Below are positions 1 through 64,000 of a stretch of 64,000 bases of DNA, piece after piece (within the stretch, counting starts at the first letter, position 1; every line of letters starts with the position of its first letter). A program made the position numbers and the translations under genes. This stretch comes from Desulfocicer vacuolatum DSM 3385 (lineage in GTDB: Bacteria; Desulfobacterota; Desulfobacteria; Desulfobacterales; Desulfobacteraceae): the NCBI RefSeq assembly GCF_900176365.1, contig NZ_FWXY01000003.1, positions 1 to 64,000 on the forward strand, written 5' to 3'. Below the pieces are notes generated by a model. The model did not search any database and was not told where the DNA came from. It saw nothing but the letters and a program-made list of their open reading frames with translations.

Positions 1-95
1 AATGAACAATTTTGTGCTTTCAACAATTCAAACTTGGAGTAAAAATAAATAAAAAACTACGAGATAAAACTCTCCATAAAAAAGGGGTTGACCCG

Positions 96-175
96 AACCC
101 ACACGGACGAACCGTATTCCGGCCTCGACCTGCCCACAACGAAGCTTAAAATACGCCCTTGATTTGCGGACTATC
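96..175 (-). repeat. Type A double-hairpin repeat (degenerate)
   Basis: Reverse-oriented copy of the window-wide element. It keeps the core CCCACAACGAAGCTTAAAATAC and the TTTGCGGA end of the left hairpin, but the TATATGAAA terminus is eroded. It lies in the 621-bp stretch left of aroC, where no gene is seen. A separate dyad TTATGACT/AGTCATAA at 181-200 follows it and has no T-run, so it is not called a terminator. Confidence 0.7.
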
Positions 176-293
176 TTTTTTTATGACTCGTCAGTCATAA
201 GTTCTCCAGTTTGACGCCACACAATGTGTTTCTTTGAAATTGAACATATCCCATGTGGTATGAAAAATGAGAACTTCGGACTCATGAGTTTTT

Positions 294-483
294 TATATAC
301 AATGCAGCCTCCAAGGCAACCTCAGCAGAGCCGCTCCCCCGACGGGCAATAGGAACCGGACAATTGAGCTGTCTACAGTTCCGGTCCGGGACCATTGCCC
401 GTCGGGGGGGCGGCGGTATAATACCATTTAGCTCCGCGTCTACGACCCTATATTTGTTGTGTCCCACAGGAAATGCCCGCCGA
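294..483 (+). repeat. Type B composite repeat, copy 1
   Basis: About 190 bp containing a long inverted repeat: GACGGGCAAT (347-356) pairs with ATTGCCCGTC further right, extended by CCCCC/GGGGG and CCGGAC/GTCCGG. This is followed by a conserved tail with GGCTCCGCGTCTACGACC and TTTGTTGTG. Near-identical copies lie at 5242, 41162 and (reversed) 61062. The element is fused directly to a type A unit. The long reading frame across it is a by-product of the repeat. Confidence 0.85.
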
Positions 484-571
484 TAGCAATACTCCGTAAA
501 ACAAGGGTGTAGTTCAAGCTTTGTTGTGGGCAAAGCCGGATCAAAATACGGTCTGCCCGTGGCAGTTATAA
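484..571 (+). repeat. Type A double-hairpin repeat
   Basis: Joined to the right end of the type B copy. The left TATATGAAA is replaced by ATAGCAA, while the remainder (ACTCCG...CAAGCTTTGTTGTGGGC...GCCCGTGGCAGTTATA) matches the family. Confidence 0.8.
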
Positions 572-621
572 AAAAAGGGTTAATGAATGACACGGCAAAT
601 AAAAAATTGCAGCATCTCTTC

Positions 622-1668
622 TTACACGCACCTCTGCCTTAATAAGTGATCGGCAATGACCAGGGCCAGCATGGCCCGGCACACCGGATTTATTCTTGGA
701 ATGGCAGAAATATCATGCCTGCCGGTGGTGGAAAGAGTGGTTTCTCCCCCATCTTGATCCACTGTTTGTTGAGGTTTACTAATGGAAGGAATGGGTTTTA
801 CATGCACCCTTGCCACAATGGGGTCGCCATTGGAAATACCGGCAAGTATGCCGCCACTGTTGTTAGAGGCAAACCCACCTACAGTAATGGGATCATTATT
901 TTCATACCCTGTCAGGGTTGCAGCCCGACACCCGGCACCAATTTCCACAGCTTTCACCGCACCAATACTCATCAAAGCCTTTGCAATGTCAGCATCCAGT
1001 TTATCAAACACCGGATCACCCAGCCCTGCAGGTGCATTAATGGCTGTCACCCCCACCACACCGCCCAGGGAATCCCCCTGTTTTTTTACATATGAAATCC
1101 TGGTTTCCATTTTTTCAAGGGCAACGCTGTCCGGGCACTCCAAACGATTGGTAACAGGATCTGTATCCATTTTATCAATGGCCACCCCACCCAGGGCCAG
1201 GGTCATACTTTTAATGATAATCCCATGGGTATCCAATATCGCCTGGGCCACCGCACCGGCAGCCACCCTTGCCGCTGTCTCCCTGGCAGAGGCCCTGCCC
1301 CCTCCCCGCCAGTCCCGGACGCCATATTTTGCCTGATAGGTTATATCCCCGTGCCCGGGACGAAAGACTGCTGCATTCTTATGATAATCTCTGGATCTCG
1401 CGTCCCGGTTACGGATCATGATGCTGATGGGGGTTCCAGTGGTAACCCCTTCAAAAACACCGGAAAGGATTTCCGCCCTGTCCGGTTCTTTTCTTCGGGT
1501 GCTGGTGCTGCCTTTACCCGGTTTTCTTTTATCCAGGGCTTTTTGAAGAACGGCTTCATTCAATGTGATGCCCGGAGGACACCCCTGCACCACCACACCC
1601 AGGCCGGGACCATGGGATTCTCCCCAGGTGGACACTTGAAATACTTTTCCAAAACTGCTTCCTGCCAT
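622..1668 (-). CDS. aroC: Chorismate synthase
   Basis: Converts 5-enolpyruvylshikimate-3-phosphate to chorismate with reduced FMN; this is the last step of the common shikimate pathway, in the cytoplasm. The 348-aa product has the usual family length. It carries GESHGPG near residue 16, the phosphate/flavin-contact region RPGHGDITYQAKYG near 104, the RGGGRASARET signature and a C-terminal TTGRHDISAIPR block. The start has a good ribosome site (AGGAGAAG). It is the last gene of pheA-aroE-aroA-aroC, 16 bp after aroA, and is followed by repeats rather than another gene. Confidence 0.97.
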   Translation of the reverse strand: MAGSSFGKVFQVSTWGESHGPGLGVVVQGCPPGITLNEAVLQKALDKRKPGKGSTSTRRKEPDRAEILSGVFEGVTTGTPISIMIRNRDARSRDYHKNAAVFRPGHGDITYQAKYGVRDWRGGGRASARETAARVAAGAVAQAILDTHGIIIKSMTLALGGVAIDKMDTDPVTNRLECPDSVALEKMETRISYVKKQGDSLGGVVGVTAINAPAGLGDPVFDKLDADIAKALMSIGAVKAVEIGAGCRAATLTGYENNDPITVGGFASNNSGGILAGISNGDPIVARVHVKPIPSISKPQQTVDQDGGETTLSTTGRHDISAIPRINPVCRAMLALVIADHLLRQRCV

Positions 1669-1684
1669 ATTCTTCTCCTGTTAC

Positions 1685-2944
1685 TTATAATTGATCAAAA
1701 ATTTCCCAGAAGCCGGGAAAGGACTTGGCAACACACCCTTCATTCTCAATTAAAACCCCCTCCACCATAAGACCGATGACGGAAAAGGCCATGGCAATGC
1801 GGTGGTCGTTAAAGGTCTCAATGAGGCCGCCTTTCATGGAGGGGGTGCCTGTCACAGATAACCAGTCATCACCCTCCCGGGCATCCACACCCATTTTTTT
1901 TAATTGGGACACCACAACAGATATGCGATCACACTCCTTTTGCCGCAGATGGGAAATGTTGTTTATCTTTGTGGTACCTTTGGCAAAACAGGCCACTACA
2001 GCCAAGGTGGGAACCACATCGGGAATGTCAGCCATATCCACTTCCACGGCACAAAGGTCTTTTCCTGAAACAGTGATGCCATGGGCATCATATATCACCT
2101 CACAGCCCATCTGTTCCAAAATATCCAGCAATCGAATATCCCCCTGGAGGGAGGATTGATTAATATGGGCCACGCTGATCTTCTTACCTGACACGGCCCC
2201 CATGGCCCAGAAATAACTGGCATTGGAAAGATCCGGTTCCACCACAAATTCTCCAGGCACATAGGATTGCCCCCCCGGAACCTCATAGAGCATTTCATCC
2301 ACACGCCGGGCTTTAACATTGAACTTTGCCATGATATCCATGGTTAAATCAATATAGGGTGCTGACACTGCAGGAGTTGGCAGGGAAATACACACTCCCT
2401 GCTCCAAAACCGCACCCATCATGAGCAAAGAAGAAAGGTACTGGCTGCTCTGGGAACAGTCAATGGTCATGCTCCCACCGGTTCTGTTGCCTCCCTGGAT
2501 ACGAACCGGTGGGCAGCCATTTCCCTTTTCTGACACGGCACGCACATCAATCATCTCCAAGGCAGCCAGAAGATCTCCCATGGGACGTTGTTGCATGCGC
2601 TGATCTCCGGTGAGCACATAGGGTGTTTGCCCCAAGGCAGCAATTCCTGCCAAAAGGCGCATGGAGGTTCCTGAATTTCCAAGATAAATGGGCTCTCCAT
2701 GGGGAGATGGTACCCCATTAACCCCCTGCACAGTAACAGTACCGTCAGGGGCCAGGTCCATGGCGGCTCCCATGTGGATAAGGGCACTTCGTGTGAGGGA
2801 CAGATCTTCACTGTCCAATAAATTCTTTACCGTGGATCTGCCATGGGCCAGGGCCGCACATATCATCATGCGGTGAGAAATACTTTTGGACCCCGGGATG
2901 GTTACGGTGCCATGGGATAGAATGCGTTTATTTATGGATTTCAT
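1685..2944 (-). CDS. aroA: 3-phosphoshikimate 1-carboxyvinyltransferase (EPSP synthase)
   Basis: Transfers enolpyruvyl from PEP to shikimate-3-phosphate. The product is 419 aa when started at MKSINKR, whose ATG overlaps the aroE stop as ATGA; an upstream in-frame start would overlap aroE by 75 bp and is less likely. It shows PGSKSISHR near residue 17, GNSGTSMRLLAG near 90 and LRQKECDR in the C-terminal half. The usual Ser of LRxKESDR is Cys here. The Leu after GNSGTSMR resembles Bacillus-type enzymes rather than E. coli (Pro). Translation is coupled with aroE. Confidence 0.96.
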   Translation of the reverse strand: MKSINKRILSHGTVTIPGSKSISHRMMICAALAHGRSTVKNLLDSEDLSLTRSALIHMGAAMDLAPDGTVTVQGVNGVPSPHGEPIYLGNSGTSMRLLAGIAALGQTPYVLTGDQRMQQRPMGDLLAALEMIDVRAVSEKGNGCPPVRIQGGNRTGGSMTIDCSQSSQYLSSLLMMGAVLEQGVCISLPTPAVSAPYIDLTMDIMAKFNVKARRVDEMLYEVPGGQSYVPGEFVVEPDLSNASYFWAMGAVSGKKISVAHINQSSLQGDIRLLDILEQMGCEVIYDAHGITVSGKDLCAVEVDMADIPDVVPTLAVVACFAKGTTKINNISHLRQKECDRISVVVSQLKKMGVDAREGDDWLSVTGTPSMKGGLIETFNDHRIAMAFSVIGLMVEGVLIENEGCVAKSFPGFWEIFDQL

Positions 2945-3759
2945 TGATGTACCAAAGCCTCTATTATAGTGTTTCTCATTAATTCCAATGGGGGTTCCTC
3001 CCCAGTAAAAAGACAAAATTGACGGACACCCTGATGGATAAACATGGAAAGCCCGTCAACGGTTTTGCAGCCCGCGGCCCTGGCATCACAAAGCAGCCGG
3101 GTGTCAAGGGGATTGTAAACAATATCCATTACAATGGTATCCATGTGAAGTGCCGTTCCTTTCACCGGACTTAAATGGATAGCAGGCACCATGCCAAGGG
3201 GGGTGGTGTTGATGATAATATCTCCATGGGTACCTGTGAATTCCTCCCAGGGCACAAAGCTTCCCTTTACGTGATCGGCAAGGGCATTGCCCCTTTTTTC
3301 ATTTCTGTTAACAATCACAACACGGCCCTTTTCCCTTGCAATACCAAAGGCCACGGCTCTGGCCGCTCCCCCGGCCCCCAGAATATAAACGGTCTTTCCG
3401 GAAAGAGAGATGATCTGTTTTAATGGATCCACAGCGCCGGCACAATCGGTGTTGTATCCCCATAGCTCACCATTGCGATTCACAACCGTATTCACCGCCC
3501 CAATCTCCCCGGCAACGGGGTCCACCCCATCAAGGTAATCCAAAATTTTCTCTTTAAAGGGAATGGTGATGGATGCGCCCTTTATATTCAAAGTTCTCAT
3601 GGCTGCCATGCCCTGCCGGATATCATCAATGCCAAAGGCCATATACACGGCATTGACACGGCAGGTGTTAAACCAGGTGTTGTGCATCAACGGCCCCATG
3701 GAGTGGGCCACGGGATTGCCAAATACAGCATAAAGGTCGGTGGCAGTATCAGGTATCAT
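2941..3759 (-). CDS. aroE: Shikimate dehydrogenase (NADP+)
   Basis: Reduces 3-dehydroshikimate to shikimate. The 272-aa product has the substrate loop NPVAHSMGPLMHN near residue 15, the catalytic Lys in ITIPFKEK near 64, the dinucleotide motif GAGGAARA near 126 and NRNEKRG after it, the NRxxxR form that favours NADP. It overlaps pheA upstream and aroA downstream by 4 bp each (ATGA), indicating translational coupling through the operon. Confidence 0.96.
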   Translation of the reverse strand: MIPDTATDLYAVFGNPVAHSMGPLMHNTWFNTCRVNAVYMAFGIDDIRQGMAAMRTLNIKGASITIPFKEKILDYLDGVDPVAGEIGAVNTVVNRNGELWGYNTDCAGAVDPLKQIISLSGKTVYILGAGGAARAVAFGIAREKGRVVIVNRNEKRGNALADHVKGSFVPWEEFTGTHGDIIINTTPLGMVPAIHLSPVKGTALHMDTIVMDIVYNPLDTRLLCDARAAGCKTVDGLSMFIHQGVRQFCLFTGEEPPLELMRNTIIEALVHQ

Positions 3760-4871
3760 TTTTCATAATCCTCCACAGCCGGTTGCCCCGCAGGGTAGGA
3801 GCCCAGGTTTTTAAGGTAGAGGCAGTGGGGCTTCATCTTGGCCACGGTGTCAAAAACGTTTTTATCCGCCATGTGACCTTCAAAGTCCATGAAAAAATAG
3901 TAACTCCAGTTCTGATGTCTGGTGGGCCGTGACTCCAGTTTAACCATGTTTAACCCGGCCAGTTTCACCGGTTCCAGGGCCATGAAAAGCGCCCCTGGAA
4001 CGTGGGAAGTGGCAAACATGATAGAAGTTTTGTCATTGCCCGTGGGTTGTTTTTTCTCCCCGCCAATGGACAAAAACCGTGTAATATTACTCACATGATC
4101 TTCAATGCGGGATGCCACCACCTTAAGTCCGTAAATGTGAGCGGCCCTGCGGCTGGCAACGGCTGCCCCCTGGGGATTGTCCGCCACCAGAGCTGCTGCC
4201 CGGGAAGTGCTACTCACCTCCCGGGTTTCAATGCCCGGCATATTTTTTCTCAGCCATCCCCGGCACTGGGCCAGGGCCTGGGGATGAGAATAGATAGTCT
4301 TAATGGAAGCGATATCCCCGGAAAGAGACAACAAGTCATGGGAAATTCGCTGATAGTGCTCCGCAGTGATGGAGACATCAAATTCAGAAAAAAGGTCCAG
4401 GGTATGGTTCACCGCCCCTTCCATGGAATTTTCCACCGGGACCACCCCATAATTACAATTCTTTTTTTCAATCTCCATGAAAATATCTCTGATGCTTCCC
4501 TGCTCAATGAATCGACCGGAATGGCTGAACAGATTCAGGGCCGCAATGTGGGTATAACTGGCCACAGGCCCTAAAAAAGAAATTCGGTTGGCTTTCTGGA
4601 TTTCCCGGGTGGCTGTCATGATCACATTGAACAGGTAACGCACCAGATCTTCAGTGGCCGGTCCCCCATTGAGACGGGCCAGACGTTCCAGCAGTCTTTT
4701 TTCCCGCCCCTGGTCCAGCACACCCGCCCCTTTTTCATCTTTAATAAGACCTATCTCCTTTCCAATCTGCAACCGCTTGTTAATCAGGTGCAAAATCTGA
4801 GCATCAATGCTGTCAATACCGGCTCTTAGTGATGAAAGGCGATCTTCAACATCTTTCTTTATTACATCCAT
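3756..4871 (-). CDS. pheA: Bifunctional chorismate mutase / prephenate dehydratase (P-protein)
   Basis: Makes prephenate and then phenylpyruvate, committing chorismate to phenylalanine. The start at MDVIKKD is chosen because AAAGGAG lies 7 bp upstream; that gives 371 aa. The N-terminal ~90 aa are an AroQ mutase (LRAGIDSIDAQILHLINKR). Next comes the dehydratase domain (FLGPVASYTHIAA, NSMEGAVNHTLD). A C-terminal ACT domain with GALF and ESRPTRHQNW suggests Phe feedback. It is first in the operon behind a Phe-rich leader and attenuator, so it is probably controlled both by enzyme inhibition and by transcription attenuation. Confidence 0.96.
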   Translation of the reverse strand: MDVIKKDVEDRLSSLRAGIDSIDAQILHLINKRLQIGKEIGLIKDEKGAGVLDQGREKRLLERLARLNGGPATEDLVRYLFNVIMTATREIQKANRISFLGPVASYTHIAALNLFSHSGRFIEQGSIRDIFMEIEKKNCNYGVVPVENSMEGAVNHTLDLFSEFDVSITAEHYQRISHDLLSLSGDIASIKTIYSHPQALAQCRGWLRKNMPGIETREVSSTSRAAALVADNPQGAAVASRRAAHIYGLKVVASRIEDHVSNITRFLSIGGEKKQPTGNDKTSIMFATSHVPGALFMALEPVKLAGLNMVKLESRPTRHQNWSYYFFMDFEGHMADKNVFDTVAKMKPHCLYLKNLGSYPAGQPAVEDYEK

Positions 4872-4986
4872 GGCATAACTCCTTTTGTGGGTTAATTCTC
4901 CCCGGCCGCCATGCCCCACCCGATTTCCCGTTGTAAAATAAAAAAGGGCTGTACGAAACCAGATCTCCGCACACCCCTTTAAAATT

Positions 4987-5023
4987 AAAAAAGCCGCAGA
5001 GACCTTTTAAGGTCTGCTGCGGC
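4987..5023 (-). terminator. Attenuator terminator of the pheA-aro operon
   Basis: Read on the minus strand, GCCGCAGCAGACC (5023-5011) pairs with GGTCTCTGCGGC (5004-4993), with one bulge and a 6-nt loop, and is followed by six U (4992-4987). It sits 30 nt after the leader-peptide stop and about 115 nt before pheA. GCAGACC in its first arm can instead pair with GGTCTGC inside the leader peptide's end (5073-5067), giving a mutually exclusive antiterminator. Confidence 0.85.
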
Positions 5024-5052
5024 TTTTAGTTGTTATTTTGTTATGTTACTCT

Positions 5053-5130
5053 TCAGCACACCGCCTGCAGACCGGTTCTAAAATAAAACCAGAAATAAAA
5101 AAAATATCTGTCTGCAAAAAAACCAAACAT
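5053..5130 (-). CDS. Aromatic-rich leader peptide (pheL-type)
   Basis: A 25-codon reading frame that starts MFGFFADRYF, continues FYFWFYF and ends RTGLQAVC. It has eight Phe, three Tyr and one Trp, so nearly half its residues are aromatic. A GGGAG element lies about 11 bp before the ATG. It sits between a sigma70-like promoter (5232-5204) and a strong intrinsic terminator (5023-4987), upstream of pheA-aroE-aroA-aroC. The arrangement is that of classical leader-peptide attenuation as in pheA/trp leaders. The seven-aromatic run at codons 11-17 is where a ribosome starved of Phe-, Tyr- or Trp-tRNA would stall. The function is inferred; the peptide itself need have no activity. Confidence 0.88.
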   Translation of the reverse strand: MFGFFADRYFFYFWFYFRTGLQAVC

Positions 5131-5173
5131 CGTGGATCAATCTCCCGGTGTAGTGCTGTTTTCATCATAAAAA

Positions 5174-5195
5174 GGTCTGCCCATGGCAGGTATAT
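5174..5195 (+). repeat. Right-end fragment of a double-hairpin repeat
   Basis: GGTCTGCCCATGGCAG followed by GTATAT matches only the last ~22 bp of the repeat family. It lies around the predicted transcription start of the aro operon. Confidence 0.55.
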
Positions 5196-5203
5196 ATTGA
5201 ATA

Positions 5204-5232
5204 TAGATATACACCCAGGACAGCTATGTCAA
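5204..5232 (-). promoter_or_regulatory. Sigma70-like promoter of the aro operon
   Basis: On the minus strand TTGACA (5232-5227) is followed after 17 bp by TATCTA (5209-5204). The predicted transcript start is about 65-70 nt before the leader-peptide ATG. The -35 is perfect and the -10 is weak. Confidence 0.55.
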
Positions 5233-5241
5233 GATCTTTTT

Positions 5242-5424
5242 TTATATGAAAAGGTCGCCTTCAAGTTCACCTAAGGCAGAGCCCCCCCGGGGGGGTAGTA
5301 GGAATCGGCCAATCGAGCTATCTACAGTTCCGGCCGGGACCATTACCCCTCGGGGGGGCGGCATAATACCATTTGGCTCCGCGTCTACGACCCTATATTC
5401 GTTGTGTTCGGCAGGACATGCCCG
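5242..5424 (+). repeat. Type B composite repeat, copy 2
   Basis: Second copy of the GC-rich inverted-repeat element. It starts TTATATGAAAAGG and ends CAGGACATGCCCG, immediately joined to a type A unit as in copies 1 and 3. The left stem is partly decayed, with several bases of GACGGGCAAT altered. Confidence 0.8.
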
Positions 5425-5513
5425 TTATATGAAACACTCCACAAATCAGGGGGGATTTCAAGCTTCGTTGTGGGCGGGAGAGGTCAAAATACGGGTGGCC
5501 TGTGGCGGTTATA
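5425..5513 (+). repeat. Type A double-hairpin repeat overlapping a stop codon
   Basis: It begins TTATATGAAACACTCC and ends GGCGGTTATAA. Its terminal TTA is the reverse complement of the TAA stop of the neighbouring minus-strand gene at 5509. Confidence 0.85.
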
Positions 5514-6738
5514 ACTCTTTGAGAACAAACTTCCGAATACGATTGCCCTCCCGATCCTTAACCGTGGCAGTGTATTTTCCGATTTTAACACTTTCTCCCA
5601 CCTTGGGAATCCGACCCAGTTTATCCAGAACAAATCCGGAAAAAGTATCATAGTCACTGGATTCAGGAATGGTAAGTTCCAGTTCTTTATTTATTTCATC
5701 AATTTCTGTCTTTCCCAGCACAATCCATTTTTGTCCCTTAAGAGTGACAATGTGAGGATCAATGCGGTCTGTTTCATCACTGATTTCCCCCACGATTTCC
5801 TCCAGCACATCTTCCATGGTGACAATACCACACACCCCGCCGTGCTCATCCACAACAATACCGATGTGAATTTTAATTCGTTTAAAGACATGCAAAAGTG
5901 AATCAAGTTTCTTTGAAACGGGTATAAAATAGGCGTCCCTCATGACTTCCCGGATATCCAAAGCACTCATGGAGTTTTCACAGGTATCATGATAACTTGC
6001 AAAAAGGTCCTTGATGTTCAATACCCCTATAATATTATCAATGTGCCCATCCATCACCGGAATACGGGTGAAGCCTGATTTTAAAATGGCTTTGATGTCC
6101 AGGGGATCATTGACGTCAATGGCATACATGTCAGCCCGGGGGGTCATGATTTCCGAAGCACTGGTGTCGTCAAATTCAAAAATATTGGAAATAAATTCTT
6201 TTTCTTCCTCTTTGATCTCTCCCTCTTCTTCCACCACCTCCACCATGGTCATTAACTCATCTTCGGTGACAGCAGGGGCACCATCCACGCTGCGAAGAAG
6301 TCTGGGAATAAAATTCAACACCAAGATCAAAGGATAAAACACCTTTGACATCCAGTACAAGGGAAAGATAACAATGCGGGAAACAAAAATATTATTCCGG
6401 GTGGCAAAGGATTTTGGAAAAATTTCCCCCACCACCAGAATAATCAAGGTCATAATACCTGTAGAAATGCCAACGGCATTGGATTGGAAATAGTCCATGG
6501 CAATGGCCGTTGCCAGGGAAGATGCACCAATATTTACAAGGTTATTTCCAATGAGAATGGTGGAAAGAAGCTTATGTGAATCTTGTTTCATCTTAACGAT
6601 GACCTGGTCCACCCGCTTTCCCGCTTTGGCAAGATGAAGGGCTCTTATCCTGCTGATGGAAAATAAAGCGGTTTCGGCCGAGGAAAAAAAAGCTGAAAAG
6701 ATTATGCAGATAAGCAAAAGTGTTAGCTGGCTGGTCAT
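5509..6738 (-). CDS. CNNM/CorC-HlyC family membrane protein with CBS pair
   Basis: A 409-aa product of the family often annotated hemolysin C or magnesium/cobalt efflux. The N-terminal CNNM (DUF21) domain has about four hydrophobic segments in residues 1-130. A CBS pair follows at roughly 200-320 (IMTPRADMYAID and VDEHGGVCGIVTMEDVLEEIVGEI), and a C-terminal CorC/HlyC domain ends the protein. Biochemical work in relatives points to Mg2+ or divalent-metal export; the hemolysin label is historical. It stands alone between repeat clusters. Its stop codon lies in the end of a type A repeat, so its last residues may be repeat-derived or trimmed. Confidence 0.85.
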   Translation of the reverse strand: MTSQLTLLLICIIFSAFFSSAETALFSISRIRALHLAKAGKRVDQVIVKMKQDSHKLLSTILIGNNLVNIGASSLATAIAMDYFQSNAVGISTGIMTLIILVVGEIFPKSFATRNNIFVSRIVIFPLYWMSKVFYPLILVLNFIPRLLRSVDGAPAVTEDELMTMVEVVEEEGEIKEEEKEFISNIFEFDDTSASEIMTPRADMYAIDVNDPLDIKAILKSGFTRIPVMDGHIDNIIGVLNIKDLFASYHDTCENSMSALDIREVMRDAYFIPVSKKLDSLLHVFKRIKIHIGIVVDEHGGVCGIVTMEDVLEEIVGEISDETDRIDPHIVTLKGQKWIVLGKTEIDEINKELELTIPESSDYDTFSGFVLDKLGRIPKVGESVKIGKYTATVKDREGNRIRKFVLKEL

Positions 6739-6796
6739 ACCATCCTGATCAGGGGTTTCATATTAATTAATATTGCCTTTTTAAACTCGCCGGTCA

Positions 6797-6884
6797 TATA
6801 ACTGCCATGGGCAAATCCGGTTCCGCCCACAGCGAAGCATAAAAAAGCCGTCACTGTGAGTACCCAGTATCTGCTTTTTCATAT
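6797..6884 (-). repeat. Type C repeat (alternative left hairpin)
   Basis: Read in reverse it runs TATATGAAAAAGCAGATA...GCTTTTTTATGC and then GCTGTGGGCGGAACCGG...GCCCATGGCAGTTATA. The frame is that of the type A element, but the left hairpin is replaced by an ATGAAAAAGC/GCTTTTTTAT stem around ACTGGGTACTCAC. It shares this cassette with the copy at 41059. Confidence 0.65.
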
Positions 6885-6973
6885 AAACCGCCACGGGCGG
6901 ACCGCATTCTGACCTCGCTCCGCCCACAACAAAGTTAGAAATACTCCCCTGGTTAACGGAGTATTTCATATAA
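6881..6973 (-). repeat. Type A double-hairpin repeat
   Basis: Well-conserved reverse copy, with ACCGCCACGGGCGGACC, CCGCCCACAACAAAG and GGAGTATTTCATATA. It abuts the type C unit on its left. Together they fill most of the 339-bp gap between the CNNM gene and aapP. Confidence 0.85.
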
Positions 6974-7077
6974 AACGTCAACAAATGACAAAAATTTATA
7001 TGCCAAAAGTTCTTACAAACAGCACAAAAAATCAACCTGCAAATTAAACTCCTATTAAGAATAAGGCAATACACCAT

Positions 7078-7854
7078 TTAATCAAGTATCTGACTTAAGA
7101 AAAGTTTGGTCCGATCATGCTGGGGATTATCAAAAAAGGCCTGGGGGGTATTTCCCTCCACAATCTCGCCATAATCCATGAACAAAACCCGATGGGCCAC
7201 ACTTCTGGCAAATCCCATCTCATGGCTCACCACGATCATGGTCATGCCGTCATTGGCCAGACTGATCATCACATCCAGAACCTCTTTAACCATTTCAGGA
7301 TCCAGAGCTGAAGTGGGCTCATCAAAAAGCATCACATTGGGCTTCATGCAAAGGCTTCTGGCAATGGCCACCCGCTGCTGCTGGCCCCCGGAAAGCTGTC
7401 CTGGATATTTTTTTGCCTGTTCGGCAATGCGCACCTTTTCAAGGTAGTACATGGCAGTATCTTCAGCCTCGGCCCGGGGGGTCTTTCTCACCCAGATGGG
7501 CCCCAGGGTTAAATTATCAAGGATGGTCAAGTGAGGAAAAAGATTAAAATGCTGGAACACCATCCCCACTTCCGCTCGAATTTTCTCAATATTTTTCAAA
7601 TCATTGGTAAGTTCAATGCCGTCCACAACAATTTTACCCTTCTGATGTTCCTCAAGGCGATTAATGCACCGGATCAATGTGGATTTTCCAGATCCAGAAG
7701 GGCCGCAAATAACAATTCGTTCCTGCTTTTTAACCTGGAGCGTGATATTTTTCAGTACATGAAAGTCCCCATACCATTTATGCATGTCCGTGATCTGTAT
7801 GATATCAGAGTTCTGCTCGACTTCAATATTTGCTGTCTGGGTATTTTCGTTCAT
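7078..7854 (-). CDS. aapP: Polar amino-acid ABC transporter, ATP-binding subunit
   Basis: A 258-aa cytoplasmic ATPase that powers amino-acid uptake. It has Walker [10 protein letters not shown] near residue 53, the Q-loop [12 protein letters not shown], the signature LSGGQQQR and Walker [13 protein letters not shown] followed by the switch His (VVSHEMG). The GlnQ/AapP type is set by sequence and by the neighbouring aapM, aapQ and aapJ. It is last in the operon, 144 bp after aapM, a gap in which no other feature is apparent. Confidence 0.93.
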
Positions 7855-7998
7855 GGGATTTATCCAATGTCTATGGTTATCATTTTTTTGAAATTAATTT
7901 AACTTGATAGGCGTTTTTTAAAAAACACAAAGAGCCACATTTTTTGCTAATTCTGTTATGGGCAGGGTAAAAAAACATACCCGGCTCCACCGTCTGGA

Positions 7999-9093
7999 TC
8001 ATAAGTCTGTGTTAAGTTCCTGCTCCAGTCTGCGACTGTAGTTGGACATAAAAAAACAGCATACAAAATAAATTAATGCCACAAAGATATAAGCCTCGGC
8101 GGAAAATCCCATCCATTTGGGATCAGACAGGGTGGACTGGGTGGTTTTTAACAGATCGTATAAGGCAATGATGACCACAAGGGAGGTGTCTTTAAATGCT
8201 GAAATTAAAATACTCACCGAAGGGGGAATGACAATTTTCAGGGCCTGGGGTAAAATAATCAAGCGCATGGTCTGGAAATAATTAAGCCCCAGCGCATCGG
8301 CTGCCTCGTACTGGCCTTTGTTCATTCCCTGGAGTCCCCCACGAACAACCTCTGCAATGTAAGCGGCGGTGAACATAATAATGGCCACCTGGGCCCGTAA
8401 AATGGCATTTACCGTAACCCCTTCCGGCAAAAAAAGGGGAAACACCACCGAGGACATGAACAAAAGACTGATCAAAGGTACCCCGCGTATCAATTCAATG
8501 TACACCACGCAAAGGGACTTGATCACCGGCATTTTGGACTGTCGTCCCAGGGCCAGAATAATACCCACAGGATATGCAGATGCAAGACCGAACACGGATA
8601 ACAGAAGTGTCAAGGGCAAGCCACCCCATTGGGAACTCTCCACAGGGGTAAGTCCCGGAACCCCTCCTTTCATGAGAAGCCCCATGATGACAAGCGCCAC
8701 ACCCCAGAGATAAAGAAGTGATTTTTTCCAACGTTTACGATCCTGACTGTAAAAAAGCATGACCACCAGAATAATCATGGCCAAAAGGGGACGCCACTGG
8801 AGATCATGGGGGTAAAATCCAAAAATAATAAATCGCAAATTGGCTGGAATCACGGACCAGCACGCACCGTCAATATTACGACAGGCCATGTAATCAGTCA
8901 TCCAGACGCTGTCCACAAAGGCCCATCTAACAAAAGGGGGAACGCTGATCCATAGAAGATATAGAACCCCAAGGGTTAAAAGAGAATTAAATGGACCGTT
9001 GAAAAGATTGGTGCGTACCCACCCAATGGCGCCCACACTGGTCACCGGGGGTTTCACCGTGGAGGTATCTTGCTGTTGGGAGTTATCTTCCAT
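7999..9093 (-). CDS. aapM: General L-amino acid ABC transporter permease AapM
   Basis: A 364-aa inner-membrane permease. Several N-terminal hydrophobic segments precede the canonical His/Glu/Gln/Arg/opine-type permease core (residues about 160-355), which holds the EAA-like loop EAADALGLNYFQTMRLIILPQALKIVIP. The extra N-terminal segments with a large periplasmic loop (VDSVWMTDYMACRNIDGACW) are typical of AapM compared with short GlnP-type permeases. It pairs with AapQ, 5 bp upstream. Confidence 0.92.
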   Translation of the reverse strand: MEDNSQQQDTSTVKPPVTSVGAIGWVRTNLFNGPFNSLLTLGVLYLLWISVPPFVRWAFVDSVWMTDYMACRNIDGACWSVIPANLRFIIFGFYPHDLQWRPLLAMIILVVMLFYSQDRKRWKKSLLYLWGVALVIMGLLMKGGVPGLTPVESSQWGGLPLTLLLSVFGLASAYPVGIILALGRQSKMPVIKSLCVVYIELIRGVPLISLLFMSSVVFPLFLPEGVTVNAILRAQVAIIMFTAAYIAEVVRGGLQGMNKGQYEAADALGLNYFQTMRLIILPQALKIVIPPSVSILISAFKDTSLVVIIALYDLLKTTQSTLSDPKWMGFSAEAYIFVALIYFVCCFFMSNYSRRLEQELNTDL

Positions 9094-9098
9094 GATTC

Positions 9099-10271
9099 TT
9101 ATCTTTCCACAAGTTTAATTTTCTTATTATACCAGTTCATGAATGCAGATGTGGACAGGCTGAAAAAAAGGTAAACAATCATGATCATGGCAACCCCTTC
9201 AATGGCCTGACCCGTCTGATTAATGGTGGTACCGGCCACGGAAACAAAGTCCGGATAGCCAATGGCCACGGCAAGGGAACTGTTTTTGGTAAGATTGAGC
9301 ATCTGGCTTGTCAACGGAGGAATGATCACCCGCAGTGACTGGGGAAGAATCACCAGATTAAGCACCTGGCCCGGTTTGAGCCCAATGGAAAGAGCGGCCT
9401 CGGTCTGCCCTTTGCTCACGGCCTGAATTCCGGCCCGAACCACCTCTGCCACAAAGGCTGCGGTGTAAAGAACAAGTCCTAACAACAGGGCGGCAAACTC
9501 CGGGCTGACACTTACCCCACCCTTGAAATTAAAACCGGAAAGTCTGGGCGCATTCATTTCTGTGGGAGCGCCTCCCAACAACCATGCAGCAAGGGGTAAT
9601 CCCAAAAACAGCAGTAAGGCGACCCTGAACACCGGAAATATATTTCCGGTGGCTTCCTGCCGCTTCTTTGCCCATCTTTTAAGAAAAAATACAATAACAC
9701 AGGCCACCAGAAATGCCACGATCATATATCCATGGGCAGAATGCCACTTGGGAACCCCAAAAATCATTCCGCGATTGCATAAAAAAAGTCCGGTAAAGGG
9801 ATTCAAGGCCTGTCGGGGGGATGGCAGCATCTCATAGAAAAAAGCATACCAGAAAAAAAGTTGAAGCAAAACCGGAATATCCTGGAACACTTCAATGTAA
9901 ACAGCAGACAGTCTGGACACCAACCAGTTGGATGAAAGACGTGCCACCCCCAGTATGGTACCCAGAATCACTGTGAGCACAATGCCGATAAAAGAGACAA
10001 TAAGGGTATTTAACACCCCCACCAGCAATGCTTTACCATAGGAGTCTGCGGCTGAATACGGAATCAGAGATTCTCCGATTTCAAAGGAGGCTTCCTTATC
10101 AATAAAGCCCAATCCCGTGGCAATGGATTGCCTTTCAAGGTTGGCAAGTGTGTTGCTGACAAGATAAAAAGCCAGCAGGCCCACCCCCACCATGACCACA
10201 AATTGATAAAAAAGTGCCAGTTTATCAGGATCACGAAAAAAGGAAGTTTTTTCAGAGGAGACGTTGTCCAT
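9099..10271 (-). CDS. aapQ: General L-amino acid ABC transporter permease AapQ
   Basis: A 390-aa permease partner of AapM. The start at MDNVSSEK is preferred because AAGGTA lies just upstream; the next upstream ATG would add 22 residues lacking permease character. It has about eight hydrophobic segments. The transporter loop EAALSIGLKPGQVLNLVILPQSLRVIIPP lies near the C-terminal third. A long insertion between the first and second halves of the permease domain (about residues 150-255) is usual for AapQ. Confidence 0.92.
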   Translation of the reverse strand: MDNVSSEKTSFFRDPDKLALFYQFVVMVGVGLLAFYLVSNTLANLERQSIATGLGFIDKEASFEIGESLIPYSAADSYGKALLVGVLNTLIVSFIGIVLTVILGTILGVARLSSNWLVSRLSAVYIEVFQDIPVLLQLFFWYAFFYEMLPSPRQALNPFTGLFLCNRGMIFGVPKWHSAHGYMIVAFLVACVIVFFLKRWAKKRQEATGNIFPVFRVALLLFLGLPLAAWLLGGAPTEMNAPRLSGFNFKGGVSVSPEFAALLLGLVLYTAAFVAEVVRAGIQAVSKGQTEAALSIGLKPGQVLNLVILPQSLRVIIPPLTSQMLNLTKNSSLAVAIGYPDFVSVAGTTINQTGQAIEGVAMIMIVYLFFSLSTSAFMNWYNKKIKLVER

Positions 10272-10472
10272 GGCTACCTTTTGCAAAAAAACAATTTCTA
10301 AAGGGATGTTGCATTGGATGAGACCATGACATCTCAAATGATCAAGACGGAAATAGCCTCACCCAAAGCCTGCGGAAAATTAAACCGTGAAATAAAACCA
10401 TCACACATCACAACAATATCTTCCGCACCACCCATAATAAAATTAATCGGTGGATTTAGTTTTCGTCAACGG

Positions 10473-11492
10473 CTATTTAAAAGGAGCAGAATAGAGCAGG
10501 CCACCGTTGGTCCACAGGGCATTGAGGCCCCGTTCAATCATGAGCGGGGTATCGGTTCCCACATTTCGCTCAAATACTTCACCGTAATTTCCCAGCTGTT
10601 TGACGATATTATAGGCAAATTTTTCGTCCAGCCCCAGGGCTTTTCCATTTCCCGGAGATACACCGAGAAACCGTTTTACCTTGGGATCCGTACTTTTTAA
10701 TTTTTCGTCCACATTCTTAGACGTAATCCCAAGCTCTTCGGCATTTATCATGGCCAGTACAGAATAGTTAACAATGTCTTTCCACTGATTGTCCCCATGA
10801 CGCACGGCAGGGGCAAGGGGTTCTTTGGAAATGACTTCGGGAAGGATAATATAGTCACCGGGGTTGGGAGCCACAGCCCGGGTACCGGCAAGCTGGGATG
10901 CGTCAGAAGTCAGACAGTCACAGCGACCGGCAAAAAAAGCCTTGGCAAGTTCTGCCGTATTTTCAATGACCACAGGGTTCATTTTCATGCCGTTGGCCCG
11001 GAAAAAATCAGCCACATTCTGTTCAGTGGTGGTTCCGGGAAGTACACAAACCGATGCACCGTCAAGTTCTTTGGCGCTTTTGACTCCCAGTTTTTTATGG
11101 ATAAGAAATCCCTGGCCGTCATAGTAGTTAACCTGGCAAAAATCAAGCCCCAGGGCCGTATCTCGACTCAGGGTCTGGGTGCAGTTCCGGGTGAGGACAT
11201 CAATTTCGCCGGATTGAAGCGCAGTAAAACGTGTTTTGGCAGTGAGCGGGGTAAACTTGACTTTGGAGGCATCTCCAAATACAGCCGCGGCAACAGCCCT
11301 TGCAGTATCCACATCCAAGCCCTTCCACTCTCCTTTTTCATCGGGCTTGCCAAATCCAAACAGGTCGCCATTGACCCCTGCCTGGATATAGCCCTTGGCC
11401 TTTACATCGTCAAGGGTTCCTGCCATTACAGTGGCAGATGAGATAAAGATAAATGTGAGAATGAGGGTCAAACAGATTTTAAACAATTTCAT
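10473..11492 (-). CDS. aapJ: Periplasmic amino-acid binding protein AapJ
   Basis: A 339-aa solute-binding protein with a Sec signal peptide (MKLFKICLTLILTFIF..., cleavage likely after VMA near residue 24). The mature part starts with TLDDVKAKGYIQAGVNGDLFGF, typical of family 3 polar amino-acid binders. It is the first gene of aapJ-Q-M-P and has a strong GGGAGGAAG ribosome site. The 200-bp gap to aapQ is larger than the others and may hold a processing site that raises binding-protein levels; no clear hairpin was seen there. Confidence 0.93.
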   Translation of the reverse strand: MKLFKICLTLILTFIFISSATVMAGTLDDVKAKGYIQAGVNGDLFGFGKPDEKGEWKGLDVDTARAVAAAVFGDASKVKFTPLTAKTRFTALQSGEIDVLTRNCTQTLSRDTALGLDFCQVNYYDGQGFLIHKKLGVKSAKELDGASVCVLPGTTTEQNVADFFRANGMKMNPVVIENTAELAKAFFAGRCDCLTSDASQLAGTRAVAPNPGDYIILPEVISKEPLAPAVRHGDNQWKDIVNYSVLAMINAEELGITSKNVDEKLKSTDPKVKRFLGVSPGNGKALGLDEKFAYNIVKQLGNYGEVFERNVGTDTPLMIERGLNALWTNGGLLYSAPFK

Positions 11493-11526
11493 TGATGCTT
11501 CCTCCCTATGGGTTTAACTTAAAAGA

Positions 11527-11606
11527 ACTGCCATGGGCAGTTTTCGTATTACACCTATGGTTAGCCACAACTTAAAAATGTTTCTTGTTTTACCTGGATT
11601 TTCATA
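11527..11606 (-). repeat. Degenerate double-hairpin repeat
   Basis: Recognisable by AACTGCCATGGGCAG at one end, AGCCACAACTTAAAAATG in the middle and TTTTCATATA at the other, with the left hairpin region unlike types A to C. It is the first of four elements in the 435-bp gap between aapJ and lpxB; no gene is seen in that gap. Confidence 0.5.
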
Positions 11607-11696
11607 TAACCGCCACGGGCGGACCGCATTCTGACCTCGCTCCGCCCACAACAAAGCTTGAAATACACATCTGGTTTGCGGAGTATTTCATATAAA
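11604..11696 (-). repeat. Type A double-hairpin repeat
   Basis: Well-conserved reverse copy almost identical to 6881-6973 (ACCGCATTCTGACCTCGC and CCGCCCACAACAAAGC are shared), suggesting a recent common source. Confidence 0.85.
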
Positions 11697-11742
11697 ACCG
11701 CCACGGGCGGACATCATTCTGGGAGCAGCTCCGCCCAGAACA
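11694..11742 (-). repeat. Half repeat (right hairpin only)
   Basis: Only the constant hairpin is present, ACCGCCACGGGCGGAC to GCTCCGCCCAGAAC. It starts inside the TATA end of the preceding type A copy. Confidence 0.65.
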
Positions 11743-11866
11743 TGCGATATCGAGTAATGGAAATAATGGATTAATCAAACGTTATTTATTTATGTCAATT
11801 CTCTTTAAGCCTGTCAAGGCTTTACAGAAATTCCAATGCTTACTGTACGGGATTGAGTATCGCGTA

Positions 11867-11932
11867 TATAACCGCCACAGGCGGACCTTATTTTGAGCCG
11901 AATCAGAATACGGCCCGCCCGTAGCGGTTATT
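11867..11932. repeat. Head-to-head hybrid of two right hairpins
   Basis: ATAACCGCCACAGGCGG is joined to a forward right end CCCGCCCGTAGCGGTTAT, forming one long inverted repeat of about 65 bp. Its last bases supply the lpxB stop codon on the minus strand (TAA at 11930-11928). Confidence 0.7.
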
Positions 11933-13196
11933 TACAATTGCAATGTTGTTTTACCATATCAAAGGCAAGGGCCGCCACCCGCTGGGAAGCCCCTTTCCCC
12001 CCCAGCAAAGCGGGAAGCATCTCCAGACGCTTTTCCATGGCACCGCGTACAGAGTCATTCAAAATAGATATGACCTTCTCACTGATTTTTTCCGGAGTGG
12101 CATCCCCCTGGAGCAGCTCGGGCATGACTTGTTGACCAAAAATAATATTGGCAAGTCCAACATACTCTATTTTGACGAACAATCGGGCAAGAAAATAACT
12201 CATCCAGGACATTTTATATACGATAATAGTGGGCACCCGGAAAAGAGCCGCCTCCAGAGAAACTGTCCCCGATGCCGCAATGACAACATGGGCCGAGGAA
12301 AGTATGGCAGAGACATTTCCGTGGAAAACCTGGAACAGATCCTTGGTATTTATATGAAAATTCCGGCAACCCGGACAGGTTTTCAAGTTTTGTTGCGGGC
12401 AAGCCAAAGAGCAATGGGAGATCTGACCGTGGCTGTTATAGTGGTTTAAAATGGAATTAAACCGATCCATATCAACATTGGTGGCACAGGAAATTAAAAA
12501 TCGAACCCCGGGTATACGCTGTTTTATTTTCAAGGAAGCATTAAGAAGGATTTCAAGAAGCGCATCAATTTCGCTGTTTCTCGATCCGGGCAATAGCGCT
12601 ATGGTAAAAACCTCATCCCCGGACTTCAAAGCAGGGAGAAGTCCGGGATCATGGCAATCCAGAAGGGGATGCCCCACAAAGGTGTGGGGAATTTTCCATT
12701 TCCGATAAAGGGGAGCTTCAAAGGGGAAAATCAATGCCACATGGTCCACGTATTTTTTTATCTTTTTAAGACGGGACATTTTCCAGGCCCATACCTTGGG
12801 GGAGATATAGTAAAGAACAGGTATCCCCATGGGCCTGGCTGCGGCAGCCATTTTCAAATTAAATCCCGGATAATCAATGAGAATCAGCAAATCCGGTGAA
12901 CATCGCGCCAGCTGATCTTTCATGCCCCGAAACACCCTGGCAATGGTCTGCATCTTCAGCAGCACCTCGGTGACGCCCATGACAGACAGATCCCGAATAT
13001 GAAACAGCAATTTCATACCGGCCCGGGCCATGGTATCCCCGCCAATACCGAGAATCTCTGTTTTTGGCGCCCTTTGTTTCAAAGCCTTGACAAGGTTGGC
13101 CCCATGGAGATCCCCCGAAGGTTCTCCGGCAATAATCATGATTTTTCCAGGTTGGCCCTGCCCATGGGAAAGGTAATTTCCGGGGATATTCATCAT
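11928..13196 (-). CDS. lpxB: Lipid-A-disaccharide synthase with in-frame repeat insertion
   Basis: Condenses UDP-2,3-diacylglucosamine with lipid X to make the lipid A disaccharide at the inner membrane. The 422-aa product shows IIAGEPSGDLHGANL near residue 20, DYPGFNLKMA, YYISPKVWAW, LLPGSRNSEI and the C-terminal AASGTVSLEAALF. Family members are usually around 380 aa. The excess includes residues 253-282, encoded by an exactly 90-bp copy of the intergenic repeat (12440-12351). That segment is Cys/His-rich and splits a loop ahead of the SGT motif. The stop codon also lies in a repeat. It follows lpxI directly. The reading frame is otherwise intact, so it is probably active. Confidence 0.93.
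   Translation of the reverse strand: MMNIPGNYLSHGQGQPGKIMIIAGEPSGDLHGANLVKALKQRAPKTEILGIGGDTMARAGMKLLFHIRDLSVMGVTEVLLKMQTIARVFRGMKDQLARCSPDLLILIDYPGFNLKMAAAARPMGIPVLYYISPKVWAWKMSRLKKIKKYVDHVALIFPFEAPLYRKWKIPHTFVGHPLLDCHDPGLLPALKSGDEVFTIALLPGSRNSEIDALLEILLNASLKIKQRIPGVRFLISCATNVDMDRFNSILNHYNSHGQISHCSLACPQQNLKTCPGCRNFHINTKDLFQVFHGNVSAILSSAHVVIAASGTVSLEAALFRVPTIIVYKMSWMSYFLARLFVKIEYVGLANIIFGQQVMPELLQGDATPEKISEKVISILNDSVRGAMEKRLEMLPALLGGKGASQRVAALAFDMVKQHCNCK
12351..12440 (+). repeat. Repeat copy inserted in frame within lpxB
   Basis: TATATGAAAATTCCGGCAAC...TTTTCAAGTTTTGTTGCGGGC...GACCGTGGCTGTTATA aligns end to end with the type A element, though diverged. It is 90 bp, begins and ends on codon boundaries of the minus-strand gene, and codes for lpxB residues 253-282 (starting YNSHGQ) without a stop. 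Confidence 0.8.
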
Positions 13197-13198
13197 GT

Positions 13199-14014
13199 TT
13201 AAAAGTCCTCTTCACCCATGGCCACAATGGAAATGCCTTTTTCATCGGCCAGATCAATCATTTCCCGGCGGTCAAAGGAGAGGCTTTTTCCCGCCTCCAG
13301 CACCAAAACATCAACACCGGACTTCACCATGGCCAAAATGGTTCGAACCCCGGACGAAGGAAGATCAAATCTCAAATCCTGCCCGGGTTTGCATCGTTTC
13401 ACCACCACAGCCCCCCCCCGGCTTAGAGAACCTCCCCGGCCAATGGTGGCATCTGTGCCGTCTGCGGCCTCCACGGCAAGCACTGTGCCGTTGGATACCA
13501 CCACACATTGCCCAATGTCCAGACGACCAATTTCCCCTGCAATGTGCCACCCGGTCTCAATATCCTTTTTAGCGGCCCGTCCCGGTTTTTTCCGGGTCCA
13601 GCATCCTTTGGGCGAAATAAGATCCGGCAGCAGCATGGTGGAAGGACAAATGGTGATGCCCTCTTTTCCCAAAAGATCGGCAAAGGCTCTCATGATCCCG
13701 TCGTCGTGGGTGTGTCCCATGGTGGCAATAAAAGCCAGGGCCTTGAGATCCGGCTTGATATCGGTGAATATTCGTGTTTTTTTTACAGTTCCCAACATAA
13801 CGGCCCGGGTAACCCCCCTGCGTTGAAAAAATTTCAATAGCTTGGTTACCTGGCCCAGATGAAGCCATTGAATGGAATCTACATGCTCCTCAAGGGATAA
13901 AGATGCCTCATTTATATAGGCTGCGGCATGCACAGCAATCCCCTTTTCCTTTGCCCGCCGGGCAAACAACATGGGAAACTGCCCTCCACCTGCAATGAGA
14001 CCGATGGATTCCAT
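13199..14014 (-). CDS. lpxI: UDP-2,3-diacylglucosamine pyrophosphatase LpxI
   Basis: Hydrolyses UDP-2,3-diacylglucosamine to lipid X and UMP, the role of LpxH in enterobacteria. The 271-aa product matches the LpxI (DUF1009) family, with IGLIAGGGQFPML at the N-terminus, LGTVKKTRIF near 95, MGHTHDDGIMRAFAD and a C-terminal SGVDVLVLEAGKSLSFDR. It sits between lpxA and lpxB exactly where the pathway needs it. Confidence 0.93.
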   Translation of the reverse strand: MESIGLIAGGGQFPMLFARRAKEKGIAVHAAAYINEASLSLEEHVDSIQWLHLGQVTKLLKFFQRRGVTRAVMLGTVKKTRIFTDIKPDLKALAFIATMGHTHDDGIMRAFADLLGKEGITICPSTMLLPDLISPKGCWTRKKPGRAAKKDIETGWHIAGEIGRLDIGQCVVVSNGTVLAVEAADGTDATIGRGGSLSRGGAVVVKRCKPGQDLRFDLPSSGVRTILAMVKSGVDVLVLEAGKSLSFDRREMIDLADEKGISIVAMGEEDF

Positions 14015-14785
14015 TTATCGTGTCACACCCCGGCTGGAACTTTCAATGAACTGAATAAAATTAACCACCTCCGGCACCTGTTCCACTTCGGCCCGCACCC
14101 TTTCTGAAGCCTGTTTTACAGTGAGACCAATGCGAAACACAATGCGATAGGCTTTTTTCAGACTTCTCAAGGTGGATTTGGAAAACGCTTTGCGCTTAAG
14201 GCCAACGTTATTCAACCCATGGAGAGTGGCCCGATCCCCGGCGGCAATAACATAGGGGGGGATATCCTTTACCACTGCGGATTTACCGCCAATGTAGGCA
14301 TGGTCCCCGATTTTCACAAACTGATGGATGGCAACAAGCCCCCCGACAGTAACATTATCCCCCAGTTCAATGTGGCCTGCCAGGGTGGCATTATTGGCCA
14401 AAATCACTTGTTTTCCGGTTTTACAGTCATGGGCGATATGGGTATAAGCCATTAAATAATTTTCTTCTCCCACCTCGGTGTAGCCCCCGCCAAAGGCGGT
14501 TCCCCGGTTAATGGTGGCAAACTCTCTGATAATGGTGCCCCGACCGATTTTAAGATAGGTTTTTTCCCCATGATATTTTAAATCCTGGGGGGCAGCCCCA
14601 ATGGAGGCATACTGGAAAATACGACACTCCGGCCCCACTTGAACATATTCGTCAATGATGGTGTAGGGACCGATTTCAGTGCCGGCCCCAATGGTAACAT
14701 TTCCCTTGACAATGGCATAGGGACCGATGGTCACATCCGGACCGATTTCAGCGTCGGCATCAATGATGGCCGTGGGATGAATCAT
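14015..14785 (-). CDS. lpxA: UDP-N-acetylglucosamine acyltransferase
   Basis: Adds the first 3-hydroxyacyl chain to UDP-GlcNAc. The 256-aa product is a left-handed beta-helix of hexapeptide repeats (IGPDVTIGPYAIVKGNVTIG...) followed by an alpha-helical tail. The catalytic His lies in YTHIAHDCKTG near residue 124. It is directly followed by lpxI. The fabZ gene that often lies between lpxD and lpxA is absent; only 3 bp separate the two genes. Confidence 0.95.
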   Translation of the reverse strand: MIHPTAIIDADAEIGPDVTIGPYAIVKGNVTIGAGTEIGPYTIIDEYVQVGPECRIFQYASIGAAPQDLKYHGEKTYLKIGRGTIIREFATINRGTAFGGGYTEVGEENYLMAYTHIAHDCKTGKQVILANNATLAGHIELGDNVTVGGLVAIHQFVKIGDHAYIGGKSAVVKDIPPYVIAAGDRATLHGLNNVGLKRKAFSKSTLRSLKKAYRIVFRIGLTVKQASERVRAEVEQVPEVVNFIQFIESSSRGVTR

Positions 14786-14788
14786 GAA

Positions 14789-15841
14789 TTACTCCGTTTC
14801 AATACGCTTTTCAATGGCTTTTATTTTTCGTTCCAGGGAAAGCAGCAATTTTCTCATTTCAGGGAGACGGGGAAGAATGCGTCCCACCTTTAACCAGTTT
14901 TTGTGGGGCATCTCCGGCATGCCGGACACAATTTCACCCGGAGGAACATCTCTTGTTACACCGGCACCTGGCCCCACAATGGCACCGTCACCCACATTAA
15001 GATGGCCGGAAACACCTGCTTTTCCGGCTATGATGACATTACGGCCAAGGGTACTGCTTCCTGCAATACCTGTCTGGGCCACCAGCAGGGTATGGGGTCC
15101 AATGGTGACATTGTGGGCAATGTGCACCTGATTATCTGTCTTTACTCCCTGCCCCACCCAGGTGCGCCCCATGGTACCCCTGTCAATGGTATTACAGGCT
15201 CCGATCTCCACATTGTCATCAATCTGGACAAATCCGGCATGGACAATTTTTTCATGCCCTTGACCGTCCGTGGTAAATCCAAACCCGTCACTTCCGATCA
15301 CTGTGCCGGAATGAATGAGCACATTTTTGCCAATGCAGGAGCGTTCCATGATGGTGACATTGGGTTTGATAACCGTATCATCCCCAATGCACACCCCATC
15401 TCCGATGAACACCCCCGGCATGATCCACACCCGGTGTCCCAGGGTGACATCATCACCGATGAAAACATGGGAAGATATCACCGGATCTTTTCCACAGTTA
15501 AAATTCTGGCCTGTAACCGCCAGGGAAGAACAACCGGATAACGGTCTTTTTTCCGGATAAAACCATGAAAGCATCTTAAAAAAAAACTGTTTCGGGTGCT
15601 CACACACAATAAAGGTGGCTTCCATTGATTCCAGAAAAGAGATATCAAGGGTTTCCGGAACCATTACGGCCCCGGCCCCTGCGGTTTTCAATTGTTTAAT
15701 CCATGAAGCATCCACGGCAAAGGCAAGATCCCGGGGACCTGCCTGGTCAAAGGGGGCCACTGCGTGTATCAGCCGGGTGGGGTCCCCCACCACAACGGCA
15801 TTGAATCTGTCAGCGATATTTTGAACTGAAATGGCCATCAT
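14789..15841 (-). CDS. lpxD: UDP-3-O-acylglucosamine N-acyltransferase
   Basis: Adds the second, amide-linked acyl chain in lipid A synthesis. The 350-aa product has an N-terminal uridine-binding domain (residues 1-100), then hexapeptide repeats (SHVFIGDDVTLGHRVWI...) and the active-site His in QVHIAHNVTIGPHTLL near 245. The start is one of two adjacent ATG codons overlapping the skp stop (TGATG arrangement), so the two genes are translationally coupled. Confidence 0.95.
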   Translation of the reverse strand: MMAISVQNIADRFNAVVVGDPTRLIHAVAPFDQAGPRDLAFAVDASWIKQLKTAGAGAVMVPETLDISFLESMEATFIVCEHPKQFFFKMLSWFYPEKRPLSGCSSLAVTGQNFNCGKDPVISSHVFIGDDVTLGHRVWIMPGVFIGDGVCIGDDTVIKPNVTIMERSCIGKNVLIHSGTVIGSDGFGFTTDGQGHEKIVHAGFVQIDDNVEIGACNTIDRGTMGRTWVGQGVKTDNQVHIAHNVTIGPHTLLVAQTGIAGSSTLGRNVIIAGKAGVSGHLNVGDGAIVGPGAGVTRDVPPGEIVSGMPEMPHKNWLKVGRILPRLPEMRKLLLSLERKIKAIEKRIETE

Positions 15842-16371
15842 TTTGCAGATGCAGCCTTTTTGTTATACGCCTTTATCAACTCATCCGTAATATCAATGGC
15901 ATCGTTGTAATACATCACGCCGCCCTCATTGGTTTCAAGAATGAGATCATATCCCTTTTTCTTGCCCAATTCTGCTGCAAGGGTCAGCACCTCTGTTTTG
16001 ATTTTATTAAAATGGCGGGCCTGGATCTGTTTAAACTCCTTGAGGTAACCGGCTTTCAGGGTTTTATAGTCATTGGCCTTAATGCGAAATTCTCTTTGTT
16101 TCTGTTCGCTCTTATCCTTGCCCATGACCAGGGCCTCCCGCTCAAGGGTCTTTTGCAGGGCCATGAGTTCTTCTTCCTTCTGCTTTACAGTGGCCTCCAT
16201 CTCTTTGCCCTTTTTATTCATCTCCGCACTGGCCATTTTTCCCGGGCTTGAGGTGGACAATACTTTTTGGAAATTAACCACCCCTATTTTCACTCCGGCA
16301 GCCATGGATGTACCAATAGATCCCACAATAAAAAGCATTGCCATAAAAATCACTACACTGATCTTTTTCAT
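15838..16371 (-). CDS. skp: Periplasmic chaperone Skp/OmpH
   Basis: A 177-aa secreted chaperone that holds unfolded outer-membrane proteins for BamA. A signal peptide (MKKISVVIFMAMLFIVGS..., cleavage near SMA-AG) precedes GVKIGVVNFQKVL. A long charged coiled-coil with KQKEEELMALQKTLEREA follows, and the C-terminal strand is YDLILETNEGGVMYYNDAIDITDELI. It lies between bamA and lpxD, the common gene order. Confidence 0.93.
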   Translation of the reverse strand: MKKISVVIFMAMLFIVGSIGTSMAAGVKIGVVNFQKVLSTSSPGKMASAEMNKKGKEMEATVKQKEEELMALQKTLEREALVMGKDKSEQKQREFRIKANDYKTLKAGYLKEFKQIQARHFNKIKTEVLTLAAELGKKKGYDLILETNEGGVMYYNDAIDITDELIKAYNKKAASAK

Positions 16372-16404
16372 ATAAAAAAATCTCCACTATTAAATTGTTA
16401 TTTC

Positions 16405-16495
16405 ATATAACCGCCACGGGCAGGCCCTATTCTGATCCGGCTCTGCCCACAACAAAGCTTGAAATACACCTCTGATTTGAGGAGTATTTCATATA
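16405..16495 (-). repeat. Type A double-hairpin repeat
   Basis: Reverse copy filling most of the 148-bp gap between bamA and skp, so it would be transcribed within the operon as two hairpins. Confidence 0.85.
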
Positions 16496-16519
16496 AAAAC
16501 AAGCATCTCGGTTATAAAT

Positions 16520-19150
16520 TTAAAAAGTTCCACCCATGGAAAACTCCCAACGTCCCCCACTGTACTCATTACCATTGAGAATGCTGCCGTATTCAATGCG
16601 AATGGGTCCCATGGGAGAATACCACCTGATCCCCCCGCCAAAACTGGTATAAAGATCTTCTATCTTGATATCCTCACTTTTTTCATAGACATCCCCTGCA
16701 TCGTAAAAGAAGACCCCCACAAGCTTCATTTCCTCAATGATGGGAAAAGTAACCTCGGCATTGAACTGAAGAAATTTTTCTCCGCCCCGCTCTTCGGTCT
16801 CGCCCTTTGGGGTGGCATTGATGTCCTGCCAGTCATACCCCCGGACAGAATTGATTCCGCCCAGATAAAACCGTTCATAATCAATGTCAATATCAGCATC
16901 GGAACGGTCATCCAGAAATCCTCCCCGGCCATGGAGAAATCCGGTGAACTTCCAGAACAGAGGATAATACCAGCCGGTTTCAACAATGTACTTTGTGAAA
17001 TCAATTTCTCCCCCAAGCCAGTCTCCGGCATATTCAACGGAAATGCTGTGTTCTGATCCCTTTGTGGGGTTAAAGGCCTTGTTTCTGGAATCATAGCGCA
17101 AGGAAGTAGTGATACTGCTGGTCACATAGTTACCGGCATCCACATCGGTGTAATCCTCATCCACATTTTCAATGGTAAAATCTTCATATCCGTACTTAAT
17201 CCCCAGGGAGGTGTAATCAAAAATTTTGTATCCAAAGCGCAATGCCCCTCCGGTGCTCTCCTTGTCATAATAATCGTACTCATAATCCCATTTATAGAGA
17301 TCAATTCCCGCAGATAAAGGAATATCAAACAGCCAGGGTTCGGTGAAACTGAAGGTATATTTTGTGGAAGAAGCAGACACTTCAGCCTTCAGGGATGTGA
17401 TCTGCCCCTTGCCCAGAAAATTACGTTCGGACACAGAAATCATCCCAAAAATTTTATCTTCACTGCTGTATCCACCACCAAAGCTGAAGGCTCCGGTTGA
17501 TTTTTCTGTGATATCCACATTGAGGTTTACCTTGTCTTCGGCACTTCCCCGGGTGGGTTTAATCTCCACATTTTCAAAATAATCAATGCGTCTTAAATTT
17601 GCGGTGCTTCTCTGGATTCCTGACAAAGAGTAAAGATCCTGCTCATGGACAGTGATTTGACGCCGGATCACCTTATCCCGGGTTTTGGTATTCCCGCTGA
17701 TTTGAATCCGTTCAAAGTAAACAGGGTCTCCTTTTTGTATATCAAAAAGGATATTGACCTTTTTTGTTTCAATGTCCCTGGCAATGGAGGGGCGGACATC
17801 GGCATTGGCAAAGCCTTTATCTGCATAACGATCTGCCAGGGAAAGCATGTTGGCACGAAGGGTATCCCTGGAATATAAATCATCGGTTTCAAGGGTAAGT
17901 CCGTCCACGAGCTCATCCTGGGAAAAAATCAAATCCCCCTTAAAGGCCACTTCACCAATGTGAAACTGAGCCCCTTCCTGGATTTTAAATTTAACTGTAA
18001 TCCCCTCTTTTTCAAAGGTAATTTCAGGATCAGACACCCGGGCATCGATAAAGCCGTTGTTTTTATAAAAGGCTTCCATACGGTACACATCCTGGCCCAG
18101 CTCATTTCTGTCCAAATCCCCCGAGGAGGTGATCCAGGACCAGAAGCCCCTTTCACTGGTTTTAATATGCTTTAAAATTTCTTTACGGCTGAAAAATTCA
18201 TTCCCTTCCAGCACCAGGGTTTCAATGCGAAGTTTCTTTCCCTCTTTGATGGTAAAGATGACATCTGCCTGATTGTTTTCAAGCAACTTTGGCTCATACT
18301 TGATTTCACAATTGTGATAATTTTTATCCGTATACAGAGTCTCAATGGCTGCCACATCAGCCTTTAGTTTATAAATATTTAAAATGGAGCCGGTGCTGGT
18401 GGAGATTACATCAAAAAGCTCCTGCTCCTCATAGATTCTATTTCCCTGGAATTTAACCTTACGGACACTGGGTTTTTCCTCAACGGAGTAGATAATTTCA
18501 AGGCCGTTGTCATAATCCTGTCGTTCAATGCGGACGTCATTGAAATACCCCATGCCGTAAATGGCCTTAAGATCACTGTTCAGGCGTTCCGGGCTGTAGA
18601 TATCCCCTTTGGCAGAGTGTATCATTTTCAAAATGGCATCTGATTCTATGCGAATATTGCCTTTGACACTGATTTTCTCAATGAGCTTTCGGTTAAAAAT
18701 CTCCCCGGAAATTTCAGTGCTCAATGCATTTACAGCGGAAAAAAGATTTTCCACCCCCTGGGCTTCGGCAAAAAAAGGCACAGGGTCGGTACCGGCAATG
18801 ATATCCTTTACCTTCATATCCATGCTTATTTTTTCACCGGCAATAAACACCGTTCCCCACAACAGATAATCCATTCCATGGCTGACGCCCATGGCTTGCA
18901 GGGAAGAAAGTGCCATCAAAGTCACATCATCCTGGAGCTCCATGGAAGTCACCATGGCTCCTTCAGCAATGAGATTGTCTGAAATCATTGAAAAAATACG
19001 GTGTCCAAGCGGACCGGTATCCCCGGCTGCCAGCATTTTCAAGGGAAACATTCCGACACTCTTTTTTTCAGCCCCCATGGTATTGACCGGTAACAGTGCC
19101 ACTGCAATCAATATCATCCCAACGACCGCTTTTGATATCCATGTCTTCAT
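16520..19150 (-). CDS. bamA: Outer-membrane protein assembly factor BamA with extra N-terminal domain
   Basis: Core of the BAM complex inserting beta-barrel proteins. The 876-aa product has a signal peptide ending near MGA (residue 27). About 125 residues (GMFPLKMLAAGD...) that are not a POTRA domain follow. Five POTRA units start near KISVKGNIRIESDAILKMI (about residue 160). The C-terminal 16-strand barrel has the loop-6 motif SVRGYDWQDI and ends in the terminal Phe of a beta-signal (FSMGGTF). E. coli BamA is 810 aa; the extra N-terminal region resembles a TolB-N/CsgG-like fold by eye, which needs a structure-based check. Confidence 0.95.
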   Translation of the reverse strand: MKTWISKAVVGMILIAVALLPVNTMGAEKKSVGMFPLKMLAAGDTGPLGHRIFSMISDNLIAEGAMVTSMELQDDVTLMALSSLQAMGVSHGMDYLLWGTVFIAGEKISMDMKVKDIIAGTDPVPFFAEAQGVENLFSAVNALSTEISGEIFNRKLIEKISVKGNIRIESDAILKMIHSAKGDIYSPERLNSDLKAIYGMGYFNDVRIERQDYDNGLEIIYSVEEKPSVRKVKFQGNRIYEEQELFDVISTSTGSILNIYKLKADVAAIETLYTDKNYHNCEIKYEPKLLENNQADVIFTIKEGKKLRIETLVLEGNEFFSRKEILKHIKTSERGFWSWITSSGDLDRNELGQDVYRMEAFYKNNGFIDARVSDPEITFEKEGITVKFKIQEGAQFHIGEVAFKGDLIFSQDELVDGLTLETDDLYSRDTLRANMLSLADRYADKGFANADVRPSIARDIETKKVNILFDIQKGDPVYFERIQISGNTKTRDKVIRRQITVHEQDLYSLSGIQRSTANLRRIDYFENVEIKPTRGSAEDKVNLNVDITEKSTGAFSFGGGYSSEDKIFGMISVSERNFLGKGQITSLKAEVSASSTKYTFSFTEPWLFDIPLSAGIDLYKWDYEYDYYDKESTGGALRFGYKIFDYTSLGIKYGYEDFTIENVDEDYTDVDAGNYVTSSITTSLRYDSRNKAFNPTKGSEHSISVEYAGDWLGGEIDFTKYIVETGWYYPLFWKFTGFLHGRGGFLDDRSDADIDIDYERFYLGGINSVRGYDWQDINATPKGETEERGGEKFLQFNAEVTFPIIEEMKLVGVFFYDAGDVYEKSEDIKIEDLYTSFGGGIRWYSPMGPIRIEYGSILNGNEYSGGRWEFSMGGTF

Positions 19151-19174
19151 GATGTCACATCCATTCTTTTTTTT

Positions 19175-19263
19175 TATATGAAATACTCCGTAAATGAGGG
19201 GTGTATTTCAAGCTTTGTTGTGGGCAGAACCGGGGCAGAATAAGGTCTGCTCATGGCAGTTAT
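19175..19263 (+). repeat. Type A repeat, first of a tandem
   Basis: Starts TATATGAAATACTCCGTAAA and ends ATGGCAGTTATAT, sharing TATAT with the next unit. It lies just upstream of bamA. Confidence 0.85.
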
Positions 19264-19351
19264 ATGAAATACCCCGCAAACCCGGGGAATATTTCTACCT
19301 TTGTTGTGGGCGGAACGAGGCCAGAATACGGTCCGCCCGTGGCGGTTTATA
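19261..19351 (+). repeat. Type A repeat, second of a tandem
   Basis: Directly follows the preceding unit with a shared TATAT junction. It retains the perfect GGGCGGA/TCCGCCC right stem and is followed by a third, truncated TATATGAAATACTCCG (19349-19364). Together they fill the 240-bp gap between lolD and bamA. Confidence 0.85.
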
Positions 19352-19390
19352 TGAAATACTCCGATCCCGGTCACTGTCACAATATTTTTT

Positions 19391-20083
19391 TCAGGCAGGC
19401 ACCACCCGGCACTGCCGCAGTGTCACCTGCCGTTGCATTATATCTGCAAGTTCCGGATTGTGGGTGACAACAATCAGGGTCATGCCAAGCTCTTTATTTA
19501 ACTCCAGAAGCAGTTGATGCACCGCCCTTGAGTTTTTTTTATCCAGGTTTCCGGTGGGTTCGTCTGCCAGCAGAAGAGAAGGGCTTGTCACCAGTGCCCG
19601 GGCAATGGCCACCCGTTGCTGTTCTCCTCCGGACAAATCCTCCACCCGATGGGCCAGGCGATGGCCCAACCCCACCCGATCTAACATCTCCGTGGCCATG
19701 GAAGTGGCTTTTTCAGAAGATTTTTCGTCAATGAGGCAGGGAATCATCACATTTTCCAAGGTTGTAAACCCCTGGAGTAAATGGTGGAACTGGAAAACAA
19801 AACCAATGGTTCGATTTCGAAACCTGGCAAGGGCTCTTTCATCCAGTGTCAATACATCGTTCCCCCAAAAACGGATACTGCCGGTGTCAGGGCGATCAAG
19901 GGTCCCCACAAGGTGAAGCAAGGTGGATTTTCCGATTCCGGAAGCCCCCACAACGGCCATACTCTCCCCCTGGCAGATGTCAAAATCAACATCCTTTAAA
20001 ATATCAATGGTGGCATCGGCGGTTTTAAATGCCTTTGACATCCCTTGAAGGGAAACCAGGATATTGTCCTTGATCTCACCCAT
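19391..20083 (-). CDS. lolD: Lipoprotein-releasing ABC transporter ATPase LolD
   Basis: ATPase of LolCDE, which extracts mature lipoproteins from the inner membrane for delivery to the outer membrane. The 230-aa product has Walker A VGASGIGKST near residue 42, QFHHLLQGFTTLENV, the signature LSGGEQQR and Walker B LLLADEPTGNLD. It overlaps lolC by 8 bp. The C-terminus lies close to the tandem repeats upstream of bamA. Confidence 0.94.
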   Translation of the reverse strand: MGEIKDNILVSLQGMSKAFKTADATIDILKDVDFDICQGESMAVVGASGIGKSTLLHLVGTLDRPDTGSIRFWGNDVLTLDERALARFRNRTIGFVFQFHHLLQGFTTLENVMIPCLIDEKSSEKATSMATEMLDRVGLGHRLAHRVEDLSGGEQQRVAIARALVTSPSLLLADEPTGNLDKKNSRAVHQLLLELNKELGMTLIVVTHNPELADIMQRQVTLRQCRVVPA

Positions 20084-21299
20084 ATCGAAGGGCCTCCACA
20101 GGGTCCATGGCCGCTGCCCTGCGGCAGGGGTACAGGGTGGAAAGCAGACACAGCAGCATGGAGGAGATGGCGATCATCATCACATCAAGGTACTCCAGCT
20201 GTACGGGCAGGGTGGAAAAAGGATAGGCCGAGGGCAGGGTTATAAATTGATATTTTTTCAGCACCACACAGATAAAAACCCCCAGAAAGGTGCCAAGGGC
20301 TGTGCCGGTTACTCCTACGATCATTCCCTGGAAAATAAATATTTTCCGAATCATGGCACTGGTGGCTCCCATTGCTTTTAAAATGGCAATGTCCCGGGTC
20401 TTCTCCATGACCATCATAATCAATGCACTGGTGATGTTAAATGCCGCCACAAGAACAATGAGGGTCAAAATAATGAACATGGCGGTTTTTTCAAGTTTAA
20501 GGGCAGAAAAAAGGCTCTGGTTCATCTCCATCCAGTCCCGGGCATAATAGGATGTGCCCAGATTTTTCATAATATCACCTTTAATGCGCCCTGCGGAAAA
20601 CACATCCGCCACCCACACCCCCAGGGCAGAGATACGATTTTTTGAGCCCAAAAGCTTACGTGCCTCATCAAGGTGAACCCAGGCAAGGGAGCTGTCATAT
20701 TCATACATCCCCGATTCAAATACGCCTGTGACCTGAAACCGTTTAAGAGAAGGCATATATCCCACAGGAGATATCATCCCCCCCGGAGACATCAGAATCA
20801 GAGTATCCCCCACAGATGTGCCAATGTTTTTTGCCAGTTCCCGGCCCACTACAATGCCCGGCAACACCCCATTGGGCTGGGACACCGTGAGCCTGTTTTC
20901 CATCTGTGCCCGGGAATATCCCTTGATGGGGCTCACCTGACCATGGGGGTCAACACCCCGGATCACGGCACCGGAAAGCCCCACAGATGTTTTAATCATG
21001 GTCTGGGTAAACACCATGGACGACACCGATGTCACGCCTTGGGTGCCCCGGATACTTTTTTCAATGTCATCAATTCCCCGGTATTGACCCGAGGCATCCA
21101 TGACAAGGAGATGGGGCTCCACCCCCAGTATCCGGTTACGAAACTCAGTCTCTGCGCCACTCATCACCGCAATGACAATAACCAGAGCCATCACACCAAG
21201 GGTGACCCCGGCAATGGACAAAAGGGTGATCAAGGAGATAAAACCTTCCTTGCGTTTTGCTTTGAGATACCGCCTGGCGATAAAGGTTTCAAGGGACAT
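20076..21299 (-). CDS. lolC: Lipoprotein-releasing system permease LolC/LolE
   Basis: A 407-aa FtsX-family inner-membrane protein with one N-terminal transmembrane helix (LLSIAGVTLGVMALVIVIAVMSG). A periplasmic domain of ~220 aa follows, then three C-terminal helices and the loop KTRDIAILKAMGATSAMIRKIF. Only one permease gene is present, so a homodimer (LolF-like) with LolD is possible; whether LolC or LolE is the better name cannot be told here. It is 6 bp downstream of lysS. Confidence 0.92.
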   Translation of the reverse strand: MSLETFIARRYLKAKRKEGFISLITLLSIAGVTLGVMALVIVIAVMSGAETEFRNRILGVEPHLLVMDASGQYRGIDDIEKSIRGTQGVTSVSSMVFTQTMIKTSVGLSGAVIRGVDPHGQVSPIKGYSRAQMENRLTVSQPNGVLPGIVVGRELAKNIGTSVGDTLILMSPGGMISPVGYMPSLKRFQVTGVFESGMYEYDSSLAWVHLDEARKLLGSKNRISALGVWVADVFSAGRIKGDIMKNLGTSYYARDWMEMNQSLFSALKLEKTAMFIILTLIVLVAAFNITSALIMMVMEKTRDIAILKAMGATSAMIRKIFIFQGMIVGVTGTALGTFLGVFICVVLKKYQFITLPSAYPFSTLPVQLEYLDVMMIAISSMLLCLLSTLYPCRRAAAMDPVEALRYG

Positions 21300-21305
21300 T
21301 ATGGA

Positions 21306-22784
21306 TCAGGCGTTCTTTTTCATGTGGGGGAACAAAATCACCTCACGGATGGAAGGAGAATCGGTCAGGAGCATCACCAGGCGGTCAATGCCGATGCCCT
21401 GCCCCGCTGTGGGGGGCATCCCGTACTCCAGGGCCTCCACATAATCGGCATCCATGATGTGGGCTTCACTGTCTCCGTCTTCCCGCTGGGATACCTGCCC
21501 CAGAAAACGTTCATATTGATCAACAGGGTCATTGATCTCGGAAAAGCCGTTAGCAATTTCCCTGCCCGCAATGAACAACTCAAATCGATCGGTGAGTTCC
21601 GGATCAATTTCACTTTTCCTGGACAAGGGAGAAACCTCCACGGGATATCCGGTGATAAAGGTGGGTTGAATGAGTTTGGGCTCCACCAGGGTATCAAAAA
21701 GTTTGGTTAAAATCTTACCGGTACGTTCTTTCTTTGTCACCTTGATACCGTTTTCTTCCGCATAGGTCAGCATGGCCTGGGGATCATCAAGAATGGCTCG
21801 GTCAAGCCCGCCGATTTCCACCAGGGAATCCATCATGCTGATCCGTTTCCACTTGCCGCCAAAGGTAATGGTTTCCCCCTGGTAGGTAATGGTGTCAGAG
21901 CCGGTGACTTCCCTTGCAATGTGACTGAACATCTCTTCGGTGAGATCCATCAGGTCTTCATAATTGGCATAGGCCTGGTAAAATTCCACCATGGTGAATT
22001 CGGGGTTGTGCCGGGTGGAAACGCCTTCATTGCGAAAATTACGATTAATCTCAAAAACCTTTTCAAAGCCCCCCACCACCAGCCGTTTCAAATAAAGCTC
22101 CGGGGCGATGCGAAGGTAAAGTTCCATGCCAAGGGCGTTGTGCCAGGTCTTAAAAGGGGTGGCTTCCGCACCGCCGGGAAGGGGTTGCATCATGGGGGTT
22201 TCCACTTCCATGAAATCCCTTTTTTCAAAAAATCGACGCATGATACTCACGGTTTTACTGCGCTTTACAAAAATATCCCTGGCTTCATTGTTCATAATCA
22301 GATCAAGATAACGCTGGCGATAGCGTTTTTCAGGATCTTTAATGCCGTGGAATTTTTCAGGAAGGGGGCGAACAGATTTTGACAACAGTCGAAGTTCCTG
22401 GGCAAGCAGGGTCCATTCCCCGGTTCGGGTCTGGAAAAGAACGCCTTTAAGTCCCACAAAATCACCGATGTCCAGTTTTTTAAACAAAGAATATGTATCA
22501 TTCCCAACTTTATTTTTCTGAACATAGGCCTGGAGCTGGCCGGTTCTGTCTTTAAAGCGGATAAATGCTGATTTTCCAAAACTGTTCACCGCCATCATTC
22601 GCCCGGCCACGGCAAACTGTCGGCCATCTTCACCCAGTGTTTCCGGTGCGGTTTCTGTTATAGCCTTGAGGGCCTCAATGGTATCAGAAACCCTGAAATC
22701 ATTGGGATATAAAGGAATCCCGGCATCTGCCAGCTCCTGATTTTTCTCTTTTCTTACCTTGAGCAGTGTACTTGATTCTTCCAT
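21306..22784 (-). CDS. lysS: Lysyl-tRNA synthetase, class II
   Basis: Charges tRNA-Lys. The 492-aa product has an OB-fold anticodon-binding domain (residues ~60-170). The class II catalytic domain follows, with motif 2 NRNFRNEGVSTRHNPEFTMVEFY and motif 3 GIGIDRLVMLLTDSPSIREVILFP. It lies in one transcriptional direction with lolCD and pilSC. Confidence 0.96.
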   Translation of the reverse strand: MEESSTLLKVRKEKNQELADAGIPLYPNDFRVSDTIEALKAITETAPETLGEDGRQFAVAGRMMAVNSFGKSAFIRFKDRTGQLQAYVQKNKVGNDTYSLFKKLDIGDFVGLKGVLFQTRTGEWTLLAQELRLLSKSVRPLPEKFHGIKDPEKRYRQRYLDLIMNNEARDIFVKRSKTVSIMRRFFEKRDFMEVETPMMQPLPGGAEATPFKTWHNALGMELYLRIAPELYLKRLVVGGFEKVFEINRNFRNEGVSTRHNPEFTMVEFYQAYANYEDLMDLTEEMFSHIAREVTGSDTITYQGETITFGGKWKRISMMDSLVEIGGLDRAILDDPQAMLTYAEENGIKVTKKERTGKILTKLFDTLVEPKLIQPTFITGYPVEVSPLSRKSEIDPELTDRFELFIAGREIANGFSEINDPVDQYERFLGQVSQREDGDSEAHIMDADYVEALEYGMPPTAGQGIGIDRLVMLLTDSPSIREVILFPHMKKNA

Positions 22785-22854
22785 GTTGTATTATATTTCC
22801 CATCTTCAATTCATAATAGGTTAACTGTGAAAAATCTTCATTATTTACTCCATT

Positions 22855-24168
22855 TTACAATACAGTGTCAAGATTTTGTTTGGGACGCTTCAACCTGAAA
22901 ATTAGAACAAAGGAGGTTCCTTCCCCGGGTACGCTGGTGACATCCACCATTCCTCCATAGCTCTCCATGATTCTGTGGGTAATGGCAAGACCAAGCCCGG
23001 TGCCATTGTTTTTGGTAGTATAAAAAGGATCAAACATCATGGAAAGCACCTCAGGTTCAATGCCACACCCGTCATCCTTGATGCAAAGTTTTACCTTTCC
23101 CTGGAGCGGCACTGAAAGATCAATGGCAATAGTCCCGCCGCCATCCATGGATTCAGCGGCATTTTTTAAAAGATTAAACAAAACCTGACGCAGATGCCCC
23201 GCATCCATATGGATGTGCACATCACGGGCCACATTCATATCAAACACAATACCATCACCACACACAGGATCTTGACGAAACAATGCCACAGTGTCAATAA
23301 TGGCTCTATCCAAAAAAATCCGTTTTGCCCCCATGTGATGGGGATTGGCAAAAAGTAGAAAATCGGTCACCAGTTTACTCAATCGATCTGTTTCCCGCAG
23401 CACAATCTGCATGAGTTGATAATTGGGCATTCCCGGGGAAAGATCTTCCCTTAGCAATTGAATGGAGCCGGAAATGGATGCCAGGGGATTTTTAATTTCA
23501 TGGGCAATGCCGGCAGCCAATTCTCCAATGGCCGCCATTTTTTCCACCCGCTTAAGATGTCTTTCCATCACAGCCAGATCATGCCGGGCCCGCCGGGTTT
23601 GAACCGCCAGTATCCCCGTGAGAAAGGCCACGGCAAAACAGGCAGACATGATAATGACCATGCGGTATATGATATGGGTCCAGGCATAGGCCGATGCAAG
23701 ATCCCCTGTGGTACCCAAGGGGACCAATACCCCATAATACTCCAGATCTATCATCAATCCATACTGTACACTGCTCAAGGCGGCCACCACCAGACTGCCT
23801 GCCCGATGGAGAATCATGCTCACCCCGATGATGACCAGCAGGTAAAGAAAGGTGAACACACTGGCAAACCCACCGGTTAAAAACAGTATAACGGTCACCG
23901 TCACCGTATCAAGAAAAACCTGCCCATAGACAAACCCGCGGGTCTCACCCCAGATATTCAACAATAAAAAATAAAGCACAGAAAGAAAAAAAAGCACCAG
24001 GGAAATACCAACTAAAAAAATAAAGGGCCGGGCCGTGAAAGGGATGGATTCACTGGCACAAAAAATTAGAGTGGCCCCCAGAAGCACCCCGGCAAATACC
24101 AGCCGGAAAGCAATGAGCCACTTTATCCGCCCCTTTAAATCATCCGGGCCTGGAGGGTGAATTTCCAT
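22855..24168 (-). CDS. Membrane sensor histidine kinase, PilS-like
   Basis: A 437-aa sensor kinase with about six hydrophobic segments in residues 15-205, then a DHp domain with the phospho-acceptor in IAHEIKNPLASISGSIQLL near residue 220. The HATPase domain has QVLFNLLKNAAESM (N box), DDGCGIEP (G1) and GTGLGLAI (G2). The PilS assignment rests on the multi-helix N-terminus and on pilC 6 bp upstream; no response-regulator (pilR) gene is in the window. NtrB-type kinases share the HisKA/HATPase core. Confidence 0.85.
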   Translation of the reverse strand: MEIHPPGPDDLKGRIKWLIAFRLVFAGVLLGATLIFCASESIPFTARPFIFLVGISLVLFFLSVLYFLLLNIWGETRGFVYGQVFLDTVTVTVILFLTGGFASVFTFLYLLVIIGVSMILHRAGSLVVAALSSVQYGLMIDLEYYGVLVPLGTTGDLASAYAWTHIIYRMVIIMSACFAVAFLTGILAVQTRRARHDLAVMERHLKRVEKMAAIGELAAGIAHEIKNPLASISGSIQLLREDLSPGMPNYQLMQIVLRETDRLSKLVTDFLLFANPHHMGAKRIFLDRAIIDTVALFRQDPVCGDGIVFDMNVARDVHIHMDAGHLRQVLFNLLKNAAESMDGGGTIAIDLSVPLQGKVKLCIKDDGCGIEPEVLSMMFDPFYTTKNNGTGLGLAITHRIMESYGGMVDVTSVPGEGTSFVLIFRLKRPKQNLDTVL

Positions 24169-24174
24169 GAAATC

Positions 24175-25383
24175 TTACCCGATGGCTGCAGCCATTTTAA
24201 AAATGGGAAGATACATGGCAATGACCAGCCCACCAATGACCACCCCCAGAAAAACCATGAGAAAGGGCTCGATCATATCTGTGAGATTGCTCACGGCCTG
24301 GTCCACCTCATCATCATAAAAATCTGCAATTTTCTCCAGCATGGTATCCAGAGCACCGGTGGATTCCCCCACGGCAATCATGGAACAAACCATGGAGGGA
24401 AACACCCCGCTTTCAAGCAAAGGATCTGCCATGGATCGCCCTTCGGAAATACCCGATTTAACGTCCAGAACGGCAAATTCAACTGTTTTGTTACCCGCTG
24501 TCTTGGCGACAATTTCAAGGGCTTCAAGTATTGACACCCCACTTGACATCATGGTCCCCATGGTCCGTGTAAATTTGGCCACTGCCACCTTGCGGATGAG
24601 AAGGCCAAACACAGGCAGTTTTAAAAAAAGATCATCCATGAGGATCTGCCCCTTTTGGGTGGCATAAATTCTTTTAATGGCAAACATGGTAAAAAAAATG
24701 CCTCCCAGTATATACCAGATCCGCGCGATGACAAATTCACTCAATCCCACCACCATAAGAGTGGGGGCCGGAAGGGCAGACCCAAACCCTTCAAACATCT
24801 GGGAAAAAACAGGGATGACAAACACAAGAATAATTCCCACCACCACCACGGCCACAGCCATGGTGATACCGGGATAGGTCATGGCACCCTTTACCTGTTT
24901 TTTTAATTTTGCCATTTTTTCCATGTAGGCGGACAGCCTTCTAAGAATAATATCCAGAATACCGCCGGCCTCACCGGCGGCCACCATGTTAACATATAGC
25001 TCATTGAACACCTTGGGAAATTTACCAAGGGAATCGGCAAAAGTTTCACCTGTTTCAACGGAGGTTTTAATCTCTTTTAATATTCTTTTAAAAGTGGGGT
25101 TTTCCTGCTGGGTCTGGAGGATATCAAGGCATTGAAGAAGGGGAAGCCCTGCATCAATCATGGTGGAAAACTGCCGTGAAAAAATAATCACATCTTTATC
25201 TGTCACCTTGGGCTGCAAAAACTCAATATTTTCAAACAAATCCTTGGGTTTTTTCTTGATGGAGGTGGCGGTTATTTTTCTGCGCAAAAGGTTTGCACGA
25301 ACCTCCTCAACACTTTTTGCTTCCATCTCCCCTTTAATGGTTCTGTTTTTTGGATTTTTACCCTTCCAGAGATAAACAATCAT
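24175..25383 (-). CDS. pilC: Type IV pilus inner-membrane platform protein PilC
   Basis: A 402-aa type II secretion F-family protein assembling type IV pili. Two repeated cytoplasmic T2SSF domains (FSRQFSTMIDAGLPLLQCLDILQ near 70 and FTRTMGTMMSSGVSILEALEI near 275) each precede transmembrane segments. The final helix is EPFLMVFLGVVIGGLVIAMYLPIF. No other pilus genes are in view, and the upstream gap starts with a type A repeat. With comEC at the other end of the window it could serve DNA uptake, but that link is only suggestive. Confidence 0.93.
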   Translation of the reverse strand: MIVYLWKGKNPKNRTIKGEMEAKSVEEVRANLLRRKITATSIKKKPKDLFENIEFLQPKVTDKDVIIFSRQFSTMIDAGLPLLQCLDILQTQQENPTFKRILKEIKTSVETGETFADSLGKFPKVFNELYVNMVAAGEAGGILDIILRRLSAYMEKMAKLKKQVKGAMTYPGITMAVAVVVVGIILVFVIPVFSQMFEGFGSALPAPTLMVVGLSEFVIARIWYILGGIFFTMFAIKRIYATQKGQILMDDLFLKLPVFGLLIRKVAVAKFTRTMGTMMSSGVSILEALEIVAKTAGNKTVEFAVLDVKSGISEGRSMADPLLESGVFPSMVCSMIAVGESTGALDTMLEKIADFYDDEVDQAVSNLTDMIEPFLMVFLGVVIGGLVIAMYLPIFKMAAAIG

Positions 25384-25411
25384 GCTGTTTCCATATCTCC
25401 TTTGATATTTT

Positions 25412-25501
25412 TATATGAAATACTCCGCAAACCGGGGATGTATTTCAAGCTTTGTTGTGGGCAGAGCCGGATCAAAATACGGCCCGCCCGTGGCAGTTAT
25501 A
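25412..25501 (+). repeat. Type A double-hairpin repeat
   Basis: Canonical copy in the 427-bp gap between divergent pilC and the DHH/CCA gene. The rest of the gap holds a MITE-end fragment (25601-25635) and a 38-codon frame (25694-25810) ending right at the start of the next gene. Confidence 0.85.
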
Positions 25502-25600
25502 AAATAATTATTCCACAGGGTGAATGTTCGATTTGGTACTGCAGCAGTATGACCAACGCCCCACATCTGCCTAATCGGGACTGCACCGCATATTAATAAC

Positions 25601-25635
25601 TTAACTTTCGGTGTTCGCATTTCGTGGTGGGGTAA
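25601..25635 (+). repeat. Left-end fragment of the 37.8-kb MITE
   Basis: TTAACTTTCGGTGTTCGCAT and TTCGTGGTGGGGTA match the first ~34 bp of the MITE at 37757. No right end is nearby, so this is a relic or a solo end. Confidence 0.6.
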
Positions 25636-25810
25636 GGATCTCCTTGGTTTTCCCGATTATAAATGATAAGAAGCACACAATCATGGAGTATTCATGGGCA
25701 TTGGCGTCAAGCCCCACTCCAGATCAGCCACATTGGGAACCGACGCCAACAAAATGGATCTTAAAATTACAATTAAATTTCCCTTTGTCATTGCCAGGAG
25801 CATGGACTGA

Positions 25811-28504
25811 TTGAAAAAAGAAAAAAAAATCCAGCCGGAAGCCATCATTACCAGCCATATCAATGCAGACTTTGACGCCATCTCCAGTATGCTGGCAGCC
25901 CAAAAACTATATCCGGAAGCGGTGGTCATTTTCCCGGGATCCCAGGAAAAAAATCTCAGGGATTTTTTTGTCAGCACCATGAGCTACCTTTTTAACATGG
26001 AAAATCCAAAAAACATAGACTTTTCCCTCATCCGGAAATTGATCGTTGTGGATACCCGCCGGCCCCTTCGCATTCCCGCCGTTGCCAAGCTCCTGGAAAA
26101 AGAGGAACTGGAAATCCATATCTATGATCATCACCCGGATAAGGAAGGGGATATCAAGGCAGATATCAGCGTTGTCCAGCCCACCGGTGCCACGGTCACC
26201 ATATTGACACAGCTGATCCGGGAAAAATCCATTGCTATTTCTCCAGAGGAAGCCACGGTCATGGCCCTTGGCATCTATGAAGACACAGGCTCATTCACCT
26301 ATACTTCCACCACCGAAGCAGATCTACAGGCAACCGCGTTTCTCCTCTCCTGCGGGGCCAACCTCAACACCATCTCCGATTTTATTTCCAAAGAAATCCG
26401 CACGGACCAGGTGGCCTGGCTCAATGAACTGATCAATGAAAAAGTTTCCCACACCATTAACGGGGTGGAAATTCATATTTCCACCATATCCTCTCCAGAA
26501 TACATACCCGACCTTGCCGCCATTGTACAAATGGTGATGAAAATTGACAATCTGGATGTTTTCTTTGCCATTGTCCTCATGGAAGCCAAGGTAAATGTCA
26601 TTGCCAGAAGCCGCATCATTGAAGTAAATGTGGGGGAAATTTTATCTGCCTTGGGCGGTGGCGGTCATGCCAGTGCCGCCTCTGCCGGAATACCCGGAAA
26701 AACATTGGCCCAGGTGGAACAAGAACTCATTGAACTGTTGAAAAGCCATGTGATGCCCACCCGCATTGCCCAGGAGTTGATGTCCACACCGGCTTTCACC
26801 ATCAAGGAAAGTGTCACCTGCCGTGATGCAGGCATGATGATGACCCGCTGCAATGTCAATGCGCTTTTGGTTTCATCGGATGATCCCCATGAAATCACGG
26901 GATACATCACCCGTCATGTCATTGAAAAAACAGGCTATCACCAGCTGGGTCATCTCCCCGTCAGTGAATATATGTCAACGGAAATTACAACCATTTCCCA
27001 GAATGCCGGACTCATGGAAATTGAATCCCGCATCATGGGAGAAAAACAGCGGCTTTTACCTGTAAAGGCAGATTCCAGGGTCATCGGCGTCATCACACGC
27101 ACCGATCTTTTAAATTATCTGGTGCACCGCAACAAAAATGGCACGGGTTCACACCATGGTCAAAACATCACCCCACAGCACGCCAAACAGCGAAATATCG
27201 GCCACCTCATCACAGAACGACTGACTCCGGCCATGGCAGACCTGCTCCGGGAAATCGGCCGGGCCGGCGATGAATTGGGGGTCAATCTGTTTGTGGTGGG
27301 GGGATTTGTACGGGATCTGCTGCTTTGCCGTAAAAGCGATGACATTGATGTGGTGGTGGAGGGGGACGGTATTGACTTTGCGAGGCGCTTTATACTTAAA
27401 AAAGGTGGACGATGCAACACCCACCGGGAATTTTGCACAGCGGTCATGGTGCTTCCCAACGGTTTTAAAATTGATGTGGCATCTGCCCGAATGGAATATT
27501 ACACGGCACCTGCGGCACTGCCCACTGTGGAAATGAGTTCCATCCAGCGGGACCTCTTCCGCCGGGATTTCACCATCAACACCCTTGCCGTGGGACTCAA
27601 CAAAAAAAATTTCGGCACCCTCATTGATTTTTTCGGTGCCCAGCGGGATCTTAAGGACAAAACCATCCGAACCCTGCATAATTTAAGCTTTGTGGAGGAC
27701 CCCACCCGGGTATTCAGGGCCATTAAATTTGCCAACCGCTTTGATTTCACCATTGGGAAACTCACCCTGAGCCTCATCCGCAATGCCGTAAAATTTGATT
27801 TTTTCAGAAAACTCAGTGGAAGGCGGCTCTTTTCAGAGCTGAAACAGATCCTTGAGGAAGAAAACCCCATCCCCGCCATTGAAAGTCTGAGAAACTACCA
27901 CCTGGAAAAAGTGATTCATCCAGATCTGATCATGGATGACAGCATCATAGAAACCCTTGGCGCTGCCCAAAAGGCCGTGTCATGGCATGATCTTCTTTAT
28001 TTGAACACACCATGTATGAACTGGTCCATCTACTTCATGGTGATCCTTAAAAAATGTCCATATCAGGTGGTAAAGGAGATTTGCAGTCATCTGAGATTGT
28101 CTCCTTCCCAGACAAAGCTGATTTTAAGGGATCGACTCAAGGCTGAAGAACGGTTGTACATACTGGAGAGACGATTTCCCCCCACCAACAGCGGACTCTA
28201 TGCATTGCTCAATATTTTCAAACCCGAGCATCTGCTCTACATCATGGCATGCACCCGGATTGACCGGGTGAGAAAAGCGGTCTCTTTTTATTACACCCGG
28301 CTCAAAGATATAAAGCCCACCATCCAGGGCCGGGACCTCATTGCATTGAATCTTAAGCCGGGGCGGACCTTTCAAGCCATCCTTCAATCTGTGCTGGATG
28401 CAAAGCTGGATGGAAAGCTGAAAAATAAAAAAGAAGAAATTGCATTTGTTCAAAAACACCACATGCCCGTGAATCCAGATTCCATGGACAAATCAGTTGA
28501 TTAA
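25811..28504 (+). CDS. DHH phosphoesterase / CBS / tRNA nucleotidyltransferase fusion
   Basis: An 897-aa protein. Residues 10-310 are a DHH/DHHA1 phosphoesterase (HINADFDAISS, VDTRRPLRIP, DHHPDKEGDI, GGGGHASAAS). A CBS pair follows at about 315-435. The poly(A) polymerase/CCA head has GGFVRDLLL, DDIDVVVEG and RRDFTINTLAVGL, and a helical RNA-binding tail completes it. Similar fusions occur in Desulfobacterota and Geobacter, some acting as A-adding enzymes for tRNA 3' ends with a separate CC-adding enzyme. Which activity applies here is not shown. It starts with TTG; an in-frame TGA immediately precedes it and AGGAG lies 10 bp upstream. Confidence 0.9.
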   Translation: MKKEKKIQPEAIITSHINADFDAISSMLAAQKLYPEAVVIFPGSQEKNLRDFFVSTMSYLFNMENPKNIDFSLIRKLIVVDTRRPLRIPAVAKLLEKEELEIHIYDHHPDKEGDIKADISVVQPTGATVTILTQLIREKSIAISPEEATVMALGIYEDTGSFTYTSTTEADLQATAFLLSCGANLNTISDFISKEIRTDQVAWLNELINEKVSHTINGVEIHISTISSPEYIPDLAAIVQMVMKIDNLDVFFAIVLMEAKVNVIARSRIIEVNVGEILSALGGGGHASAASAGIPGKTLAQVEQELIELLKSHVMPTRIAQELMSTPAFTIKESVTCRDAGMMMTRCNVNALLVSSDDPHEITGYITRHVIEKTGYHQLGHLPVSEYMSTEITTISQNAGLMEIESRIMGEKQRLLPVKADSRVIGVITRTDLLNYLVHRNKNGTGSHHGQNITPQHAKQRNIGHLITERLTPAMADLLREIGRAGDELGVNLFVVGGFVRDLLLCRKSDDIDVVVEGDGIDFARRFILKKGGRCNTHREFCTAVMVLPNGFKIDVASARMEYYTAPAALPTVEMSSIQRDLFRRDFTINTLAVGLNKKNFGTLIDFFGAQRDLKDKTIRTLHNLSFVEDPTRVFRAIKFANRFDFTIGKLTLSLIRNAVKFDFFRKLSGRRLFSELKQILEEENPIPAIESLRNYHLEKVIHPDLIMDDSIIETLGAAQKAVSWHDLLYLNTPCMNWSIYFMVILKKCPYQVVKEICSHLRLSPSQTKLILRDRLKAEERLYILERRFPPTNSGLYALLNIFKPEHLLYIMACTRIDRVRKAVSFYYTRLKDIKPTIQGRDLIALNLKPGRTFQAILQSVLDAKLDGKLKNKKEEIAFVQKHHMPVNPDSMDKSVD

Positions 28505-28641
28505 CCGCCCTGTTTCTGATAGTCGATGGTGAAGTTTTTCACATGCACGGCTGTAAAAACCGGCTACAACGAAAATTGAAACCCTCATAATTCCAGACTT
28601 TTGGACGGGGTTTCATATAAAAAAAACGGAAACAGATATCC

Positions 28642-29649
28642 ATGAAAAATGCAGACCATCTCACCGGTATTACCACCACCGGAACCCCCCATCTGGGTAA
28701 CTACGTGGGGGCCATCCGCCCCGCCATTGAGTCCAGCCGGGAAGCCAACCGCCAATGCTATTACTTCCTTGCCGACTACCACGCCATTATCAAGTGCCAG
28801 GATCCGGCACGCATCCGGCAATCCGCCCTGGAGGTGGCAGCCACCTGGATTGCCCTGGGACTTGACACTGACACCTCCATTTTTTATCGACAGACAGATA
28901 TTCCTGAAATTCCGGAACTGACCTGGATTCTCACCTGCATGACCGCCAAGGGCCTCATGAACCGTGCCCATGCATACAAGGCAGCCGTGGCAGACAATGA
29001 AGCGGCCGGCCGAAAGGATCTGGACAAAGAGATCACCATGGGCCTTTTCAGCTATCCCATTCTCATGGCAGCAGATATCCTCATGTTCAATGCCCGGAAA
29101 GTGCCTGTGGGTCGGGATCAGATCCAGCACCTGGAGATGACCCGGGACATTGCCGGACGGTTCAACCACCAGTTTGGGGAGCACTTTATCCTGCCCGAGG
29201 CTGTGGTGGATGAAACCACCGCTGTACTGGCCGGTCTTGACGGCAGAAAGATGAGTAAAAGCTATAACAACACCATCCCCTTGTTTGAAACGGAAAAAAA
29301 ATTAAGAAAACTGATCATGAAGATCAAAACCAACTCCCTTGCACCGGAAGAACCAAAGGACCCGGAGACCTGTACCCTGTTTGCCATTTATAAAGCCTTT
29401 GCCACCCGGGAAGAAACTGCGGCCATGGCAGCCAGGTACCGGGAAGGTATCGGCTGGGGTACCATGAAACAGGAACTGTTTGAATACCTCAACGAAGTGT
29501 TAAAAGGCCCAAGAGAGATGTACAACGAACTGATTAAATCCCCGGGAGACATTGATGCCGTGCTGAAAAAGGGTGCCATCCGTGCCCGGGAATATTCTGT
29601 ACCCATGCTGGATAAAATTAAAAAAGCCATTGGCATACAGGCCCTGTAA
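28642..29649 (+). CDS. trpS: Tryptophanyl-tRNA synthetase
   Basis: A class I synthetase of 335 aa with the HIGH-type motif PHLGNYVGA near residue 14 and KMSKSYNN near 203. ADILMFNARKVPVGRDQIQHLE is the conserved Trp-pocket/helix region. It follows the DHH/CCA gene by 137 bp. A partial repeat end (TTTCATATAAAA) lies just before it, and no T-box or Trp leader was seen. Confidence 0.96.
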   Translation: MKNADHLTGITTTGTPHLGNYVGAIRPAIESSREANRQCYYFLADYHAIIKCQDPARIRQSALEVAATWIALGLDTDTSIFYRQTDIPEIPELTWILTCMTAKGLMNRAHAYKAAVADNEAAGRKDLDKEITMGLFSYPILMAADILMFNARKVPVGRDQIQHLEMTRDIAGRFNHQFGEHFILPEAVVDETTAVLAGLDGRKMSKSYNNTIPLFETEKKLRKLIMKIKTNSLAPEEPKDPETCTLFAIYKAFATREETAAMAARYREGIGWGTMKQELFEYLNEVLKGPREMYNELIKSPGDIDAVLKKGAIRAREYSVPMLDKIKKAIGIQAL

Positions 29650-29708
29650 TCCATGGGGACTGCGATCCCTCCAACGTTGGGAGAAACTCAATCGTCGGGG
29701 ATGGTATT

Positions 29709-30428
29709 TCAGGTATGGGATTTCCCCGGGGAGGATTGAAGGGATTTAACCTCCCCCGGGGTCAGATGGCGCCATTTGCCAAGGTCAAGATTCCCCAATG
29801 TCACCCGGCCCATGCGCACCCGTTTAAGGTGGCTCACCCCATTGCCGGTTTTAGTCACCATGCGCCGGATCTGTCGATTAAGACCCTGCTTTAGCACAAT
29901 GCCAAAATCGTGGGAACCGGTGCGCCACACCCTGGCCTTTCTGGTTCTTTTTCCATCAAGGACAATGCCCCGGGCCATTTTTTCCAGGGCCCCCCGGCTC
30001 ACAGGTTTAACCGTTGTGACAGCATACTCCTTTTCATGGTTAAATGAGGGATGGGACAATCGGTTATGGAGTTCACCATCATCGGTGAGAAGAAGCAGTC
30101 CGCAGGAATCCTTATCCAGGCGTCCCACAGGATAAATGCGCTGGGGAACATTGACCAGATCAAGGATAATGGATTCCCTGCCCTGGCGGACACAGGAGGA
30201 GACCACCCCCACAGGCTTATTCAAGGCAATATAAGTCAAGGCTTTATCCTGTGCCATCTCCACGGCCGTTCCATCAAAAGAGACAAGGTCCACCCCCGGC
30301 ACCACCTTGGTTCCCGGGGTTGTCACCACAATTCCATTGACCGTTACCCGGCCCTGGGAGATAAAAACCTCCCCCTGTCGCCGGGAACAAACCCCGGCCT
30401 GGGACAAAAATTTCTGAAGCCTCATCAT
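29709..30428 (-). CDS. rRNA pseudouridine synthase, RsuA/RluB family
   Basis: A 239-aa protein with an N-terminal S4 domain (RLQKFLSQAGVCSRRQGE). The catalytic domain has the family motif GRLDKDSCGLLLLTDDGELHNRLSHP, whose Asp is the nucleophile, and GLNRQIRRM near the end. It probably acts on 23S rRNA (RluB-like); RsuA or RluE cannot be excluded by sequence alone. Its ATGATG start overlaps the argJ stop. Confidence 0.9.
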   Translation of the reverse strand: MMRLQKFLSQAGVCSRRQGEVFISQGRVTVNGIVVTTPGTKVVPGVDLVSFDGTAVEMAQDKALTYIALNKPVGVVSSCVRQGRESIILDLVNVPQRIYPVGRLDKDSCGLLLLTDDGELHNRLSHPSFNHEKEYAVTTVKPVSRGALEKMARGIVLDGKRTRKARVWRTGSHDFGIVLKQGLNRQIRRMVTKTGNGVSHLKRVRMGRVTLGNLDLGKWRHLTPGEVKSLQSSPGKSHT

Positions 30429-31594
30429 GAACGATAGTCCGCATTGATCTTAACGTAGTTTTCAGAAAAATCACAAAACATGAAAAAATCACTGTGATCT
30501 CCCAGATTAAGATCCAGAATGATCTCAAGTTCATCGGCTTTCATTTCCCGGGCCGCCTCTTTTTCAGCATCCACGCCCTGCCACTCCCCCTTCATTACCA
30601 AGGCAACCTCCCCAAAATATAGATCCATCTTATCAGGGTCCACCATGGCCCCGGAACGGCCGGCAGCTGCGGTGATGCGTCCCCAGTTGGGGTCTTCACC
30701 GTAAAGGGCGGTCTTCACAAGATTGGAATGGGCAATGGCCTCGGCTGCTAAGAATGCGTCATGGGCAGAAGCCGCTCCCCGGACCGTAATGCGGGCAATC
30801 TTGGTGGCCCCTTCACCGTCCCGGACAATCATTTTTGAAAGCTCAAGCAAAATTTCATCCATCACCTGCTGAAACTCCAGGGCATCATCACTATCCTCCA
30901 GAACCGCCCCGGACATACCGTTGGCCATGGCAATGACCATGTCATTGGTGCTGGTATCCCCATCCACGGAAATACGGTTAAAAGAGGTATCACACGCCTT
31001 TTGAAGGGCGGTTTTTAAAAGGGTGGAAGAGATATCCAGATCAGTGCACACAAAGGCCAACATGGTTGCCATGTTGGGGCGGATCATGCCCGATCCCTTG
31101 GCAAAACCGCACACGGAAAAAGTTTTACCTTTGACGGTGCAGGTTTTACTCACTATTTTTTTTGCAAGATCTGTGGTGAGAATGGCCTGGGCAAAATCAT
31201 CGGCCTTGTCCCATGCCATGTCCCCCACCACAAGGGGGATTCCCGTGTGTATTTTTTCCATGGGAAGGGGGGCACCAATTACTCCGGTGGAAGATACCAG
31301 CACCAGGTCCTCGGGAATATTGAGTGCTTCTGCAGCCACACAGGCGGTTTCCACCGCATCTTTATATCCCTGCTCTCCGGTGAAGCAGTTGGCATTGCCC
31401 GAATTTACCACCACCGCCTGACAAATACCGGGAACAATGCGCTCCCGTCCCAGAATCACCGGCGCTGCCACCACCTTGTTGGTGGTAAAAAGTGCCGCAG
31501 CAGAAGCAGGCCTTTGTGAATAAATGATGCCAAGATCCTTGTTTCCGTTGGTTTTTATGCCCGCAGCAATACCGTTAAATTGAAATCCCTTCAT
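30425..31594 (-). CDS. argJ: Bifunctional ornithine acetyltransferase / N-acetylglutamate synthase
   Basis: Recycles the acetyl group from N-acetylornithine to glutamate, and can make N-acetylglutamate from acetyl-CoA, in arginine synthesis. The 389-aa precursor has the autocleavage site KGSGMIRPNMATML, where the Thr of MATML becomes the nucleophile of the beta chain. It also has SVDGDTSTNDM and GEDPNWGRI. It is alone among arginine genes here and coupled to the pseudouridine synthase gene by an ATGATG overlap. Confidence 0.95.
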   Translation of the reverse strand: MKGFQFNGIAAGIKTNGNKDLGIIYSQRPASAAALFTTNKVVAAPVILGRERIVPGICQAVVVNSGNANCFTGEQGYKDAVETACVAAEALNIPEDLVLVSSTGVIGAPLPMEKIHTGIPLVVGDMAWDKADDFAQAILTTDLAKKIVSKTCTVKGKTFSVCGFAKGSGMIRPNMATMLAFVCTDLDISSTLLKTALQKACDTSFNRISVDGDTSTNDMVIAMANGMSGAVLEDSDDALEFQQVMDEILLELSKMIVRDGEGATKIARITVRGAASAHDAFLAAEAIAHSNLVKTALYGEDPNWGRITAAAGRSGAMVDPDKMDLYFGEVALVMKGEWQGVDAEKEAAREMKADELEIILDLNLGDHSDFFMFCDFSENYVKINADYRS

Positions 31595-31723
31595 TGTATT
31601 TTAATCCCCCTGTTTGACTTTTATGGACGGCGTATTATCGTAATTCGGTGAGTCTGTTTATTCAGCCCATGGTAATTTTAGACCCCTTTTAACAGAAAAA
31701 CAGCCATAAGGAAATATGGAAAT

Positions 31724-31906
31724 ATGGAACATTTTACAGTGAACTGCCCCCATTGCGACGGTGGACTGATCTTGAGACGCACCTGAACACGGGTTTATTT
31801 ATGCTGCAGGTCCTGCGGCAAAGAGTATCCCCAGGAAAAATATAAAACGCTCATGGATGACTATTTTGAAGCCATGCTGGCCAATGTGCCCTGCAACAGA
31901 CTATAA
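31724..31906 (+). CDS. Small dual-CXXC selenoprotein (UGA codon 21)
   Basis: A 60-codon frame from ATG 31724 (AAGGA just upstream) to TAA 31906, with one in-frame TGA at 31784-31786. Decoded as Sec it reads MEHFTVNCPHCDGGLILRR-T-U-T-RVYLCCRSCGKEYP, a zinc-ribbon-like pair CPHC...CRSC with Sec between, then a short helical tail. A stem-loop of E. coli fdhF type follows the UGA at 31802-31820. I recall a class of dual-CXXC small (seleno)proteins in sulfate reducers; the match is from memory. The function is unknown, with redox or metal binding plausible. It is 48 bp upstream of truA, same strand. Confidence 0.8.
31802..31820 (+). promoter_or_regulatory. Bacterial SECIS element of the small selenoprotein
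   Basis: TGCTGCAG pairs with CTGCGGCA over 8 bp around a GTC loop, 15 nt after the UGA. The apical GCAGGUC-UGC is nearly the E. coli fdhF SECIS apex, which SelB recognises. Confidence 0.75.
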
Positions 31907-31954
31907 TCCTTCCATGCCGGGCTGTTGGCACAAACAGCATTACATCAAAATCCC

Positions 31955-32755
31955 ATGACACACTCCCGGAAAAATTTCAAAATCACCATTGAATATGACG
32001 GTACCCCCTATGCAGGATGGCAGATCCAACCCCGGCAATCAACCATCCAGGGGGAAATAGAAAAAGTTCTTTCCATCATTTTAAACCAACCCGTCACCCT
32101 CACAGGATCGGGCCGCACCGATGCCGGGGTCCATGCCATGGGACAAACCGCCAATTTTCATGCCGCAACGTCCATGACCTGCCCCCCCTTGAAGCGGGGA
32201 ATGAACAGTATGCTCAAGGGCCCCATAGTCATCCGGGAAATTGAGGAGGTGCCGGACCATTTCCATGCCAGATACCATGCCATATCCAAGGAATATCATT
32301 ACCATATATTGAACCGCCCGGAACCCTGTGCCGTGGGCAGAAACTACCGATGGCACATCCCCCTTCCCCTGGACGTAACTGCCATGAACCACTGCTGCAG
32401 CCTGATCCGGGGTGAACATGATTTTAAATCCTTTGAAGGGGCAGGAAGCCCCAGATCCCACACGGTCAGACATATCTATGATGCAGTGGTGGAACCCCTG
32501 GAAAATCAGAACATGGAAAGGCTTGTTTTTAAGGTAAAAGGAAATGGTTTTCTAAGATTCATGGTGAGAAATATCGTGGGGACCCTGGTCCAGGCCGGAC
32601 TGTCAAAACTGACACCAAAGGAGTTTCACACCATTTTACTGGCCCGGGATCGACAAAGGGCCGCAGCAACAGCGCCGGCCCGGGGACTTTTTCTCATGAG
32701 GGTGGACTATCCTTTGGTTCCCGCATTTTTTGAACCACCCGATTGTAGTGATTGA
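31955..32755 (+). CDS. truA: tRNA pseudouridine(38-40) synthase
   Basis: Modifies positions 38-40 of the tRNA anticodon stem. Started at the ATG of MTHSRKNF (266 aa) rather than an upstream TTG. It has KITIEYDGTPYAGWQIQPRQ, the catalytic GSGRTDAGVHAMGQ near residue 55, and FLRFMVRNIVGTLVQAG. Its last 62 bp overlap the convergent CLC gene. Confidence 0.95.
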   Translation: MTHSRKNFKITIEYDGTPYAGWQIQPRQSTIQGEIEKVLSIILNQPVTLTGSGRTDAGVHAMGQTANFHAATSMTCPPLKRGMNSMLKGPIVIREIEEVPDHFHARYHAISKEYHYHILNRPEPCAVGRNYRWHIPLPLDVTAMNHCCSLIRGEHDFKSFEGAGSPRSHTVRHIYDAVVEPLENQNMERLVFKVKGNGFLRFMVRNIVGTLVQAGLSKLTPKEFHTILLARDRQRAAATAPARGLFLMRVDYPLVPAFFEPPDCSD

Positions 32756-34517
32756 TCACGTCCCGGCGGTATAAAAGCCCCACAAACACACCATGGTCAT
32801 CCACCTCCACCACAGGCAGGGCATCAATGTTTTTCCGGGTCAATTTTAAAAGCACGGTGTTAAGATCCTCCAAAGGAGTGGTGACAATGATGTCAGACAC
32901 CATGATATCACGCATCACCACCAGATCCTCCAGATGGATGGTGAAAATCACCTCCCGGATATCAGTGCTGGAAAAGATACCGCAAAAACGGTTCTCACGG
33001 TTCATCACCGGAAAATAATGCTGTTTAGTGGCGGAAAAGATCTTTTTAAATTGAGAAAAGGCCATGTCTTCGCGGACATGGGAAACATTTTTCACCAGAT
33101 GCATGAGATCGCCCACCTTCATGGTCTGGAGAATATCCATCATGAACTCCCCGGCATGGGCCGGTGAATCCACCCGGTTTTTCACCTGCTTTTCATAGAT
33201 GGTCCAGCGCTGGGCAATGAGATAGCAGATGGAGCAAACCAAAAGACTTGGCAGCAGCAAGTGGTAGGAGTTGGTCATTTCACTGACAAAAATAATGGTG
33301 GAAATGGGCGTATTGGACACGGCGGTGAAAAAGCCTGCCATTCCCACAATCACAAAGGTTCCAGGCGCTGTCACCACCCCTGGAATGATCATGTGAAACA
33401 ATTTCCCCACCACTCCGCCCATGGCACCGCCAATGACAACCGATGGACCAAACACCCCCCCGCTGCCACCGGAACCGATGGAAAAAGAAGTGGTCAAAAT
33501 CTTACCCACGGCCAGGGCAAACAAAATGGAAATGGAGACTTCATTAAAGATGGCCTTCTGGGCAAGCCCATATCCAAAGGCCAGGGTATAGGGAAGAAAA
33601 AAACCGATGATACCGGTTATGAGGCCGCCAATGGCGGGCTTAATGTGATTGGGAATGCGAAATCGCCGGAAAAGACGGGTGACCCCATAAAAGGTCTTGA
33701 CATAGAAAATGGACGTGAGAACAAGGACCACAGCCAGTACCACATAGGGTCCAAGTTCCAGGGGATTTTGAAATTTAAAACCCGGGGAATCAAACAGCGA
33801 TCCCCAGCCAAACACCAGGCAAAATATGCAATAGGCCACCACAGAGGAAATACCTGCGGGAATAATCACATCAGATTCAAATTCCGGATCCCGGTACAGC
33901 ACCTCTGCGGCAAACAATGCCCCGGCCAGGGGGGCCCGGAAAATACTTCCCACACCCGCCCCCACCCCGGCGGCCATCATGATACGGCGCTCCCGGTCGG
34001 ACAAATTCATTTTTGTGGCCAGAAAAGAACCAAATCCGGCACCAATCTGTGCAATGGGGCCTTCTCTTCCGCCGGACCCCCCGGTGGTTAAGGTGATGGC
34101 AGAGGTAATGGTCTTGATGATGGGCACCCTGCCACGGATATAACCGCCCTTCTGGTGATACGCCTCAATGGCTGCATCTGTGCCGTGCCCTTCCGCCTCC
34201 GGGGCAAAGGTGTACACCAGCCAGCCACTGATAAGGCCCCCTGCCGCAGGAAGAAATAAAAGAATCCATCGATTAAAAGGGGTATCTGTGGGAGAAAACA
34301 GGTGATGTTCCCCCGCCGGGGTACCCGGACGATATCCGGCCAGGGCATCCAGAAAAAAATGCACGCCCAGCTCGCAGAGATAATGGAACAAAATCGAGCC
34401 AAGTCCGGCAATGATCCCAATGAGAACAAAGCGAAAAAGCCACCGCCCGGCATGGGCAATCTCTCCAGAGGAGAACCAGTCTGTCAACCGTGTCAGATAC
34501 GTCCCTTTTTTATCCAT
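32694..34517 (-). CDS. CLC-family chloride channel/transporter with CBS pair
   Basis: A 607-aa membrane protein. The CLC core has GSGGREGPIAQIGAGFGS (gating Glu in GREGP present) and GGSGGVFGPSVVIGGAMGG. The selectivity motif is EGHGTD rather than GSGIP. In RAPLAGALFAAEVL the position aligning with the internal proton Glu203 of E. coli ClcA is Val, as in CLC channels. Residues ~470-595 are a CBS pair, a possible nucleotide sensor. The N-terminus begins in the cytoplasm. It follows the aminotransferase gene by 5 bp, with no clear functional link. Confidence 0.9.
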   Translation of the reverse strand: MDKKGTYLTRLTDWFSSGEIAHAGRWLFRFVLIGIIAGLGSILFHYLCELGVHFFLDALAGYRPGTPAGEHHLFSPTDTPFNRWILLFLPAAGGLISGWLVYTFAPEAEGHGTDAAIEAYHQKGGYIRGRVPIIKTITSAITLTTGGSGGREGPIAQIGAGFGSFLATKMNLSDRERRIMMAAGVGAGVGSIFRAPLAGALFAAEVLYRDPEFESDVIIPAGISSVVAYCIFCLVFGWGSLFDSPGFKFQNPLELGPYVVLAVVLVLTSIFYVKTFYGVTRLFRRFRIPNHIKPAIGGLITGIIGFFLPYTLAFGYGLAQKAIFNEVSISILFALAVGKILTTSFSIGSGGSGGVFGPSVVIGGAMGGVVGKLFHMIIPGVVTAPGTFVIVGMAGFFTAVSNTPISTIIFVSEMTNSYHLLLPSLLVCSICYLIAQRWTIYEKQVKNRVDSPAHAGEFMMDILQTMKVGDLMHLVKNVSHVREDMAFSQFKKIFSATKQHYFPVMNRENRFCGIFSSTDIREVIFTIHLEDLVVMRDIMVSDIIVTTPLEDLNTVLLKLTRKNIDALPVVEVDDHGVFVGLLYRRDVINHYNRVVQKMREPKDSPPS

Positions 34518-34522
34518 GAGTC

Positions 34523-35842
34523 TTATTTCAGATCTTTAATTCCCTTCAAAAGAATGTCAAATAACACCTTTACCTCATCTTCTTCCATGCAGGAAAAGGC
34601 AACCCTGATATTTCGCTGACCAATGGCGATGAGTCCCACCCCATAGGTATCCAGCAGATGCAGCCGAAGGGTTTCAGCATCCACGTCCTTAAGGCGAACA
34701 CACATAAAATAACCGGAATTAAAGGGATACACATCCCAGGCATCCCGGTAGACGGGATCCTTTAATACCGATTTAATGGCCTGGGCCCGGGATTTGAGGA
34801 TATCAAATTTCTCTTTTTTCTCATCACCATATCCCGCAGCTTCCATACCCTTTAAGAGAATGGACTGGCTCAGATGGGAGACATTGGAACTATTGCCCCT
34901 GATACAACCGGCTGTTTTCTGTTCCATGGCGGCATAAAGGGGGCCAAGGTCTTGGGACGCCTGTGACGCACAAAAACCATAGGTCACAAAACCGGTGCGA
35001 AGCCCCCAGACATAATCTTCCTTTGTGGCTCCGTCCAGTTTAACCGCAGCAATGCGTTCATGGCTACCGGCCAAAAGGGAAAAAATCGATTCCTTCATGG
35101 TCTCTTCTTCAAAGAAAAGACCAAAATAAGCATCATCACAGCCCACCACAACGTTGCTGCCTTTTTGGGCAATATCCACAAGGATGGCGGTGATTTTTTC
35201 AGCTTCGGCAACGGTGGGGGAATATCCACTGGGATTGTTGGGAAAATTGAGAATGGTGATAATTTTTTTACCGGTGGCGGCCCGATCCCTCACGGCCTTT
35301 TCAAAGGCTTCTATATCCAGACCGGTGAGATCGGCATTAAATGTGTTGTAGGTGACCACCCGGGCCTGGTTTCTGACACCAAAGGTCATGTTGTAATTTC
35401 CCCACATCATATCAGGTAAAATAACAACATCACCGGGATCCATCCACATGTCGGCAAAGGTACTGACGGCATGGGTGATACCCGAGGTTACCACAGGAAG
35501 ACTGACGCATTTCCCTTCCAGGGACGAATTTTTTTCAAACAACGATTTCTGCCATTGTTCCCTCAGGGTGGGCAGACCAAATGAAGGGGCATAGGGAAGG
35601 AATGCATCGGGTTCCAATCCGCCCACCGGTGAGGTGATGGAAGAAAGGCTCATTACCTTACCCTTTTCTTTGGCAATGCCGATGGTGGCATTTATTTTAT
35701 GGGCTTTCTGCTTTGCTTCAGCGCTTTGGGTCAATATTCCCCGGGGAAAAAAAAGTTCTTTTCCCATGCGGGACAACATATCATAAACATATGGATTCAA
35801 CTGTTTGATCACAGCATTGGACTCTTCGGCCAGCACGTTCAT
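34523..35842 (-). CDS. PLP-dependent class I/II aminotransferase
   Basis: A 439-aa fold-type I enzyme. LPVVTSGITHAVSTFADMWMDPGD and ILNFPNNPSGYSPT give the PLP/substrate region. CDDAYFGLFF supplies the Asp/Tyr contacts to PLP. The Schiff-base Lys is probably that of VKLDGATKEDYVWGLRTGF. The substrate is not identifiable; the sequence resembles aromatic/aspartate-type enzymes only broadly. No amino-acid pathway genes are adjacent. Confidence 0.85.
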   Translation of the reverse strand: MNVLAEESNAVIKQLNPYVYDMLSRMGKELFFPRGILTQSAEAKQKAHKINATIGIAKEKGKVMSLSSITSPVGGLEPDAFLPYAPSFGLPTLREQWQKSLFEKNSSLEGKCVSLPVVTSGITHAVSTFADMWMDPGDVVILPDMMWGNYNMTFGVRNQARVVTYNTFNADLTGLDIEAFEKAVRDRAATGKKIITILNFPNNPSGYSPTVAEAEKITAILVDIAQKGSNVVVGCDDAYFGLFFEEETMKESIFSLLAGSHERIAAVKLDGATKEDYVWGLRTGFVTYGFCASQASQDLGPLYAAMEQKTAGCIRGNSSNVSHLSQSILLKGMEAAGYGDEKKEKFDILKSRAQAIKSVLKDPVYRDAWDVYPFNSGYFMCVRLKDVDAETLRLHLLDTYGVGLIAIGQRNIRVAFSCMEEDEVKVLFDILLKGIKDLK

Positions 35843-35866
35843 GGTATCACATCAATCCTGATTTTT

Positions 35867-35957
35867 TATAAGAAACTCCCCGCAAATATGGGAAAATTTT
35901 CTATCTTTAGTTGTGGGCAGAAATGGATCAGAATAAGATTTGCCCGTGGCAGTTATA
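35867..35957 (+). repeat. Type A double-hairpin repeat
   Basis: Diverged copy (TATAAGAAACTCCCC...TAGTTGTGGGCAG...GCCCGTGGCAGTTATATA) placed 25 bp before the aminotransferase start, on its leader side. Confidence 0.75.
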
Positions 35958-36094
35958 TACGATCCAAGGTTAATGCGCATATCAAAGAGGGGATATGGCG
36001 TAAAAAGGGGAAGGAACATCTCCATTGGCCACGACAGCCCGGAACAAAACTGTCTTGCCGGCTGTCATGCACCAATGGGGTACCGCCATGGAGC

Positions 36095-36367
36095 CTACCT
36101 TCTTTTGGAGGCCTTGATGGGGTTAATCTTCTGTTTTTTGGTTTCCACAACAGTTTTCACATGGGTGGCCATGTTGCAGTTTCCATTTTTCCATTTTAAG
36201 GCAGGTTCCGGTGCTGCTGTGCAGTATTTACCGGTTTCATACTCGGAAATCCGCTGGCATCCTTCACACTGTTCCACCACGGGCAGGCATGCCCCGCCAT
36301 TATATTTACAGCCGCCTTTGGCCATGAAAATACATTCATCACCCTTTCGTACAGTATCACAAATCAT
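36095..36367 (-). CDS. PxxKW-family cysteine-rich protein
   Basis: A 90-aa protein started at MICDTVRKG. It has a Cys-rich pattern GGCKYNGGACLPVVEQCEGC, then YCTAAPEPALKWKNGNCNMATHVK and the tail KINPIKASKR. It matches from memory the PxxKW cysteine-rich family of Desulfobacterota, whose function is unknown. Eight or more conserved cysteines suggest a metal or FeS centre. Its 5' leader has a sigma70-like promoter and a terminator-like hairpin. The next gene upstream (kdsD) is divergent. Confidence 0.8.
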   Translation of the reverse strand: MICDTVRKGDECIFMAKGGCKYNGGACLPVVEQCEGCQRISEYETGKYCTAAPEPALKWKNGNCNMATHVKTVVETKKQKINPIKASKRR

Positions 36368-36391
36368 TTGTATCAACCCCATATCATTATG

Positions 36392-36426
36392 GCAAAAAAA
36401 AACAATGGAAATCCAACTGGATTTCC
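36392..36426 (-). terminator. Terminator-like hairpin in the PxxKW leader
   Basis: On the minus strand GGAAATCC-AGTT-GGATTTCC is followed by ATTG and eight U. It lies between the promoter at 36492-36465 and the start at 36367, so it may attenuate the gene. Confidence 0.55.
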
Positions 36427-36464
36427 GCCCTGTAATTAAACACTCAATATTTTTTAAGCAAATC

Positions 36465-36492
36465 AATATAACATAATTTAAAAATATGTCAA
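36465..36492 (-). promoter_or_regulatory. Sigma70-like promoter of the PxxKW gene
   Basis: TTGACA (36492-36487), 16-bp AT-rich spacer, TATATT (36470-36465) on the minus strand. The remaining stretch up to kdsD (36493-36759) shows no gene. Confidence 0.6.
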
Positions 36493-36759
36493 CAGATCCA
36501 TGGGGAATTGTGTTTGGCCTCAGAGAGGCTTTAAAAAATCAGGGCCTCCATCGTTCCTTTTAAGAATCCTTGATTTTTAAAGGTTAAAATGAGACTAATA
36601 AAATTGCCATGGACAAACATGTATTGCGCATCGGTTTGTCCACATCAGTGCATGGAAGTACTGTCAGATTTAAATCAGACACCCGGGAAATCCCAGAAAA
36701 CTGCCCTGCATCACCACGACGCAGGGACGGACACCGGGTTCACAACGAAACGGAACAAA

Positions 36760-37752
36760 ATGAAACCAAAACAGACCATGGCCACAGAAAAGGCAGTGGA
36801 AGTGCTGGAGCTTGAAGCCAAAAGCATCCTGAACCTCACCCATAAAATCGGGGAAGATTTTGACCAAATGGTGGATGAAATATGTAATGCATCGGGACGG
36901 GTAATTATCTCCGGCATTGGAAAGTCAGGCCTCATCGGCAGAAAAATTGTGGCCACCCTTTCCAGCACGGGCACCAACGCCATGTTCCTGCACCCTGTGG
37001 AGGCCATGCACGGGGATCTTGGCATGGTATCACCCAAGGATGTGTTCATTGCCATTTCAAACTCCGGAGAAACCGGAGAACTCAATCTGCTGCTGCCCTC
37101 CATCCGGGATCTTGGATGTATCATGATTGCCTTCACAGGCAATCCCAACTCCACCATGGCCGGGTTCTGCAGCCTTATCATTGATACCGGAGTGGAAAAA
37201 GAGGCGTGTCCCCTGGGGCTTGCCCCCACCTGCAGCACCACGGCTCAATTGGCCATGGGCGATGCTCTGGCTGTGGTATTAATCCACAAAAAACAGTTCA
37301 GGAAAAGTGATTTTAAACGCTCCCACCCCGGTGGGGCACTGGGAAAGCGCCTTTCTTTTCCCGTGGGGGAAATCATGTACACCAGCCGGGATATCCCCCG
37401 GGTGCCACCGGAAGCACCCCTGCCCCGGGCAGTGGCTCAAATGGATAAATTTCGCCTGGGGGCCGTGTTTGTCCTTGATCACCAAAATGCCCTGGAAGGC
37501 ATCCTCACCGACGGAGATATCCGTCATCTAATTGCCATGAATCCCGACACATTCACCCAGCTTTATACAAAAGAGGTGATGACCGAAAATCCCTGTGTCA
37601 TCACCGCAGACGCCCCCCTTTACCAGGCATTAAATATCATGGAAAAACGCCAGATCACCATTTTGCCGGTCACCGATGCAGCCCGCCGGGTGGTGGGCAT
37701 CCTGCATCTCCATGACATCCTTGGAAAAGGCGCATTCACCTTTTCCAGTTGA
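36760..37752 (+). CDS. kdsD: Arabinose-5-phosphate isomerase (KdsD/KpsF)
   Basis: Interconverts ribulose-5-phosphate and arabinose-5-phosphate, the first step to the Kdo of LPS. Started at MKPKQTMATEK, giving 330 aa as in the family. The SIS domain has ISGIGKSGLIGRKIVATLSSTGTNAMFLHP, HGDLGMV and SNSGETGE. A CBS pair (IMYTSRDIPRVPPE and VMTENPCVITAD) follows. The MITE is inserted at the stop codon. Confidence 0.94.
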   Translation: MKPKQTMATEKAVEVLELEAKSILNLTHKIGEDFDQMVDEICNASGRVIISGIGKSGLIGRKIVATLSSTGTNAMFLHPVEAMHGDLGMVSPKDVFIAISNSGETGELNLLLPSIRDLGCIMIAFTGNPNSTMAGFCSLIIDTGVEKEACPLGLAPTCSTTAQLAMGDALAVVLIHKKQFRKSDFKRSHPGGALGKRLSFPVGEIMYTSRDIPRVPPEAPLPRAVAQMDKFRLGAVFVLDHQNALEGILTDGDIRHLIAMNPDTFTQLYTKEVMTENPCVITADAPLYQALNIMEKRQITILPVTDAARRVVGILHLHDILGKGAFTFSS

Positions 37753-37947
37753 TTTACTCAACTTTCGGTGTTCGCATTTCGTGGTAGGGTCAGGCTTTCG
37801 TTATTAACATTATCGAGACTTTTTTCGTTGGCAAAGGCCTTGGTCGATAACATCAATAACAAAAGCCTGACCCGTCGGCACACTGAGCCCATCGGTACAT
37901 TTAAAAATGCCGGCTTTGAAATGAAGGCCGAAAGTTGAGTTGATTTA
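37749..37947. mobile_element. MITE with terminal inverted repeats and target duplication
   Basis: Left TIR CTCAACTTTCGG (37757-37768) and right TIR CCGAAAGTTGAG (37928-37939) are perfect. They are flanked by the direct repeat TTGATTTA (37749-37756 and 37940-37947). Inside, GGGTCAGGCTTTCGTTATTA (37787 on) pairs with a near-complementary arm ending at 37873: about 26 of 30 positions match around a 27-nt loop. There is no coding capacity. The insertion abuts the kdsD stop (37750-37752). Confidence 0.8.
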
Positions 37948-37997
37948 TGTGCCACAGCCCATCATGGCACACCACCCCAAAGTAAAGGATACACACC

Positions 37998-39323
37998 ATG
38001 AAAACAACGGATATAATCACCCGGATCCAGACATTGGGAGATGCTGCCATTGACTCCCCCCTGGCAAGCCGCAGCCAGGGAGGATACACCCAGAATTTTG
38101 TATCCGATGACCGTAGAATTGCATACAATGTGGACCCCGAGAAACTGGCCGCTGACCTTAAGACCCACGGCACCGTCCCCGGATTTGAATCAGCTGGTCC
38201 CCGGAAAAAAATCTACTTTGACCCCAGTAAACTCAAGTGTGCCATTGTCACCTGCGGCGGCCTCTGCCCCGGGCTCAACGATATCATACGCTCGGTGGCT
38301 CTGGAGCTTCACCATTGCTACGGGGTGCGACACATCTACGGCATGAAATACGGACTCCAGGGCTTCATTCCCCAATACGGTCATGACACCGTTGACCTGA
38401 CCCCGGACTATGTGTCCCAGATAATGGACATGGGGGGAACAGTGCTTGGTTCCTCCCGGGGCACCCAGGACATGGACGACATCCTGGATTGTCTGGAGCG
38501 CATGAGCATTGGAATTCTTTTCATGGTGGGGGGGGACGGCACCCTCATGGCAGCCAAAAAAATAACAGACAAAATCAAGGAAAGAAATCTTAAAATAAGC
38601 GTCATTGTCATTCCAAAAACCATTGACAATGATATTTTTCTGGTATCCAGATCCTTTGGATTTGACACCGCCGTGGACATTTCCACCAATGCCATTAAAG
38701 GGGCACACAACGAGGCCGCCGGATACCCCTTTGGCATTGGCCTGATTAAACTCATGGGCCGTCATTCAGGTTTTCTTGCTGCCACAGCCGCTCTGGCCCA
38801 GCAGGATGCCAATTTTGTCCTTATTCCTGAAATTGACATTGATCTTTACGGCCCATCGGGGTTTCTAACAGCCCTTGAGACCCGTATTACCCAGCGAAAG
38901 CACGCTGTCATCGTGGTTGCCGAAGGGGCAGGACAGAAATTTTTCACGGACCAGGCCACGGAATATGACCCATCCGGGAACATCAGACTCAAAGACATCG
39001 GTGTATTTATTAAAAACGAAATCACCCAGTGGTTCAATGAGAAACAGATCCCGGTCACCCTCAAATATATTGATCCAAGTTATATGATCCGCAGCCTGCC
39101 AGCCAACGCCAACGACAGCGTTTATTGCGGGTTTCTGGGCAGAAACGCCGTCCACGCAGGCATGGCAGGCAAGACAGGACTTCTCATCAGCCACTGGAAC
39201 AATCACTACGTGCACATTCCCATGGAGGCCTCAGCCGGTAAAAGAAAGCAGGTGGACCCCCACGGCAGGCTATGGCAATCGGTGCTGGAAGCCACAGGAC
39301 AAGGTTCTCTGGTTAATGGGTAA
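37998..39323 (+). CDS. 6-phosphofructokinase, ATP-type with Lys124
   Basis: A 441-aa PfkA-superfamily enzyme converting fructose-6-phosphate to the 1,6-bisphosphate. It has CGGLCPGLNDIIRS near residue 90, GGDGTLMAAKKI and the catalytic PKTIDNDI, then MGRHSGFLAATAAL. Gly in GGDGT points to ATP as donor, whereas Lys in PKTIDND is typical of PPi-dependent and plant/trypanosome-type enzymes. The combination marks the group III-like branch, mostly ATP-dependent. The N-terminal ~85 aa extension is usual there. The 3' end overlaps the convergent lipoprotein gene by 11 bp. Confidence 0.88.
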   Translation: MKTTDIITRIQTLGDAAIDSPLASRSQGGYTQNFVSDDRRIAYNVDPEKLAADLKTHGTVPGFESAGPRKKIYFDPSKLKCAIVTCGGLCPGLNDIIRSVALELHHCYGVRHIYGMKYGLQGFIPQYGHDTVDLTPDYVSQIMDMGGTVLGSSRGTQDMDDILDCLERMSIGILFMVGGDGTLMAAKKITDKIKERNLKISVIVIPKTIDNDIFLVSRSFGFDTAVDISTNAIKGAHNEAAGYPFGIGLIKLMGRHSGFLAATAALAQQDANFVLIPEIDIDLYGPSGFLTALETRITQRKHAVIVVAEGAGQKFFTDQATEYDPSGNIRLKDIGVFIKNEITQWFNEKQIPVTLKYIDPSYMIRSLPANANDSVYCGFLGRNAVHAGMAGKTGLLISHWNNHYVHIPMEASAGKRKQVDPHGRLWQSVLEATGQGSLVNG

Positions 39324-40953
39324 TCTCCACAAAGGCGCCGTTTTTAACGGTGAGAAAAAAAAGTTCTTTATGCAGCTCTCCCTCCCGGTCAAACATGGTT
39401 TTACCCGTGGCGCCATCAAAAATCCGTGTGCCGGAGAGGGCATCCCTAAGGGCGGCAGCCGAGGTGACCCCGGGGTCCATCACCGTCTCCAGCAGCATGG
39501 AAACCGTGTCATGGGCAATGGCCTCAATGAATTTGGGAGGGGTTTCAAACATACCTGCAAAGGCATTTTTAAATTGCCGGGCACCTTGTCTGTCACTGTG
39601 TGCAAAGTACCCTTCGGTGATCACCGCATTTCTCACATAGGGTCCTGCCTGCTGCACCAATGAAGGGTGATGCCAGATATTGGTCCCCAAAAGCACAACT
39701 CCTGTGACATCATTATATATGAGCTGGGGGAGAATCAAAGCCAGGCGAGAGGGGGCATCTGGAATAAAAAGGGCTTCAAAATTCACAATGTACCCACCTG
39801 CCCCCCGGGTGCCCCCCACACCACCGGAACGCCGGAGTGATGCCTGTATTCCAGGATCATCAAATCCGGCGACCCGCTTTATCTCTTTGGAAAAATCAGT
39901 TTTTTTTCCATCATAAGCCACCACCTTTCGAACCTGTCCTCCCCTCTCCATGACCTTGTCACAAAAAAAGTCCGTTAACTTCCGGCCATATTTATCCCGG
40001 GGATGGAGGACCGCAAAGTGCGTCACCCCCAGGTACCCCATGGCATGGGAAACCAGAGCCTCCACCTGCATGGCCGGGGTGATAAAATTGGAAAAAACAT
40101 AGTCTCCGGTCTGGACCACGGTATCTTTCTGGGTCATGGCAATCATGGGAATACCATGGGACTGGGCCACACCGGCAACATCCTGGGCCGTGACCATGGG
40201 ACCCACAATGCCCATAACCCGGTCATCCACCAACTCCTGCATGCGCTGCAACGCAATGTCTCTGTCCGATGCCGTATCCCGGATAATAAGACGAACCTTG
40301 TCCCCATATCGGGGAATCAGCCTTGCCATGGCCACCTGCACCCCCTTAAGCGCCCGTTTTCCAAACACCGCATATTTTCCAGAAAGGGGTAAAAGGCAAC
40401 CTATTTTAATCCCCTCACTTTTTTTCACCGTGATAATTTCCAAAAGTTGACGGGCATCGTCCACACGCCTGCCATGGGGGTATTGCCGAAGATAAGACTG
40501 CAACAGATCCCGGGAAATCTCCTTTTCTCCCCGGGCCGCATATCGATACCCTAAGGCATAAAGAACAAATGAAGGGGGAATCTGTGAATCTGTACCGGTC
40601 TTAATCCCCCGGAGCAAGTCCACATCACATCTGAGCAGCACAGACTCCATTGAGTCAAGGATCACGTTTTTATCATTTCCCACAGCCCTGGGCAATGCCA
40701 CCCCATAAAGATCCAGGGCCGCCCTATAGTTTCCCACCCCGGCAAGTTGCCCCCCCCGCTGCACAAGGCTTGCCACACTTGGGATTTCAGCAGCATTCCC
40801 GGCAGCGGTAGGGCCATTGTTTCCAGGAACGGTTGCGGCCTGCCCCCCGGCAGGGGGCAATGAAGGATCTGGGGATATTGTTTTTTTGGCACATCCTGAC
40901 AGAACAAGCAGTATCCACAATACCGTCACCCATGCACATTTTTTTTTATTCAT
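39313..40953 (-). CDS. LpoA-like penicillin-binding-protein activator lipoprotein
   Basis: The start at MNKKKCAW is chosen because GGAAGGA lies just before ATGATG. A lipoprotein signal ends LLVLSGC, with Cys near 17. A Ser/Pro/Gly/Ala-rich linker and a TPR-like helical segment (YRAALDLYGVAL, LLQSYLRQYPHGRRVDDARQLLE) precede a periplasmic-binding-protein fold from about residue 180 (IKIGCLLPLSGKYAVFGKRALKGVQVAMA). This is the layout of LpoA, which activates the peptidoglycan synthase PBP1A. In this phylum the partner is untested, and a branched-chain-type ligand binder is the alternative. Confidence 0.78.
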   Translation of the reverse strand: MNKKKCAWVTVLWILLVLSGCAKKTISPDPSLPPAGGQAATVPGNNGPTAAGNAAEIPSVASLVQRGGQLAGVGNYRAALDLYGVALPRAVGNDKNVILDSMESVLLRCDVDLLRGIKTGTDSQIPPSFVLYALGYRYAARGEKEISRDLLQSYLRQYPHGRRVDDARQLLEIITVKKSEGIKIGCLLPLSGKYAVFGKRALKGVQVAMARLIPRYGDKVRLIIRDTASDRDIALQRMQELVDDRVMGIVGPMVTAQDVAGVAQSHGIPMIAMTQKDTVVQTGDYVFSNFITPAMQVEALVSHAMGYLGVTHFAVLHPRDKYGRKLTDFFCDKVMERGGQVRKVVAYDGKKTDFSKEIKRVAGFDDPGIQASLRRSGGVGGTRGAGGYIVNFEALFIPDAPSRLALILPQLIYNDVTGVVLLGTNIWHHPSLVQQAGPYVRNAVITEGYFAHSDRQGARQFKNAFAGMFETPPKFIEAIAHDTVSMLLETVMDPGVTSAAALRDALSGTRIFDGATGKTMFDREGELHKELFFLTVKNGAFVEITH

Positions 40954-40972
40954 CATTCCTTCCATATTTTTT

Positions 40973-41063
40973 TATAAGAAATACTCCGCAAACCAAGGGT
41001 GTATTTCAAGCTTTGTTGTGGGCGGAACCGGATCAGAATACGGTCTGCCCTTGGCAGTTATAT
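40973..41063 (+). repeat. Type A double-hairpin repeat
   Basis: Canonical copy starting 19 bp upstream of the lipoprotein start and ending TTGGCAGTTATATG, where a type C unit begins. Confidence 0.85.
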
Positions 41064-41167
41064 GAAAAAGTGGGTGCTCGGTACTGGGTATTAGGTTCTG
41101 GGTGCTCACAGCAACTACTTTTTCATTATTCGTTGTGGCTGGTACTTACAGCCATGTGGGTTATATG
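41059..41167 (+). repeat. Type C repeat (alternative left hairpin)
   Basis: TATATGAAAAAGT (41062 on) pairs through ATGAAAAAGT with ACTTTTTCAT, around imperfect GGGTGCTCGGTACTGGGTAT-like tandem motifs. TCGTTGTGGCTGG...GCCATGTGGGTTATATG follows, the family's right hairpin. The same cassette occurs at 6797-6884. Confidence 0.65.
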
Positions 41168-41350
41168 AAAAGGCAGCCTCCAAGGCAACCTCAGCAGAGC
41201 CGCCCCCCCCGATGGGTAATAGGAACCGGACAATTGAGCTGTCTACAGTTCCGGTCCGGGCCCATTGCCCATCGGGGGGCGGCGGTATAATACCATTTGG
41301 CTCCGCGTCTACGACCCTATATTTGTTGTGTCCCACAGGACATGCCCGTT
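41162..41350 (+). repeat. Type B composite repeat, copy 3
   Basis: Best-preserved forward copy: GGCAGCCTCCAAGGCAACC, the 20-bp-class inverted repeat around GATGGGTAAT/ATTGCCCATC with compensating changes relative to other copies, GGCTCCGCGTCTACGACC, then TTTGTTGTGTCCCAC and GCCCGTTTATATG. Confidence 0.85.
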
Positions 41351-41439
41351 TATATGAAATACTTCGCAGATCAGGGGTGTATTTCAAGCTTTTTTGTGGG
41401 CAGGACTGGATCAAAATAAGATCCGCCCGTGACAGCTAT
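41351..41439 (+). repeat. Type A double-hairpin repeat touching the miaA stop
   Basis: Follows type B directly, so A-C-B-A stand in series from 40973 to 41439. Its last base is the first base of the miaA stop complement (41439-41441). Confidence 0.8.
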
Positions 41440-42353
41440 CATGCCATGAATTGAGCCACCAGCTCACCGGCCTTTTTAAGATCACTTGGCTCAACCCAGA
41501 TCATCTCTTTGTCTTTGCGAAACCATGTAAACTGGCGTTTGGCATAGCGACGGGTGTCCCTTTTGAGCAATGTCACCATCTCTTCATGGGAGGTTACGCC
41601 GTTCAGATAGTCACACACATGACGATAGCCAATGGACTGCATGGATTTAAGATCACATGAATACCCCTTCTCCCTGAGATGCATCACTTCCTTCACCAGC
41701 CCCATGTCCAACATCAGGTCCACCCGCCGGTTAATACGATCATATAGACGTTCACGATCCATGGTCAGCCCCAGTTTCAGGGCGTTATAGCGCTGTGGGG
41801 CAAATTGATGGGTTTCATGAAAATGGGAAATGGGTTTACCTGTGCTCTCCAGAACTTCCAGTGCCCTCACCACCCGGAATCTGTCATTAGGGTGTATCCG
41901 GGCGCTGGCAACGGGGTCTGTCGCTGCCAGTCGCTCATGCAATGCCAAAGAGCCCCTGCGAATTGCCTCAGCCTCCAGACGGGCGATGATTTTTTCATCG
42001 GCTGTGCGGCCTTTAAACAACCCATGGAGCAATGCTTTAATATAAAAACCTGTTCCTCCGGCCACAATGGGCAATTTACCGCGCTGGACAATATCCCCAA
42101 TGGCCCGATCTGCAAGGGCCACATATTTCACCGCATCAAAATCATGGGCTGGATCAACAAAATCAATGAGATGATGGGGGGCCTGCCGTTGCTCCTCCTG
42201 ATCGGGCTTTGCCGTTCCAATGTCAAGATACTGATAAATCTGCATGGAATCCGCCCCCACAATTTCCCCTTTAAAAACAGTGGAAAGAGCAATGGCAAAT
42301 CCGGTTTTTCCCACTCCTGTGGGGCCACATATCACAATTATTTTTTTTTCCAT
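41439..42353 (-). CDS. miaA: tRNA dimethylallyltransferase
   Basis: Prenylates A37 of tRNAs that read UNN codons. The 304-aa product has the P-loop VICGPTGVGKTGFAIAL near residue 6, ADSMQIYQYLDIGTAKP, HHLIDFVDP, VAGGTGFYIKAL and the C-terminal DTRRYAKRQFTWFRKD. Its stop codon touches a repeat. Confidence 0.95.
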   Translation of the reverse strand: MEKKIIVICGPTGVGKTGFAIALSTVFKGEIVGADSMQIYQYLDIGTAKPDQEEQRQAPHHLIDFVDPAHDFDAVKYVALADRAIGDIVQRGKLPIVAGGTGFYIKALLHGLFKGRTADEKIIARLEAEAIRRGSLALHERLAATDPVASARIHPNDRFRVVRALEVLESTGKPISHFHETHQFAPQRYNALKLGLTMDRERLYDRINRRVDLMLDMGLVKEVMHLREKGYSCDLKSMQSIGYRHVCDYLNGVTSHEEMVTLLKRDTRRYAKRQFTWFRKDKEMIWVEPSDLKKAGELVAQFMA

Positions 42354-42640
42354 CCATCTTTCATATCACCATGATGATGATCTTTCAAAATAAAAAATAT
42401 GGCGTGACAACATCGCCCTTCCATGGGAACATCTTGCTCCCGGGGAAATGTCAGGTTTCCATGGAGACAGAAAAATTCTTTAAAGCCACAATGACTCAAT
42501 GCACACAGCGGTAACGGGTTATTTTGACTCACATTGATAAAACACACCATGCACACAGGAACGGCCCTTTGATTTTTCCCTCCATGCGGATATTTTTTTG
42601 GCTTTAAAATCAAGTTCCTATGGTATTCAACAAGAAACAT
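42338..42640 (-). CDS. Hypothetical Cys/His-rich small protein
   Basis: A 100-codon frame overlapping the miaA start by 16 bp. The middle (VCMVCFINVSQNNPLPLCAL, HCGFKEFFCLHG, GRCCHAIFFILKDHHHGD) has paired cysteines and a protein-like composition. No family is recognised and no strong ribosome site was seen; the true start may be at an internal Met near residue 31. It could also be a chance frame in miaA's leader. Confidence 0.35.
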   Translation of the reverse strand: MFLVEYHRNLILKPKKYPHGGKNQRAVPVCMVCFINVSQNNPLPLCALSHCGFKEFFCLHGNLTFPREQDVPMEGRCCHAIFFILKDHHHGDMKDGWKKK

Positions 42641-42776
42641 TTCCCATATTCACAGACCTGGAAGAACAAAGTGGCCTCTCAATTGCATTCACAAAATGAG
42701 GATATTTTTAAAAACTCCTCCGGGATTATGAATAAAACAGAAAACACAGACGAACTTTCTGAAATAATATAGAAAA

Positions 42777-42859
42777 GCCACAGGCAAGGTTTATTTTGAT
42801 CCAGTTTTACCCACAACAAAGTTAGAAATACTCCCCGGGGTTGCGGAGTATTTCATATA
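42777..42859 (-). repeat. Type A double-hairpin repeat
   Basis: Reverse copy in the 622-bp region left of hdrL, with an eroded right end. The rest of the region (42860-43262) holds the hdrL promoter and a long leader in which no gene or known riboswitch is recognised. Confidence 0.7.
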
Positions 42860-43037
42860 AAAAACACCCTGTATTTTTCAGGCACCTTCTTTGTTTCCTT
42901 TACACTGCCCCGGCGTGCGTGGAAAAATTCATCTTGAATACAAAATTAAGGTTCCCTTACATTTCCATGTATTTCCATGGGACAAATTTCTGAACGGAAA
43001 CTACTGAATTTAATTCACTTTTTTTATTGCAATTTTA

Positions 43038-43066
43038 TTGACAACCTTTATTTCAGCGTTTAAACT
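43038..43066 (+). promoter_or_regulatory. Sigma70-like promoter of hdrL-flx
   Basis: TTGACA (43038-43043), 17-bp spacer, TAAACT (43061-43066). This predicts a leader of about 190 nt before the hdrL ATG, long enough to hold regulation. Confidence 0.55.
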
Positions 43067-43262
43067 CAAAAACACTTGGCATTTAACCAGAACTTTGGGG
43101 AGCTGTTTTGTTTCCAAGGCGCAGCGCTTTCATGTCAGACCCAAACACCCATTACCAAAATATTTTTTAGGTTTATTCCATTTTTAAATATCAAGATTCA
43201 ACACATCCATGAAAAACAGGGAATTTGTTATCATCAAAAACCCAAATCAGGAGATTTAAAGC

Positions 43263-46200
43263 ATGACCAACAAGGCAACTGGTTCTGTAGCAGTGGTGGG
43301 GGGTGGCATTTCTGGAATGCTTTCCGCCCTCGATCTTGCCAACTCAGGCTATTACGTATATCTTGTGGAAAAGGGTCCTTCCATCGGCGGGGCCATGGCC
43401 CAGTTGGACAAAACCTTTCCCACCAATGACTGTGCCATGTGAATTATCTCACCCACACTGGTCGAGGTCGGCCGGCATCTTAACATTGAGTTAGTCACAT
43501 TATCACAGATTGAACAAATCTCAGGATCAGCTGGCAATTTTCAGCTGACCCTTAACCAGACCCCCCGATACATAGACACCGACAAATGTACAGGTTGCGG
43601 TGAGTGCGCCGAAGCTTGTCCTGTCACCCTTCCCAGTCTGTTTGAACAGGGCATGGGAAACCGAAAAGCCACCTGGAGACCCTACTCCCAGGCTGTTCCC
43701 GGCGCATTTTCCATCACCAAAAAAGATCGTTCCCCCTGCACCAATGCCTGCCCCAACGAAGTCAATGCCCATGGATATGTGGCCCTGGTCCGGGAAAAAA
43801 AATACAAAGAAGCCCTGGAAGTTATCACCCGAAATCTTCCCATGCCCGGCTCCATCGGCCGCATCTGCCCCCACCCCTGTGAAGATGCCTGCCGACGTCA
43901 GGAAGTGGAAAGTCCTCTTTCCATCTGCTCATTAAAACGATTCATTGCCGATCAGGTGGATCTTAACACCCTTGATATTCCTGAAGTCTCCCCCAGAAAT
44001 GAAAAAGTGGCCATTGTGGGTGCAGGACCTGCCGGTTTGACTGCTGCCTGGTTTCTGGCCAATGAAGGGGTTCAGGTCACCATCCTGGAAGCATTGCCCG
44101 CTGCCGGCGGCATGCTCAAGGTGGGCATCCCCGACTACCGCCTGCCACCGGATATCCTGGAAAATGAAGTCAATTTCATCACCAGGCACCCCGGCATTGA
44201 AATCAAATACAACACAGCCCTGGGCCGAGATGTCACCGTGGACTCCCTCATGGAAGAAGGGTATAAATCAGTGTTCCTGGCCATTGGGTGTCACCAGGGC
44301 ATGCAGCTTGGCATCCCCGGTGAAGAGCTTGAAGGGGTTATTCCCGGTGTCAAACTCTTAAAAGAGGTGGCCCTGGGAGAATTTGATCAACTCCACGGCC
44401 ACGTGGCCATCATCGGCGGCGGGGACGTGGCCATTGATGCAGCCCGTACCGCCTTGAGAATAGGTGCCGAAAAAGTTTCCATCCTTTACAGAAGAACCGA
44501 AGCGGAAATGCCAGCCCGGGACGAAGAGATTGAAGACGCCCTGGAAGAAGGTGTGGATATTCAATTTCTCACCGCCCCCAGGGCCGTGGTGGAAGAAAAT
44601 GGCAAAACAGTGGGCATCACCTGCTTTAAAATGGAGCTGGGCGAACCCGATGACAGCGGCAGAAGACGCCCGGTGCCCGTGGAAAACAGTGATTTCACAC
44701 TGGATGTCTCCTTTGTTATTCCTGCCATTGGCCAGCGCACCGACACCTCCTGCCTGGAAACCGCCTCCGGCGTGAATCTCAACCGCTGGGCCAACATTGA
44801 AACCGATGAAATTACCTTTGAAACCAGCCGTCCCGGCGTATTTGCCGGGGGCGATGCCCAGACCGGGGCATCCATTGCCATCAATGCCGTGGCAGCCGGT
44901 AAAGAGGCTGCAGTCTCCATGATTCGCTACCTCAACGGAGAAGATCTGAAACAGGGTCGGGCCCCCATTGAATATGCCCAGAAAGATTACAATAAAATTC
45001 CAGACAATCTTCAAAGCACCCCCCGGCAAAAGATGGATCGTATCCCCATGGAGCAACGCCTTAAAGGGTTCACAGAAGTGGAGCTTGGATTCACCGAAGA
45101 AGTAGCTGTCACCGAAGCCAAGCGATGCCTTGACTGTATGGTGTGCTGCGAATGCCTTGAGTGTGTCAAAGCGTGTGGTGCCGGTGCTCTGACCCTGGAG
45201 ACCCATTGTCAGCAACAGGAAGAAAAATCTCTGGATGTGGGAGCCATTGTGCTTTCCCCGGGATTTGAGCCCTACGACCCTTCCGGCCTTGATTATTACG
45301 GGTATGACCGATCAGCCAATGTGGTCACAGCCATGCAGTTTGAACGGCTGCTGTCCGCATCAGGTCCCACCCAGGGACATCTGGTAAGACCCTCGGATCA
45401 TCAGGAACCAAAGAAAATTGCCTGGCTCCAGTGCGTGGGCTCCCGGGACCAGAATCGCTGTGATAACCCCTATTGTTCTTCAGTGTGCTGCATGTATGCC
45501 ATCAAAGAGGCTGTCATTGCCAGAGAACATGCAGGTCCGGAACTGGAGTGCACCATTTTTAACATGGACATTCGAACCCATGGCAAAGGATTTGAGCGCT
45601 ACTATGACCAGGCAAAGAATCAAGGGGTTCGTTTCCTGAAAAGCCGCATCCATTCGGTGGACACCCTCCAGGATTCCGATGCACTAAGCCTTCGATATGT
45701 CAATGATGACGGCATGCTGGAAACAGAGCAGTTTGACATTGTGGTCCTTTCCGTGGGGTTGGAAACCGCCCCGGAAGTGGTGGAAATGGCCAAAATGCTG
45801 GACATTGAACTCACCCCGGGGAATTTTTCAAAAACATCAAGTTTTACCCCCGTGGCCACCAGCCGAGAGGGCATTTTTGTGTGCGGTGCCTTCCAGGGTC
45901 CCAAGGACATCCCCCAGTCTGTGGTGGATTCCAGTGCCGCTGCCGGGGCCGCAGGTGCGCTTCTGGCAGAAGCCAGAAACACCGAAACCCTCACCCCGGA
46001 AGAAGTCCCTGAAACCAATGTGGTGGGAGAACGTCCCCGCATCGGTGTGTTTGTGTGTAACTGCGGTTCCAACATCGCAGGGGTTGTGGATGTAAAGGCT
46101 GTGCGGGACTATGCCGCCACTCTTCCCTATGTGGCCTATTGTACAGACAATCTTTACACCTGCTCCCAGGACACCCAGGACACCATGGCCCAGGTGATCC

Positions 46201-47711
46201 GGGATGAAAAACTCAACAGAATTGTTGTGGCTGCCTGTACCCCCAAAACCCATGAGCCCCTGTTCCAGGAGACCATGATCAGTGCAGGGCTTAACAAGTA
46301 TCTGTTTGAGATGACCAACATCAGAAACCAGGACTCCTGGGTGCACAAAAACAACCCGGACCTGGCAACGGAAAAAGCCAAGGATCTCGTGCGCATGTCC
46401 GTCACCCGGGTGGCCCTTATGGAGCCCCTGGAAGAGGCAGAACTCAATGTTCACCAGACCGCCATGGTGGTGGGGGGCGGCATTTCCGGCATGACCGCTG
46501 CCAGCAACCTTGCCGACCAGGGGTATGAGGTTCATCTGCTGGAAAAAGAAGGTGCGCTGGGTGGCCAGGCCAACCATCTTTTTAAGACATCCCAGGGGGA
46601 ATCTGTGAAAAATGCCCTGGACAATATGATCCAGGGCATTGAACAAAATCAGAAGATTCACCTGCACATGAACACCGAGCTCAGGGACGTTTCAGGATTT
46701 GTGGGCAATTTCACCTCCACACTGGGGTCCGGTGAAGATACCCGGGAACTGGAACACGGCGTTGCCATCCTGGCCACAGGTGCCCATGAAAGCAAACCTG
46801 AAGAGTACCATTATGGAGAAGATAATAGAATTCTGACCAGCCTGGAACTGGACAAGAAATTCAAAGACAATGATCCCGAACTTGGTAAAATCAACGCTGC
46901 CATGTTCATTCAGTGTGTGGGCTCAAGGGAACCCCATCGTCCCTATTGCTCCCGGGTGTGCTGCACCCACTCCATTGACAGTGCCCTGGAATTAAAGAAA
47001 AAAAATCCAGACATGGCTGTTTATATCCTTTACCGGGATATCCGAACCTATGGAGAACGGGAATACCTATACCAGCAGGCCCGGAAACAGGGGGTTATCT
47101 TCATCCGCTACACCCCGGATACCAAACCTGAGGTAACCCCCGGTGATACAGGAATAACGGTGACGGTGAGAGATCACATACTGCAAAGACCCCTGGAAAT
47201 CCAGGTGGATCTCTTGACCCTGGCATCGGCCATTGTGCCCAATAAGGATGAAACCCTGGCCAATTTCTTTAAAGTCCCCCTGAACGAAGACGGGTTCTTT
47301 GTGGAAAAGCATGCCAAGCTCGGTCCCTCTGAGTTTGCAACGGACGGGGTTTTCCTGTGCGGCCTTGCCCACTACCCCAAACCCATTGACGAAGCTGTGG
47401 CCCATGGCCAGGCAGCCGCCTCCCGGGCCGTGACACTGCTGGCCAGGGAAACCGTTCACACCAGTGGCACAGTGGCCCAGGTGAACTCCATGAACTGTAG
47501 TTCCTGTGGTGTGTGTGTCTCCATCTGCCCCTATTCTGCCCCCTCCTTTGTTGTCGAGGGACGGTTCAGCGGCAAGGCCGAGATCAACCCGGTGCTGTGC
47601 AAGGGGTGCGGATTGTGTGTGGCCTCCTGTAGATCCGGTGCCCTGCACCTCAAGGGATTTGACAACAACCAGATATTTGCCCAGATATTTGCCCTGGACG
47701 AAGCGATTTAA
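43263..47711 (+). CDS. hdrL: HdrL: selenocysteine HdrA fused to a GltD-like domain and a second HdrA module
   Basis: A 1482-aa cytoplasmic flavoprotein read through an in-frame TGA (43440-43442) as Sec60; stopping there would leave a 59-aa stub. Order: HdrA FAD fold ([12 protein letters not shown], then TNDCAM-Sec-IISP); 4Fe-4[13 protein letters not shown]; GltD/NADPH-type domain about 150-560 ([42 protein letters not shown]); [17 protein letters not shown]; a second HdrA module ([13 protein letters not shown] near 1075); C-terminal [12 protein letters not shown] and [11 protein letters not shown]. It likely routes electrons between NAD(P)H, ferredoxin and the FlxD side by flavin-based bifurcation. 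AGGAG precedes the ATG. No hdrB or hdrC is adjacent. Confidence 0.92.
43458..43475 (+). promoter_or_regulatory. Bacterial SECIS element in hdrL
   Basis: CTGGTCG pairs with CGGCCGG (7 bp, including G-U) around the loop AGGT, 15 nt after the UGA. A GGU-containing apex at this distance fits SelB recognition. Confidence 0.75.
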
Positions 47712-47736
47712 TAAACCCATCCCGGCGCTTGGATGA

Positions 47737-47765
47737 TGCCCCCTGTCATGAACGAACGGACAGGG
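47737..47765 (+). promoter_or_regulatory. Intercistronic hairpin between hdrL and flxD
   Basis: CCCCCTGTC pairs with GACAGGGGG and is not followed by a T-run, so it is more likely an RNA-stability or processing hairpin than a terminator. A similar CCCCTGTC/GACAGGGG stem follows flxA. Confidence 0.55.
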
Positions 47766-47828
47766 GGTACAACACAAGTTGTTTGATTATACCTTGAAAA
47801 ACGCCGGGTAAAGGAGAATAAAAAAAAC

Positions 47829-48254
47829 ATGTCAGAAACAAAACAAACAAAGGTGGTCAGCTTCCTGTGTAACTGGTGCAGTTACGGTGCAGCAGATCTT
47901 GCCGGGGTAAGCCGCATGCAGTACCCGGAAAACATACGCGTTATCCGCATTCCCTGCACCGGTCGTATGAGTCCTAAATTTGTCCTTTCCGCTTTCCGGG
48001 AGGGTGCCGACGGCGTGTGGGTGTCCGGCTGACATCCCGGTGAATGCCATTACCTGGAAGGTAATTACTATGCACGTCGAAAATTTGCCATGATGGCCAA
48101 TCTCCTGGAACACATGGGCATGGAAAAAGATCGGGTTCAATTTTCATGGATATCCTCTGCCGAGGCCACGAAATTTGCCACTGTGGCCAGGGAAGTGGCC
48201 CAGTCCGTTGAAGCACTGGGTCCCAACACAAAATTTGTGAAAGGGTCTGATTAG
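47829..48254 (+). CDS. flxD: MvhD/FlxD-type 2Fe-2S subunit, selenoprotein
   Basis: A 141-aa protein read through TGA 48030-48032 as Sec68. Motifs of the MvhD family flank the [23 protein letters not shown] at residues 13-32, RIPCTGRM, then GVWVSG[16 protein letters not shown], where relatives have Cys in GCHxGDCHY. Its [2Fe-2S] cluster passes electrons to the HdrA flavin. AAAGGAG precedes the start. Sec in both HdrA and MvhD subunits is known from some methanogens. Confidence 0.93.
48049..48065 (+). promoter_or_regulatory. Bacterial SECIS element in flxD
   Basis: ATTACCT pairs perfectly with AGGTAAT around GGA, 16 nt after the UGA. Confidence 0.75.
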
Positions 48255-48263
48255 GAGAATTAA

Positions 48264-49211
48264 ATGGAAAGTTACATAGAACAGATCAGAACGCTTGCCG
48301 TTGACCTCCTGAAATCAGGAAAGGTGGACGTGGTCATTGGATACCGCCGGGGCTCCGTGCCCATGGCAACGGTTCCCTTTATGGCAAGAACGCCGGAACA
48401 GGCAAAACAATTGACATGGGACAGCCACTGCACCCTGAACCTGGCCAATTATCTCACCAACCGCCAGGAAAAAATCGGCATCATTGCCAAGGGGTGTGAC
48501 AGCAGAAACATTGTCAATCACATCGTGGAAAACAAGATCAACCGGGACCAACTCCACATCATCGGGGTTCCCTGCAAAGGCATGGTGAATCCCAAGGAAC
48601 TCCAGACCCTTCTGGATGATGAAATTATTTCCTGTGCAGAGACCGGAAGCACCCTTACCATTGCTTCAAGCCAGGCGGAAATCAAAATCGAGCGGGAAGA
48701 TCATCTCCGGAACAACTGCTCCCTTTGCACCCACCGAAACCCGGTGATTTATGATGATCTGGTGGGAGAAGCTGTGGAAGAACCGGTATTGGATGATCCC
48801 TTTAAGGATGTCAACGCCATTGAAGCCATGGACGCTGATGAAAAATGGAATTACTTTGATGACCTGCTGGACGGATGCATTCGCTGCTATGCCTGCCGCA
48901 ATGCCTGTCCTCTGTGCTATTGCCCCACCTGTTTTGTGGACGAATCTGACCCCCAGTGGGTGGGCAAAGGCCAGAATGATACAGACATCAAAACCTTTCA
49001 TTTCCTCCGGGCCTTTCACTGTGCCGGACGCTGCACCGACTGCGGTGCCTGTGAAGCAGCCTGTCCCATGGACATCCATGTCAGGGCCTTCACCCGGAAA
49101 TTGATCAAAGACTCCAAAGAGCTGTTCGGATGGGAAGCCGGGATGGATATCAGCAAACGTCCACCCCTGGACACATTTGCCCCTGATGACCCCAACGATT
49201 TTATAAAATAA
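48264..49211 (+). CDS. FeS subunit with FrhB-like N-terminus (FlxB-type)
   Basis: A 315-aa protein. Residues 1-140 resemble the F420-hydrogenase/dehydrogenase beta-subunit N-domain (GIIAKGCDSRNIVNHIVENKI, HIIGVPCKGMV). CSLCTHRNP follows, and the C-terminal half carries CIRCYACRNACPLCYCPTC and CTDCGACEAACPM, which bind two 4Fe-4S clusters. It starts 9 bp after flxD with AGGAG. Probable electron-transfer subunit of the hdrL-flx complex. The B/C labels of Flx subunits are tentative. Confidence 0.8.
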   Translation: MESYIEQIRTLAVDLLKSGKVDVVIGYRRGSVPMATVPFMARTPEQAKQLTWDSHCTLNLANYLTNRQEKIGIIAKGCDSRNIVNHIVENKINRDQLHIIGVPCKGMVNPKELQTLLDDEIISCAETGSTLTIASSQAEIKIEREDHLRNNCSLCTHRNPVIYDDLVGEAVEEPVLDDPFKDVNAIEAMDADEKWNYFDDLLDGCIRCYACRNACPLCYCPTCFVDESDPQWVGKGQNDTDIKTFHFLRAFHCAGRCTDCGACEAACPMDIHVRAFTRKLIKDSKELFGWEAGMDISKRPPLDTFAPDDPNDFIK

Positions 49212-49227
49212 CCACAAGGGGACCCCC

Positions 49228-50277
49228 ATGAAAGTGATAAAAATAGATAAAAACAAATGGACAAAGGGCCTTGATACTGCCCGGGAGAGCTACCAGCTCT
49301 TTGGTCCTGTAAAAATAAAAGAAAACCACTGTTTTGCCCCCCTTAAAAGGGATCAGCAACCGGATATGACCGTTGTGGATACGGTGTTATCCCCCAAGTC
49401 AACGGTGTTTCCCCAGACGGAAAAACTGATGACTGCCACATTGGACACCTCAAAACCAAACCACCATCTCATGGAACGGGCCGACACCGATTATTCCCCC
49501 CGGGCTGTCATCGGCATCCGGCCCTTTGATGCCCGGGCCATTGATCTGGTGAAGCTCAATTTTGACACCAAAGATCACCGGGACCCCTATTGGTGCGACG
49601 CCCATGACGCCACCACCTTTGTGGGGCTTGCCGTGAACACCCCGTCTCAGTTTGATTTCAGCACATCCATGGACTCCGGTCCCTTTGATGAAAAAGGACT
49701 GGATGTGCTTCTGGTGGACATGGACACCGGATATCTTGCCAAGATACTCACCCCCAAGGGAGAGGCCTTCATGGCGTGTGCCGGATTTAACCGGGAAGCA
49801 ACCGCCGGTGATCTCCAGAAAATGGAAGAATTAAAAAAAGCGGCAGAACAGGCCATCACCACCCAGGTGGAGACAGATAACCTCAGGGAAAAGTCCCTGT
49901 TGGATCTTCACCAGGCCCCTTTCTGGGATGATGTGGCCTTCTCCTGCATCAACTGCGGAACCTGCACCTTTGTATGCCCCACCTGCTGGTGTTTTGACAT
50001 TCAGGATGAAACAAAGGGAAACAATACCACCCGATTCCGCAACTGGGATTCATGCATGTCTCCGCTTTTTACCCTCCACGGCTCCGGCCACAATCCCCGG
50101 GGGGAGAAAACCCAGCGGGTGAGACAGCGATTCATGCACAAATTAAAGTATTTCCTGGACAAGTACGACCAGGGAACCATGTGTGTGGGATGCGGCAGAT
50201 GCGTCAAATCCTGTCCGGTGAATATTGATATCCGGGAAGTGTGCAATGTCATGAACGCCTACGAGCCGCAAAAATAG
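49228..50277 (+). CDS. 4Fe-4S dicluster subunit, AsrA/HydB-like (FlxC-type)
   Basis: A 349-aa protein resembling anaerobic sulfite reductase subunit A and sulfhydrogenase beta. A ~230-aa domain has AVIGIRPFDARAIDLVKL near 92. CINCGTCTFVCPTCWC (near 238) and CVGCGRCVKSCPV (near 314) follow. It is adjacent to the AsrB-like flavin subunit, with which such proteins normally pair, forming the NAD(P)H-oxidising arm. No catalytic sulfite-reductase subunit (AsrC) is present, so the role is electron transfer. Confidence 0.85.
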   Translation: MKVIKIDKNKWTKGLDTARESYQLFGPVKIKENHCFAPLKRDQQPDMTVVDTVLSPKSTVFPQTEKLMTATLDTSKPNHHLMERADTDYSPRAVIGIRPFDARAIDLVKLNFDTKDHRDPYWCDAHDATTFVGLAVNTPSQFDFSTSMDSGPFDEKGLDVLLVDMDTGYLAKILTPKGEAFMACAGFNREATAGDLQKMEELKKAAEQAITTQVETDNLREKSLLDLHQAPFWDDVAFSCINCGTCTFVCPTCWCFDIQDETKGNNTTRFRNWDSCMSPLFTLHGSGHNPRGEKTQRVRQRFMHKLKYFLDKYDQGTMCVGCGRCVKSCPVNIDIREVCNVMNAYEPQK

Positions 50278-50287
50278 AGGAGATAAA

Positions 50288-51133
50288 ATGAATAATCCCT
50301 ATATGCCCTACCCGGTTCGCATTGATGACATTGAGGTTGCAACCGAGGACAGATCTTTAAAGACCTTTACCTTCACTTTTTTAAACCCCGAGGACGAGGC
50401 TGCATTTGACCATAAAGCCGGACAGTTTGCCATGCTTTCCATCCCCGGAAAAGGGGAGATTCCCATTGGCATTGCCTCTTCTCCCACGGAAAAAGGATTT
50501 GTGAAATTCACCGTATTTCGCACCGGCGTGGTAACAACGGCCCTGCACAACATGGCTGTGGGCGACATCATGGGTATCCGGGGGCCCATGGGCAACTGGT
50601 ACCCTTGGGAAACCCTCAAGGGCAAAAACCTGGTCATCATCGGCGGCGGTTTTGCCTTTACCACCTTAAGGGCCTCCATTGTGTACATGCTGGACCCGGC
50701 CAACCGAGACAACTTTGGCAACATTGATGTGGTATACGGTGCCCGCTCCCCGGGCATGCTGTTGTACAGAGAAGAGCTCTTTGAATGGGAAAAACGAGAT
50801 GACATCAACATGCACATCACCGTTGATGGCTGTGATGACCCTTCTTGGGCATACAATGTGGGATTTGTCCCCACCATTGTGGAGCAAAAGGCCCCCAAAG
50901 CCGATGAAGACACCTTTGCCATTGTGTGCGGGCCTCCCATCATGATCAAGTTCACCCAGCCGGCGTTACAGTCATTGGGCTATGGCGACAACCAGATTAT
51001 CATGTCCCTGGAAAACCGCATGAAGTGCGGTATCGGCATGTGCGGTCGTTGCAATATCGGCAAAGAGCTGGTGTGCAAAGACGGTCCCGTCTTCACCCTG
51101 GAAGACCTGAACAAAACGCCCAGGGAGTATTGA
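50288..51133 (+). CDS. flxA: FAD/NAD(P)-binding 2Fe-2S subunit, AsrB/HydG-like (FlxA-type)
   Basis: A 281-aa ferredoxin-reductase-like protein with an FAD domain (KAGQFAMLSIPGKGEIPIGIAS near 44), an NAD(P)-binding domain (LVIIGGGFAFTTLRA, VYGARSPGMLLYREEL, VCGPPIMIKF) and a C-terminal 2Fe-2S site MKCGIGMCGRCNIG with a further Cys. Likely the NAD(H)-reacting subunit that completes the flx set. It ends 20 bp before a hairpin (51138-51168). GAGGAG precedes the start. Confidence 0.88.
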   Translation: MNNPYMPYPVRIDDIEVATEDRSLKTFTFTFLNPEDEAAFDHKAGQFAMLSIPGKGEIPIGIASSPTEKGFVKFTVFRTGVVTTALHNMAVGDIMGIRGPMGNWYPWETLKGKNLVIIGGGFAFTTLRASIVYMLDPANRDNFGNIDVVYGARSPGMLLYREELFEWEKRDDINMHITVDGCDDPSWAYNVGFVPTIVEQKAPKADEDTFAIVCGPPIMIKFTQPALQSLGYGDNQIIMSLENRMKCGIGMCGRCNIGKELVCKDGPVFTLEDLNKTPREY

Positions 51134-51137
51134 TCAT

Positions 51138-51168
51138 TTCCCCTGTCCTCACAAAAAAGACAGGGGAA
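51138..51168 (+). terminator. Hairpin after flxA
   Basis: TTCCCCTGTC pairs with GACAGGGGAA. A T-run (51191-51199) follows only after about 20 nt, so termination here is probable but not canonical. Confidence 0.5.
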
Positions 51169-51221
51169 TCAGTCCGTTGAAATAAATTTGTTTTTTTTTA
51201 ACAAATGCCCGCATCTATATA

Positions 51222-51250
51222 TTGACAAGAGAAACCGACTGGGATATTGT
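51222..51250 (+). promoter_or_regulatory. Sigma70-like promoter of dsrC
   Basis: TTGACA (51222-51227), 17-bp spacer, TATTGT (51245-51250). With the hairpin upstream and a strong terminator downstream, dsrC appears to be its own transcription unit with a ~75-nt leader. Confidence 0.7.
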
Positions 51251-51329
51251 TGCCAAATGTAAATTCTAAAGATAAGACGGCAAGCTTACTTATAGAAAAC
51301 AAATTATTTTTTACAGGAGGTATTTTTAA

Positions 51330-51647
51330 ATGGCAACAGTAGAGATGAACGGTACAAGTTTTGAAGTGGATGAAGACGGATTCCTGCTTGATTACAAAAG
51401 CTTCACCAATGACTGGGTTGAATATGTAAGACAGCAGGAAGGTATTGATGAGCTCAACGACGAACACTGGAAAGTTGTTAACGTTCTTCAAGACTACTAT
51501 GAAAAAAATGGTATCGCTCCCATGGTACGTGTACTTTCCAAGCTGACCAAATACAAACTCAAACACATCTATGAGCTGTTCCCCTCAGGACCTGGAAAGG
51601 GCGCATGTAAAATGGCTGGCCTTCCCAAACCTACCGGATGTGTATAG
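51330..51647 (+). CDS. dsrC: DsrC, sulfur-carrier protein of dissimilatory sulfite reduction
   Basis: A 105-aa protein with the DsrC/TusE fold (FEVDEDGFLLDYKSFTNDW, VVNVLQDYYEKNGIAPMVR). The flexible C-terminal arm has both redox cysteines, GKGACKMAGLPKPTGC. These form the trisulfide released by DsrAB and reduced at the membrane by DsrMK. An AGGAGGT ribosome site and a consensus promoter suggest high expression. The dsrAB and dsrMKJOP genes are not in the window, as is common for stand-alone dsrC. Confidence 0.97.
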   Translation: MATVEMNGTSFEVDEDGFLLDYKSFTNDWVEYVRQQEGIDELNDEHWKVVNVLQDYYEKNGIAPMVRVLSKLTKYKLKHIYELFPSGPGKGACKMAGLPKPTGCV

Positions 51648-51680
51648 TTCCTGATTTTTGATCGTTTCTTGATCATCCAT

Positions 51681-51716
51681 AAAGGCTCTGCATTTCCATG
51701 CAGAGCCTTTTTTTTA
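51681..51716 (+). terminator. Intrinsic terminator of dsrC
   Basis: AAAGGCTCTGCAT-TTCC-ATGCAGAGCCTTT with a T-run to 51716. Confidence 0.9.
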
Positions 51717-51753
51717 TTATTTTTTCCCAAGCAAATGGAGCACAGCCACGGGC

Positions 51754-52200
51754 ATGGATTCCACTGACAGAAAAATAATCAACCGAATACAAACCCACTT
51801 TCCCATTGATCCCAGACCCTACCGAAAAATCGGCCGGGAACTCAACCTCACCGAGGATGAAGTGATCCTTCGGGTGAAAACCCTGAAAGAAAACGGCATC
51901 ATCCGAAGAATCGGCGGCAATTTCGGTCCTTACAAACTGGGTTTTTTCAGCACCCTTTGCGCGGCCAGCGTCCCTGAAGACAAAATTGATCTTTTTACAG
52001 AAACAGTGAACGCATACACCGGGGTGACCCACAATTACATGCGGGAGCACCGTTACAATATATGGTTTACCTTTATCGCCGCTTCCAGAGAGATCATTGA
52101 GCAAAATCTGGAAACCATTGCCAGGGATACGGGGGTCAATGACATACTTAATCTGCCTGCCACAGACCTTTTTAAAATCAGCGCCAATTTCAAAGTATAA
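51754..52200 (+). CDS. Siroheme decarboxylase subunit (AhbA/AhbB, Lrp/AsnC-like)
   Basis: A 148-aa protein with an N-terminal winged helix (TDRKIINRIQTHFPIDPRPY, GIIRRIGGNFGP) and a C-terminal RAM-like domain holding HNYMREHRYNIWFTF, the siroheme-pocket signature. AhbAB removes two acetate side chains of siroheme to make didecarboxysiroheme on the alternative heme route of sulfate reducers. Which of the two subunits this is, and where its partner lies, cannot be told. The older annotation as an Lrp regulator is the alternative. Confidence 0.85.
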   Translation: MDSTDRKIINRIQTHFPIDPRPYRKIGRELNLTEDEVILRVKTLKENGIIRRIGGNFGPYKLGFFSTLCAASVPEDKIDLFTETVNAYTGVTHNYMREHRYNIWFTFIAASREIIEQNLETIARDTGVNDILNLPATDLFKISANFKV

Positions 52201-52250
52201 TCAATATAAACAACGGCCAGGTCTCCCCGGCCCCCGGAAAAACCATTAAA

Positions 52251-53012
52251 TTATTGTTCCACCTGGTTCTGTCTCAACTGCACATAAGCATCTTTTAATG
52301 CAATATAAGGATCAAAAGAAGCTTCTTTTAATGCCTCGTAATCTCCTATTCTCAATGAGGTACCATTTACCACGTCCAGAGCTGTTACACCCATCCTCAC
52401 CTCGGTGGAATCGATATAGCCCGTGGGATTTAAAAAGTAATCCCCTGCCTTACCTGCAACATCGCGTAAAGTGCAGGGCCCCAGAAACGGCAATACCAGG
52501 TAAAACCCTTGTCCCACGCCATAGGAGCCAAGGGTTTGCCCCAGATCTTCCCGGGAATCTTTAAATCCGTGTTCATCCTGGGCAATACGTGCAAACCCAA
52601 GACTTCCCATGGTGTTTATCATAAAAATAGAAAACTCATTGCCTGTGGATGTTATTTTCCCCTGGAGGAGATTATTCACAAACCGTACGGGAAAAAGGGC
52701 GTTGTAAAAAAAGTTATGAATTCCCCGGCGCAACACCGGGGGAGCCACAATTTTATAGCCCTGTGCCAGGGGTTTGAGCCCCCAGAAATACAGTTTATCA
52801 TTGAAATGATACATGCTGTAATTGAACCAGTAAAGGGGATCGGGCACAGCCGGTTGCCGGTCATCTGCCTCATATTCGGCAAAAAGATCGTCTGCTTCCG
52901 AATAAGACAACTGTCTCTCATCGGCCATGGCCGGAAGTGAGCAGATGAGCACCAGCAGACTCACCACAATCCCAACCCCTGTGCAACAAAGCATTTTCTG
53001 TTGTCTTTCCAT
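52251..53012 (-). CDS. mlaA: MlaA/VacJ-family lipid-asymmetry protein
   Basis: Started at MERQQKML (253 aa), with AAAGGA 9 bp upstream; an earlier in-frame Met would overlap mlaC. The signal region (VVSLLVLICSLPAMA) lacks a clear lipobox, so it may be secreted rather than lipidated. The VacJ core has DPLYWFNYSMYHFNDKLYFW, FFYNALFPVRFVNNLLQGK and GSYGVGQGFYLVLPFLGPCTLRD. It removes misplaced phospholipid from the outer leaflet of the outer membrane and passes it to MlaC. Last gene of mlaEFDCA. Confidence 0.92.
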   Translation of the reverse strand: MERQQKMLCCTGVGIVVSLLVLICSLPAMADERQLSYSEADDLFAEYEADDRQPAVPDPLYWFNYSMYHFNDKLYFWGLKPLAQGYKIVAPPVLRRGIHNFFYNALFPVRFVNNLLQGKITSTGNEFSIFMINTMGSLGFARIAQDEHGFKDSREDLGQTLGSYGVGQGFYLVLPFLGPCTLRDVAGKAGDYFLNPTGYIDSTEVRMGVTALDVVNGTSLRIGDYEALKEASFDPYIALKDAYVQLRQNQVEQ

Positions 53013-53025
53013 CAGGCACAATCCT

Positions 53026-53652
53026 TTAATTTCCATTTTCCACCTTTTCCCTTACCTCTTTAATAAGCTCATCCGGGCTCTCCATAAAGCGTTCCCGATA
53101 CTGCTCTCTGTAATTACCCAGAAGACTGACACCTTCTATTTTAACATCATAAATTTTCCACACGCCACCGGGGGGTTTAAGCATGCGATAATCCACCGGT
53201 GTCACCACCCCTGCGTGGGATACCTCCGTAAAAATATCGGCCCGCTGCCGTCCAGACTTTGTGGGGGCAAGTAATTCCTGTGCCACGTATCGCACAGAGA
53301 GGTCAGAAAGTTGTTCTCCTTCAATTTTGGCAAAATAGGTCTGGGCGATGAGGCGTGAAAAATAAGAAATAAACGCGTCGCGCTGGGCCGGGGAAAAACC
53401 GCGCCAGCTACGCCCCAGAGCTCCCATGGCAAAGGAGTAAAAATCAAACAGCTCCTTGGCCTTTTCAAAAAGAAGCTCATCGCGCGCTGTTATGTTCATC
53501 CCCCCTTGATATTCAGGCTTATTCAAGATGGCAAGGACATCATCAATGCCGTTTTCCACCACCCGGCGCGGTTCCGTCTCCGATGCCGGGGCAGGAAAGG
53601 CCCACATAATAAACCCTGCAATCATCACCATTATTATCATATATTTTTTCAT
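53026..53652 (-). CDS. mlaC: Periplasmic phospholipid-binding protein MlaC
   Basis: A 208-aa protein started at MKKYMIIM after GGGGGAGG. The signal peptide ends near PAPASE. The MlaC/Ttg2D domain has SFAMGALGRSWRGFSPAQRDAFISYFSRLI. It shuttles lipids between MlaA and the MlaFED complex. Confidence 0.92.
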   Translation of the reverse strand: MKKYMIIMVMIAGFIMWAFPAPASETEPRRVVENGIDDVLAILNKPEYQGGMNITARDELLFEKAKELFDFYSFAMGALGRSWRGFSPAQRDAFISYFSRLIAQTYFAKIEGEQLSDLSVRYVAQELLAPTKSGRQRADIFTEVSHAGVVTPVDYRMLKPPGGVWKIYDVKIEGVSLLGNYREQYRERFMESPDELIKEVREKVENGN

Positions 53653-53674
53653 TGTTACGCCTCCCCCACGCCGG

Positions 53675-54154
53675 TTACTCCGGGTCTTTATTAAAAATAT
53701 ATTTGCTGACCAGAGATTCAATGTCAATGGCCGATTCTGTGTTAAACAAAATATCCCCATCTTCAAGGATCATATCAGATCCCCCCGGGGAAAGGCTGAT
53801 GTACTTATCCCCGATAATACCCGATGTTTTCACAGATGCGATGGCATCTTCGGCAAGCACAACCTCCTTGTGAATCCCCATGATCACCCGTGCCAGCAAT
53901 TTTTTCGTATCCAGATTTACAGAGATAACCCGTCCGATCTCCACCCCTGCCATCTCCACTGTGGCACCGTTTTTAAGCCCTGCAACATTGCTGAAATAAG
54001 CATTAATGCGGTAGGTTTTATTCCCGCCGATATCAAGGTCACCCAGGGAAATCAACAGGTACCCCGAGCACAATACCCCAACGATCACAAACAGCCCCAC
54101 ATAAAATTCAACCCACTTTTTTTTAGATTTTTTCACCGGTTTTTTCCTTTCCAT
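53675..54154 (-). CDS. mlaD: MCE-domain protein MlaD
   Basis: A single N-terminal transmembrane helix (WVEFYVGLFVIVGVLCSGYLLISL) anchors one MCE domain (AYFSNVAGLKNGATVEMAGVEIGRV, IIGDKYISLSPGGS). The ATG at 54154 gives 159 aa. A GTG six codons later has the better ribosome site (AAAGGAA), so the start is uncertain. It overlaps mlaF by up to 32 bp. Confidence 0.92.
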   Translation of the reverse strand: MERKKPVKKSKKKWVEFYVGLFVIVGVLCSGYLLISLGDLDIGGNKTYRINAYFSNVAGLKNGATVEMAGVEIGRVISVNLDTKKLLARVIMGIHKEVVLAEDAIASVKTSGIIGDKYISLSPGGSDMILEDGDILFNTESAIDIESLVSKYIFNKDPE

Positions 54155-54878
54155 GAATAAAACATCGGACAACATCCAGGTTGGTACGCAAAAATTGTTC
54201 CGTATTGTCCTGAAGTATGATTTTTCCTTGGTCCAGCATGGCCACCTGCTGGGCAATATCAAAAATTTCGGGTATTTCATGGCTGACCACCAGCGCTGTA
54301 AACCCGAATTGTGCCTGATATTCTTTGATCATGCCATGGACCCCCTGCTTTCGAACGGGGTCCAGCCCGGTGGTGGGCTCATCAAACAGCACCACCTCGG
54401 GATCGGTGATCAACGCCCGGGCCAAGGCCACCCTTTTTCGCATACCCCCGGAAAGCTGGGCCGGATATTTCTCTTCAGTGCCGGTGATGTCCAGCTGATT
54501 CACACGGGTGAGCACCCGTTCCTTGATCTCTTCCCTGGAAAGGGTTGATTTTTCCACAATGGGCAAAGCAATGTTTTCAAACACCGTCATGGCATCAAAA
54601 AGGGCATTATCCTGGAACATATAACTCACCCTTTTTTTAAATTTCCTCCGGGCCGTCCTGTCCATTTGTGCCATGTCCCGGCCATCATAAAAAATGCTTC
54701 CAGAATCCTGCTCTTCCAGTCCGATGATATGTTTAAGCAATACACTTTTACCACTGCCGCTCTTACCGATGACAGCAGTGATCTGCCCCCTGTGAATGGA
54801 AAGGTTCAGCCCATCCATGACCCGGATATTACCAAATCTCTTTTTGACATTCACAAATTCAATCAGAGGTGTTGTCAT
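54123..54878 (-). CDS. mlaF: Phospholipid ABC transporter ATPase MlaF
   Basis: A 251-aa ATPase with Walker A GKSGSGKSVLL near residue 36, the signature LSGGMRKR and Walker B VVLFDEPTTGLDPV, then VVSHEIPEIF. GGMRKR rather than GGQQQR is typical of the Mla/MCE class. AAGGAGG precedes the start, 18 bp after mlaE. Confidence 0.94.
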   Translation of the reverse strand: MTTPLIEFVNVKKRFGNIRVMDGLNLSIHRGQITAVIGKSGSGKSVLLKHIIGLEEQDSGSIFYDGRDMAQMDRTARRKFKKRVSYMFQDNALFDAMTVFENIALPIVEKSTLSREEIKERVLTRVNQLDITGTEEKYPAQLSGGMRKRVALARALITDPEVVLFDEPTTGLDPVRKQGVHGMIKEYQAQFGFTALVVSHEIPEIFDIAQQVAMLDQGKIILQDNTEQFLRTNLDVVRCFIHGKEKTGEKI

Positions 54879-54896
54879 AAGGCCCCCTCCTTGTTT

Positions 54897-55688
54897 TTAA
54901 AGCAATAGCCAGGTAATAAGATAATCAAAAAAAAGAATCAGCACAGAGGAGGTCACAACGGCATTGGTGGTGGAGGAACTGACCCCTTTGGCACCATACC
55001 CTCCCCCTTCCTGGAGATGGGTAAAAAATCCCCGGGAACAGCACACTGTGGTCACCACCAGAGAAAACACAAGGGATTTCACAAAACCGCCGGTGACATC
55101 TGCCATTATCACACTTTCTGTGACACGGTAAAGGTAAATGCCGGGGTTAATTCCCAACATAAGGGAACCGGTGATATAGCCCCCGAAGATCCCCACCACA
55201 TCAAACAATGCCGTGAGAAGAGGAAAACTGATAACAGCAGCGGCGATGCGCGGACTGAACAAAAAACGCACAGGATCAATGTCCATGGTTTCCAGGGCAT
55301 CAATCTGCTGGGATATGCGCATGACACCCAGTTCAGCTGCCATGGAGGAACCGGCCCGGGCTGTCACCATAATGGCGGTGAGCACAGGCCCCAGTTCCCG
55401 GATCAACGTCAGGGCCACAGCAGAGCCCAACATCCCTTCGGACCCGAATTTCACCAGGGTGTAGTATCCTTGGAGCCCCAGAACCATCCCCGTGAATATG
55501 CCCGTGAGGATGATCACCCCCATGGACTTCATACCGATGAACCAGGTATGCTCCACCACCTTATATATTTGCCAGGGAAGGGTGAATATGTGAAAAACAC
55601 CCATGAGCATGAACAGAAAAGTCCTACCGATTCCCCCCACAATGCCCAGGGTTTTATGTCCCAAATATTCAATATATTCAGCTATCAT
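54897..55688 (-). CDS. mlaE: Phospholipid ABC transporter permease MlaE
   Basis: A 263-aa inner-membrane permease with five or six hydrophobic segments. The family block is ELGPVLTAIMVTARAGSSMAAELGVMRISQQIDALETM near residue 100. First gene of the mla operon. Confidence 0.93.
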   Translation of the reverse strand: MIAEYIEYLGHKTLGIVGGIGRTFLFMLMGVFHIFTLPWQIYKVVEHTWFIGMKSMGVIILTGIFTGMVLGLQGYYTLVKFGSEGMLGSAVALTLIRELGPVLTAIMVTARAGSSMAAELGVMRISQQIDALETMDIDPVRFLFSPRIAAAVISFPLLTALFDVVGIFGGYITGSLMLGINPGIYLYRVTESVIMADVTGGFVKSLVFSLVVTTVCCSRGFFTHLQEGGGYGAKGVSSSTTNAVVTSSVLILFFDYLITWLLL

Positions 55689-55857
55689 TTTAAAGTCCTC
55701 AAGCAGGTAAAAAAGCAGATCTCCATGTTTCCCAGCGCCTTAGAGCCGGTTAAAAAATGGGTGAACCCACTGCAATCTCATGGGATTTTACTTTGATCCC
55801 TTAATTTTTAAACCCAAAGTTCATCAGCATGCGAAGCGTGTCTGTTGCAACTTTTGA

Positions 55858-55886
55858 TTGGAAGGCGAGCCCGGGAGTCCTTCCAA
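55858..55886. repeat. Small inverted repeat
   Basis: TTGGAAGG and CCTTCCAA flank 13 nt in the 645-bp divergent gap between mlaE and the ribbon-helix-helix gene. It has no T-run. The rest of this gap up to the type A repeat shows no convincing gene. Confidence 0.4.
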
Positions 55887-56118
55887 CAAGCACTTAACAA
55901 TGGATGGCGCAACAAAATCAAAGCTGTGTTCCCGGCGGCTGATTCTCACCCTGATGACCCAGGGTATGATCAAACAACACACCTTCCGCTTTGATAATGC
56001 TTTACAGAACCCAAACTCAATGATGGACTATAACCATCCATGGAGAAGATGTCCATTTGATTTTTTACGGCTCCCCACAAACTCACACCGCATGGAGTTG
56101 GGAGATGCTTATTTTTTT

Positions 56119-56206
56119 TATATGAAATACTCCGCAAACCCGGGGCGTATTTCAGGCTTTGTTATGGGCGGAGCCGGGTCAGAATAAAATCCGCCCGTGG
56201 CAATTG
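56119..56206 (+). repeat. Type A double-hairpin repeat
   Basis: Canonical copy ending just 12 bp before the -35 of the next operon. The terminal GTTATAT is changed to ATTGTTG. Confidence 0.8.
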
Positions 56207-56218
56207 TTGAAATAGATC

Positions 56219-56251
56219 TTGACACCACCTTTTTTTAATAATACGTATTAA
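56219..56251 (+). promoter_or_regulatory. Promoter with palindromic operator
   Basis: TTGACA (56219-56224) is followed by a perfect 12-bp palindrome TAATACGTATTA (56239-56250) covering the -10 region. TACGTA at 17-bp or TATTAA at 21-bp spacing could serve as the -10. The position suits autoregulation by the ribbon-helix-helix product of the first gene. Confidence 0.5.
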
Positions 56252-56333
56252 TAAAAAAGACACATACATTCAATCGTCATACAAGTTCATCCCGGGCGTA
56301 CAACAAATCACAAAAAAACCAAAGGAGCAGTCA

Positions 56334-56807
56334 ATGACACGTAAAATAACCCTCAGCATTCCGGACATGCTCCATGAAAAAATGGAAGAATGGCGAAAAT
56401 CTTTTAATCTTTCCAAAATGTTTCAAGAAGCACTCACCGAGGCCATTCAAAAAAAAGAAGCGTTTCAAAAACGGTTACAGGAAGATCATGACTTAGTCGA
56501 CATCATTGAAAGACTCAGATATGAGAAAATGCAGTCCGAGGGGAATTATTCGGAAAACGGGAGAATCGAGGGCATTGAATGGGTGAAAAAGGCCCATTAT
56601 GACGATCTGTTATACGTCCTTGATTTTTTCCCCCTTTCTTCAATGGTAACCGATCCCAGGCTGGATGCGTATTTTTCACCCATTATTACAAAAGACCCCC
56701 TGATGGAAATCACCCCGGAAGGAATCAACAAATACACCAAGCTCTTTATTGAAGGCTGGCACAGAGGGGTAGTGGAATTCTGGAATGAAATAAAGGAGAA
56801 AATTTAA
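56334..56807 (+). CDS. Ribbon-helix-helix domain protein
   Basis: A 157-aa protein. Residues 1-40 (RKITLSIPDMLHEKMEEWRK, FNLSKMFQEALTEAIQKK) fit a ribbon-helix-helix DNA-binding fold: an alternating beta strand, then two helices. The rest is acidic and helical (WVKKAHYDDLLYVLDFF, GWHRGVVEFWNEIKEKI) and is not recognised. It starts after AAAGGAG and ends 2 bp before the large activase gene, so the two are co-translated. Likely a local regulator of its operon; ligand unknown. Confidence 0.75.
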   Translation: MTRKITLSIPDMLHEKMEEWRKSFNLSKMFQEALTEAIQKKEAFQKRLQEDHDLVDIIERLRYEKMQSEGNYSENGRIEGIEWVKKAHYDDLLYVLDFFPLSSMVTDPRLDAYFSPIITKDPLMEITPEGINKYTKLFIEGWHRGVVEFWNEIKEKI

Positions 56808-56809
56808 CC

Positions 56810-59800
56810 ATGGAATACGCATTTAATATTCTTGGCATTGACATTGGATCTGTGTCCGTATCCGTTGTCGGTATAGACAATAAAGGAAATATTTTTCTTA
56901 AAAAGGCTGTGGCCCATCAAGGAGACGTTGTGCAAGGGTTGAAAACAGCCCTTGGTTCCATGGCGGTCCACCCATTTTCAGCCATCGCCGCCACCGCCGC
57001 CACCCCGGACATTATCAAAAGGGATGCCGCCTATGACGAGCAGGTTGCCATCATCCGTGCCGCAAAAAAACGTCATGGCGCACCGGGCGCCATCCTCAAC
57101 GTGGGCGGGGAAAAATTCAGTCTAAGCCTGTTTGACCCCACAGGCAGATATGCAGGCTCCCGGAACAACACCTCCTGCGCTGCCGGTACCGGCAGTTTTC
57201 TGGATCAGCAATCCACCCGGCTGGGTCTGTCAGGCCCCGAAGCGTTGAGCCGGGCCGCCTTTGAAAACACCCGGGAGATTCCAGATATTGCCACCCGGTG
57301 CGCTGTTTTTGCCAAAACCGATCTTATCCATGCCCAGCAGGAAGGTTTTTCTGTGCCCCAGATTTGTGACGGCCTGTGCCGGGGGCTTGCCAGAAACATT
57401 GCCAACACCCTTTTTACGGAAAAAAAAATCCGGGAACCCATTATTTTTTGTGGCGGGGTTTCCCGGAATCTTTCGGTGAAAAAACACCTTGAACAGATTA
57501 TTGAGGCCCCCCTTATCAGCGATGAAAACAGCCATCTTTTCGGGGCACTGGGGGCAGCCCTGTGCCTGGCAGATGATATTCAACAGGGTATTTTTACCCC
57601 TCTGAACAGCCATGGATACAATACCATGGAAGATATGTTGGTTAAAAGGAGCCAACAGCTGCAAAAACACTTTTTTCCACAACTGAATCTAACCCTTTCC
57701 ACCTACCCGGATTTCAGTGCCCACACCCATTTTGTGGAAAACGGGGTGGAAAATGACATCTACATGGACCCTGCCCGTATGAACACCTGCCACTGTTTTC
57801 TGGGTATGGATGTGGGTTCCACCAGCACCAAAGCTGTCATTGTCACCAAAGAAGGGGAAGTGATGGCCGGTTTTTACACACGCACCGCATCAAGACCGGT
57901 GCAGGCGGTGCAGGCCATTTTTAAATCCATTGACGCCTTTATCTCCACCCATGAACTGACCATGGAAATCATGGGATGCGGCACCACCGGATCAGGACGA
58001 AAACTATCCTCTGCCATCATGGGAGCCGACCTGGTACTGGATGAAATCACGGCCCATTCCAGGGCTGCCTTTGAGCTCACCCCGGAAGTGGACACCATCA
58101 TTGAAATCGGTGGACAGGACGCTAAATTCACCACCATGAAAAACGGAGTGGTCACTTCCTCTTTCATGAACACCGTGTGTGCCGCCGGCACCGGCAGCTT
58201 TATTGAAGAGCAGGCGTTAAAACTGGGCTGCCCCCTGGAAGATTACTCCCGCCGGGCCGAATCTGTTTGTTCCCCCATCTCAAGCGACCGCTGCACTGTG
58301 TTCATGGAACGGGACATGAACCATTTTCTATCCGAAGGATACAGTGTGGACGAAGTGCTGGCATCGGCCCTGCATTCGGTGCGGGACAATTATATGAGCA
58401 AGGTGGCCACCCAGGCCAGAATCGGTGACACCGTTCTTTTCCAGGGAGCCACCGCCAAAAACAGAGCCCTGGTGGCCGCCTTTGAGCAGTTATTGGAAAA
58501 ACCCATCCATGTTTCCCCCTATTGCCACCTCACCGGTGCACTGGGGGTGGCCCTGACACTCAAAGATCAGCCCCCGCAAAAAAGTTATTTCCGTGGATTT
58601 AATCTCTGGAAGCAATCCCTTCCCGTGCGCCGGGAAACCTGTCAACTGTGCACCAACCATTGCAAGCTTACCATTGTCACCATTGAAAAAGAGACTGTGG
58701 CCTTTGGGTTTCTCTGCGGCCGGGACTACAACACCGATCATTTTGTGCCTCCCAAAAACCATTTTCATCTATTGCGAAACAGAAAAAAAGGGGTGACCCT
58801 GCCCCACCCCACCCCGGAGACATCCGCCTTTACCCTGGGTATTCCTGCGGCCCTTTATCTGGTGGAAGATCTCAACTTCTGGAAAATATTTTTTAATTAT
58901 CTGGGCATTAAAACCATCACCAGTGAAAAAATGAAATCACCGGTGACCCAGGGACGGGCCATTGCAACGGCAGAGTTCTGCACCCCAGTGGCGGCCCTTC
59001 ACGGCCATGTGTCATACCTCCTTGAAAAGGCGGATCAAGTTTTTCTTCCCTATTACTTTGAACAAAGAATTCCAGACAAAAAAATACGACGACAATACTG
59101 CTATTACACCCAGTATATGCCCTCAGTGATTGCCTCCCTGGGTGACATTGATGAAAAACGCCTCATCTCTCCGGTGGTGAAATATCTTCACACCGCCTTT
59201 CATACCAAAATGGAATTGTACCGGGCCCTGAAAAAGATCCCCAATGCCCATTTTAGTTTTTTTGATGTGGCATCGGCCCATGAAAAAGCCCTGGCATGGA
59301 AAAAGGGAAGTGCACAGCAGTTGAAAGCCATGATGATCCGCCAGCAGAATCGATCAACTGACATTGATGTTCTTCTGGTGGGAAGACCCTACACCATTTT
59401 ATCTGAAACCCTTAATGCAGGCATCCTGGATATTTTTGCCTCCATGAAGGTCAATGCCTTTTTCCAGGATATGCTGGATATGGAACAGCATAATTTTGAT
59501 GCCATTGAGCCCCTGCTCCGGGAAATCCATTGGAAACATGCCGCCACCATCCTCAAGGCCACCCTGGTGGCGGCCCGGACAGACAATCTTTTCCCCGTGT
59601 ATATAACCTCTTTTAAATGCTCCCCGGATGCCTTTGCAGTGGGATATTTTAAAAAAATCATGGAGGCCCATAACAAACCCTATCTGGTACTGGAGCTGGA
59701 CGAACATGACTCCAGCGTGGGGTATGAAACCCGCATTGAAGCGGCTGTCCGGGCCTTTCGCAACCACAGGCAAACCATGGATTCACCACCGCCGGTGTCC

Positions 59801-61030
59801 CTTTCCCATGTCAATCCCAAATTGGATGACAACATGTCGGACAAAACCATTGTCATGCCCAACTGGGATCCCATCACCGGTAAATTTCTGGCAGCCGTAC
59901 TCCGGGGGGAGGGATACAACGCCATTCTCATGGAGGAAACCACAGATACCATTAAAAAAAGCCTTAAAACCAACACCGGCCAATGTATTCCCTTAAATGC
60001 CATTGCCGCAGGCTATGCCCAGACCATAAAGAACCATGACCTGGACCCCGGGCGCACCGTATTGTGGATGAGCAAATCCGACATTGCCTGCAATATCAAA
60101 CTGTACCCCCATCACATCAAAACCATATTAACGGACATGGGGGCTGATTTTGGTAAGGCAGGGGTGTATAAAGGCGAGCTTTCCTTTAGTGATATTTCCA
60201 TGAAAGCAGCCTTGAATGCCTATTTTGCTTATATGTTCGGTGGATTAATCCGAAGTCTTGGATGCACCATTCGACCCTATGAAATCCAAAAAGGAAAGAC
60301 CGATGCCGCCATTGCCCGGGCCGTGGACATACTGACCAAGGTCTTTGAAGACAACCAATCCAAAGAAAAAGCCTTGGCCCATGCCCTTGAACCCTTTAAG
60401 CACATCAACACCCATGTGGAACCGGGACGTCCCAAGGTGGGTATTTTCGGGGATTTCTATGTCCGGGACAATGATGTCATGAGCCATGACTTGATTCATT
60501 TTATTGAAGCCCATGGCGGTGAAGTGGTGACCACCCCCTACTACCGATTTGCAAAAATGATTGCCAGTTCTTATTTTAGAAAATGGTTTAAGGAAGGAAA
60601 ATATAAAAGTCTTATTTCCGGCAAAACCCTGCTCACGGCCATGAATCTCATGGAAAGCAAATATTATCGATATTTTGAACCTCTGTTCAACGCCCCGGAT
60701 ACCGCCTATGATGATCCCTTTGATAAAATTCTGGCCCAATACGGTATTTTACCGGAACACACCGGAGAATCCATGGATAACATATTAAAAATCCATTACA
60801 CCTTAAAGGCCCACCCGGATCTGGCTTTATTTGTCCAGACAAGCCCGGCCTTCTGCTGTCCCGGCCTTGTCACCGAAGCCATGGCTTCATCCATTGAAAA
60901 ACACAGCGGGGTTCCCATGGTGAGCATCACCTATGACGGGCTGGGGGGCAATCCCAACCGAGTTATTATTCCATTTTTGAAATACGCCGGAAAAAATGGA
61001 AGCCCAGAGGGTCAAAGGGTATCAATGTAA
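56810..61030 (+). CDS. Double-ASKHA 2-hydroxyacyl-CoA dehydratase activase fusion
   Basis: A 1406-aa protein. Two BadF/HgdC-type ATPase modules (GIDIGSVSVSVVGI near 9, GMDVGSTSTKAVIV near 330) each keep the cysteines that bind a bridging 4Fe-4S (NTSCAAGTGSFL/ATRCAVF and NTVCAAGTGSFI/SDRCTVF). A DUF2229-like segment (CQLCTNHCKL near 610) follows. A long C-terminal HgdB/double-cubane-like region has NTGQCIPLNA and PAFCCPGLVTEAM. Such ATP-driven ferredoxin-fed activases inject low-potential electrons into a partner. Having activator and acceptor-like parts in one chain suggests intramolecular transfer. The substrate is unknown; no acyl-CoA genes are adjacent. Confidence 0.88.
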   Translation: MEYAFNILGIDIGSVSVSVVGIDNKGNIFLKKAVAHQGDVVQGLKTALGSMAVHPFSAIAATAATPDIIKRDAAYDEQVAIIRAAKKRHGAPGAILNVGGEKFSLSLFDPTGRYAGSRNNTSCAAGTGSFLDQQSTRLGLSGPEALSRAAFENTREIPDIATRCAVFAKTDLIHAQQEGFSVPQICDGLCRGLARNIANTLFTEKKIREPIIFCGGVSRNLSVKKHLEQIIEAPLISDENSHLFGALGAALCLADDIQQGIFTPLNSHGYNTMEDMLVKRSQQLQKHFFPQLNLTLSTYPDFSAHTHFVENGVENDIYMDPARMNTCHCFLGMDVGSTSTKAVIVTKEGEVMAGFYTRTASRPVQAVQAIFKSIDAFISTHELTMEIMGCGTTGSGRKLSSAIMGADLVLDEITAHSRAAFELTPEVDTIIEIGGQDAKFTTMKNGVVTSSFMNTVCAAGTGSFIEEQALKLGCPLEDYSRRAESVCSPISSDRCTVFMERDMNHFLSEGYSVDEVLASALHSVRDNYMSKVATQARIGDTVLFQGATAKNRALVAAFEQLLEKPIHVSPYCHLTGALGVALTLKDQPPQKSYFRGFNLWKQSLPVRRETCQLCTNHCKLTIVTIEKETVAFGFLCGRDYNTDHFVPPKNHFHLLRNRKKGVTLPHPTPETSAFTLGIPAALYLVEDLNFWKIFFNYLGIKTITSEKMKSPVTQGRAIATAEFCTPVAALHGHVSYLLEKADQVFLPYYFEQRIPDKKIRRQYCYYTQYMPSVIASLGDIDEKRLISPVVKYLHTAFHTKMELYRALKKIPNAHFSFFDVASAHEKALAWKKGSAQQLKAMMIRQQNRSTDIDVLLVGRPYTILSETLNAGILDIFASMKVNAFFQDMLDMEQHNFDAIEPLLREIHWKHAATILKATLVAARTDNLFPVYITSFKCSPDAFAVGYFKKIMEAHNKPYLVLELDEHDSSVGYETRIEAAVRAFRNHRQTMDSPPPVSLSHVNPKLDDNMSDKTIVMPNWDPITGKFLAAVLRGEGYNAILMEETTDTIKKSLKTNTGQCIPLNAIAAGYAQTIKNHDLDPGRTVLWMSKSDIACNIKLYPHHIKTILTDMGADFGKAGVYKGELSFSDISMKAALNAYFAYMFGGLIRSLGCTIRPYEIQKGKTDAAIARAVDILTKVFEDNQSKEKALAHALEPFKHINTHVEPGRPKVGIFGDFYVRDNDVMSHDLIHFIEAHGGEVVTTPYYRFAKMIASSYFRKWFKEGKYKSLISGKTLLTAMNLMESKYYRYFEPLFNAPDTAYDDPFDKILAQYGILPEHTGESMDNILKIHYTLKAHPDLALFVQTSPAFCCPGLVTEAMASSIEKHSGVPMVSITYDGLGGNPNRVIIPFLKYAGKNGSPEGQRVSM

Positions 61031-61061
61031 GCAGCCGGTCTCCCATGGTTTAATTTACCGA

Positions 61062-61266
61062 ATATAACTGGGGCAGACCTTGTTCTGGCCTCGGTCTGCC
61101 CACAACAAATATAGGGTCGTAGACGCGGAGCCAAATGGTATTATACCGCCGCCCCCCCGACGGGCAATGGGCCCGGACCGGAACTGTAGACAGCTCAATT
61201 GTCCGGTTCCTATTGCCCGTCGGGGGGGCGGCTCTGCCTTAGCTTGCCTTGGAGGCTGCATTGTAT
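61062..61266 (-). repeat. Type B composite repeat, copy 4, with intact right hairpin
   Basis: Reverse copy in which the type B cassette is followed by a full constant right hairpin (GTGGGCAGACC...GGTCTGCCC). This shows that type B is the type A frame with its left hairpin exchanged. The GACGGGCAAT/ATTGCCCGTC stem is perfect. Confidence 0.85.
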
Positions 61267-61355
61267 ATAACTGCCATGGGCAAACCATATTCTGGCCTTG
61301 GCTGCCCACAACAAAGCTTGAAAGCCCCCCCCTGATTTGCGGAGTATTTCATATA
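61265..61355 (-). repeat. Type A double-hairpin repeat
   Basis: Joined to type B copy 4 by a shared TATATA. Together they occupy most of the 458-bp gap between convergent genes; the remaining ~130 bp shows nothing recognisable. Confidence 0.85.
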
Positions 61356-61488
61356 AAAAAACCCACACGAATATTGGCATGTTTCATTTTCCAGTTTACA
61401 CTTTCCAGACAGATATATCCATTTCCCGGAAAAACTTGATAAAAAAGTGTAAACTACTTTTGAAGTTGTATGAAAGATGCCCGAATAT

Positions 61489-63963
61489 TTATTTAATTTG
61501 TGGAAACTTTGATTTTTCCCGGGTGGTTTGGATATGCCAGGTTGTGCCGTGGGAAACAATGCATACGGCTCCATCCCGGTCGGTGCGTAAAAGGGGAATT
61601 TTTCTTTTCCGGTATCTTTGCACCACCCGGGCATGGGGAAATCGAAAACGATTGCGCCACCCACAGGAGACAATGGCCATCTGCGGTTTAACCCGGTCAA
61701 GAAAGGTCGGGGTACTGGAGGTTGAGCTGCCATGGTGGGGCACCAGAAGAACGGTGCTTCTCAAATCTTCAGCCCAGGTGGGCAAAGCTGAAACATCAAC
61801 CTCCCGCCGGGTCATGATATCCCCGGGAAAAAGCATGGAAAAATCCCTGAATTCAACCCGCATCACCAGGGAGTTGTCATTGTAATTTTTCTGTTTTTTT
61901 CTCCCATCCGTCTTACCGGAAAATCCAGGAAAAAATTCCAGGCTCCCCCCCTTGTCCATGGGTATCATCTCTCCACGGGGATCAACCCTGTGAATGGTGA
62001 CGTTCCTGGAGCGTACCAGCGCCATGAGGCGCTGATATCCTTTTGTTTGGCGACTGTCTTTATTTTTATACACCACCTTGACCCTGAAATTTTCAAAAAT
62101 GTATAAAAGCCCGTTCATGTGATCGGCCTCGGGATGGGTAAGCACCACACCGTCCAGGGTGAGAATATGTTGCCGCCACAGATAAGGGGCCACCAGATAC
62201 CTCCCCGGATCAAAAACAGCATTGCTGGAAAAACCGCCGCCGTCCACCAGAAAACAGCGCCCCCCGGGCATATGAACAAGAGCACTGTTGCCCTGCCCCA
62301 CATCCAGTACCGTGATCTTAAGAGATGGATTAAAAAAACGATTTCGAATATCCAGCCCCGCTTTGGCAAGAACAAAACAAAAAACTGTTATTCCCACCAG
62401 CATCCCCCATTTTTTCCATCCCCGGAGCATGAGATAAATGGCCCCCATGGCCAGATACCAGGCCCCAAGGTAAACCATATCCGGGGTCACCGTTCTTGAC
62501 CACGCCCAAGGGAACTCACAAACCCGTGATAGAAAGGCAATGCAGGGGGTTGCCATGGCACCTGCCATTACAAGACAGCCATTGCAAAAAAAATCGGAAA
62601 CGGGAAACAGCAACAAAGATAAAAGTCCCAGGGGGAGTACACCGAATCCCACCACAGGAATGGTCACCCCATTGGTGAAAATCCCCATGAAGCTTGCCAT
62701 ATTAAAATAATGCATGACCAGGGGCTGGGTACCGGTAATGGCCAGCAGGGAAACCAGAAAAAACAGTACTATTTTATTGAAAACAAGTTGGGCAAAGGAA
62801 GGAAATCCATGACGGCGGGCCAGATCAAGCCCTGCGATGATAAAAAACACGGCAACAAAGGAGAGTTGAAACGAGATGGAAAAAAGCGCCCCGGGCCGGG
62901 CAAGCAAAATGGCGATACCCGCCGCAGCAAGAGAGTTGAGCACGCTGTTTTCCCGCTCCATGGCAAATGAAAACATCACCACGGACACCATGAGCAACGC
63001 CCGCTGGGTGGCCGGGGAGAACCCGGAAATAAGGGCATAACCGGACAAGGGTAAAAGCGTCATCAAAGCCGCTGTTTTGCGGGCAAGGCCCCGGAGCAGA
63101 AAGGGCGTAAAAAGGGAAAAGAATTTCTGAAAAAGAAAAAAGAACAGCCCGGCAACAATGGAAAGATGGAGACCGGAGACAGCCAGAACATGTGAAGCAC
63201 CTGATCGGGAAAAGGTATTTTGAAGATCTGTTGTGAGCATCTTTCTTTTTCCCAGCACCAGGGCATTTAAAAGGGCTGCACTGTCTTGATCCTTCACCGT
63301 TGATTGAATATGTAAAGAAAAATCATTTCTCACACGGGCAATCCCACGGATAAAGCGGGTCGTCCATGGATATGTTTCCCGATTTTTTTCAAGGGAAAAA
63401 TCGGGCCCCCGGCAATACAGGGAGGCCATGATACCTTTTCGTTTCATGAAACGAACGTAATCAAATCCACCGGGATTGGCAAAGTTCCGAAAGGGCCGAA
63501 TGCGTCCTTTAACCCTTACCATATCCCCGTAAGCAGGTAAAAAAGCTGAATCCCTGACGGTCACTTTCAGACGTCCCGTGGATTTTAACAGTGCTGTTGC
63601 ACTTTTTCCCGCAGCTGTCACTGTAACAACAATGCTCTTTCTCTTTTCAGGAAACAAGCTCACCACTTTACCCACCACCCACACCTTTCCCTGGTTTTGG
63701 TGTGATGAAATATGATGTAACGGCACGGATGGGTACTCAATCCTGTGAATGAGCAATGCGCCCAATAAAAAAAAGAAAAAGCCCTTGGACCACCTGGCGG
63801 GCTTCTTTTTAACTGTTTTAAAAAAAAGCCAAATGGCCACAGGAATGAGCAGATAAAAATAGACAAAGGCCCCTTCTTTAAGAATCGTACCGCTGACAAT
63901 ACCAAGGCAAAGCAGACAACACAGGGGAACAAGGGGAGGCACATTGTTTTCTTTAAATGTCAT
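61489..63963 (-). CDS. comEC: ComEC/Rec2 DNA-uptake channel
   Basis: An 824-aa inner-membrane protein that carries single-stranded DNA into the cytoplasm during transformation. The N-terminal hydrophobic helices and an OB-like DUF4131 region (GKVWVVGKVVSLFPEKRKSI) come first. The competence domain follows (SGASHVLAVSGLHLSIVAGL, SPATQRALLMVSVVMF). The C-terminal metallo-beta-lactamase domain has LDVGQGNSALVH, LTHPEADHMNGL and VPHHGSSTSS, with metal ligands present. No other competence genes are adjacent; pilC at 24 kb is the only other candidate uptake component in the window. Confidence 0.93.
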   Translation of the reverse strand: MTFKENNVPPLVPLCCLLCLGIVSGTILKEGAFVYFYLLIPVAIWLFFKTVKKKPARWSKGFFFFLLGALLIHRIEYPSVPLHHISSHQNQGKVWVVGKVVSLFPEKRKSIVVTVTAAGKSATALLKSTGRLKVTVRDSAFLPAYGDMVRVKGRIRPFRNFANPGGFDYVRFMKRKGIMASLYCRGPDFSLEKNRETYPWTTRFIRGIARVRNDFSLHIQSTVKDQDSAALLNALVLGKRKMLTTDLQNTFSRSGASHVLAVSGLHLSIVAGLFFFLFQKFFSLFTPFLLRGLARKTAALMTLLPLSGYALISGFSPATQRALLMVSVVMFSFAMERENSVLNSLAAAGIAILLARPGALFSISFQLSFVAVFFIIAGLDLARRHGFPSFAQLVFNKIVLFFLVSLLAITGTQPLVMHYFNMASFMGIFTNGVTIPVVGFGVLPLGLLSLLLFPVSDFFCNGCLVMAGAMATPCIAFLSRVCEFPWAWSRTVTPDMVYLGAWYLAMGAIYLMLRGWKKWGMLVGITVFCFVLAKAGLDIRNRFFNPSLKITVLDVGQGNSALVHMPGGRCFLVDGGGFSSNAVFDPGRYLVAPYLWRQHILTLDGVVLTHPEADHMNGLLYIFENFRVKVVYKNKDSRQTKGYQRLMALVRSRNVTIHRVDPRGEMIPMDKGGSLEFFPGFSGKTDGRKKQKNYNDNSLVMRVEFRDFSMLFPGDIMTRREVDVSALPTWAEDLRSTVLLVPHHGSSTSSTPTFLDRVKPQMAIVSCGWRNRFRFPHARVVQRYRKRKIPLLRTDRDGAVCIVSHGTTWHIQTTREKSKFPQIK

Positions 63964-64000
63964 TCCATGAAAAACTCCTGTGCATCTGTCAATTTTGAAG

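What the first reader, a model, noticed from the sequence alone, without database searches (positions are those of the whole stretch)
40973..41439. Modular double-hairpin repeat family with exchangeable left hairpins
Seen: about 20 repeat units lie between operons. The consensus has a left terminus TATATGAAA, a left hairpin, a constant right hairpin (TTGTTGTGGGCGGA...TCCGCCCGTGGC) and the end GTTATAT. The left hairpin comes in at least three unrelated kinds: type A TGAAATAC/GTATTTCA, type B a long GC-rich stem, and type C ATGAAAAAG(T/C)/ACTTTTTCAT around GGTACTGGGT-like motifs. At 40973-41439 four units stand in series as A-C-B-A with shared TATAT junctions. Inference: the constant right hairpin may be what is recognised for mobilisation or RNA processing, while the left half is exchanged. 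This is reminiscent of REP/BIME elements moved by RAYT enzymes, but the cassette swapping is unusual.
Basis: partly seen in the sequence, partly recalled or inferred. Interest (0 to 1): 0.85.

Follow-up and report, generated by a model that had tools for sequence, protein, structure and literature searches.

The report
Swarm of IS110-derived mini-elements
The window's double-hairpin repeats are stripped-down passengers of an RNA-guided IS110-type jumping gene: they keep its two ends, carry interchangeable filler between them, and number around a thousand in this bacterium, which makes them a natural catalogue of what an RNA-guided recombinase needs from its DNA.

Summary
The repeats are real and modular, but the explanation is not REP/RAYT. 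At 40973-41438 four units stand A-C-B-A with shared TTATAT joints. The right hairpin is not constant: RA, RB, RC and RD share only a short frame (GTTGTG...GTTAT). In 864 kb of this genome I found 196 right modules (about 1,100 extrapolated) and 20 mosaic left/right pairings among 137 paired units.

The same frame bounds an IS110-family RNA-guided transposon in related genomes. Nine identical 1,763-bp copies in one complete genome begin TTTATATGAAACT, end AGTTTCATCCTTTGTTGTG-TCCGCAGGA-CATGGGAGTTTATAT, and lie in tandem with double-hairpin units. The whole transposase gene sits where the units have their 'left hairpin'. The transposon's 3' non-coding end holds a conserved structured RNA with compensatory changes. 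The window's own genome keeps one decayed remnant of transposase and RNA.

So these are non-autonomous IS110/IS1111-like derivatives, presumably mobilised in trans into T-runs. The 'left hairpin' is the pair of subterminal inverted repeats around replaceable filler. The four RAYT-type genes in this genome have different ends. I found no published IS110-derived MITE. Guide pairing, trans-mobilisation and the cause of module swapping are inferred.

The parts
40973..41061 (+). unit A (LA-RA), first of the series
   Evidence: folds into two hairpins z -2.7
41059..41163 (+). unit C (LC-RC), second of the series
   Evidence: z -4.35; about 40 relatives in the genome
41162..41353 (+). unit B (LB-RB), third of the series, about 192 bp with a long GC-rich stem
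   Evidence: z -5.57; the 40 best genome copies mostly 92-98% identical
41351..41438 (+). unit A (LA-RA), fourth of the series
   Evidence: z -2.4
40967..40979 (+). T-run and TTATAA left boundary of the first unit (putative target, no copy before it)
   Evidence: composition of 47 isolated left ends
294..479 (+). unit B (LB-RB)
488..569 (+). unit A (LA-RA), next to the B unit
102..173 (-). unit A (LA-RA), decayed
5243..5428 (+). unit B (LB-RB)
5426..5512 (+). unit A (LA-RA), in series with the B unit
6798..6885 (-). mosaic unit: left module C with right module A
6886..6972 (-). unit A, in series with the mosaic unit
11606..11694 (-). unit A (LA-RA)
12351..12439 (+). A-like unit with a diverged left hairpin
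16407..16495 (-). unit A (LA-RA)
19175..19263 (+). unit A (LA-RA)
19261..19347 (+). unit A (LA-RA), in series with the one before
25412..25500 (+). unit A (LA-RA)
35867..35956 (+). A-like unit with a diverged left hairpin
42776..42859 (-). unit A (LA-RA), decayed
56119..56205 (+). unit A (LA-RA)
61064..61269 (-). mosaic unit: left module B with right module A
61267..61355 (-). unit A (LA-RA), in series with the mosaic unit

Best explanation
The double-hairpin units are non-autonomous derivatives (MITE-like elements) of an IS110-family RNA-guided transposon of IS1111-like layout: short left end, long right end holding the guide RNA. Shown: the transposon and the units have the same two ends. 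In unit orientation these are a left end TTATATGAAA(n) and, before the right hairpin, the inverted copy (n)TTTCAT, followed by TTYGTTGTG-[short stem-loop]-..GTTTATAT. In the autonomous element the transposase gene, on the opposite strand, and its guide-RNA region lie between the two arms of the inverted repeat. In the units they are replaced by short unrelated sequences, so the arms close a 'left hairpin'. Inferred: a transposase and structured RNA supplied in trans cut out the unit as a circle and insert it 3' of a run of T at a TTATA-like site. Because every unit recreates TTATATGAAA at its left edge, this edge is a target for the next insertion, so units, and the transposon itself, stack head to tail with shared TTATAT joints. 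Anything between the inverted-repeat arms is tolerated, which allows different left modules. In this genome the autonomous partner survives only as a remnant, so the family is probably dormant. How left and right modules were recombined into mosaics is not known.
For: Nine copies of a 1,763-bp IS110-family element in the complete genome G160, with no differences between them, start and end with exactly this frame. They stand singly and in tandem at a 1,763-bp period, and adjoin double-hairpin units with other hairpins. The same hairpin-plus-inverted-repeat leader precedes related IS110 genes in G006, G071, G001 and G103, and the same leader is seen on a contig end of G188. Right-end copies in G057 and G103 end GTTTCATATA and are followed directly by A-runs of different length or by a unit, as are the window units on the same strand. 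The proteins are NF033542 'IS110 family RNA-guided transposase' (E 1e-66 to 1e-69) with PF01548 and PF02371. The 3' non-coding end holds an RNA with 9 of 18 pairs compensated, found with IS110 copies in nine other genomes and as a remnant at G000:C62:25573 beside a decayed transposase fragment. Head-to-tail unit joints: 217 in G000, 185 in G160, 202 in G128, 55 in G001, with 0 in the reversed control of each. Inverted-repeat arms stay complementary while their sequence differs between 17 element types: 42 of 51 positions, shuffle mean 16.8, maximum 30 in 20,000. That ends alone suffice in trans is published for an IS1111-type element, where cargo between the ends moved with transposase and NCR supplied in trans (PMC11187229).
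Against: The window's own assembly has no intact copy of this IS110 clade or its RNA, and the two MAGs G102 and G145 carry over 20 units each with neither found. These could be losses, assembly gaps or mobilisation by an undetected relative. The inner inverted-repeat arm lies about 30 nt from the element's end with a hairpin between, unlike the few bp described for IS1111. No empty site was found, so the exact end and target duplication are unresolved. Guide pairing was not demonstrated.
Confidence: 0.87

Rival explanations
1. The units are independent repeats that merely serve as landing sites for the IS110 element, as REPs do for IS621 and QMITE2 does for Coxiella IS1111. The shared ends would come from insertion into a unit.
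For: IS110 copies do sit at unit edges, and IS1111 inserts into QMITE2 in Coxiella (PMC5896051). IS110 elements often target repeats (PMC11208160).
Against: The hairpin and inverted repeat lie inside the 1,763-bp repeating period and show no differences in nine copies, while adjoining units have other hairpins. Several copies are flanked on one side directly by non-repeat A-runs, so the ends travel with the transposon.
Confidence: 0.07
2. REP/BIME-like repeats moved by a RAYT or IS200/IS605-type single-strand transposase.
For: Hairpins, intergenic position, no terminal inverted repeats, T-rich target; four Y1 genes exist in the genome.
Against: All four Y1 genes have other ends, and none of 30 Y1 loci in the family is enclosed by this frame. 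No strand bias with GC skew: 31 versus 33 where skew is negative, 9 versus 9 where positive, whereas IS200/IS605 insertion is expected to favour the lagging strand.
Confidence: 0.03
3. The units act as RNA (terminator, processing or regulatory hairpins) and are kept by selection.
For: Stable predicted hairpins; intergenic positions.
Against: In the RA stem, mismatches that wobble pairing would rescue on the transcribed strand (22 G-T) are no commoner than those it would not (29 A-C), as expected of decaying DNA. No Rfam match. Upstream T-runs are not terminator hairpins more often than other T-runs. Interiors are unrelated between genomes.
Confidence: 0.03

Closest known systems
IS1111 group of the IS110 family (ISEc11, ISKpn4, ISPa11; seekRNA / bridge RNA)
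   Same: DEDD RNA-guided transposase, long non-coding end downstream of the gene, subterminal inverted repeats, no terminal inverted repeats, same-orientation insertion; cargo between ends moves in trans in published work.
   Different: Here a stem-loop of about 20-45 nt sits between the element's end and one arm of the subterminal repeat; insertion is into T-runs; hundreds of gene-less derivatives exist and stack in series.
MITEs of other IS families (Correia, RUP, ERIC, Chunjie)
   Same: Short, gene-less, intergenic, high copy number, sharing ends with an autonomous element.
   Different: No terminal inverted repeats and no visible target duplication; the interior is exchangeable and the parent is an IS110-type element.
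REP/BIME with RAYT
   Same: Hairpin repeats between genes, often clustered, mosaic.
   Different: Different enzyme, no RAYT with these ends, units always in direct series with shared joints rather than alternating orientation.
BOX elements of Streptococcus
   Same: Modular, mosaic intergenic repeats.
   Different: Modules here are left and right halves inside fixed IS110 ends. Compared from general knowledge only, not tested.
Coxiella QMITE2 / IS1111
   Same: Short repeats physically linked to an IS1111-type element.
   Different: QMITE2 is the target into which IS1111 inserted, with TIRs and direct repeats (PMC5896051); here the units share the transposon's own ends.

Membership tests
IS110 family (autonomous partner) | DEDD (RuvC-like) domain plus C-terminal Transposase_20 domain | tested here: met
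   PF01548 and PF02371 above cut-off; NF033542 E 1.4e-69 and 1e-66
IS110 family (autonomous partner) | No terminal inverted repeats; insertion in one orientation at a specific target | tested here: met
   Ends TTATATGAAA and GTTTATAT; same T/A-run flank in all copies
IS1111 group | Long non-coding region downstream of the gene holding the guide RNA | tested here: met
   About 400 nt downstream versus about 115 upstream in G160; structured RNA with 9 of 18 compensated pairs. Transcription not tested
IS1111 group | Subterminal inverted repeats of 7-17 bp close to both ends | tested here: inconclusive
   ATGAAACT/AGTTTCAT or ATGAAACACT/AGTGTTTCAT found, one arm close to its end, the other about 30 nt inside with a hairpin between
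IS110 family | Guide RNA loops pair with target and donor | not testable with these tools
   The RNA contains invariant CACAACnAA and ATATAAAACT words that match the element's end and A-run flank; pairing in a complex needs an experiment
Non-autonomous derivative (MITE) | Shares both ends with an autonomous element | tested here: met
Non-autonomous derivative (MITE) | Short, no coding gene, multicopy | tested here: met
   About 88-192 bp, 196 right modules in 864 kb
Non-autonomous derivative (MITE) | Terminal inverted repeats with target-site duplication (classical MITE) | tested here: not met
   No TIR; no duplication visible around 47 left and 32 right isolated ends. The parent family lacks TIRs too, so 'non-autonomous IS110 derivative' is the exact term
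REP/RAYT | Y1 transposase gene flanked by the same repeats | tested here: not met

The most novel reading that the evidence does not exclude
The IS110-type machinery here recognises its ends partly by shape: the subterminal inverted repeat only has to be self-complementary beyond ATGAAA, and the end hairpin only has to be a hairpin between GTTGTG and ATG. Hairpin modules can therefore be exchanged freely, perhaps by the recombinase itself, giving a modular combinatorial family of elements moved by an RNA-guided enzyme.
Probability: 0.25. Interest if true: 0.87.

Novelty: new variant of a known kind. Interest (0 to 1): 0.74.

Why it matters
IS110/IS1111 recombinases are being developed as programmable DNA-insertion tools, yet what they need from the donor DNA has been worked out on few elements. 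Here nature supplies hundreds of gene-less donors per genome, in several genera and at least four families, which show directly which end sequences are indispensable, which may vary if pairing is kept, and that the interior is free. I found no earlier report of non-autonomous derivatives of this family in the papers that could be searched. It also shows how an RNA-guided transposon can fill a genome with hundreds of hairpin repeats that a reader would take for REPs.

Tried and rejected
RAYT/Y1 origin: four genes in the genome and 30 loci in the family inspected, none enclosed by the frame. One Y1 locus in G057 (L200) lies next to the frame, but only because a Y1 element sits beside an IS110 right end there. 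IS200-like single-strand insertion: no strand bias. Insertion at intrinsic terminators: upstream hairpins are no stronger than at control T-runs, mean -4.1 versus -3.8 kcal/mol. RNA function: no wobble bias, no Rfam family. Exact 27-base match to the type B core in named genomes found nothing, as did plasmids; a right-end pattern found four named contigs, in a Desulfarculaceae MAG, Desulfamplus and Desulfobacter latus. Automatic type labels left many units as '?'; they were replaced by profile searches. The hand-entered triplets had errors and were redone from sequence, where type E was still parsed one arm too far, which lowers the observed score. The ncRNA motif script failed on the G016 loci.

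Full report
Setting. The window is G000:C37:1-64000 of a 5.04-Mb, 80-contig genome that is the only one held for its genus.

Observation. The A-C-B-A series exists at 40973-41438 with shared TTATAT joints, and the units fold into two hairpins better than shuffled sequence. Genome searches with each type gave 49 (A), 40 (C) and 75 (B, including self-complementary hits) matches, with more candidates left unscored. The frame pattern TTTGTTGTGN{10,38}GTTATA occurs 233 times against 2 for the reversed pattern. In 864 kb of the genome, profile searches found 196 right modules: RA 150, RB 30, RC 13, RD 3. Left modules were LA 97, LB 92, LC 13, LE 10 and LD 3. Scaling gives roughly 1,100 right modules per genome; fragments are included and this is an extrapolation.

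Modularity. Usual pairs are LA-RA 83, LB-RB 24, LC-RC 7 and LD-RD 3. LE occurs with RA (6) and RC (3). Mosaics are LB-RA 8, LB-RC 2 and LC-RA 1, and two of them are in the window, at 6798-6885 and 61064-61269. Thus both halves are exchanged, contrary to the idea of a constant right hairpin. What stays is TTATATGAAA at the left, TTTCA and TTYGTTGTG before the right hairpin, and GTTAT at the end.

Target and decay. Of 47 left ends judged isolated, 45 are preceded by TT, and about three quarters have T at positions -3 and -4. After the right end the only signal is an A at the first position, with no T-run and no visible duplication. The T-runs are not enriched for terminator hairpins, and orientation does not follow GC skew. 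In the RA stem, A-C and G-T mismatches are equally common (29 and 22). The foot pairs GTTGTG/CRTGGC are invariant except for one position that varies between T-G and T-A. Stems thus look like decaying copies, while the flanking words are fixed for another reason.

Not RAYT. The genome has four Y1 genes. Two lie between inverted copies of GGGGTCAGGCTTCGCTTATTG and the other two between related GGGTC-type ends, not the frame. Thirty Y1 loci from relatives show no gene enclosed by the frame.

Distribution. The right-end frame and the left end occur in other genera of the family and in other families, with left interiors that have nothing in common beyond the ATGAAA/TTTCAT closure. Head-to-tail joints of two units (GTTGTGN{5,33}TGN{1,6}TTATATGAAA) number 217 in G000, 55 in G001, 30 in G011, 22 in G033, 185 in G160, 37 in G126, 202 in G128 and 51 in G209. 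The reversed control gave 0 in each of these, and one or two in only nine of the genomes scanned. Arrays of up to nine such joints at about 89-bp spacing occur in G160.

The autonomous partner. Units in G103 lie directly before the start of an IS110-family gene, and the same leader precedes IS110 genes in G006, G071 and G001 and a gene start on a contig end of G188. A protein search found close relatives in 8 of 194 genomes of the order. In the complete genome G160, nine copies of 1,763 bp are identical to each other. Read in the unit's direction they begin TTTATATGAAACTC and end AGTTTCATCCTTTGTTGTG-TCCGCAGGA-CATGGGAGTTTATAT. They occur singly and in tandem at a 1,763-bp period, and their neighbours are double-hairpin units with other hairpins and interiors. 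The transposase gene, on the opposite strand, lies between ATGAAACT and AGTTTCAT, exactly where the units have their left hairpin. RE copies in G057 and G103, identical or nearly so, end in GTTTCATATA and continue into A-runs of different length or into a unit. This matches the T-runs before the window's units, read on the other strand. The protein belongs to the IS110 family RNA-guided transposases.

The RNA. The roughly 400 nt downstream of the G160 gene hold a block conserved across genera: an outer stem that covaries (GGCCGG/CCGGCC to GGTCGG/CCGACC), an internal loop with invariant CACAACnAA on one side and ACnACGnATATAAAACT on the other, and an inner hairpin. Nine of 18 pairs show compensatory change. 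A model of it finds one or more copies in G006, G001, G057 (10), G043, G016 (9), G011, G103 (5), G160 (11) and G071, and one degraded match in the window's genome at C62:25573-25657, E 4e-5. That match lies beside an 86-residue stretch of decayed transposase, 60% identical. A long downstream non-coding region with a guide RNA is the mark of the IS1111 group (PMC11208160; PMC11187229). The invariant loop words equal words at the element's own end (CACAACAAA) and at the end-plus-flank (CATATAAAA), which suggests guide segments; this is inference.

Why the left hairpin can be anything. Across 17 element types from several genomes, including four autonomous IS110 elements, the three bases after GAAA are complementary to the three before TTTC at 42 of 51 positions, against a shuffled mean of 16.8 and maximum of 30 in 20,000 shuffles. 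The types were chosen by hand and are not all independent. The arms are therefore subterminal inverted repeats whose pairing, not sequence, is kept. Published work shows that an IS1111-type transposase and its RNA supplied in trans move unrelated cargo between the ends (PMC11187229). This is precisely what a gene-less unit would need.

Mechanism proposed. Transposase and RNA act in trans, excise a unit as a circle, and insert it after a T-run at TTATA. The new left edge TTATATGAAA is again a target, so units stack in one direction with shared joints (inferred). In the window's genome the partner has decayed, which fits the spread of divergence among copies (type A roughly 83-87% to one query; type B mostly 92-97%). 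Which process joined left modules to foreign right modules is unknown; short-homology recombination at TTTCAnnTTYGTTG, or the recombinase itself, are both possible.

Novelty. Searches for IS110 or IS1111 with MITE or non-autonomous elements, and a 2024 review of prokaryotic MITEs, gave no IS110-derived MITE. In Coxiella QMITE2 the repeat is the target of IS1111, not its derivative. The library lacks most subscription journals, so absence is not proof. I class it as a new variant of a known kind: non-autonomous derivatives, but of an RNA-guided family, with exchangeable modules and unusual end anatomy.

Noticed in passing
G000:C63:45116-45445, 54686-55015, 60100-60429 and C32:118929-119255 (L031-L034): Four Y1 (RAYT-type) transposase genes lie between inverted copies of GGGGTCAGGCTTCG-like or related GGGTC sequences, a second repeat system in this genome.
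   Followed up: partly
window 25599-25645 and 37756-37802: A 47-bp repeat (ACTCAACTTTCGGTGTTCGCATTTCGTGGT...) at 87% identity; the same kind of sequence (GAAAGTTGAGT ends) adjoins units elsewhere (L003, L049, L068, L084). It looks like another short mobile element that shares TATA-like joints with these units.
   Followed up: no
L157 (G103), about 110-870 in the orientation: An unrelated transposase-like ORF (DELWSYLKNKSQQLWVFIALESTTKFWIGFELGSRT...) begins with the same leader and MTKP start as the IS110 gene of L225, apparently a fusion of two transposons.
   Followed up: no
G000:C63:82599-83030 (L237); also L238, L240: A second IS110 type (345 aa in G000) whose upstream region carries GATAATCATATAAAG, shared with copies in G188 and G103; different ends from the family described here.
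   Followed up: no
L062, L063, L087, L091: Some joints continue GTTTAT-TAGAAAATAAAACTTC, a further left-end variant with an AT-rich hairpin that was not classified.
   Followed up: no
G145 loci L215, L218, L219, L223: Left interiors contain GTAGAGACAAGGCATGCCTTGTCTCTAC-type palindromes, apparently other repeats nested between the inverted-repeat arms.
   Followed up: no
L106, L105, L108, L251, L263, L268: Many left interiors consist of imperfect 6-8-base microrepeats (GTTGTGAG, CCTAACACCTGACACC, GCTAACA); their origin is unexplained.
   Followed up: no
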